Virus record (IMG/VR): IMGVR_UViG_3300032087_003871 | Location: 1-23,194 of that record | Reading direction: 5' to 3' (one strand) | Length of the DNA stretch: 23,194 nucleotides | From: a virus | Shown here: piece after piece, positions 1 through 23,194 of the stretch | Numbering within the stretch: position 1 is the stretch's first letter | How the letters are laid out: each line of letters begins with the position of its first letter | Translations under genes and position numbers: made by a program | The notes under the pieces: generated by a model | What the model saw: the letters and a program-made list of their open reading frames with translations, nothing else | Told to the model about the DNA's origin: nothing | The model's database searches: none

Positions 1-2
1 TA

Positions 3-494
3 TCTATGGGATACCTAGCAGGATCTTACACTCAAGGCAACTCTGCGGTAGCTATAGGCCGGGAGGCTGGTCAAGGCTCTGCTACTCCTGGTGATGAGCA
101 GGGCGATTACGCTATCGCAGTGGGCTACAAAGCTGGGGAGACAGGCCAAGGTGCAAACGGCATCATCATCTCCTCCAAGGGTTCAGCGGTAGATGATACC
201 ACAGCAGGGCATATTCACTTAGAGTCTTCGGCTGCATCTCTAGTTTACGATGGCACAGATTGGTCGTTCAGCGGCGGGAATGTGGGGATAGGTGGTAACG
301 CAGCATCCAAGACCTTTGAAGTGGCAGAGGCATACACAGTAGCAACACTTCCTGCTGGCACGGTAGGTCAGATAGCAAGAGTAACTGACGGAGATACAGG
401 ATTAGCCTGGGGAGACACAGTAGTAAGTGGTTCTCCAGCAACACCATACCTTGTATGGTATAACGGAACAAATTGGACAGTAATGGGCAAGTAA
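3..494 (+). CDS. Tail fibre / receptor-binding protein, C-terminal part (5' end outside window)
   Basis: The reading frame is open at the left edge, so only the C-terminal ~163 residues are visible. Near the start it has two YadA-like beta-roll repeats (NSAVAIGREAG and DYAIAVGYKAG). A Gly/Ser-rich stretch (GTDWSFSGGNVGIGG) and a beta-rich end (TPYLVWYNGTNWTVMGK) follow. Alternating small residues and the GxNSxAVGxxAG pattern are typical of trimeric phage fibre or appendage tips, which contact the host surface. A tail-fibre role is inferred from this repeat type and from the phage context; no adhesin domain is complete here. It is followed after 24 bases by a small gene with a clear ribosome-binding site. 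Confidence 0.7.
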   Translation, partial: SMGYLAGSYTQGNSAVAIGREAGQGSATPGDEQGDYAIAVGYKAGETGQGANGIIISSKGSAVDDTTAGHIHLESSAASLVYDGTDWSFSGGNVGIGGNAASKTFEVAEAYTVATLPAGTVGQIARVTDGDTGLAWGDTVVSGSPATPYLVWYNGTNWTVMGK

Positions 495-518
495 GCCCAA
501 GATATTTAGGAGACTAAA

Positions 519-788
519 ATGGCAGACCACACAGTGGAACTCTCAATCACAATACCGGAAAATCAGCTAGACAGAGTAATTTCTGCAATGCGAGTCCACT
601 ACGGACCGATAGAGGATGGAGTAGATGAAAACGGAGCCCCCATATTTAGAGATATGACTGCGGGTGAAGTTGGTAATAAAATTAAAGAAGAAACCCGTCA
701 AAGGGTAATTGATATTGTTCGTTCAGTAGAAAATCAAGCTGCGGCTAGAGCTGCGGTATCTGCTGTTTCGGACGTTAACGTAACTTAA
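519..788 (+). CDS. Small conserved phage protein next to tail fibre, unknown function
   Basis: 89 residues, preceded by AGGAG seven bases before the ATG. The protein starts with a beta-like segment (HTVELSITIPENQLDRVI), then an acidic loop, then a long Ala/Arg/Glu-rich helix at residues ~47-85. I do not recognise a named domain. Similar short proteins sit behind tail-fibre genes in marine phages, so a fibre-associated or assembly role is possible but is only inferred from position. There is no signal peptide or membrane segment. Confidence 0.7.
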   Translation: MADHTVELSITIPENQLDRVISAMRVHYGPIEDGVDENGAPIFRDMTAGEVGNKIKEETRQRVIDIVRSVENQAAARAAVSAVSDVNVT

Positions 789-800
789 AAAGGAAAAACT

Positions 801-977
801 ATGAATACTTACGAAATTGAACTTACACAAGAAGAACTGAATGCTTTGGTGGCATTTATTGACTTAGCAGTAAAAGCTTCTGGACTTCAATCTGTAAAAG
901 CCGCTTCTGCAATTATTGCAAAGCTTGAAGATGCCTCCTTCGAAGTAGCTGCTCAAGAGGAATCTTCTGAGGACTAA
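801..977 (+). CDS. Small acidic helical protein, unknown function
   Basis: 58 residues (begins MNTYEIELTQEELNAL, ends in an acidic EESSED tail). AAAAAGGAAAA lies just upstream of the ATG and serves as ribosome-binding site. The sequence predicts helices with alternating Leu/Ala and Glu. It follows the previous gene by 12 bases and precedes the next by 5, so it belongs to the same transcript. No domain recognised. Codon use matches its neighbours, which supports a real gene despite its size. Confidence 0.65.
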   Translation: MNTYEIELTQEELNALVAFIDLAVKASGLQSVKAASAIIAKLEDASFEVAAQEESSED

Positions 978-982
978 GATAG

Positions 983-1156
983 ATGCCTACTACTGCTAGA
1001 TATGTGGACGAAGGCTATTGGGATGACGGGTATGTAATAATACCCGAACCTCCCGTTAGAAATAGAAAGATAACTATAACTTACGAGGATACAAATACTC
1101 AAAAAGTAGATGTAACTCTGGTTGAGACTGTCTCTATTGTAAAGGTTGATATATGA
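983..1156 (+). CDS. Small beta-rich protein, unknown function
   Basis: 57 residues starting MPTTARYVDEGYWDDGYV, with a proline-rich middle (IIPEPPV) and a beta-like second half (KITITYEDTNTQKVDVTLVE). The stop TGA overlaps the next ATG as ATGA (1153-1156), a typical coupling junction in this phage. The YWDDGYV segment recalls short tail or fibre-associated proteins, but I cannot assign a family. No signal or membrane segment. Confidence 0.6.
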   Translation: MPTTARYVDEGYWDDGYVIIPEPPVRNRKITITYEDTNTQKVDVTLVETVSIVKVDI

Positions 1157-1347
1157 AACTAATCCTTGCTGCATTCATTCTTTCTAGCTGCGCATCTTAC
1201 GAGTTTCCCAGGGACGATGAAGGTAAGATAGACGAAGAGGCTCTGAAAAGAGAGGTAGACATAGAACTATCAGAAAAGGTTCGAATAGATACTGAAAACG
1301 GTGAGATACTCTTTGAGTGCCAAGTGTATAAATGGTGGTGTGTATAA
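1153..1347 (+). CDS. Small lipoprotein (lipobox LSSC), possible spanin-type protein
   Basis: 64 residues. The N-terminus MKLILAAFILSSCAS is a short hydrophobic signal ending in a lipobox with Cys13, so the mature protein should be lipidated and membrane-anchored. The mature part is charged (DDEGKIDEEALKREVDIELSEKV) and ends FECQVYKWWCV with two further Cys. Small phage lipoproteins are often outer-membrane spanins in Gram-negative hosts. This one lacks the proline-rich body of typical Rz1, so that role is only a possibility. Start codon overlaps the previous stop (ATGA). Confidence 0.65.
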   Translation: MKLILAAFILSSCASYEFPRDDEGKIDEEALKREVDIELSEKVRIDTENGEILFECQVYKWWCV

Positions 1348-1649
1348 TGGCGGTAAGAAAAAGAAAAGTTGTTAGACGTAAAAAAAGCACTAGAAGAAAG
1401 GCTAAACCTTTGTCTCCAACTGTTCGTAAAACATTGGCAGCAAAGGCCAGACGTAGCGGCTATTCAGTTGGAACACTAACAAAAGTTTACAGGCGTGGAC
1501 AAGGTGCGTTTCTATCAAGCGGTAGTCGCCCAGGAGTAAGCATGTCTGCTTGGGCTCACGCAAGAGTAAACTCTTTTATTCGCGGTAGCCGTAAGCATGA
1601 TACTGATCTAAGGAGAAAACGTGCCAAGAAGAAGAGTACCAAAAGATAG
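1347..1649 (+). CDS. Highly basic protein of marine-phage type
   Basis: 100 residues. Start chosen at 1347, where TAATG couples it to the previous stop; five more residues upstream are possible. The first ~35 residues are almost all Lys/Arg (AVRKRKVVRRKKSTRRKAK). The C-terminal half has the motif FLSSGSRPGVSMSAWAHARVNSFI, a pattern I recall from marine-phage proteins of unknown function, followed by another basic tail. Strong positive charge suggests nucleic-acid binding, perhaps DNA condensation or a virion-internal role, but this is inference. It is the first of three consecutive basic proteins. Confidence 0.7.
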   Translation: MAVRKRKVVRRKKSTRRKAKPLSPTVRKTLAAKARRSGYSVGTLTKVYRRGQGAFLSSGSRPGVSMSAWAHARVNSFIRGSRKHDTDLRRKRAKKKSTKR

Positions 1650-1845
1650 ACGCAGCAAACTACCAAAGAAATACTTATCAGGAACTTCGGGTAGTAGACG
1701 TAAAAGATTGGCGGCAGTTCTAAAGAGAATTAGTCGCTTATACAAATCGGGCAAAAAAGTGCCCAAGTCTCTGTTAGCAGAGCGTAGGAGATTGGGCAGT
1801 GGCAAGAAAAAGAAAAGTCGCAAGAAAAAAGCATCCCGCTCTTAA
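1621..1845 (+). CDS. Highly basic protein, second of three
   Basis: 74 residues with a GTG start at 1621, preceded by TAAGGAG. Overlaps the previous gene by 29 bases in another frame. Roughly every second or third residue is Lys or Arg (MPRRRVPKDRRSKLPKKYL, then SGSRRKRLAAVLKRISRLYK), ending in GKKKKSRKKKASRS. The central part looks like an amphipathic basic helix. No enzyme motif. Likely binds DNA or RNA non-specifically; similar short proteins occur in marine phages, but I know no assigned function. Confidence 0.65.
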   Translation: MPRRRVPKDRRSKLPKKYLSGTSGSRRKRLAAVLKRISRLYKSGKKVPKSLLAERRRLGSGKKKKSRKKKASRS

Positions 1846-2104
1846 AAGGGCAGGTGTCTCTAGGTTTAATAAACCGAAAAGAACCCCTAACCACCCAAAA
1901 AAGTCGCATGTAGTTGTGGCTAAAGTGGGAAGTAAGGTTAAGACTATTCGTTTTGGTCAGCAGGGTGTAAAAGGCAGTCCAAAGCGTAAAGGGGAGAGCA
2001 AAGCAGCAGCTGCTCGTAGACGCTCTTTCAAAGCAAGACACGCAAGGAATATTGCAAAGGGTAAGCTTAGTGCTGCTTACTGGGCGAATAAGGTAAAATG
2101 GTAA
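1799..2104 (+). CDS. Highly basic protein with conserved GVSRFNKPKRTP / FKARH core, third of three
   Basis: 101 residues, GTG start at 1799 with AGGAG ten bases before it, overlapping the preceding gene by 47 bases. After a basic N-terminus it carries GVSRFNKPKRTPNHPKKSH, VVVAKVGSKVKTIRFGQQG and a C-terminal RRRSFKARHARNIAKGK with AAYWANKVKW. I recognise this as a conserved phage/marine-virus family of unknown function. It is much better conserved-looking than its two neighbours. The basic surface plus a compact beta-like middle suggests a structural nucleic-acid-binding protein. Stop overlaps the next start as TAATG. Confidence 0.75.
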   Translation: MARKRKVARKKHPALKRAGVSRFNKPKRTPNHPKKSHVVVAKVGSKVKTIRFGQQGVKGSPKRKGESKAAAARRRSFKARHARNIAKGKLSAAYWANKVKW

Positions 2105-2289
2105 TGGATAAAGTAAAAGAAGGTATTAACTGGTTAAAAGAAAAGTGGAGCGAACGCTCTACTTGGGACGGCACAATGCTGCTAGTTATGGGAGTGATTG
2201 TTTTGGCAGCCTCTCCCTTTATGAAGTATGCGGCAATGGCTGCCATAGCCTATGGTGCTTATCGCATCTGGGAAGAGGAGAAGGACTAA
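2104..2289 (+). CDS. Small membrane protein
   Basis: 61 residues. Start taken at 2104 (TAATG coupling), two codons inside the longest frame. N-terminal charged helix (MDKVKEGINWLKEKWSERS), then one or two membrane-spanning segments at ~25-54 (MLLVMGVIVLAASPFMKYAA), ending IWEEEKD. Small proteins of this type are common in marine phages. A holin-like function is possible from size and topology, but nothing in the sequence proves it and no endolysin is nearby. Confidence 0.65.
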   Translation: MDKVKEGINWLKEKWSERSTWDGTMLLVMGVIVLAASPFMKYAAMAAIAYGAYRIWEEEKD

Positions 2290-2351
2290 TGCCTATGCAC
2301 TACAAGAAGAGAAAGAAAAAACCAATGAAAAAGAGACGTGGCAAGAAATAA
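2289..2351 (+). CDS. 20-residue Lys/Arg-rich peptide
   Basis: A 20-codon frame that starts on TAATG at the end of the membrane protein. The product (starting MPMHYKKRKKKPMKK) has more than half basic residues. The ribosome-binding site GAGGAGAAGG is well placed in the upstream gene. Its coupling and its similarity in composition to the basic proteins at 1347-2104 argue that it is translated. Being so short, it could also be fortuitous. It ends just before the next promoter. Confidence 0.5.
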   Translation: MPMHYKKRKKKPMKKRRGKK

Positions 2352-2354
2352 TTC

Positions 2355-2383
2355 TTGACATTTTTGCTCCAAGCGTGTATAAT
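2355..2383 (+). promoter_or_regulatory. Sigma70-type promoter (TTGACA-17-TATAAT)
   Basis: TTGACA at 2355-2360 and TATAAT at 2378-2383 with a 17-base spacer: both consensus. Transcription should start near 2390, just upstream of the DUF3310 gene. The upstream context AAATAATTCTTGACATTT recurs at other promoters of this window. Confidence 0.9.
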
Positions 2384-2401
2384 ATGTGTTCACGCTTGGA
2401 G
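2367..2401 (+). promoter_or_regulatory. Operator-like perfect inverted repeat centred on the -10 box
   Basis: CTCCAAGCGTG (2367-2377) and CACGCTTGGAG (2391-2401) are perfect 11-bp inverted arms separated by 13 bases that contain the TATAAT. The left arm lies upstream of the expected transcription start, so this is a DNA operator rather than an RNA hairpin. The right arm includes GGAG, the likely ribosome-binding site of the gene at 2409. Confidence 0.75.
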
Positions 2402-2408
2402 TTTACTT

Positions 2409-2666
2409 ATGCATCTTGACAATTTTAGAGTTTTACACGCACAAGTAGGTCAGTATATAAATTCTACATATACTACTCACTATGCGAATAAGATACAGGC
2501 TACTGATTACATTGAGGCACTAGGATGGGAACAAGGGTTCTATATTGGAAATGCTATCAAATACATTAGTCGCTATGGTAAGAAGAACGGTTTCAACGAA
2601 GCTGATTTGATGAAAGCTATTCACTATCTCTATTTAGAGATGGACAGGCTGGAGAGACGCGGTTGA
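2409..2666 (+). CDS. DUF3310 family protein
   Basis: 85 residues from the ATG at 2409, chosen because the promoter's transcription start (~2390) lies downstream of the earlier in-frame start and GGAG is placed eight bases before it. The core (IQATDYIEALGWEQGF, then YIGNAIKYISRYGKKNG and DLMKAIHYLYLEMDR) matches the DUF3310 pattern common in phages and sometimes labelled as a nucleotide-kinase-like SaV protein. The biochemical role is not established. It is the first gene of the operon controlled by the palindromic promoter. Confidence 0.85.
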   Translation: MHLDNFRVLHAQVGQYINSTYTTHYANKIQATDYIEALGWEQGFYIGNAIKYISRYGKKNGFNEADLMKAIHYLYLEMDRLERRG

Positions 2667-3190
2667 ACATATTTGTTTTGCACGAAGACCCTTATGTGGC
2701 TGCGTCCTGGGCTATAGCGAAGCATGTTGTCAAAATGCCGCTTGAGAGTGCTCAAATGCTTTGCACAGCTCATCGCGTGCTTGACGGAGAGGAATACACC
2801 GAGCTTAGTCCTGGAGGACGTAACATGAAGCGGTGGAGACTACCGGATGACCGCGATGAGGTGCTTTACAAAGCGGCATATGTTAATCATCCTTGTAGTG
2901 TGTGGATGAGAGAAAGCTCTGGAAACTATGAGTGGGCTATTGACCACTGGTGTGGCCAACTTGACGAATATACTCGTAGGTATGGGAAAGAGCATAAAAG
3001 TGGTCAGATGTTGCCTTGGTTAGCAAAAGTGCCGAATAATATCGCACAAAGTGCGATGACCCCTTTTGCCCAAGCAATGCCCGATAAATACAAAAACGAG
3101 TGTGCTGTGAAGGCATACCGAGACTACTATCTAGGTGACAAAGCGCACCTATTTGAAAAGGGGTATCAGCCCCCATGGATTATGGAATGA
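2663..3190 (+). CDS. Conserved phage protein with HVVKM N-terminal motif, unknown function
   Basis: 175 residues with a TTG start (TTGA overlap with the DUF3310 stop; GGAGAG upstream). Begins MNIFVLHEDPYVAASWAIAK then HVVKMPLESAQMLCTAHR, and later has VNHPCSVWMRESSGNYEW and DEYTRRYGK. I recognise this set of motifs from a protein common in cyanophages and other marine myoviruses and siphoviruses. The conserved His, Cys and Arg residues hint at an enzyme or a nucleic-acid-related activity, but no function is established to my knowledge. No membrane segment. Confidence 0.75.
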   Translation: MNIFVLHEDPYVAASWAIAKHVVKMPLESAQMLCTAHRVLDGEEYTELSPGGRNMKRWRLPDDRDEVLYKAAYVNHPCSVWMRESSGNYEWAIDHWCGQLDEYTRRYGKEHKSGQMLPWLAKVPNNIAQSAMTPFAQAMPDKYKNECAVKAYRDYYLGDKAHLFEKGYQPPWIME

Positions 3191-3393
3191 AAATATTCTT
3201 TGATAATGGATATGGTGTTAGCATTGTTCGCAATGACTTGTTTAATCCAGGCACAGATGATCTATGGGAAATAGCTGTTTTACAGGGAACTCGTGAAGAC
3301 TATAAACTTCTTCACGATAATGTATATAGAAACCTCACTGATGAGCAGGTTGAGCTGGCTGTAAAAGCCATACAAGGAGAAGAAGTTAGGTGA
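3187..3393 (+). CDS. Small conserved phage protein, unknown function
   Basis: 68 residues. Start at 3187 (ATGA overlap with previous stop) gives MKIFFDNGYGVSIVRNDLF, a natural N-terminus; the longer frame adds four residues. The middle is beta-like (DDLWEIAVLQG) and the end a helix (TDEQVELAVKAIQGEE). Found here between other accessory genes of one operon with 4-base overlaps on both sides. No catalytic motif. Confidence 0.7.
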   Translation: MKIFFDNGYGVSIVRNDLFNPGTDDLWEIAVLQGTREDYKLLHDNVYRNLTDEQVELAVKAIQGEEVR

Positions 3394-3758
3394 CTATCTT
3401 CTACACTATAATAGGGCTTTTATTAGCCTATGTATATCTTGTTGGTTGGTTCTTTGCTTACACTCATGCTAGAGTTTTGCAGAAAAGGGACGAGAGATTT
3501 AGTGTATGGTGGGTAGAATATCCACTGTATGTATTTTTAGCTGCGGGAGCGGTGTGCGATATACTCTTTAATTGGATTTATGGCACAATTGCTTTTAAGG
3601 AGTTTCCGAAAGAGTTCTTCTTTACTTCCCGCATTAAGCGATGGTCTAGGTATGCAGAAACAGACCAACGCGTAAAAACTAAATCTCGTCAGAGAAGGTA
3701 CGACATAGCACTAGACTGGAAGCAGCGTATCAACAGGATTGAGCCGGGACATATCTAA
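3390..3758 (+). CDS. Membrane protein with two N-terminal helices and basic tail
   Basis: 122 residues, GTG start in a GTGA overlap. Two hydrophobic segments lie at ~3-23 (FYTIIGLLLAYVYLVGWFFA) and ~47-68 (LYVFLAAGAVCDILFNWIYG), followed by a basic C-terminal half (SRIKRWSRYAETDQRVKTK). The arrangement 'NWIYGTIAFKEFPKEFFFTSR...' recalls a phage inner-membrane protein seen in many siphoviruses, whose function is unknown. It precedes another small membrane protein with TAATG coupling. Confidence 0.7.
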   Translation: MTIFYTIIGLLLAYVYLVGWFFAYTHARVLQKRDERFSVWWVEYPLYVFLAAGAVCDILFNWIYGTIAFKEFPKEFFFTSRIKRWSRYAETDQRVKTKSRQRRYDIALDWKQRINRIEPGHI

Positions 3759-4117
3759 TGGACGGTAAAAAAGACATTTTTGGATTAATGAATATGCTTA
3801 TTATTGTATCTGGTGGTGTAGGTGCGTTTCTCTACTTGTCAGATGGAATAAATAATGTAGCTACTAAGGAGTTTCATGAGCAGGATCTAGAGGAAAAACA
3901 TTTAAAGATTGAAGAGGGTATAAATAAGGTTAGATTGAATACTTTACCCCCTAGAATCAGACCGATACTTGACGCTAAAGAAGCTGCTTGTATAAAGGGA
4001 GAGGAATTTTCGACTGAAGTAGATATGATACTACAGGGCTTACTTCACGACTATAAGGAGTTAGCAGGAAGAGAATGGCAAACTGGCAAATGTAACAATG
4101 GAAACTGGATAGAATGA
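3758..4117 (+). CDS. Single-pass membrane protein, possible inner-membrane spanin-like
   Basis: 119 residues. One membrane segment near the N-terminus (~11-28, MNMLIIVSGGVGAFLYL) followed by a charged helical domain (EFHEQDLEEKHLKIEEGINK) and a C-terminal part with two Cys. The topology (short N-terminus in the cytoplasm, helical body outside) resembles i-spanins, but no classical spanin motif is visible and the candidate lipoprotein is 2.4 kb away. Treat as a membrane protein of unknown role. Confidence 0.6.
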   Translation: MDGKKDIFGLMNMLIIVSGGVGAFLYLSDGINNVATKEFHEQDLEEKHLKIEEGINKVRLNTLPPRIRPILDAKEAACIKGEEFSTEVDMILQGLLHDYKELAGREWQTGKCNNGNWIE

Positions 4118-4584
4118 TAATTATTGACCCGAGTATGGACGAAGATACGAGTAGCATTATTGGATACAGTGCAAGAATATGTGAAAACCTCTTTAAACTT
4201 ACTGAAGTAGAAGTATTAATAACATTTAATGAAGAAGCTTCAGAAGGTTATGAGGCTGTAACTATTCCTGGAAAAGATAAGTTTTTAGTTGCACTCAATC
4301 CTAGTATAGCGTGGGATGAAGATGAGCTAGTAAAGACTATTGGTCATGAACTTACTCACGTTAAACAGTTTACATACGACGGTCTAAAGTTTGAGTTCGA
4401 GGATGTGGTGGTATTCAAGGATAATGAATATCGATTTGAGAACTCGATGGAGTATTGGCTTTCCCCTTGGGAGATTGAAGCCAGAGGGTATGAGGCAGCT
4501 ATTTTAGTGCTCTACCTAGGAGAAAACAATGAAAAAGGTCTTACTAGCAGTTCTTCTGCTTTTTCCAGCTCTCACTTATGCTGA
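4114..4584 (+). CDS. HExxH metallopeptidase-like protein
   Basis: 156 residues, starting in an ATGA overlap. HELTH at 78-82 (TIGHELTHVKQF) is a zinc-binding HExxH helix. PWEIEARGYE at 119-128 supplies a plausible third ligand or catalytic Glu, as in SprT-like and related small phage peptidases. The C-terminal ~20 residues (Ser-rich) overlap the signal peptide of the next gene in another frame and are probably not functional. Substrate unknown. Cytoplasmic, no signal peptide. Metallopeptidase fold confidence is fair; activity is inferred. Confidence 0.7.
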   Translation: MIIIDPSMDEDTSSIIGYSARICENLFKLTEVEVLITFNEEASEGYEAVTIPGKDKFLVALNPSIAWDEDELVKTIGHELTHVKQFTYDGLKFEFEDVVVFKDNEYRFENSMEYWLSPWEIEARGYEAAILVLYLGENNEKGLTSSSSAFSSSHLC

Positions 4585-4948
4585 GATGGATGTAGAGGTT
4601 CAACTCACTTGGGCCCCTCCAACTGAGAATGCTGATGGGTCTCCTCTCAGTGATCTTCAAGGCTATAACATTTGGTATGGCTTTGGAAGTGGGTCTTACA
4701 CTCAGAGTATCACTGTTGCAGACGCCCTAACGGATAGCTTCAGCTTTCCAGTAAATGGTGTTTCTAGCGGAACTGAGATATTCGTGTCTATGACTGCCTA
4801 CGACTTTGAAGGCAATGAAAGCGCTTACTCCAACGAGGTGAGTTTCGGCCCTTTTATAGTGACGGACGTAACAGCACCTGCCGCGCCTACGCTGAGCGGG
4901 AGTGCAGTCATCACGTTCTGTCCAAGCGGCAGCGAATGTGTGAACTAG
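4529..4948 (+). CDS. Secreted fibronectin type III-like protein
   Basis: 139 residues. MKKVLLAVLLLFPALTYA is a clear signal peptide with an AxA-like cleavage site. The mature part has the Trp and Tyr pattern of an Fn3 fold: VQLTWAPPTENADGSPL, GYNIWYGFG, then TAYDFEGNESAYSNEVSF. The tail has two Cys (CPSGSEC). GGAG stands eight bases before the ATG; the start lies inside the previous gene. A secreted carbohydrate- or surface-binding role is likely for Fn3 modules in phages, but here it is exported separately from a virion gene, which is unusual. A related N-terminal module occurs in the gene at 6260. Confidence 0.75.
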   Translation: MKKVLLAVLLLFPALTYAEMDVEVQLTWAPPTENADGSPLSDLQGYNIWYGFGSGSYTQSITVADALTDSFSFPVNGVSSGTEIFVSMTAYDFEGNESAYSNEVSFGPFIVTDVTAPAAPTLSGSAVITFCPSGSECVN

Positions 4949-5006
4949 AGAAAAGAAAAGAATGCAAACAAAGAACCGTGAGCGGCTCAATCTCATGGTA
5001 AGATTG

Positions 5007-5027
5007 GGGGTCTACGGACCCCTTTTT
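5007..5027 (+). terminator. Rho-independent terminator with cUACGg loop
   Basis: GGGGTC (5007-5012), loop TACG, GACCCC (5017-5022) then TTTTT. The UACG loop closed by C-G is a UNCG-type stable tetraloop. It ends the operon 2409-4948. A second 6-bp inverted repeat (CAATCT/AGATTG) lies just upstream. Confidence 0.9.
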
Positions 5028-5029
5028 AC

Positions 5030-5058
5030 TTGACACAAATGCTAAAATCCCGTATAAT
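5030..5058 (+). promoter_or_regulatory. Sigma70-type promoter
   Basis: TTGACA 5030-5035, 17-base spacer, TATAAT 5053-5058. Immediately follows the terminator and drives the operon 5081-7893. Its CCCGTATAAT resembles the promoter at 17701. Confidence 0.9.
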
Positions 5059-5080
5059 ATCCACACTAAAGAGGAATGTT

Positions 5081-5158
5081 ATGGAAAAAATTACAGGCAC
5101 GCACCTTGGGGTGCTGGTAGCAATAGTTTATTTTACGGGAGTTATTTACCTACTATGA
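5081..5158 (+). CDS. 25-residue membrane peptide
   Basis: First open frame after the promoter, with GAGGA five bases before the ATG. The product is almost entirely one hydrophobic helix (THLGVLVAIVYFTGVIYLL). ATGA overlap with the next gene. Good translation signals and position support a real gene. It may act as a small membrane modulator or just as a leader; function unknown. Confidence 0.6.
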   Translation: MEKITGTHLGVLVAIVYFTGVIYLL

Positions 5159-5433
5159 AGATTGAAGACATTTTTTACGTGAACAAGTATGAGATTGGTC
5201 GAGCTTACGGCGGGCCTGAAGAAGGTGGCTGGTGGTATGACTACGGCCTCTTTGAAGGTTGCGAAGGTATGTTTACTACGCTCAAAGAAGCCCGTGAGTT
5301 TGCCGATGCTTTGACCTTGGTTGAAGGTCGTCAACCGGATCTTAATAGTGTAAACACTGATTACATTGTCAAATTTTTTGTTGAAGAAGAGTCTGGAGCA
5401 CACTGGCCGGGAGAAGTTCCTCGCTATGAGTGA
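5155..5433 (+). CDS. Conserved phage protein (EIGRAYGGPEEGGWWYD motif), unknown function
   Basis: 92 residues. Contains YEIGRAYGGPEEGGWWYDYG near residues 11-30, a strongly conserved phage motif, then a helix (TTLKEAREFADALT) and an acidic beta-like end (DYIVKFFVEEE). I know the family only as hypothetical. Cytoplasmic, no catalytic pattern I can name. Start overlaps the peptide gene by four bases. Confidence 0.75.
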   Translation: MKIEDIFYVNKYEIGRAYGGPEEGGWWYDYGLFEGCEGMFTTLKEAREFADALTLVEGRQPDLNSVNTDYIVKFFVEEESGAHWPGEVPRYE

Positions 5434-5545
5434 GGTTCCTCTGTCTGTTTGGTTAGTTCTAATCTATTTAACATGGCCACTTTGGGTGAGTATTATTTAT
5501 GATATTGTTCAACGATTTAAAAGTAAAGTTTCAAGTTCTGATTAA
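5426..5545 (+). CDS. 39-residue membrane protein
   Basis: ATG at 5426 within the end of the previous gene. The product has one hydrophobic span (VWLVLIYLTWPLWVSIIYDI) and a short basic tail. GGGAG lies upstream with somewhat long spacing. Size and overlap fit the pattern of the operon; function unknown. Confidence 0.5.
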   Translation: MSEVPLSVWLVLIYLTWPLWVSIIYDIVQRFKSKVSSSD

Positions 5546-5693
5546 GCTTGACGGTGCCTATATTGAGGCACTTTATTTCATTAGTTCTACCACTGCAAAA
5601 GAGTTCGTAGAGGCGTATAATCTAAAAATTCCTGGAATGAGAACTGTTCCAGGAGCAGTAGCAGTATACAACGGAGCATTTCCACTTGATTAA
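5499..5693 (+). CDS. Small protein, unknown function
   Basis: 64 residues. The start at 5499 lies inside the 39-residue gene (47-base overlap) and has no strong ribosome-binding site, so the true start may be a nearby TTG. The sequence KFQVLIKLDGAYIEALYF, then a helix and VPGAVAVYNGAFPLD, looks like a compact alpha/beta fold. Not recognised. Codon use is like its neighbours. Confidence 0.55.
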   Translation: MILFNDLKVKFQVLIKLDGAYIEALYFISSTTAKEFVEAYNLKIPGMRTVPGAVAVYNGAFPLD

Positions 5694-5874
5694 GTATCAC
5701 GAATACCTTTCTTATCAGGAACGTCCAGTTCCTTACACGCTAATGACCCGTCGACTGAGAGAGGTGGCGAGGCTGAGTGAAAACATTACTGAGCCCGAAG
5801 AGTGGAAACACATCGCAGATTTACTGCAAGATTTGGAGAAGGAGATATGGAAGTTAGATGCCCAGTCTGCTTAG
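5686..5874 (+). CDS. Small helical protein, unknown function
   Basis: 62 residues with a TTG start overlapping the previous stop by eight bases; GGAG stands nine bases before it. Begins MIKYHEYLSYQERPVPYTLM and continues as charged helices (RRLREVARLSENI, HIADLLQDLEKEIWKLD). No domain recognised. Confidence 0.55.
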   Translation: MIKYHEYLSYQERPVPYTLMTRRLREVARLSENITEPEEWKHIADLLQDLEKEIWKLDAQSA

Positions 5875-6014
5875 CAGAGGCTCGTTTTGAAACTGGATTT
5901 TCGGAGGGTTATTGGGAGAAGTCGGAAGAAGATAAGCTTATCTGCGAAGATTGTGGATGGAACTTGTCGGGACTCAAAGCTTTTGAGTTTTTAATAGGAT
6001 ATAGGAATGATTGA
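5847..6014 (+). CDS. Small zinc-ribbon protein
   Basis: 55 residues from the ATG at 5847, which follows AAGGAGAT at ideal spacing; the longer frame lacks such a site. CPVC at residues 5-8 and CEDCGW at ~33-38 form a two-knuckle zinc ribbon. Such ribbons bind nucleic acids or proteins. No further domain. It overlaps both neighbours, so it is likely co-translated. Confidence 0.6.
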   Translation: MEVRCPVCLAEARFETGFSEGYWEKSEEDKLICEDCGWNLSGLKAFEFLIGYRND

Positions 6015-6273
6015 TATTTTTGTAAATGTGCTCGCAGGAGCAGGAACTTTGTGCACTCTTATGGGATTGTTCGTGTTTGTAAAAACACTGGTTCTCCCTA
6101 AGCAGGCACCGATGGATACGAGTAATCGTATAAATCATTTAAGATTAGTATGGTTTACATTGAATGCACCACATGAGTCTGTAAGTCTTTACTACAAGGA
6201 GGGAGATGAATTTAAGCCAGCATTTCCTTGGTTACAACGTGATGAAGGAGACAACGTGGATGGAATTGGCTAA
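6007..6273 (+). CDS. Small membrane protein, unknown function
   Basis: 88 residues, overlapping the previous stop as ATGATTGA. One N-terminal membrane span (FVNVLAGAGTLCTLMGLFVF), then a soluble part with beta-like LVWFTLNAPHESVSLYY and an acidic end. No family recognised. Lies between the zinc ribbon and a secreted protein in one operon. Confidence 0.6.
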   Translation: MIDIFVNVLAGAGTLCTLMGLFVFVKTLVLPKQAPMDTSNRINHLRLVWFTLNAPHESVSLYYKEGDEFKPAFPWLQRDEGDNVDGIG

Positions 6274-7120
6274 AAAATTGGTGGGAGCAAGTATTCTTCT
6301 TGTTTCTACTGCTGCAACGGCAGAAGAGATCGAAGTGCAGTGGGTAAACCCCACACAAAGTGTAGACAATAGTCCAGTAAGCACACTTTCCGCTTTTACA
6401 CTCTACAAACAAGTAAATGGAACGTTTGAACTCGTAGAAACGGTTCCATATGTTAGTGCACCCCTTACGAGTGCGCTTTTTAATCTTGACTGTGGAGATT
6501 ATGTACTTGCGGGAACTGTGACTGACGCTGAAGGCGATGAATCGGGATTTAGTAATACTGTTACTAGACAGATTGCTTGTCCTCCTCCGCCAGACTCTAT
6601 TCCTCGTCCTCCGATTCTTTTATCGGGAGACAATACGGGTCTGCTCTTTTTCTCTCCAACTACAGTATTCAATGGAAATATTGCAGAAATTCAACTGTAT
6701 GATGGTGCATTGTTCGCTGTTCCGAGTGGTCGTTTTGTAGTTGAATTTACTACAGATGTGATTGGTGGAACGATGTTTTCAAGAGATGAGGGCGGCACTG
6801 CTGAGAGTGGGCACCTAACAATGTCTATAAATGGCCAGGGTCAGGTGAATGTGCGTCATCAAAGTCTTACTGAGTCTCGTGTTATAGCGGGAGGAACTGT
6901 GCTGATTGGACAACCTCATACAGCTGAGTATATCTTTGGACCCACTGGAGCAACTCTGTTGCTTGATGGAATCATAGTGGCTCAGGATAACACTTGGACT
7001 CTCGGAATAGATGGAAACTCTCTTCCGTTTGCCATAGGTGCTTCCCAGGCATCTGTTGCAAATAACACTGACTACAGAAATCCGTTCGATGGGGAACTTA
7101 CGGTAAAATTTTATGAATAG
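6260..7120 (+). CDS. Secreted protein: Fn3-like module plus LamG/concanavalin-like domain
   Basis: 286 residues from the ATG at 6260, chosen because AAGGAG is well placed and the product then starts directly with a signal peptide (MELAKKLVGASILLVSTAATA). Residues ~23-105 resemble the Fn3-like module of the gene at 4529 (VQWVNPTQSVDNSPVSTL, YVLAGTVTDAEGDESGFSNT). After a Pro-rich linker, residues ~140-286 look like a LamG/concanavalin A-like jelly roll (FVVEFTTDVIGGTMFSRDE, LLLDGIIVAQDNTW, PFDGELTVKFYE). Such domains bind glycans. Export out of the cytoplasm by the infected cell is implied; the purpose is unknown (surface modification, superinfection exclusion or virion decoration are options). 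Confidence 0.7.
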   Translation: MELAKKLVGASILLVSTAATAEEIEVQWVNPTQSVDNSPVSTLSAFTLYKQVNGTFELVETVPYVSAPLTSALFNLDCGDYVLAGTVTDAEGDESGFSNTVTRQIACPPPPDSIPRPPILLSGDNTGLLFFSPTTVFNGNIAEIQLYDGALFAVPSGRFVVEFTTDVIGGTMFSRDEGGTAESGHLTMSINGQGQVNVRHQSLTESRVIAGGTVLIGQPHTAEYIFGPTGATLLLDGIIVAQDNTWTLGIDGNSLPFAIGASQASVANNTDYRNPFDGELTVKFYE

Positions 7121-7805
7121 AAGAAATTATGTAAAAGCAGCTATAGCTTTTTGGAAGCTTCTCCGTAACAATGAAGATACTTCTCAAGTTTTTACTTTTA
7201 TAACTGCACTTACTCTAGAATCTGATTATGATGAATGTACAAAGGAGTTTATTAAAACAGATTTTGGCAGGCAAATAATTTACAACAACTTAAACGTTTT
7301 GGATAGGGTTGCAGATGTTGAGTATTTGAAAACTTTGCCTAAAAATAGTCTTGGAAATAAATACCTTGAATTTTGTGGTGACTCAATAACCACGAATAAC
7401 TTGAAAAAGGTAAGTATTGAAGCAAGCCCAAAAGGCATGAGCAACTGGCCAAGAGAAAGGATAAAACTTGCTATCCAGAGAGTTATTACTCATGATTTTG
7501 TTCATGTTCTTTTAGAGACAGGCACTAATCCTATTGGGGAGGCTTGTACCCTTGCATTCAATGAAGCACAGATAAAACAAAGATACAACGCCTCTTTAAT
7601 ACTTTCCTTCTTTATAGCTCTTAGCGCCATTGGAAAGTTGGGATTAAAAGTATTTCCTATGTGGTGGGAGGCTTACCAAAACGGTAAAAAATGTAAATGG
7701 CTCTGCGCTCAAGACCTTTATCCTTTGTTAGCTTTAGATATAGAGGAGGCTAGAAAAGAGCTAGGGGTTATAATGCTAAAAAGATATGAGGCTGTCTATG
7801 GATGA
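7113..7805 (+). CDS. Coq4-like protein (ubiquinone biosynthesis)
   Basis: 230 residues. HDFVH at 127-131 followed by exactly 11 residues and Glu143 reproduces the HDxxH(x)11E metal-binding signature of the Coq4 family. The flanking pattern also fits: LPKNSLGNKYLEF at ~75-87 and GEACTLAFNEAQ after the motif. Coq4 is needed for coenzyme Q synthesis, where it is linked to removal of the C1 carboxyl group and to organising the Coq complex. In a phage this would be an auxiliary metabolic gene that may support respiration during infection. Starts inside the end of the secreted-protein gene (8-base overlap) and shares its promoter. Function is inferred from motif, not tested. Confidence 0.8.
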   Translation: MNRRNYVKAAIAFWKLLRNNEDTSQVFTFITALTLESDYDECTKEFIKTDFGRQIIYNNLNVLDRVADVEYLKTLPKNSLGNKYLEFCGDSITTNNLKKVSIEASPKGMSNWPRERIKLAIQRVITHDFVHVLLETGTNPIGEACTLAFNEAQIKQRYNASLILSFFIALSAIGKLGLKVFPMWWEAYQNGKKCKWLCAQDLYPLLALDIEEARKELGVIMLKRYEAVYG

Positions 7806-7893
7806 GTTTATCGAGACATTTTTTCGAGTTCTTACTTACTGGATAATCGGAATAATTTTAGTTGGATGTATCGGAGCAATAGGGGCTTTTTAG
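7798..7893 (+). CDS. 31-residue membrane peptide
   Basis: Starts at 7798, overlapping the Coq4-like stop by eight bases (ATGGATGA). Mostly a single hydrophobic span (LTYWIIGIILVGCIGAIGAF) after an acidic N-terminus. The stop codon TAG lies in the terminator hairpin at 7882-7904. It could anchor or accompany the Coq4-like protein at the membrane, but that is speculative. Confidence 0.55.
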   Translation: MDEFIETFFRVLTYWIIGIILVGCIGAIGAF

Positions 7894-7904
7894 CCCCTTT
7901 TTTT
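7882..7904 (+). terminator. Rho-independent terminator
   Basis: GGGGCT (7882-7887), TTTT loop, AGCCCC (7892-7897), then seven T. Ends the operon that began at 5030. The sequence that follows (7899-7935) is repeated at 12122-12158. Confidence 0.9.
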
Positions 7905-7935
7905 CATCCACCTGCTCAAAAACAGTTCTTGACAT
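7899..7935 (+). repeat. 37-bp terminator-promoter linker, copy 1
   Basis: Matches 12122-12158 with a single mismatch (G7914 versus A12137). It spans the T-run, CATCCACCT, CTCAAAAACAG and the -35 box. Part of a dispersed intergenic module. Confidence 0.9.
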
Positions 7936-7957
7936 ACTTTGCTATTTTCTGTATAAT
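7929..7957 (+). promoter_or_regulatory. Sigma70-type promoter of the SF2 ATPase gene
   Basis: TTGACA 7929-7934, 17-base spacer, TATAAT 7952-7957. Transcription should start near 7964. Confidence 0.9.
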
Positions 7958-7964
7958 ATATACC

Positions 7965-7980
7965 ATTGCTACAAAGCAAT
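7965..7980 (+). promoter_or_regulatory. 5'-terminal mRNA hairpin
   Basis: ATTGCT, loop ACAA, AGCAAT: a perfect 6-bp stem right at the predicted 5' end of the transcript. The same hairpin (loop ACAC) begins the RNA at 12189. Likely protects the 5' end or binds a factor. Confidence 0.75.
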
Positions 7981-8011
7981 ATATAAAATTTAAACTAAAG
8001 GAGGATGAATC

Positions 8012-9670
8012 ATGAAAGATTCTCAACCAATTAAAATACTCCGTTTAGGAGCACTACAATCTGGAAAAACTAGCGGGGCTGTGAAAGAGAGTTTCGAAGA
8101 AAGCCAGAAAAATAAAAATCTTATTAATATTTTTATAGCACATAAGACAAATGTGAATAAAGACAATCAAGAATTACATATTGATAAAATCTATAAAAAA
8201 ATAAACTTACTTAAAACAGCTAATTATGTAGCTACCTTCACCGCCCATGTAGAACAGAACTTAGACATGTTCTCCAATGGATACCCAATATGTATATCCT
8301 GTTTGGATCATTATAATCAGCTAGAAGCAGTTCTAACTTTGTGTGCTTTGAAATCGAAGTATGTTTTTGATATTTATATTGATGAATCAGATTCTATGGC
8401 TTTGGGTCATGATCGAAAAAAATCCGATGCAAGAAAAGATAATATAGTAGATTCTTTGATAAGGCAGTCTAGTGTTAGAAGGTTTATCTGCTTGACAGCT
8501 ACTCCTTTTACGGAAATTGCATCAAATTTAGACTGGGATGAGATTGAAAATGTAAAGCCTGGACCTTCATATAAAGCGCTACAAGATTGTAAATTAGAAA
8601 GTATTACTGAATCCGCAATGAAAGAGTTTAATAGAGCGGTAATACCGTTTTCTATAGAAGAAATTATTAAAGAAGAAGCAGCTCTTTCTAATACAGTTAC
8701 TCTTATTTCTACTAAAAAAGGTAATCAGCTTCACTATGGGCAGGCAGAGGCTATATCAAAACTATTGGATGAAAATTGTTTAGTTGCTGTATTAAACTCA
8801 AGTGTTCGTCAAAAATACTTTGTTAAAGGAAAAACAAAATACATTCCCACTAAAAGAAATGGTGAAGGGCAGCTAGAAGAGCTGTTTGAAGTTGCAAAAG
8901 ACTATGATAAGCTTTTTATTATTGGATATGATATGTTAAGTAGAAGTGTAACATTCAAAAAAGGTAAGTTTCAAGAAATTTCTGGTCTACTATTTTCCTC
9001 TTCAGAAGACACTACTTTGGCTTTTATGCTTCAAAGACTCGGAAGACTTTGTGGCTATCAAGATAAGGCCGGAACAATTTTTACAGATAAAGAAATGCAA
9101 ATAGCATCCGGCATGGTCCAATATCCTGAAATGTTAGATATAGCTACCAAATATAAAAAGCATGATGAAAGGACGAAAGTGTTGGTTCAGAAATTCAAAC
9201 AATTTTTTCCCAATGTGTTTGGATCAAAAAATAACGGTATAAAAAGAAAATCTTCTAGTAGGACTCCTTCGTTAAAAGGTAGAACCGAAAGTGAGGCCGA
9301 AAAAATGGAATTTCATATACTTAGTACTCTGAAAAAAATAACTTCAAACGATATACCAGAAGAAGTGCTAAATCAATTAGAAAACGAAGAAAAAGCAGTT
9401 AAGGGCAGTCCTTTATATAATTATATTTTGAAGCAAAATCCACTCTCAAATCGAGTATTAAACGCCTCCCAGGGAAAGGATGATATGGCTCTACCCAATT
9501 CAAACATAGAGGATAATTATCGTGATACTTTATATATGTATGACGGCAATGTACTAAAAATTGTTGTGCAGCCTCATCAGAATATCCGTCCTGATGTGAA
9601 TTTTGCAGTACATAATATTCTTACTGAAAAAGTAGATTGCTACAGCCCTATGGGCAAGCTAAGAATTTGA
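8012..9670 (+). CDS. SF2 helicase/ATPase with Z1-like C-terminal motor half
   Basis: 552 residues, preceded by AAAGGAGG and in its own transcription unit. Motifs in order: Walker A GALQSGKT (13-20), DESD Walker B (124-127), TATPF motif III (162-166), a FIIGYDMLSRSVTF segment (~302-315) and QRLGRLCG motif VI (341-348). The latter two resemble the Z1 domain found in some defence-associated and DNA-processing proteins. There is no recognisable nuclease; the C-terminal ~150 residues are Lys-rich and unassigned. It probably hydrolyses ATP to remodel DNA or RNA. Base composition is much more AT-rich than its neighbours, and the gene is flanked by duplicated intergenic modules, so recent acquisition is likely. 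It could be a replication/recombination helicase or an anti-/superinfection-defence factor. Confidence 0.75.
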   Translation: MKDSQPIKILRLGALQSGKTSGAVKESFEESQKNKNLINIFIAHKTNVNKDNQELHIDKIYKKINLLKTANYVATFTAHVEQNLDMFSNGYPICISCLDHYNQLEAVLTLCALKSKYVFDIYIDESDSMALGHDRKKSDARKDNIVDSLIRQSSVRRFICLTATPFTEIASNLDWDEIENVKPGPSYKALQDCKLESITESAMKEFNRAVIPFSIEEIIKEEAALSNTVTLISTKKGNQLHYGQAEAISKLLDENCLVAVLNSSVRQKYFVKGKTKYIPTKRNGEGQLEELFEVAKDYDKLFIIGYDMLSRSVTFKKGKFQEISGLLFSSSEDTTLAFMLQRLGRLCGYQDKAGTIFTDKEMQIASGMVQYPEMLDIATKYKKHDERTKVLVQKFKQFFPNVFGSKNNGIKRKSSSRTPSLKGRTESEAEKMEFHILSTLKKITSNDIPEEVLNQLENEEKAVKGSPLYNYILKQNPLSNRVLNASQGKDDMALPNSNIEDNYRDTLYMYDGNVLKIVVQPHQNIRPDVNFAVHNILTEKVDCYSPMGKLRI

Positions 9671-9685
9671 TAAAATTATTAGGTG

Positions 9686-9721
9686 TAAAAAATTTTTCAA
9701 ACTACAGAGGGGCTTTTTAGC
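9686..9721 (+). repeat. Degenerate copy of the intergenic terminator module
   Basis: 9686-9713 is identical over 28 bp to 12085-12112. The following GGGGCTTTTTAGC matches the terminator at 7882. The second hairpin arm is broken (GCACTCC instead of GCCCC) and no T-run follows, so termination here is probably weak and some transcription may continue into the next gene. Confidence 0.8.
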
Positions 9722-9742
9722 ACTCCTATGAAAAAATAATTC

Positions 9743-9771
9743 TTGACATTTTTAGGCAAATGCCCTATAAT
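9743..9771 (+). promoter_or_regulatory. Sigma70-type promoter of the Ala-rich array operon
   Basis: TTGACA 9743-9748, 17-base spacer, TATAAT 9766-9771. The upstream AAAAAATAATTC and downstream ATTTTT match promoters at 2355 and 21002. Drives 9798-12076. Confidence 0.9.
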
Positions 9772-9797
9772 ATACACAAATCAAAGGAGAAACAATT

Positions 9798-10238
9798 ATG
9801 TGGGAAAAATACATCGAAACCCTTCCTCAACTAAAAGCTGGAGCGCACGAACAAGGAGCCGGTAGTCTCTGTGCTATGGAGATGGTTGCTTTTATGGAGC
9901 GACTGCCTCACAGCGATACTCCAGAGTGCACTTGTCCGGTTTTGGCAAGCTATGTTCGCACTCTGAACGATAACATGACTGATGAGGCTCGTCAGAAGCT
10001 TTTGCCGGTTCTTCCAATGTTAGTCGGAACTGTGAATGATGACCTGGTTTTGGCTCGTGCTGAGTTTTTTGCTCAGGCTGCAAAGGAGCGTTTCGTGCCG
10101 ATGGTGGGTCGACCTTCTGACGAAGTGTGGGACGAGGCTGTTACTGTGCTTGTGGAGGCGATTGAGTTGGACGCGGAACGCGTCGTGGCCCAGTGGCAGG
10201 CGTCTACAGCAGAACAACTGATTAGAGAGTTTTCGTAA
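9798..10238 (+). CDS. Conserved CAME/PHSD/CTCP/LND-domain protein heading the Ala-rich array
   Basis: 146 residues, AAGGAG eight bases before the ATG. Residues ~15-80 carry AGAHEQGAGSLCAMEMVAF, then PHSDTPECTCPVLASYVRTL and LNDNMTDEARQKLLP, with conserved-looking Cys25, Met27-Glu28, His38-Ser39-Asp40, Cys44, Cys46 and Leu-Asn-Asp at 56-58. I recall bacterial and phage proteins with this same block followed, in the same polypeptide, by Ala/Trp/Arg-rich repeats, sometimes labelled putative immunity proteins. Here the repeat part is split off into ten separate ORFs. The Cys/His/Asp pattern could bind metal. Function unknown. Stop overlaps the first array ORF as TAATG. Confidence 0.75.
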   Translation: MWEKYIETLPQLKAGAHEQGAGSLCAMEMVAFMERLPHSDTPECTCPVLASYVRTLNDNMTDEARQKLLPVLPMLVGTVNDDLVLARAEFFAQAAKERFVPMVGRPSDEVWDEAVTVLVEAIELDAERVVAQWQASTAEQLIREFS

Positions 10239-10411
10239 TGACTAAGGCTGCTGCTTGGGCTGCTTGGGCTGCTGCTAGGAATGCTGCTTGGTATGCTGCT
10301 AGGGATGCTGCTAGGGATGCTGCTTGGTCTGCTAAGTATGCTGCTAAGGCTGCTGCTTATGCTGCTAAGGCTGCTGCTAAGGCTGCTGCTGAGGAGTTGA
10401 ATAATGTTTGA
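10238..10411 (+). CDS. Ala-rich array ORF 1
   Basis: 57 residues. TAATG couples it to the leader gene. Begins MTKAAAWAAWAAARNAAW; the variable residues between Ala pairs are mainly Trp, Tyr, Lys, Arg and Asp, so it is net basic. It ends with the family tail EELNNV. Likely a single long helix. It is the only unit that lacks the MFD start because it follows the conserved-domain gene. No signal peptide. Confidence 0.75.
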   Translation: MTKAAAWAAWAAARNAAWYAARDAARDAAWSAKYAAKAAAYAAKAAAKAAAEELNNV

Positions 10412-10616
10412 TGAGGCTGCTTGGGCTGCTTGGGCTGCTGAGGCTGCTGAGTGTGCTGCTGAGTGTGCTGCTGAGGCTGCTGATGATGCTGCTGCTTGGG
10501 CTGATGAGTGGGCTGCTTGGGCTGATGAGTGGGCTGCTTGGGCTGATGAGTATGCTGCTTGGGCTGATGAGTATGCTGCTTGGTGGGCTGCTTCTAAGGA
10601 GTTGAAAAATGTTTGA
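10404..10616 (+). CDS. Ala-rich array ORF 2 (acidic, W-A-D-E heptads)
   Basis: 70 residues. Unlike ORF 1 it is strongly acidic and contains four regular seven-residue repeats AAWADEW or AAWADEY (~33-60). That spacing could make a coiled or stacked helix. Starts MFDEAAWAAW and ends KELKNV. Trp and Tyr are unusually dense. The opposite charge to ORFs 1 and 3 suggests that array members could pair. Confidence 0.75.
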   Translation: MFDEAAWAAWAAEAAECAAECAAEAADDAAAWADEWAAWADEWAAWADEYAAWADEYAAWWAASKELKNV

Positions 10617-10764
10617 TGCTAGGGATGCTTCTGCTAAGGCTGCTGCTAGGTCTGCTACTTGGGCTGCTATGTATGCTATGTATCCTGCTAAGGCTGCTAA
10701 GGCTGCTGCTGCTAATGCTGCTGAGGCTGCTGCTTGGTCTGCTAAGGCGTTGAATAATGTTTGA
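10609..10764 (+). CDS. Ala-rich array ORF 3
   Basis: 51 residues, MFDARDASAKAAARSATWAA then a short MYAMYPAK break with the only Pro of the array. The tail is KALNNV, and the ribosome-binding site it encodes for the next unit is degraded to AAGGCG, so ORF 4 may depend more on coupling. Its KAAARSATWAA block recurs in ORF 6. Confidence 0.7.
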   Translation: MFDARDASAKAAARSATWAAMYAMYPAKAAKAAAANAAEAAAWSAKALNNV

Positions 10765-10906
10765 TGAGGCTGCTGCTCAGGCTGCTGCTCAGGCTGCTTG
10801 GGCTGCTGCTTTTGCTGCTAAGTATGCTGCTAGTGGTGCTGCTTATGCTGCTGGGTTTGCTGCTAAGGCTGCTAAGGCTGCTGCTAAGGAGTTGAATAAT
10901 GTTTGA
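10757..10906 (+). CDS. Ala-rich array ORF 4
   Basis: 49 residues, the shortest unit. Starts MFDEAAAQAAAQAAWAAAF and includes a Gly/Ser-containing middle (YAASGAAYAAGF). Few charged residues except a Lys-rich end and tail KELNNV. Some Phe and Tyr at the variable positions. Confidence 0.7.
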   Translation: MFDEAAAQAAAQAAWAAAFAAKYAASGAAYAAGFAAKAAKAAAKELNNV

Positions 10907-11051
10907 TGCTGCTAAGTGTGCTGATTGGGCTGCTGCTTGGGCTGCTAGGGCTGCTAGGGAGGCTAAGTGTGCTGATAGGGCTGCTGCTGCTAAGGCTGCT
11001 GATGCTGCTGCTTGGTCTGCTAAGGCTGCTAAGGAGTTGAATAATGTTTGA
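10899..11051 (+). CDS. Ala-rich array ORF 5 (two Cys)
   Basis: 50 residues. MFDAAKCADWAAAWAARAAR, then EAKCADRAAAA; the AKCAD motif occurs twice 16 residues apart, giving two Cys that could bond or bind metal. Net basic. Tail KELNNV encodes AAGGAG for ORF 6. Confidence 0.7.
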   Translation: MFDAAKCADWAAAWAARAAREAKCADRAAAAKAADAAAWSAKAAKELNNV

Positions 11052-11412
11052 TGAGGCTGCTGCTCAGGCTGCTGAGGCTGCTGATATGGCGGCTGATAGG
11101 GCTGCTGAGGCTGCTGCTTGGGCTGCTGCTTGGGCTGCTAGGGATGCTAGGGATGATTCTGGTAAGGCTGCTGCTAGGTCTGCTACTTGGGCTGCTGAGG
11201 CTGCTGCTAAGAAGTTGAAAGCTGCTAAGGCTGCTGCTAAGAAGTTGAAAGCTGCTAAGGCTGCTGCTAGGTCTTCTACTTGGGCTGCTATTTGGGCTGC
11301 TGAGGCTGCTGCTTGGGCTGCTAGGGATGCTTATGCTGCTGCTGTTGATGCTGCAAAGGATGCTGCTACTTGGGCTGCTAAGGCTGCTGCTGAGGAGTTG
11401 AAAAATGTTTGA
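11044..11412 (+). CDS. Ala-rich array ORF 6, longest unit, probable fusion
   Basis: 122 residues, about twice the usual size. It contains two internal KKLK sequences (56-59 and 66-69) encoded by AAGAAGTTGAAAGCT, which look like decayed junction tails in which the stop and restart were lost. The block KAAARSATWAA (41-51) and KAAARSSTWAA (72-82) repeats within it and in ORF 3. Ends EELKNV. Confidence 0.75.
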   Translation: MFDEAAAQAAEAADMAADRAAEAAAWAAAWAARDARDDSGKAAARSATWAAEAAAKKLKAAKAAAKKLKAAKAAARSSTWAAIWAAEAAAWAARDAYAAAVDAAKDAATWAAKAAAEELKNV

Positions 11413-11563
11413 TGAGGCTGCTCGGGCTGCTGAGTATGCTGCTTATGCTGCTGCTTGGGCTGCTGCTGAGGCTGCTTGGGGTGCTTCTGCTAAGGCTGCT
11501 TGGGCTGCTGATAAGGCTGCTGAGTATGCTGATAAGGCTGCTAAGGAGTTGAATAATGTTTGA
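11405..11563 (+). CDS. Ala-rich array ORF 7
   Basis: 52 residues, MFDEAARAAEYAAYAAAWAA, with WGASAKAAWAA and EYADKAA blocks shared with ORF 8, its closest relative, indicating recent tandem duplication. Tail KELNNV. Confidence 0.7.
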   Translation: MFDEAARAAEYAAYAAAWAAAEAAWGASAKAAWAADKAAEYADKAAKELNNV

Positions 11564-11717
11564 TGCTGCTGCTGCTGAGTACGCTGCTTATGCTGCTGCT
11601 TGGGCTGCTGCTGATGCTGCTTGGGGTGCTTCTGATAAGGCTGCTTGGGCTGCTAATTATGCTGATAAGGCTGCTGAGTATGCTGATAAGGCTGCTGAGG
11701 AGTTGAATAATGTTTGA
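11556..11717 (+). CDS. Ala-rich array ORF 8
   Basis: 53 residues, near-duplicate of ORF 7: WGASDKAAWAANYADKAA and EYADKAA. The two differ mainly at variable positions (AEAAW versus ADAAW). Has one TAC codon where others use TAT. Tail EELNNV. Confidence 0.7.
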   Translation: MFDAAAAEYAAYAAAWAAADAAWGASDKAAWAANYADKAAEYADKAAEELNNV

Positions 11718-11877
11718 TGCTGCTGATGAGGCTGCTGCTGCTGCTGAGTATGCTGCTCAGGCTGCTAAGTATGCTGCTAGAGGTATTGATGAGGGTGCTG
11801 ATGAGGCTGCTGAGTATGCTGCTGAGTATGCTGCTGAGCATGCTGCTTGGGCTGCTAAGGAGTTGAAAAATGAGTAA
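11710..11877 (+). CDS. Ala-rich array ORF 9
   Basis: 55 residues, acidic, MFDAADEAAAAAEYAAQ, with a non-repeat interruption ARGIDEGADEAA and then three EYAA/EHAA units. It ends KELKNE and TAA instead of NNV and TGA, changing the junction to ATGAGTAA. Confidence 0.7.
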   Translation: MFDAADEAAAAAEYAAQAAKYAARGIDEGADEAAEYAAEYAAEHAAWAAKELKNE

Positions 11878-12076
11878 TGCTGCTATTTGGGCTGCTTGGG
11901 CTGCTGAGTATGCTGCTGAGGCTGCTGATGATGATGCTGTTGCTGCTTGGGCTGCTATGTATGCTGCTTGGGCTGCTGAGTATGCTGCTGAGGATGCTGC
12001 TTGGGAGGCTGCTGAGGCTGCTGATATGGCTGCTGGGTGTGCTGCTTGGGCTGCTGAGGAGTTGAATAAAAAATAG
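11870..12076 (+). CDS. Ala-rich array ORF 10 (last unit)
   Basis: 68 residues starting MSNAAIWAAWAAEYAAEAA, acidic, with several WAAEYAAE units and one Cys. The tail has changed to EELNKK because no further unit follows. Terminator begins 31 bases after the stop. Confidence 0.75.
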   Translation: MSNAAIWAAWAAEYAAEAADDDAVAAWAAMYAAWAAEYAAEDAAWEAAEAADMAAGCAAWAAEELNKK

Positions 12077-12084
12077 AGTGGGGT

Positions 12085-12127
12085 TAAAAAATTTTTCAAA
12101 CTACAGAGGGGCGTCAGCCCCTTTTTT
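12085..12127 (+). terminator. Rho-independent terminator of the array operon (with 28-bp repeat)
   Basis: GGGGC (12108-12112), GTCA loop, GCCCC (12117-12121), then six T. Positions 12085-12112 repeat 9686-9713 exactly. Confidence 0.9.
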
Positions 12128-12158
12128 CATCCACCTACTCAAAAACAGTTCTTGACAT
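12122..12158 (+). repeat. 37-bp terminator-promoter linker, copy 2
   Basis: One mismatch against 7899-7935. Joins the array terminator to the promoter of the gene-free transcript. Confidence 0.9.
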
Positions 12159-12181
12159 CATGGTAATCGTCATGCTATAAT
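12152..12181 (+). promoter_or_regulatory. Sigma70-type promoter of the putative ncRNA
   Basis: TTGACA 12152-12157, 18-base spacer, TATAAT 12176-12181. Predicted start near 12188, directly before the hairpin ATTGCT/AGCAAT. Confidence 0.85.
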
Positions 12182-12187
12182 ATATAA

Positions 12188-12684
12188 CATTGCTACACAG
12201 CAATATGAGGCTAAATTGATTGCCCTGAAGAGGCCGAGAATATAAGTCTCTTCTGAACCATGTTGGAGTGGATGACATTAGGGAATCCACTCTCCACATA
12301 GATTTAGAATGAGCGTTCAATCTTCAAGGTCTCTTCTCACTTTACAAAGTAAAGAAGTTAACCACTTCAATTTACCCGTATTTAACCCATAAAGCCCATC
12401 CCGAAGGGATAAGCAATATGACTAAATACGTTGCCCTCAAATATAAAGCCTCATAATTTTGCTACTAAGCACCCAAAGCCACTAAAGACCCAAAAGCATC
12501 GAGCTGACACTTGCATTTATGCTAAACGTGCATATTTATTGCGATTTTGCAACTTAATCTAATGGGTTAAGAATGGCTACTAACGATGCAAGGGTGGTTA
12601 CGCCTTAGCATGGGGAGGGTTTAGACAGCGTTCCGCGCGAAGCGCGGTTGGCCCCATAAAAAAAGGGGCTTATTGCCCCTTCTT
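12188..12684 (+). ncRNA. Putative structured non-coding RNA (~490 nt)
   Basis: A consensus promoter, no convincing ORF for ~470 bases, and a terminator define this transcript. Visible stems: ATTGCT/AGCAAT at the 5' end (12189-12204); GAAGAG/CTCTTC (~12227-12253); GAGTGGAT/ATCCACTC (~12266-12292); CTTTAC/GTAAAG (~12339-12353); ATCCC/GGGAT (~12398-12410); AAGG/CCTT near 12590-12606; ATGGGG/CCCCAT (12610-12657) enclosing CCGCGC/GCGCGG. A direct repeat with CAATATGA, CTAAAT and TTGCCCT occurs at 12201 and 12414. Large phage RNAs such as GOLLD and ROOL are comparators, but I see no diagnostic match. Not a tmRNA or tRNA by eye. Non-coding status is inferred. Confidence 0.6.
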
Positions 12685-12685
12685 G
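12663..12685. terminator. Bidirectional terminator between convergent transcripts
   Basis: AAGGGGC, TTATT loop, GCCCCTT (12675-12681). On the minus strand seven T follow, on the plus strand CTTGTTTT. It ends the RNA from the left and the minus-strand genes from the right. The loop holds the stop codon of the gene at 12670. Confidence 0.85.
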
Positions 12686-12801
12686 TTTTCCAATGCTCTA
12701 GCAAGTCTTTGTAGTTTTCTTAGTTTATACTTATCCCAGTAGTAAGTTGCCAAGCTTAGCCCTATTGCCAAAACCGTTATAAAAGTCATTATTTCAAGCA
12801 T
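12670..12801 (-). CDS. 43-residue membrane protein
   Basis: Starts at 12801 (AGAGG upstream) and overlaps the end of the previous minus-strand gene by 13 bases. One membrane span (MTFITVLAIGLSLATYYW) then a basic helix (DKYKLRKLQRLARALENKK). Its stop codon sits in the terminator loop. Too short for a family assignment. Confidence 0.6.
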   Translation of the reverse strand: MLEIMTFITVLAIGLSLATYYWDKYKLRKLQRLARALENKKGQ

Positions 12802-13070
12802 TCTATTAGCCTCTTTAGTGTTTCTTTCGGACTCTTCTCTAGCCCAGGTAATTCAGTTCCTAGCTCCGACTCAATCATCGCACGCAACTCTAGCTTTGTA
12901 ACTGGTAGCTCGTTTTTCTTCGTGCGGTAGGTGGTTTTTTGGTAGATGCCCATCTTGCTGAGCTTACCAATGATTGATCTTTTGGACTTTCCTAGTAGCT
13001 TGGCAAGTTCGTCGGTATTTGCTCCGTCGTATTTGCATAAGAGTGTTTCTTCTTCTTCAGGTGTATACAT
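12789..13070 (-). CDS. DNA-binding-like protein, paralogue A of a three-member family
   Basis: 93 residues from the ATG at 13070. N-terminal helix-turn-helix-like part: MYTPEEEETLLCKYDGANTD, then LAKLLGKSKRSIIGKLSKMG. The C-terminal part (KNELPVTKLELRAMIES) and LEKSPKETLKRLIECL match the two proteins at 13114 and 14820. The pattern is a familiar phage family in which a KSxRSxxxKLS helix is followed by a second helical domain; probably binds DNA. No ribosome-binding site is visible because the start directly follows the terminator T-run of the upstream gene. A longer frame upstream overlaps that gene and is unlikely. Confidence 0.7.
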   Translation of the reverse strand: MYTPEEEETLLCKYDGANTDELAKLLGKSKRSIIGKLSKMGIYQKTTYRTKKNELPVTKLELRAMIESELGTELPGLEKSPKETLKRLIECLK

Positions 13071-13072
13071 AG

Positions 13073-13104
13073 AAAAAAAGCCCCGCTCACGAAGTGAGCG
13101 AGGC
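13073..13104 (-). terminator. Rho-independent terminator (minus strand)
   Basis: On the minus strand GCCTCGCTCAC, loop TTC, GTGAGCGGGGC, then seven T: 11 pairs including one G-U. Lies between paralogues B and A, three bases before the start of A. Confidence 0.9.
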
Positions 13105-13113
13105 CCCCTTGGT

Positions 13114-13407
13114 TTAGATTGCAGCCTGAAGTGCGCGAATTGAAGCCATGTCAGCCTTCGCCAAACCTTCGATAGTCTCGAAAGGCACTCCCAAGCCAGA
13201 AGCGATTTCCGCAACAACGTCAGCCTTGCGAACACGCGGAGTGGACGACTTTACCACTACCTTAGGCTCGTAGGGCAACTGCTCATACTTCGCCTTGCTG
13301 ATGACAGAACGAGTGCTGAGACCGTGCTTAGCAGCAAAAGCAGCAGCGCTGTCGTAGTTGAAAGAACCGATTTCGTGCATTTCTGCAACAATAGCGTCAG
13401 TGTACAT
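13114..13407 (-). CDS. DNA-binding-like protein, paralogue B
   Basis: 97 residues from the ATG at 13407, preceded by AGAGGA. IGSFNYDSAAAFAAKHGLST, then RSVISKAKYEQLPYEPK, STPRVRKADVVAEIA and GLAKADMASIRAL. The core is nearly identical to paralogue C (14820). The first part looks like a helix-turn-helix, the second like a Lys/Arg helix and a small C-terminal helical domain. Has its own promoter (13464-13492). Possibly a regulator or DNA-organising protein; unproven. Confidence 0.75.
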   Translation of the reverse strand: MYTDAIVAEMHEIGSFNYDSAAAFAAKHGLSTRSVISKAKYEQLPYEPKVVVKSSTPRVRKADVVAEIASGLGVPFETIEGLAKADMASIRALQAAI

Positions 13408-13463
13408 AGTAATTTTTCCTCTGTTTTTCAAATTTTGCTAGGATTTCCCCAGCCGATGAAGAT

Positions 13464-13492
13464 ATTATAGGGCATCTCTGCCAATTTGTCAA
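13464..13492 (-). promoter_or_regulatory. Sigma70-type promoter (minus strand)
   Basis: Read on the minus strand: TTGACA (13492-13487), 17 bases, TATAAT (13469-13464), in the GTTCTTGACA context shared with plus-strand promoters. Drives paralogue B. Confidence 0.9.
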
Positions 13493-13499
13493 GAACTTT

Positions 13500-13745
13500 T
13501 TAGACGTATTTCCAAAAAAACTCGTCACCACTCCAGAACTCAAGCATGTCTGCCACGGTGTCAAATTCTTCCCCGTCCAGGTATTCTTCCTGAACTTGAG
13601 TCAGAAAGTCATCCCACTCTTCTTCAGTGTAAGTAACAATGTATTGGTCGGCCATGTGGAAAGAAACAGCATAAGGAGTTTTAGCCTGTAAAGACTTATA
13701 CTTCTTATACCAGTAGTTGGCTTCGGCTTCTTGGTAATCGAACAT
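13500..13745 (-). CDS. Small acidic protein, unknown function
   Basis: 81 residues, GGAG well placed before the ATG. Many Asp/Glu and aromatic residues, few basic ones (YTEEEWDDFLTQVQEEYLDG, then EEFDTVADMLEFWSGDEF). Such composition is seen in DNA-mimic anti-restriction proteins but also in other small phage proteins. Own promoter at 13771-13799. No known motif. Confidence 0.7.
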   Translation of the reverse strand: MFDYQEAEANYWYKKYKSLQAKTPYAVSFHMADQYIVTYTEEEWDDFLTQVQEEYLDGEEFDTVADMLEFWSGDEFFWKYV

Positions 13746-13770
13746 AAACTATCTCCTAAACAATGTGCAT

Positions 13771-13799
13771 ATTATAAGGGGTTGAGCTCCGTGTGTCAA
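13771..13799 (-). promoter_or_regulatory. Sigma70-type promoter (minus strand)
   Basis: Minus strand: TTGACA (13799-13794), 17 bases, TATAAT (13776-13771). Drives the acidic protein gene. Confidence 0.9.
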
Positions 13800-13892
13800 C
13801 AACTTTCTGCCTCAATTGGGCAAAAACGTAAAAAAATTCCGGGGGTGGCCTTCTTGCTAAAAATTCAACGATTTTTAGCCGCTTAACTATAA

Positions 13893-13952
13893 AAAACTCG
13901 CAAAAGCTCGTTAAAGCCTAGTAAAACTCGTAAAAGCTCGAAAAAGCCTCGT
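13893..13952. repeat. Two 30-bp tandem repeats with phased A-tracts (probable bent DNA)
   Basis: Copies 13893-13922 and 13923-13952 match at 26 of 30 bases. A-runs recur about every 10-11 bases (AAAACTCG, AAAAGCTCG, AAAGCC), in phase with the helix, which is the classic pattern of intrinsically curved DNA. Lies in the gene-free block 13800-14522, upstream of three promoters and iterons. Confidence 0.8.
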
Positions 13953-14039
13953 ATTCCTACTTCCGAGTTACGCGACGAAGTCGCAGGGCCTTGGGGCTAG
14001 ACTACCTCGAGTTTTTTGCGCGCTGAGTGTCGAAAGTGC

Positions 14040-14068
14040 TTGACATAGCATCGGTTTGGCACTAAAAT
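14040..14068 (+). promoter_or_regulatory. Plus-strand promoter 1 of three, GC-rich discriminator
   Basis: AAAGTGC TTGACA (14040-14045), 17 bases, TAAAAT (14063-14068), then TGGCGCGG. No plus-strand gene follows. Confidence 0.75.
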
Positions 14069-14115
14069 TGGCGCGGCCCGTTTGTTGCCTTGTTACAGAG
14101 CGGGCAAGAAAGTGC

Positions 14116-14144
14116 TTGACACAGAACCTTTTCCGTGCTATACT
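14116..14144 (+). promoter_or_regulatory. Plus-strand promoter 2 of three
   Basis: AAAGTGC TTGACA (14116-14121), 17 bases, TATACT (14139-14144), then ACCAGGGCGGG. Same upstream bases as promoter 1. Confidence 0.75.
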
Positions 14145-14214
14145 ACCAGGGCGGGCACGGGGTCCGGCAGCAAAGACTTGCATAAATTTTTTTCTCTCGC
14201 GCAGTCGAAAAAGC

Positions 14215-14243
14215 TTGACATGGGTCGCTTTTGCACTCATAAT
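14215..14243 (+). promoter_or_regulatory. Plus-strand promoter 3 of three
   Basis: GAAAAAGC TTGACA (14215-14220), 17 bases, CATAAT (14238-14243), then TTGGCGCGCC. It points into the 24-bp repeat array 50 bases downstream. Confidence 0.7.
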
Positions 14244-14292
14244 TTGGCGCGCCGGCGCCCAAGCCCCGTTGGTTCGCTTGTTAAAATGCTGG

Positions 14293-14387
14293 ACGAAAAT
14301 TAGGTTATTGTGCTATACGAAAATTAGGTTATTGTGCTATACGAAAATTAGGTTATTGTGCTATACGAAAATTAGGTTATTGTGCTA
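14293..14387. repeat. Iteron-like array: four 24-bp direct repeats
   Basis: Unit ACGAAAATTAGGTTATTGTG followed by CTAT, repeated at 14293, 14317, 14341 and 14365 without spacers; the last copy lacks one base. Copies are identical. Perfect short head-to-tail repeats next to AT-rich DNA are typical of replication-initiator or repressor binding sites. Confidence 0.9.
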
Positions 14388-14439
14388 AATTTTTTAGACT
14401 AACGTTTTGAAAATTGCTTTCAAAAATCGCGAAAATGCT

Positions 14440-14502
14440 ACTTCGGTTTCGCACTTCGGTTTCGCACTGGCGCGGCGGCGCCGAAATTATCAATCGATAA
14501 TT
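14440..14502. repeat. 13-bp tandem repeat and inverted repeats beside the iterons
   Basis: ACTTCGGTTTCGC is repeated exactly at 14440 and 14453. GGCGCGGCGGCGCC follows (14469-14482), then AATTATC / GATAATT inverted arms (14485-14502) with a 4-base centre. Together with the flanking elements this completes a compact control region. Confidence 0.8.
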
Positions 14503-14522
14503 CCGACGACCGGGTTAAGGCG

Positions 14523-14753
14523 CTATGTTTCGCGCCTATCCTCACTATAGCTTTCCCAAGCGTCCTTAAGAAACAAGCGGATAGCTCGCCTAGAATCGCC
14601 CGATCCTTGCCCAGAGGGTGCACAGTATCCGCTAGGATGTTCCGCGTGGTAAAGCATATCTCGCAAAAGCGTCTCGCTAATTTCCAGCGTGATGGTTGCC
14701 TGTTCCTCAATTGTGATGACTTCGATTTCTTCGATTCTAGACCCAATATACAT
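14523..14753 (-). CDS. Small protein, unknown function
   Basis: 76 residues, AGAGGA upstream of the ATG in a leader (CAGAGGAAACTAAAA) that is shared with paralogues B and C. Beta-like N-terminus (RIEEIEVITIEEQATITLEI), helix, then a Gly/Ser-rich loop with PSGYCAPSGQGSGDSRR and a helix. Not recognised. Own promoter at 14787-14815. Confidence 0.65.
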   Translation of the reverse strand: MYIGSRIEEIEVITIEEQATITLEISETLLRDMLYHAEHPSGYCAPSGQGSGDSRRAIRLFLKDAWESYSEDRRET

Positions 14754-14786
14754 TTTTAGTTTCCTCTGCCGTCTTAGTGTTAGGAG

Positions 14787-14815
14787 ATTATGGGGCCTTG
14801 CGGCCCCATTGTCAA
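14787..14815 (-). promoter_or_regulatory. Minus-strand promoter with operator-like palindrome in the spacer
   Basis: Minus strand: TTGACA (14815-14810), 17 bases, CATAAT (14792-14787). TGGGGCC TTGC GGCCCCA (14791-14808) fills the spacer, so a bound repressor would block RNA polymerase. Confidence 0.8.
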
Positions 14816-14819
14816 CAAG

Positions 14820-15125
14820 TTAGCCTATGTGGCTAACCAGTTCGTTGAGCGACCGCATGTCGGCCTTCGCCAAACCCGCGAGCGCGTCGGCGTCAGCGCC
14901 GATTTGCTCGGCAAGCGCCGCGACAATGTCGCTCTTGCGAACGCGAGGCGTTGAAGCTTTGGCTACAACGCGAGGCGTGTATTCCAGCCCCATGCTCTTA
15001 ACCTTGCTCACAACGCTGCGAGTGGTCAAGTCTGCATATCGGTCTGCAAAAGCAGCCGCAGAATCGTAGTTAAAGCTGCCGATTTTTCGGAGTTCGGCTT
15101 CCATCTTCTCGGAGTAGTTAGACAT
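14820..15125 (-). CDS. DNA-binding-like protein, paralogue C
   Basis: 101 residues from the ATG at 15125 (AGAGGAAC upstream); the 30 extra upstream residues lack a ribosome-binding site. IGSFNYDSAAAFADRY, LTTRSVVSKVKSMGLEYTPR, STPRVRKSDIVAALAEQIG and GLAKADMRSLNEL align along the whole length with paralogue B and more distantly with A. Higher GC content than B, so the copies diverged or came separately. Likely DNA-binding. Confidence 0.75.
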   Translation of the reverse strand: MSNYSEKMEAELRKIGSFNYDSAAAFADRYADLTTRSVVSKVKSMGLEYTPRVVAKASTPRVRKSDIVAALAEQIGADADALAGLAKADMRSLNELVSHIG

Positions 15126-15160
15126 AATTTTTAGTTCCTCTGTCGTTTTAGTGTGAAAGT

Positions 15161-15190
15161 ATTGTAACACGAATTTTTGAATACGTGCAA
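15161..15190 (-). promoter_or_regulatory. Probable promoter (minus strand)
   Basis: Minus strand: TTGCAC (15190-15185), 18 bases, TACAAT (15166-15161). Weaker match; precedes paralogue C. Confidence 0.6.
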
Positions 15191-15193
15191 GCA

Positions 15194-15448
15194 TTATTTG
15201 AAAATAATTAGGCAAAAAAGCAAAGTTTGAATAGAAAAGCCCAGCCCATTGGAAACAAGGTAGATTGTGTCACGCTGAATATAGGCTCGAATGAAGTAGA
15301 GCGCCAGCCCGATTTGCAACATCAAAACCATTGAGAGCGGCGGCAATTCTGCCTGCCCCAATACGACCAGCTCATAAAGAGCGGGGAAGCTGGCACATTG
15401 CACAAGCAACATACCAACCCATCCGATTACGCGTTCTAGTCTACCCAT
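15194..15448 (-). CDS. Three-helix membrane protein, SemiSWEET/PQ-loop-like
   Basis: 84 residues with three hydrophobic spans: VIGWVGMLLVQCASFPALY, LSMVLMLQIGLALYFIRAY and VSNGLGFSIQTLLFCLIIF. The size, three-helix topology and prolines after the first helix (LPPLSMV) recall SemiSWEET-type half-transporters. That assignment is tentative. ATG overlaps the exonuclease stop by eight bases (ATGGGTAG), with GGAG upstream. Confidence 0.6.
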   Translation of the reverse strand: MGRLERVIGWVGMLLVQCASFPALYELVVLGQAELPPLSMVLMLQIGLALYFIRAYIQRDTIYLVSNGLGFSIQTLLFCLIIFK

Positions 15449-16112
15449 TTACAATTCTCCAAGGTTGTGCGTTTACAATGCCGTATGGTACACGCTTTTT
15501 AGCAGAAAAGCAATCAGCTAAAATCGCGGTTTCTATTCGCGCATCGGATAGTGCGGTATGGTCCTCAATAAAACCCCAGTCACCCCGACAAAATCGGTAG
15601 GCATATTCTGCGCCCGTGCGAATATTGCCAGCCGCAGAAACCCAACCTTGCTCGTTTGCAAGTTGCTTGTAAGTAGCGGTATTTAGCTTGGCTTCACAAG
15701 CGAATTGCCAAATGTCGAGTTGTTTTATAGGCGATTGAAATATTGAGCCATTGCCAAGTAGCTCGTTGGTCTGTCCCATAACGCGACGGTCGAAACCGAG
15801 GTTATAGGCTGATAAGACGTTGACATTGTAGGCGGAAACATCCGCTTGAATGTTAGCGACAATATCCGCCCAAGACACAAGCGAAATCTCGCCAGAATCA
15901 AGCATTGGAGCATAGTGAGAGAACATTTTGCGCGCATAAAATGCGCCCATCATTTTCTCTGCATCGGTGAAAATCTCAGAAACGAGCGCGTTGTATTCGC
16001 TCAGAATTTCGCCGCGTTTGTTGGTGATGGTGTAGCCAACATCGTAAACGTGACCCTTGAGGTCACAGGTTTCCGTGTCGAGAACCATAAAGATATTTTG
16101 TGCCATCGGCAT
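15441..16112 (-). CDS. DnaQ-like 3'-5' exonuclease (DEDDh)
   Basis: 223 residues from the ATG at 16112, preceded by GGAG; 20 more residues upstream would include the promoter region and are unlikely. DTE at 12-14 (MVLDTET), Asn104 and Asp108 in NLGFD, and His185/Asp190 in HTALSD give the full DEDDh catalytic set. Length fits a stand-alone exonuclease domain. It would degrade or proofread DNA or trim RNA from 3' ends in the cytoplasm. Followed by a membrane protein with 8-base overlap, driven by the promoter at 16143-16172. Confidence 0.85.
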   Translation of the reverse strand: MPMAQNIFMVLDTETCDLKGHVYDVGYTITNKRGEILSEYNALVSEIFTDAEKMMGAFYARKMFSHYAPMLDSGEISLVSWADIVANIQADVSAYNVNVLSAYNLGFDRRVMGQTNELLGNGSIFQSPIKQLDIWQFACEAKLNTATYKQLANEQGWVSAAGNIRTGAEYAYRFCRGDWGFIEDHTALSDARIETAILADCFSAKKRVPYGIVNAQPWRIVNG

Positions 16113-16142
16113 AAATGCGTCTCCGCTGTTGAATGAGTGGGT

Positions 16143-16172
16143 ATTATAAATCCGGTGAAAAATAAAAGACAA
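16143..16172 (-). promoter_or_regulatory. Promoter of the exonuclease gene (minus strand)
   Basis: Minus strand: TTGTCT (16172-16167), 18 bases, TATAAT (16148-16143). Confidence 0.7.
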
Positions 16173-16207
16173 TGATTTATTTTCATGTCATCTTGAAAAA
16201 AATTCGC

Positions 16208-16270
16208 TTGACAGCGTCCAGGAGGCTGTGGTAAAATCGGCGCCCCCAGGGCATAAGCCCTGGGGTTTTT
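16208..16270 (+). promoter_or_regulatory. Promoter fused to a terminator: possible ~27-nt hairpin RNA
   Basis: Plus strand TTGACA (16208-16213), 18 bases, TAAAAT (16232-16237), then CGGCG. The predicted start (~16244) is the first base of CCCCAGGGC (16244-16252), ATAA loop, GCCCTGGGG (16257-16265) and TTTTT. No plus-strand gene follows. On the minus strand no T-run follows the hairpin. Confidence 0.6.
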
Positions 16271-16277
16271 ATCGCTT

Positions 16278-16475
16278 TTATTCATATCCTAGGCGATACC
16301 AGCGATCCCCGCAGCATTCGCAATCTATTCCCTGTTCAACCCCGTCGAAATACACAAGCCCGCTTTCTTCCGCTTTTCTGTCGGCATCTTCTTTGCTATA
16401 AGCCTCAATGGTTACGGATTCGGGTCCATTGAAGTATCCGCCCGAATTGTTTTGGTGATAAGTAAAAGTTTTCAT
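16278..16475 (-). CDS. Conserved phage protein with CECCGDRW motif
   Basis: 65 residues: MKTFTYHQNNSGGYFNG at the start, then YSKEDADRKAEESGLVYFDG and GIDCECCGDRWYRLGY at the end. This start and CxCCGDRW ending are strongly conserved in many phages, including T4-like cyanophages. The three Cys may bind a metal. Function unknown. AGG-rich leader; separated by two bases from the upstream 25-residue ORF. Confidence 0.8.
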   Translation of the reverse strand: MKTFTYHQNNSGGYFNGPESVTIEAYSKEDADRKAEESGLVYFDGVEQGIDCECCGDRWYRLGYE

Positions 16476-16553
16476 TTAGTTTTCCTCAATTTCCTGATAA
16501 AACAATTCTAACTCAAATCCGTAGGGCAACGTAAGCTCTATGTGCTCTATCAT
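16476..16553 (-). CDS. 25-residue ORF, possible small protein
   Basis: Starts in an ATGA overlap with the deoxyribosyltransferase-like gene, AGAGG upstream, and ends directly before the next ATG, so it fills an otherwise empty gap. Product MIEHIELTLPYGFELELFY then QEIEEN, acidic. Its length makes it uncertain. Confidence 0.4.
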   Translation of the reverse strand: MIEHIELTLPYGFELELFYQEIEEN

Positions 16554-17029
16554 AGCGGCCTCTTAGCCGCTAGCCTAACACGTCGGCGAATGCCATTGCC
16601 CGTATCGGTGGACGCCATCCAATAAGCTTTGAGAAAGCCATCATAGAATGAGAGCCCATTGCCTACCCAATTCCAGAGTCGATGATGGGTAAACGCAACA
16701 TCGGACACCGCGCAAGGCGAAAAGGTCTTACAAGTGTTTATGCAGTAGACCGGCTTACCTTGGCCGATAGCATGGCCGGCTTCCATGATAACTCCGCGTT
16801 GCTCTTCGTCATCGGCACCACAGTAGATAATCACGGCATCGGCTGCGGTCACGTCTTCAAGACAGTAGTCCCAGATGTCCGAGCGGGTAATCTCTCGCCC
16901 TTGATAGATGGCGGGGCTTTCGCTGTCGCCTTCTATGTCAATCCATCGGCCAGTAATGTCAAACCCCTGCGAGCGTATCTTTTTCCAGAGGTCAGCGTGC
17001 CAGATCTTAGATGCTCCATAGATTTTCAT
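16550..17029 (-). CDS. Nucleoside 2-deoxyribosyltransferase-like protein
   Basis: 159 residues. Starts MKIYGASKIWHADLWKKIRS then GFDITGRWID, has a central DVTAADAVIIYCG (~59-71) and IMEAGHAIGQGKPVYCI (~81-97), where Glu83 corresponds to the family's catalytic Glu. This is the Rossmann-like fold of nucleoside deoxyribosyltransferases and related N-glycosidases. It may salvage or alter nucleosides during infection; a role against nucleotide-signalling defences is also conceivable but not shown. Promoter at 17056-17084 inside the upstream gene; overlaps that gene by 23 bases. Confidence 0.7.
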   Translation of the reverse strand: MKIYGASKIWHADLWKKIRSQGFDITGRWIDIEGDSESPAIYQGREITRSDIWDYCLEDVTAADAVIIYCGADDEEQRGVIMEAGHAIGQGKPVYCINTCKTFSPCAVSDVAFTHHRLWNWVGNGLSFYDGFLKAYWMASTDTGNGIRRRVRLAAKRPL

Positions 17030-17189
17030 AGTTTTCTCCGTTGTTGGTGATAGGGATTATATCAAAAGTTTTTTCTGGGTGCAACCTCTGAAATTCCCAT
17101 TTAATCCTGGCTTTGGCGGAAGCCAGGGATGGGGCTACGGCATAGCCCACATCCATAATCTCGCCCTTTTCCATAATCCAATATTCCAT
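17007..17189 (-). CDS. Small protein, unknown function
   Basis: 60 residues. Start at 17189 by TAATG coupling with GGAG in the upstream gene. Contains MEYWIMEKGEIMDVGYAVAP then helix SLASAKARIKWEFQRLH. A compact alpha/beta protein; I do not recognise it. Contains the internal promoter of the following gene. Confidence 0.65.
   Translation of the reverse strand: MEYWIMEKGEIMDVGYAVAPSLASAKARIKWEFQRLHPEKTFDIIPITNNGENYENLWSI
17056..17084 (-). promoter_or_regulatory. Promoter inside a gene, for the deoxyribosyltransferase-like gene (minus strand)
   Basis: Minus strand: TTGCAC (17084-17079), 17 bases, TATAAT (17061-17056). Confidence 0.7.
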
Positions 17190-17383
17190 TAGTTTTTCTC
17201 CAGCCATTTTCCCGTAACGGGATGGCTAGCAAACATAGAGAAAAATGCCCCAAATAACAGTAAAAAGACGGTTACGCAAAAAAAGACGCCGGGACCGACA
17301 GCCTGGATAATCCACATAAGTATAAAGGGCGACGCCATAGCGGCCGCGGCCGCTACTAATGATAATGGAATAATACGCTTCAT
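17189..17383 (-). CDS. Small membrane protein with two spans
   Basis: 64 residues, TAATG coupling on both sides. Hydrophobic spans IPLSLVAAAAAMASPFILMW and VFFCVTVFLLLFGAFFSMFA, short basic tail. Function unknown; holin-like topology but in the early/minus block, so a lysis role is doubtful. Confidence 0.65.
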   Translation of the reverse strand: MKRIIPLSLVAAAAAMASPFILMWIIQAVGPGVFFCVTVFLLLFGAFFSMFASHPVTGKWLEKN

Positions 17384-17529
17384 TATTTTTTCTCCGTCTT
17401 GAATTCAATGCTACCGTCTTCATTGTAGACGGGCTTGGCTACCGGCTGTTGAGAGCGCGGGCATTTGCGGCGAGCCGGTCCATTGTTGCCCGGTAGTTTC
17501 ATCGCCTCGATTCGTTCCTTCAATGACAT
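17383..17529 (-). CDS. 48-residue basic protein
   Basis: Starts at 17529: MSLKERIEAMKLPGNNGPAR followed by RKCPRSQQPVAKPVYNEDGS. TAATG overlap with the next gene. Coding-like codon use and coupling support it; first gene of the minus-strand operon after the promoter at 17557-17586. Unknown function. Confidence 0.6.
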   Translation of the reverse strand: MSLKERIEAMKLPGNNGPARRKCPRSQQPVAKPVYNEDGSIEFKTEKK

Positions 17530-17556
17530 GGGTGTATTCCCTTAGTTGATGTAATC

Positions 17557-17586
17557 ATTATGCCTGAGCTTGCCCAGGTTGTCTAA
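17557..17586 (-). promoter_or_regulatory. Probable promoter (minus strand)
   Basis: Minus strand: TTAGAC (17586-17581), 18 bases, CATAAT (17562-17557). Moderate match; it would start the operon 17529 to 16550. Confidence 0.5.
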
Positions 17587-17626
17587 TACCGATTTGGAAT
17601 AAGGGGGGCGGTTCTTAGACCTTGAT

Positions 17627-17643
17627 AACCGCGCTTCGCGCGG
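17627..17643. repeat. 17-bp GC-rich hairpin, inverted copy of 12633-12649
   Basis: AACCGCGCTTCGCGCGG here is the exact reverse complement of CCGCGCGAAGCGCGGTT at 12633-12649. The two copies bracket the whole minus-strand block. The surrounding 17587-17700 has no gene. Confidence 0.8.
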
Positions 17644-17700
17644 GGTCCCCTCCACGCGCAACTTTGGGTAATTTTACGACTAAACGGTGCTAAATAAAAC

Positions 17701-17729
17701 TTGACACACTATTCGAAATCCCGTATAAT
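17701..17729 (+). promoter_or_regulatory. Sigma70-type promoter
   Basis: TTGACA 17701-17706, 17 bases, TATAAT 17724-17729. AAAGGAG and the start of the next gene follow. Confidence 0.9.
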
Positions 17730-17752
17730 ATATCTTTCAAAAGGAGATTCTA

Positions 17753-18571
17753 ATGGCAAATTGTGTATACTGTGGTGAACCAGCAGGATGGTTCAAAAAT
17801 TCTCACCCCCCTTGTAAAGCCGAGTGGCGGATCCGATCTGAAAAAAATATGGCCGAAAAGCGTGAAAAAGCTGAGAAAGAAAAGGCCGAAAAGCTTGCAA
17901 AAGAAGAAAAGGCCTCACAACAAGTCACGGCTTTTTTCAACAATCCTCAACCGGACATGGAAATTCCCGACATGGACTACGAGCCAGTTTGGGATAACGT
18001 TTTTACTCAACTCGAACCTCTCGACAGAGAAGGCTTACAATTGCTAAACCGAGCCCAAGAAATTCTCGAACTCGAAGACGACTTTCTCGAATATGCCGAA
18101 GAACGAGACTCCTATCAACGCCTCTATGATTTTCTAGACAATGATATATTGCCCGATGTTTACGTAGAAGGACTCAACCTTCAAAAGTCAGAAAGAGCCT
18201 TCACTTGGCTTCACAGCGTAACTCTCTACGAAGAACGCACTCAAACTAGAACCGTAGGAGCTAACGCGGGCTTCTCTGTAAGAGGCGCCCCAGGATTGTG
18301 GCTTCATTCTGGTAAAAGAGCTGGACAAGTAATAAAAGAAGACTATTGGAAAGAACTTGACACAGGAGTTCTCGTTCTTACAAACAAGCACGTATATTTT
18401 AAGGGGGCTTCCAAAGCCTTTCGCATTCGACTCGATAAAATCATAGGACTTCAGTTCTACGGAGACGGCATAGACATAACAAAAGAGTCTGCCTCAGGTA
18501 AGACCCAACATTTTGCAGTCAGTCATGGAATAGATAAATTTGAAAAATTTTTTCGTGAGCTGGGTGTATAA
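17753..18571 (+). CDS. Zinc-ribbon protein with charged helix and PH/GRAM-like C-terminal domain
   Basis: 272 residues, AAAGGAG upstream. N-terminal CVYCGEPAG with His18 and Cys21 (HPPC) forms a zinc site. Residues ~24-52 are a Glu/Lys-rich helix (EKREKAEKEKAEKLAKEE). Residues ~200-265 (VLVLTNKHVYFKGASKAF, then DGIDITKE) resemble a bacterial PH or GRAM-like fold: a 'TNKHVYF' strand and a Gly turn are typical. Such proteins are seen in bacteria and phages without known function; membrane or protein binding is likely. First gene of the right-hand plus-strand transcript. Confidence 0.65.
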   Translation: MANCVYCGEPAGWFKNSHPPCKAEWRIRSEKNMAEKREKAEKEKAEKLAKEEKASQQVTAFFNNPQPDMEIPDMDYEPVWDNVFTQLEPLDREGLQLLNRAQEILELEDDFLEYAEERDSYQRLYDFLDNDILPDVYVEGLNLQKSERAFTWLHSVTLYEERTQTRTVGANAGFSVRGAPGLWLHSGKRAGQVIKEDYWKELDTGVLVLTNKHVYFKGASKAFRIRLDKIIGLQFYGDGIDITKESASGKTQHFAVSHGIDKFEKFFRELGV

Positions 18572-18573
18572 GT

Positions 18574-18834
18574 ATGGACGCATATATAGAATACAAAAAT
18601 GAAATTAAATATCAGGACCAAACCTACAAACAAATAATTCACCACGTTCGCCCAGGCGTAAAACTCGGCAACTTCTACTTTGAAGGCGGATATTTCTCAG
18701 AGGGAGACTTCGGAGCCGAAGCAGGATACAAATTCAAGCTCGGCCCCAATCTTCAGCTCAAAGGAAAATGGGAGGGAACCAAAGACGACTCTTTAAAGCA
18801 CAAGCTCGAAACAGAGGTTCGCTGGACCTTCTAA
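18574..18834 (+). CDS. Small beta-strand-rich protein, porin-like pattern
   Basis: 86 residues, two bases after the previous stop. Alternating aromatic and polar residues (FYFEGGYFSEGDFGAEAGYK, LQLKGKWEGTKD, ETEVRWTF with a terminal Phe) give the look of outer-membrane beta-barrel strands, but there is no signal peptide and the length is too short for a full barrel. Similar short proteins occur in marine phages. Role unknown. Confidence 0.6.
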   Translation: MDAYIEYKNEIKYQDQTYKQIIHHVRPGVKLGNFYFEGGYFSEGDFGAEAGYKFKLGPNLQLKGKWEGTKDDSLKHKLETEVRWTF

Positions 18835-18844
18835 AAAATAGTTC

Positions 18845-18873
18845 TTGACATTTTGGTCCCCCTACCATATAAT
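18845..18873 (+). promoter_or_regulatory. Sigma70-type promoter of the terminase operon
   Basis: TTGACA 18845-18850, 17 bases, TATAAT 18868-18873. The ATG of the next gene comes only nine bases after the -10 box. Confidence 0.9.
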
Positions 18874-18882
18874 GTCTAAACT

Positions 18883-19299
18883 ATGGATATTGTAAAAATT
18901 AACCCAGAGAACCTCGAAGTGGCAAATGCCTATTTGTCCACAGGTTCTGCAATCACTGCCGCATCACAGCTCGGAGTCACTCCCGATGCTGTGTATGCGG
19001 TTCTTGAAAAGTCCGAAGTAAAGGACTACATCTCAAGTGTTTATCTCGATCAGGGTTATCGCAACCGATTCCGTTTAGCCGAATTACTTGATGAAGTTAT
19101 TGAAAGCAAACTTCAGGAAGCGCGCGACTCTGATATGTATTCCTCCAAAGATCTCGTAGATATTATAGCTCTGGCTCATAAAATATCAACCGATCATAGT
19201 AAAACTTCCGCTCCTACAAAGCAAACAAATGTGCAACTTAACTCATTTGGCGAAGGTAACTATGGGAAGTTGATGGAGAAATTGCTAAATGGATCATGA
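18883..19299 (+). CDS. terS: Terminase small subunit-like protein
   Basis: 138 residues. N-terminal helix-turn-helix-like part (SAITAASQLGVTPDAVYAVL, residues ~22-41) followed by a helical oligomerisation-type region (NRFRLAELLDEVIESKLQEA), and a Thr/Gln/Asn-rich tail. This, plus position just before the large subunit, fits TerS, which recognises phage DNA for packaging. Sequence similarity alone would be weak. No ribosome-binding site is present, and the promoter implies a leaderless or near-leaderless mRNA. Confidence 0.7.
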   Translation: MDIVKINPENLEVANAYLSTGSAITAASQLGVTPDAVYAVLEKSEVKDYISSVYLDQGYRNRFRLAELLDEVIESKLQEARDSDMYSSKDLVDIIALAHKISTDHSKTSAPTKQTNVQLNSFGEGNYGKLMEKLLNGS

Positions 19300-19507
19300 T
19301 GAGCTAAAAAACGCATTTGAAAAGCATGAAGCAGTGTGTGACGAACGCTGGAAAACTGTGTTTAATAAACTAGAAGAGTTTGACGAAAGGTCCACTCAGC
19401 GGTATGAAGAACATAAGTCAGAGTTCGGCACTTACAGAAGATTTGCATTTTCTGGTCTTGGTGCTATTGTGCTCTGTCTGGTAGGTCTTTTAGCCACAGG
19501 AGGTTAG
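19289..19507 (+). CDS. XhlA-like protein with C-terminal membrane span
   Basis: 72 residues overlapping the TerS end by 11 bases. A coiled-coil-like charged helix (LKNAFEKHEAVCDERWKTVF, then KLEEFDERSTQRYEEHKSEF) is followed by one C-terminal membrane span (FSGLGAIVLCLVGLLATGG). This layout resembles XhlA-type hemolysin/holin helpers in phages, but such proteins are also found outside lysis modules. Position in the packaging operon is unusual for lysis. Confidence 0.6.
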   Translation: MDHDELKNAFEKHEAVCDERWKTVFNKLEEFDERSTQRYEEHKSEFGTYRRFAFSGLGAIVLCLVGLLATGG

Positions 19508-19508
19508 T

Positions 19509-19724
19509 ATGGTATTTGAGAAAAAAGGTATGTGGAAGCATTCATTGAGTGCGCAGAAATTTTCGACTAAATCGGAAGCATTAGCGGCTTACAATATGCT
19601 TGTGGAGCCTGTTGTTGAAGAGCCTGTTGTTGAAGAGCCAGTATGTCCCGTTTGCCGTGGAGAAGAGTGTCAGTGTGAGCTTAGTCCTCTAGAGAAGTTA
19701 TGGAAATCAGCAGATCCGACATAA
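19509..19724 (+). CDS. Small Cys-motif protein with VEEPV repeat and LSPLEKL end
   Basis: 71 residues. N-terminal half is short helix (SLSAQKFSTKSEALAAYNML); then a direct repeat VEEPVVEEPV, a zinc-like CPVCRGEECQC, and ELSPLEKLWKSADPT. The last motif recurs at the end of the gene at 22593 (ELSPLERLRQRSDG). It overlaps the large terminase start by 25 bases. The tail motif may bind a shared partner such as terminase or capsid proteins. Confidence 0.6.
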   Translation: MVFEKKGMWKHSLSAQKFSTKSEALAAYNMLVEPVVEEPVVEEPVCPVCRGEECQCELSPLEKLWKSADPT

Positions 19725-20980
19725 TCACCGATAGTATTGTACCAGGAGACTTTCTCAAGGTACCAATTGATGGCTATCTAGACCTATTAAATATAAACCC
19801 TATAGCGTCTCAGATAGCCATTATCAATGCTATAAACAATCCGAAATATCGCTTTGTCGTGGGTGCGCTATCGCGACGCCAGGGTAAAACCTATATCGGA
19901 AATATCATAGCACAGGTTGTTGCTCTAGTTCCGGGATGCTCAATACTGATTGTATCTCCGAATTACACTTTGAGTCAGATATCTTTTGACCTTCAACGTC
20001 AGCTTATAAACCACTTTGACCTTGAAGTCACGCGAGACAACACCAAAGACAGAGTTATTGAGCTATCGAATGGCTCAACTATCCGTCTAGGTTCAGTAAA
20101 CAACATAGATACAGTAGTGGGGCGATCTTATGATTTTGTTCTCTTCGATGAAGCGGCGCTTTCAGAGGGTGAGCAGGCGTTTAATGTCAACATACGACCT
20201 ACTCTCGACAAACCCAATAGCAAGGTTTTATTTATTAGTACGCCTAGGGGCCGCAACAATTGGTTTAGCCGTTTTTATAATCGTGGTTTTGACGATAATT
20301 ATCCTCAGTGGGTAAGTATAAAGGCTACTTGGCACGATAATCCTCGTGCAAGCATAGCAGATATTGAAGAAGCCCAGCGCTCAATGAGCGCAGCGGAGTT
20401 CGCACAGGAGTATTTAGCTGACTTTAACATATTTGAAGGGCAAATTTGGAATTTCGACTATAAAAAGTGCGTTCAAGACCTTAGCGCGATGGATTTTAGC
20501 GGTTGTGAGGTCTTGGCTGGCATCGATGTGGGATTCAGAGATCCCACTGCCCTCTGCGTTATCGTGTTCAAGGATGATAAATACTATGTTGTACGAGAAT
20601 ACTACCACGCAGAGCGCACCACCGACGAACATGCGGAAGAAATACAACCCATTTTAGAGGCTTGGGATATAGACTGGATTTATATTGACAGTGCCGCTCA
20701 ACAAACACGCTTTGACTGGGCTCAAAAATATGACATAAGCACTGTCAACGCCAACAAATCAATTTTAGACGGAATCGCACACGTGGCAGCAATAGTAGAC
20801 AATGATAGACTAATAGTAGACCAAGAGTGTGTGGAAGTTCTACGCTCTCTTGACCAGTATCGTTGGGACCCGAATCCCAACCTGTTGCGAGAGAAGCCGG
20901 TCCACGATAGCTCCTCTCATATGGCTGATGCGCTGAGATACGCTTTGTATTCATTTGTAGAGGAAGCACCTACATTTTAG
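19700..20980 (+). CDS. terL: Terminase large subunit
   Basis: 426 residues. ATPase: Walker A SRRQGKT (58-64), Walker B VLFDEAA (147-153), coupling motif STPRG (180-184). RNase H-like nuclease: Asp276 in GIDVGFRD, Asp330 in YIDSA, and HMADALRY with Asp410. It drives DNA into the prohead and cuts the concatemer. Length is normal. Ribosome-binding site AGAGAAG is in the previous gene. The sequence belongs to the Terminase_6-like group by motif layout; exact subgroup not determined. Confidence 0.95.
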   Translation: MEISRSDIITDSIVPGDFLKVPIDGYLDLLNINPIASQIAIINAINNPKYRFVVGALSRRQGKTYIGNIIAQVVALVPGCSILIVSPNYTLSQISFDLQRQLINHFDLEVTRDNTKDRVIELSNGSTIRLGSVNNIDTVVGRSYDFVLFDEAALSEGEQAFNVNIRPTLDKPNSKVLFISTPRGRNNWFSRFYNRGFDDNYPQWVSIKATWHDNPRASIADIEEAQRSMSAAEFAQEYLADFNIFEGQIWNFDYKKCVQDLSAMDFSGCEVLAGIDVGFRDPTALCVIVFKDDKYYVVREYYHAERTTDEHAEEIQPILEAWDIDWIYIDSAAQQTRFDWAQKYDISTVNANKSILDGIAHVAAIVDNDRLIVDQECVEVLRSLDQYRWDPNPNLLREKPVHDSSSHMADALRYALYSFVEEAPTF

Positions 20981-21001
20981 CGACCTGGCAAAAAATAATT
21001 C

Positions 21002-21030
21002 TTGACATTTAGCTGCGAGTTTAGTAAGAT
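21002..21030 (+). promoter_or_regulatory. Promoter abutting the HNH gene start
   Basis: TTGACA 21002-21007, 17 bases, TAAGAT 21025-21030, with the AAATAATTC upstream context. The HNH ATG at 21031 directly follows the -10 box, so this promoter would start inside the gene. Confidence 0.7.
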
Positions 21031-21411
21031 ATGGAATTGAAACGTTATGCCATAAAATACATAAGAGATAGAGCCAAATCGAAGTATGAAAAAGCAGATA
21101 AATGCTACATATGCGGCGATAATAGAAGACTTGATTTTCACCACTATCATACTCTTGCTCCTCTTTTGGATGTTTGGTTAAAGAAAAAGATTGAAATACG
21201 TCCCGAACATTATACTGACGAGTATGTCACTATATGGAGGGACGAGTTTATAGATGAAAACTGGGCAGAGATGTATGACGAAACGGTCACACTTTGCCAT
21301 AGCCATCACTTGAAGCTACACTCTATCTATGGTAGAGACCCAGGGCTTCATACTGTTAACAAACAGAAGAGATGGGTGGAAATACAACGGGAAAAGCATG
21401 GCTTGGTATAA
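21031..21411 (+). CDS. HNH endonuclease
   Basis: 126 residues. Zinc knuckles Cys25/Cys28 (CYICGD) and Cys89/His92 (LCHSHH) frame LDFHHYHTL (34-42), with the HNH catalytic His at 37-38. The end is HLKLHSIYG. Many HK97-like phages carry an HNH protein next to the terminase, where it is needed for DNA packaging. A homing-type nuclease is an alternative. The ATG overlaps the -10 box of the promoter, no ribosome-binding site is visible, and a TTG at 21037 lies near the expected transcription start. The gene overlaps portal by 14 bases. Confidence 0.85.
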   Translation: MELKRYAIKYIRDRAKSKYEKADKCYICGDNRRLDFHHYHTLAPLLDVWLKKKIEIRPEHYTDEYVTIWRDEFIDENWAEMYDETVTLCHSHHLKLHSIYGRDPGLHTVNKQKRWVEIQREKHGLV

Positions 21412-22600
21412 TTTCTGGAAAAATCAACCCGTTGAGAAGCTAAACCCGTCTCAAGAAGATATTGTATATGGCATAGAAGGCGGCGGCCCTATCACTACTA
21501 GGGAGCCCTATGTAAGATACACTGATTACTACGAGAAGTTGGAGGTGGTAAATAGAGGTGTAAATATGCTCGTCGATGACGCAGCAGAAATACCATCAAG
21601 AGTTGGAGAGCCTATTGGAGTAAGTCCTATAGCCAAAGGTATTCGTAGAAGCCGAGTAGAAAAGCTTCTGAATACTGAACCTAACCCTTTTCAAGACATA
21701 AATACATTTAAGCGAAACCTCATCACTGATTATGTTTTGGACGGCAATATTTTTGTTTACTTTGACGGGGTACACCTCTATCACCTTCCAGCGAATTACA
21801 TGGATATAGTTCCTGACGAAAGAACTTATGTAAAATCATATCGATTTAGGGACAACATTGATTATACTCCAGATGAGATAATTCATATAAAGGAAAACTC
21901 TTTTAGAAGCCTTTATAGAGGAACCAGCCGACTAAGCGCTGCGAGAAGCATCATGGACTTGGTTTGGAAGATGCGACAGTTTCAGACTAAGTTTTTTGAA
22001 AATGGAGCAGTGCCGGGACTTATACTAAAGCATCCTAGTAGCTTGTCTCCAAAGAATAAGCAGAAGATGGTTCAGTCTTGGGCTTCTTCTTACTCTCCTA
22101 CGGGAGGTGGTCGAAGGCCCCTAATTTTAGATGGAGGAATGGAGATAGATAAGATTAGTAATGTCAACTTCCGAGAGTTAGATTTTGAAGCTTCTATTTC
22201 TGCAGGGGAGAAAGAAATACTAAAATGTTTGGGAGTTCCTCCGATTATGTTAGATAGCGGAAACAATGCAAATATTCGCCCAAACCATCGTATGTATTAC
22301 TTGGAAACAGTAACTCCTATAGTTCGTAAAATGAACTATGGTATGGAGAGGTTTTTTGGGTATAAGATTACAGAAGATGTCTCAGATATTCCAGCTCTTC
22401 AACCAGAGTTGCGAGATGCAGCCGCTTATTATTCTTCTCTAGTTAATACTGGAATTATAACTCCCAATGAGGCAAGAGAAGCTTTGAACTATGACGATAT
22501 TTTTGGGGCGGGAGAACTAAGAGTTCCTGCCAATATTGCTGGGTCTGCCGCCAACCCTTCAGAGGGAGGAAGACCAGAACAGGAGGAAGAAGGTGACTAG
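21398..22600 (+). CDS. HK97-family portal protein
   Basis: 400 residues from the ATG at 21398; 23 extra upstream residues lie inside the HNH gene and look artificial. FENGAVPGLILKHP, NVNFRELDFEASISAGEKEI and LGVPPIMLDSGN are typical portal motifs, and the C-terminal end has ITPNEAREAL. The portal ring is the channel at the head vertex through which DNA is packaged and ejected and to which the tail joins. C-terminus ends in an acidic tail (GRPEQEEEGD). Normal length for the family. Confidence 0.9.
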   Translation: MAWYNFWKNQPVEKLNPSQEDIVYGIEGGGPITTREPYVRYTDYYEKLEVVNRGVNMLVDDAAEIPSRVGEPIGVSPIAKGIRRSRVEKLLNTEPNPFQDINTFKRNLITDYVLDGNIFVYFDGVHLYHLPANYMDIVPDERTYVKSYRFRDNIDYTPDEIIHIKENSFRSLYRGTSRLSAARSIMDLVWKMRQFQTKFFENGAVPGLILKHPSSLSPKNKQKMVQSWASSYSPTGGGRRPLILDGGMEIDKISNVNFRELDFEASISAGEKEILKCLGVPPIMLDSGNNANIRPNHRMYYLETVTPIVRKMNYGMERFFGYKITEDVSDIPALQPELRDAAAYYSSLVNTGIITPNEAREALNYDDIFGAGELRVPANIAGSAANPSEGGRPEQEEEGD

Positions 22601-22901
22601 AACAGAAATCTTACGAACGTTACTAGAGTTTTTTCAAGACGAAGGAAGAATTTTAAAAAGATCAGAATACATGAGGCTGGGAGCCGCAGCTCCAATACAC
22701 TGGAGGTCTTTAAGAAAGCATTTTAGCAACCGTGGATATCACACTACACTAAGGCTTTTAGCTAGAAAGTTCCCAGCAGAGTTTGCACAGTTAAAGAATC
22801 AAGAATTCAAAAAAGAAGAACCCCTCGTAGAAGAGCCGGTTCAGGAGTGGGAGGACGAACTTAGCCCTCTCGAAAGACTGAGGCAAAGAAGCGATGGATA
22901 A
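22593..22901 (+). CDS. HTH-like protein with LSPLE-type tail, between portal and protease
   Basis: 102 residues with a GTG start at 22593 (GTGACTAG overlap with portal stop; AGGAGG upstream). Helical, basic N-terminal part (TRTEILRTLLEFFQDEGRIL then KRSEYMRLGAAAPIHW, FSNRGYHTTLRLLARKF) resembles a winged or helix-turn-helix DNA-binding domain. The acidic linker EEPLVEEPVQEWED and ELSPLERLRQRSDG end match those of the gene at 19509. Role unknown; position implies head assembly or packaging. Confidence 0.65.
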   Translation: MTRTEILRTLLEFFQDEGRILKRSEYMRLGAAAPIHWRSLRKHFSNRGYHTTLRLLARKFPAEFAQLKNQEFKKEEPLVEEPVQEWEDELSPLERLRQRSDG

Positions 22902-23194
22902 AATTTTTCATATCGGTTCTACCTTTAAGTCGTTTAATGAAGGCGACGATCTTTATATTGCTGGTTATGCAAGCACCAACAATATGGATAGGGTAGGAGA
23001 CGTTGTAGAATCCGAAGCTTGGACAAAGGGCGGATTGGACAACTACCAGAACAATCCTATTATTTTATTTAATCATGACTATAATCAACCTATTGGCCGC
23101 GCAGTTGGCTTGAAGACTGGAGATAATGGTCTCGAACTGAAGGCAAAGATTGCAAAATCTGCCGGACAGGTAGGTGAATTGATTAAAGAGGGCA
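22894..23194 (+). CDS. Prohead protease, N-terminal part (3' end outside window)
   Basis: Starts at 22894 in an ATGGATAA overlap. The visible ~100 residues include LYIAGYASTNNMDRVGDVVE, NPIILFNHDYNQPIGRAV and KAKIAKSAGQVGELIKEG. The FNHDY motif, with its His, is the catalytic region of the HK97 prohead protease family. It cleaves capsid-protein delta domains during head maturation. The open frame continues past the window end. Confidence 0.9.
   Translation, partial: MDKIFHIGSTFKSFNEGDDLYIAGYASTNNMDRVGDVVESEAWTKGGLDNYQNNPIILFNHDYNQPIGRAVGLKTGDNGLELKAKIAKSAGQVGELIKEG

Follow-up and report, generated by a model that had tools for sequence, protein, structure and literature searches.

A phage operon in which ten tandem alanine-rich cistrons follow a conserved core gene

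What could a phage make from ten short alanine-rich cistrons lying head to tail? ORF translation of the window (the whole analysed stretch, 23194 bases of metagenomic contig) finds ten Ala-rich ORFs at 10238–12076, with no internal stop or frameshift; their lengths are 49–122 aa and their Ala share 44–53%. All ten of the consecutive coupled ORFs described in a first-pass annotation are thus present and intact. The gene immediately upstream, absent from that annotation, encodes a 146-aa protein, here called the core. Together the core gene and the ten cistrons form one predicted operon that opens with the core gene and runs from a promoter to a hairpin and T run:

9686–9713, + strand: 28-base direct repeat, copy 1 (exact repeat search)
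9743–9771, + strand: sigma-70 promoter TTGACA-17-TATAAT (12/12 matches)
9783–9789, + strand: ribosome-binding site AAAGGAG of the core gene (read from sequence)
9798–10238, + strand: core gene, 146 aa; conserved N-domain (H17, C25, E28, H38, D40, C44, C46) joined directly to a C-domain
10238–10411, + strand: Ala-rich cistron 1, 57 aa, net charge +4; its start overlaps the core stop as TAATG
10404–10616, + strand: Ala-rich cistron 2, 70 aa, net charge −15; WADE(W/Y)AA heptads
10609–10764, + strand: Ala-rich cistron 3, 51 aa, net charge +3
10757–10906, + strand: Ala-rich cistron 4, 49 aa, net charge +1
10899–11051, + strand: Ala-rich cistron 5, 50 aa, net charge +2
11044–11412, + strand: Ala-rich cistron 6, 122 aa, net charge +2; apparent fused units
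11405–11563, + strand: Ala-rich cistron 7, 52 aa, net charge −3; recent duplicate of unit 8
11556–11717, + strand: Ala-rich cistron 8, 53 aa, net charge −6; ∼97% DNA identity with unit 7 outside gaps
11710–11877, + strand: Ala-rich cistron 9, 55 aa, net charge −9
11870–12076, + strand: Ala-rich cistron 10, 68 aa, net charge −11; start overlap ATGAGTAA
12085–12112, + strand: 28-base direct repeat, copy 2 (exact repeat search)
12107–12128, + strand: terminator-like hairpin AGGGGC-GTCA-GCCCCT, then a T run (read from sequence; the scan lists the stem on the − strand only)

The exact 28-base repeat flanks the operon; even allowing up to 3 mismatches, the window contains just two copies of its 25-base core. 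Nine perfect TTGACA-17-TATAAT sites are spread over the whole window, against 0.02 expected by chance, so the promoter at 9743–9771 is of the phage's ordinary type; we had considered it as a sign of a moron and dropped that idea. Small genes, a Coq4-like gene and a helicase-like gene share the accessory stretch in which the operon sits, distant from terminase and portal; this location suggests a host-interaction role. The phage itself is marine-type. Megablast of the window against phages gave no match. The ten-unit array is known from this one contig, in a repetitive region, and its count of ten could be wrong because repeats assemble badly and the contigs of several related loci stop inside their own Ala tract.

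The junctions are the most regular part of the array. Each of the nine inter-unit junctions is an 8-base start/stop overlap, eight of them reading ATGTTTGA and the ninth ATGAGTAA; the overlaps, called identical in the first-pass annotation, are thus equal in length and differ once in sequence. A GGAG lies 7 bases 5′ of the ATG at each junction (GGCG instead at junction 3) and is encoded by the fixed tail of the preceding unit, (K/E)EL(N/K)N, while unit 1 starts at the stop of the upstream gene. The combination of short start/stop overlap and Shine-Dalgarno (SD) sequence is that of translationally coupled cistrons, and it supports an array arranged for predicted coupled translation. The −8 nt spacing (NTGNNTGA) is one of three enriched prokaryotic overlap classes and a known coupling spacing (PMC12548453), so an 8-base overlap is not unusual per se. 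The array shares its start/stop geometry, and the SD within the upstream frame, with other gene pairs coupled at −8 nt. What is unusual is that nine such overlaps occur consecutively, between paralogues; they agree with one another because the units were duplicated. Gene pairs with coupled translation often encode heteromeric subunits, as the title of one study reports (PMC10666635). The units also differ in net charge much as the first-pass annotation described, with units 2, 9 and 10 acidic (−15, −9 and −11) and units 1 and 5 basic (+4 and +2); unit 8 (−6) is acidic too.

Unit 6 departs from this regularity. It contains a 30-base repeat and, at 11209–11220 and 11239–11250, two copies of AAGAAGTTGAAA that appear to be relics of lost junctions, without GGAG or ATG. 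Because of these two relics, unit 6 looks like the product of unit fusion, and they suggest that units can switch between the two states, fused and separate.

The core gene connects the array to a protein family. The window core falls in no Pfam or NCBIfam family, and the relatives tested fall in no Pfam family. A single-protein search with the core returned no relatives; an alignment was needed to find them. Profile searches yielded 11 and 20 viral loci (overlapping sets) and 21 genomic loci, and tblastn with the core reached proteins in 18 mycobacteriophage records and one gut phage contig. The genomic relatives come from alphaproteobacterial and planctomycetal metagenome-assembled genomes and also from plasmids, and the genes next to the chromosomal and plasmid relatives offer no clue to function. 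Judged by sequence, the core belongs to an undescribed phage and bacterial family.

The core shares a homologous N-domain (G-x-H...C...P-x-C) with the hypothetical mycobacteriophage proteins of phrog_3416, among them Rockne gp55 and Constella gp109, with E 4e-5 (7.2e-7 in another search), and the family residues G15, C25, D40, P42, C44, N57-D58 and R65 are all found in it. The phrog_3416 proteins likewise have an Ala-rich tract, with Trp, Ser, Arg, Lys and Glu, but theirs lies inside the same ORF, shows a period near 4 (12-base repeat) and precedes a C-terminal part of their own, with no separate cistrons. In Rockne and Constella it follows the same N-domain in the same frame, whereas the window core ends at 10238 and the tract lies in ten other ORFs. 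Most viral relatives carry the tract in frame, and many phage relatives encode N-domain, Ala tract of variable length and C-domain in one ORF of 183–327 aa. The uncharacterised proteins of loci L010, L011, L013, L015 and L017, from alphaproteobacterial-type phages, have an N-domain ∼40% identical to that of the window and a homologous C-domain; they differ in being one ORF of 226–327 aa with a tract of ∼55–156 aa between the domains. The N-domain occurs without the tract in most planctomycetal relatives, in locus L264 and in a Methylobacterium plasmid protein, and because the Planctomycetota members and L264 do without it, the tract is not obligatory in the family.

The end of the window core resembles what follows the tract in these relatives. 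Against a profile of the relatives' post-tract domain, the last 48 core residues score 13.3 bits, a value reached by 1 of 3000 shuffles of their own sequence; for two close relatives, L008 and L009, 0 of 3000 own shuffles score as high. These three tests involve homologous sequences and are not independent, and the scores are modest (10.9–13.3 bits). Because of this resemblance, we read the window core as the N-domain set directly on a C-domain like that of the alphaproteobacterial-type phage relatives.

L008 (IMG/VR 3300032087_004482) and L009 (3300007234_000257) are the only close relatives found. Their cores are 70–72% identical to that of the window (71% in L008) and have no insert: N- and C-domain are directly joined, and the Ala-rich part lies directly downstream in GCT codons. 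L008 has two coupled Ala-rich cistrons, the second entered via an 8-base overlap, and other genes after them; the contig of L009 ends within the first Ala-rich cistron after the core. Unlike in the window, the core is joined to the first cistron by ATGA. The split state thus rests on three records, the window and these two partial contigs. The patterns used found no further split cases in IMG/VR. The exact junction pattern had no match there, the generic GCTGCTNNG pattern hit at least 119 loci with no Ala-rich cistron chain among the matches listed, and a search with the unit tail motif hit 14 loci, all unrelated. Fragments of the near phages G005–G007 do not contain the core. The first-pass annotation had named the array its best candidate for an undescribed system and proposed a search for it in related phages. 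The two-cistron form in L008 is what such a search finds; the ten-cistron arrangement occurs nowhere else in the searches made. The idea of an isolated, undescribed system is not supported, given an Ala-rich insert inside a recognisable phage protein family, the two-cistron form in L008 and the prior description of −8 overlaps (PMC12548453). Searches with the units add little: the sole Pfam match is COQ9 (E 0.078), the best PHROGs match has E 0.023 and is low-complexity, and PADLOC, run on the core, units 2 and 6 and two relatives, gave no match at E up to 1.

Structure prediction separates the two parts of the core. An AlphaFold2 (AF2) model from 32 sequences is confident for the N-domain (pLDDT block means 72–94 to residue 100) and uncertain for the helical C-terminal part (mostly <70); in an AF2 monomer of a fused relative the tract helices are likewise of low confidence, mostly <70. 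Searching the core model against the PDB gave no match at E 0.001. The VIA rows list weak matches (Z 2.2–4.4) that cover the weak C-terminal helices only, and the best BFVD matches (E 0.01–0.07) are uncharacterised phage proteins. In the alignment C25 and C44 are invariant and H17, H38 and C46 are common, and these conserved Cys and His residues suggest a metal site.

Are the ten products shaped as proteins? In every unit the non-Ala residues recur with a period of 3.56–3.79, that is, alpha-helical. The power summed at 100 degrees reaches 2.00, whereas the highest of 500 residue shuffles gives 0.67, and when Ala-plus-X blocks are shuffled within units with block lengths kept, 0 of 2000 shuffles reach the observed value; for single units the block-shuffle effect is modest, with 15 to 252 of 1000 shuffles as high. 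The tract of L017 peaks at exactly 3.0 and that of Constella at 4.0, peaks that fit simple repeats because a 9-base or 12-base DNA repeat gives these values. Four residues one base from GCT are rare: Pro occurs once, Gly 8 times, Thr 5 times and Val 10 times, the last mainly in the fixed tail. By comparison, Glu, Trp, Lys and Tyr are frequent. Helical periodicity and a single Ala face are features of Ala-core coiled coils. The period is helical, not 3.0, and stronger than in residue shuffles or block shuffles, so selection seems to have shaped the products as helices with an Ala face. With the overlaps and SD sequences, this supports the suggestion of many single-helix proteins of differing net charge, arranged for coupled translation; the further idea in the first-pass annotation, that alternating charge could bring them together in a complex, is conjectural.

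The nucleotide sequence has a character of its own. Alanine is encoded by GCT 300 times, GCG twice, GCA once and GCC never, and third positions in the units are 70% T and 28% G. Across pooled unit pairs, a rough, gapped pairwise alignment of repeats counts 702 nonsynonymous against 17 synonymous codon changes. At the same position, the first Ala-rich cistrons of L008 and L009 differ in 4 of 20 codons, all nonsynonymously; the 13.2 synonymous sites show no change, for which P is 0.016 given the synonymous rate of the core, 0.271. In every unit the mRNA folds less than synonymous recodings do (z +0.7 to +5.2), and only in the array region of the window do GC skew reach +0.3 and AT skew about −0.3. 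Codon pattern and open RNA may stem from recent expansion or from selection, either on codons or for open mRNA.

These features bear on what the array is. It might be a by-product of repeat expansion, a GCT-based minisatellite that expands and contracts through slippage and recombination and whose short ORFs are tolerated and functionless. The single dominant Ala codon would fit this, as would the equally homogeneous third-position choice in several relatives' tracts, the recent duplication of units 7 and 8, the repeat within unit 6 and the many relatives' contigs that break in the tract. Against such an origin stand the helical period, the retention of SD, ATG and overlap at nine junctions with no broken unit, the rarity of Pro, Gly and Val and the lack of a dominant single 9-base unit, and we consider it rather unlikely. 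That the strand acts as nucleic acid, G/T-rich, polar and weakly structured, in recombination, packaging or mRNA stability, seems very unlikely to us: the skews confined to the array, the 98% of third positions that are G or T, the open mRNA and the exclusively nonsynonymous changes between L008 and L009 speak for it, while the third-position composition of relatives' tracts is quite different and the protein is helically periodic.

Two further readings concern the product. Translation might use another frame, giving a Leu-rich peptide from the second ATG of ATGTTTGATG (TGATG) or a single fusion through a +1 shift at GTT TGA, comparable to that of RF2. Leu-rich ORFs are open in nine units, and a +1 shift at GTT-TGA, read from the sequence, enters the next unit's frame; however, this openness is largely due to GCT codons, and the ninth junction (GAG TAA) has no GTT-TGA site. 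A Leu frame would inherit the periodicity, so the choice of frame rests on the SD spacing (7 bases to the Ala-frame ATG vs 14 to the Leu-frame ATG), on unit 1, which has no Leu-frame ORF of 40 aa, and on the relatives, in which the Ala frame is fused to the core. We regard decoding of the other frame as highly improbable. The Ala-rich products could instead be structural proteins of the virion or fibre-like ones: many short coiled coils with an Ala core that polymerise, without being partners of the core protein. Their composition and heptads resemble those of Ala-rich coiled coils, but a core gene opens the operon, which lies in an accessory stretch far from terminase and portal, and the tract-bearing protein of relatives matches no virion families; such a role is distinctly unlikely. 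Ala-rich heteromeric coiled coils do exist in honeybee silk (PMC12284834). The silk heterotetramer and the Alacoil idea resemble the array only in how they would work, with an Ala face, heptads and several differently charged chains; they differ in length, organism and context, and packing in the array is predicted.

We favour, at about even probability, the reading of the locus as an uncharacterised phage accessory protein in split, amplified form, its helices packed against the core and against one another. The heteromeric subunits often encoded by coupled gene pairs and the Ala-rich coiled coils of honeybee silk count in its favour. Operon anatomy, core homology, the tract's position in relatives and helical periodicity are its computed parts; translation, assembly and a role in infection we infer. 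Coupled translation of the operon would give the 146-aa core and ten short Ala-rich helices. The tract that lies between N- and C-domain in most phage relatives would exist here as separate, tandemly duplicated cistrons beside an uninterrupted core. By prediction every product forms a single alpha-helix, Ala lining one face and Trp, Tyr, Glu, Asp, Lys and Arg another. Through their Ala faces the helices would pack against one another and against the core's helical C-terminal part, so that a bundle formed in cis in relatives would form here in trans. The varied outer faces, with their Trp, Tyr and charges, would present a diversified binding surface that may bind a target, as an accessory host-interaction factor might. 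A bolder version, which we put forward tentatively and hold to be doubtful, is that an intramolecular insert has turned into an expandable set of separately translated, charge-diversified helices that co-assemble with the core, so that gaining, losing and fusing mini-cistrons would let the binding surface evolve.

The architecture is real and rare, and it is probably new; a new system is not demonstrated. If the split, amplified reading is true, the locus would show clearly, in nature, that a low-complexity insert and a polycistronic array of single helices can be alternative forms of one thing, and unit 6 would place the fused state beside the separate one. Its evolutionary pattern, in which residues change while synonymous sites stay nearly constant, is unusual. 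The operon would also give a first way into an unnamed but widespread protein family, present in phages and in bacteria of several phyla.

The segment at 12152–12690 is a candidate structured noncoding RNA on the basis of its promoter, terminator-like hairpin and folding energy:
12152–12690, + strand: candidate structured noncoding RNA segment
12152–12181, + strand: perfect sigma-70 promoter, at the start of the segment
12663–12681, + strand: terminator-like hairpin, at its end

The ∼490 bases between promoter and hairpin lack a long ORF. The segment folds much more stably than its shuffles (−158.5 versus −120.2 kcal/mol, z −6.1), and some further segments likewise reach z < −3 in a rough folding scan of the window. 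Comparison with Rfam returned no convincing family match. In related contigs, a match to part of the 12152 promoter region sits just 3′ of the terminase genes. The whole window contains nine perfect TTGACA-N17/18-TATAAT promoters, six of which are preceded by TTC.

A junction cassette of the Ala-rich cistrons, which in the window are ten coupled short ORFs, is also found outside them. In the close relative L008 (IMG/VR 3300032087_004482), this cassette, GAGAAAGATGATGAGTGA, appears again at 1110–1824, 3′ of that relative's Ala-rich cistrons and ahead of ordinary genes, again with an overlap of eight bases.

Four further features were annotated:
1332–2104, + strand: three successive short Lys/Arg-rich ORFs
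7113–7805, + strand: phage-borne Coq4 homologue (Pfam PF05019)
8012–9670, + strand: 552-aa protein with helicase-like motifs
14293–14387: four perfect 24-base tandem repeats, ACGAAAATTAGGTTATTGTGCTAT

The repeats, which lie in a stretch lacking clear genes, are possibly iterons or regulatory sites. The third Lys/Arg-rich ORF has homologues at 42 of the related-phage loci. The helicase-like motifs are LGALQSGKT, DESD, TATPF and QRLGRLCGY; searches of this protein against Pfam, NCBIfam and PADLOC matched nothing noteworthy. Judged by its Pfam match (E 5.7e-12; 45.8 bits, cut-off 22.9), the product of the phage-borne gene at 7113–7805 is homologous to Coq4, a protein of ubiquinone biosynthesis.
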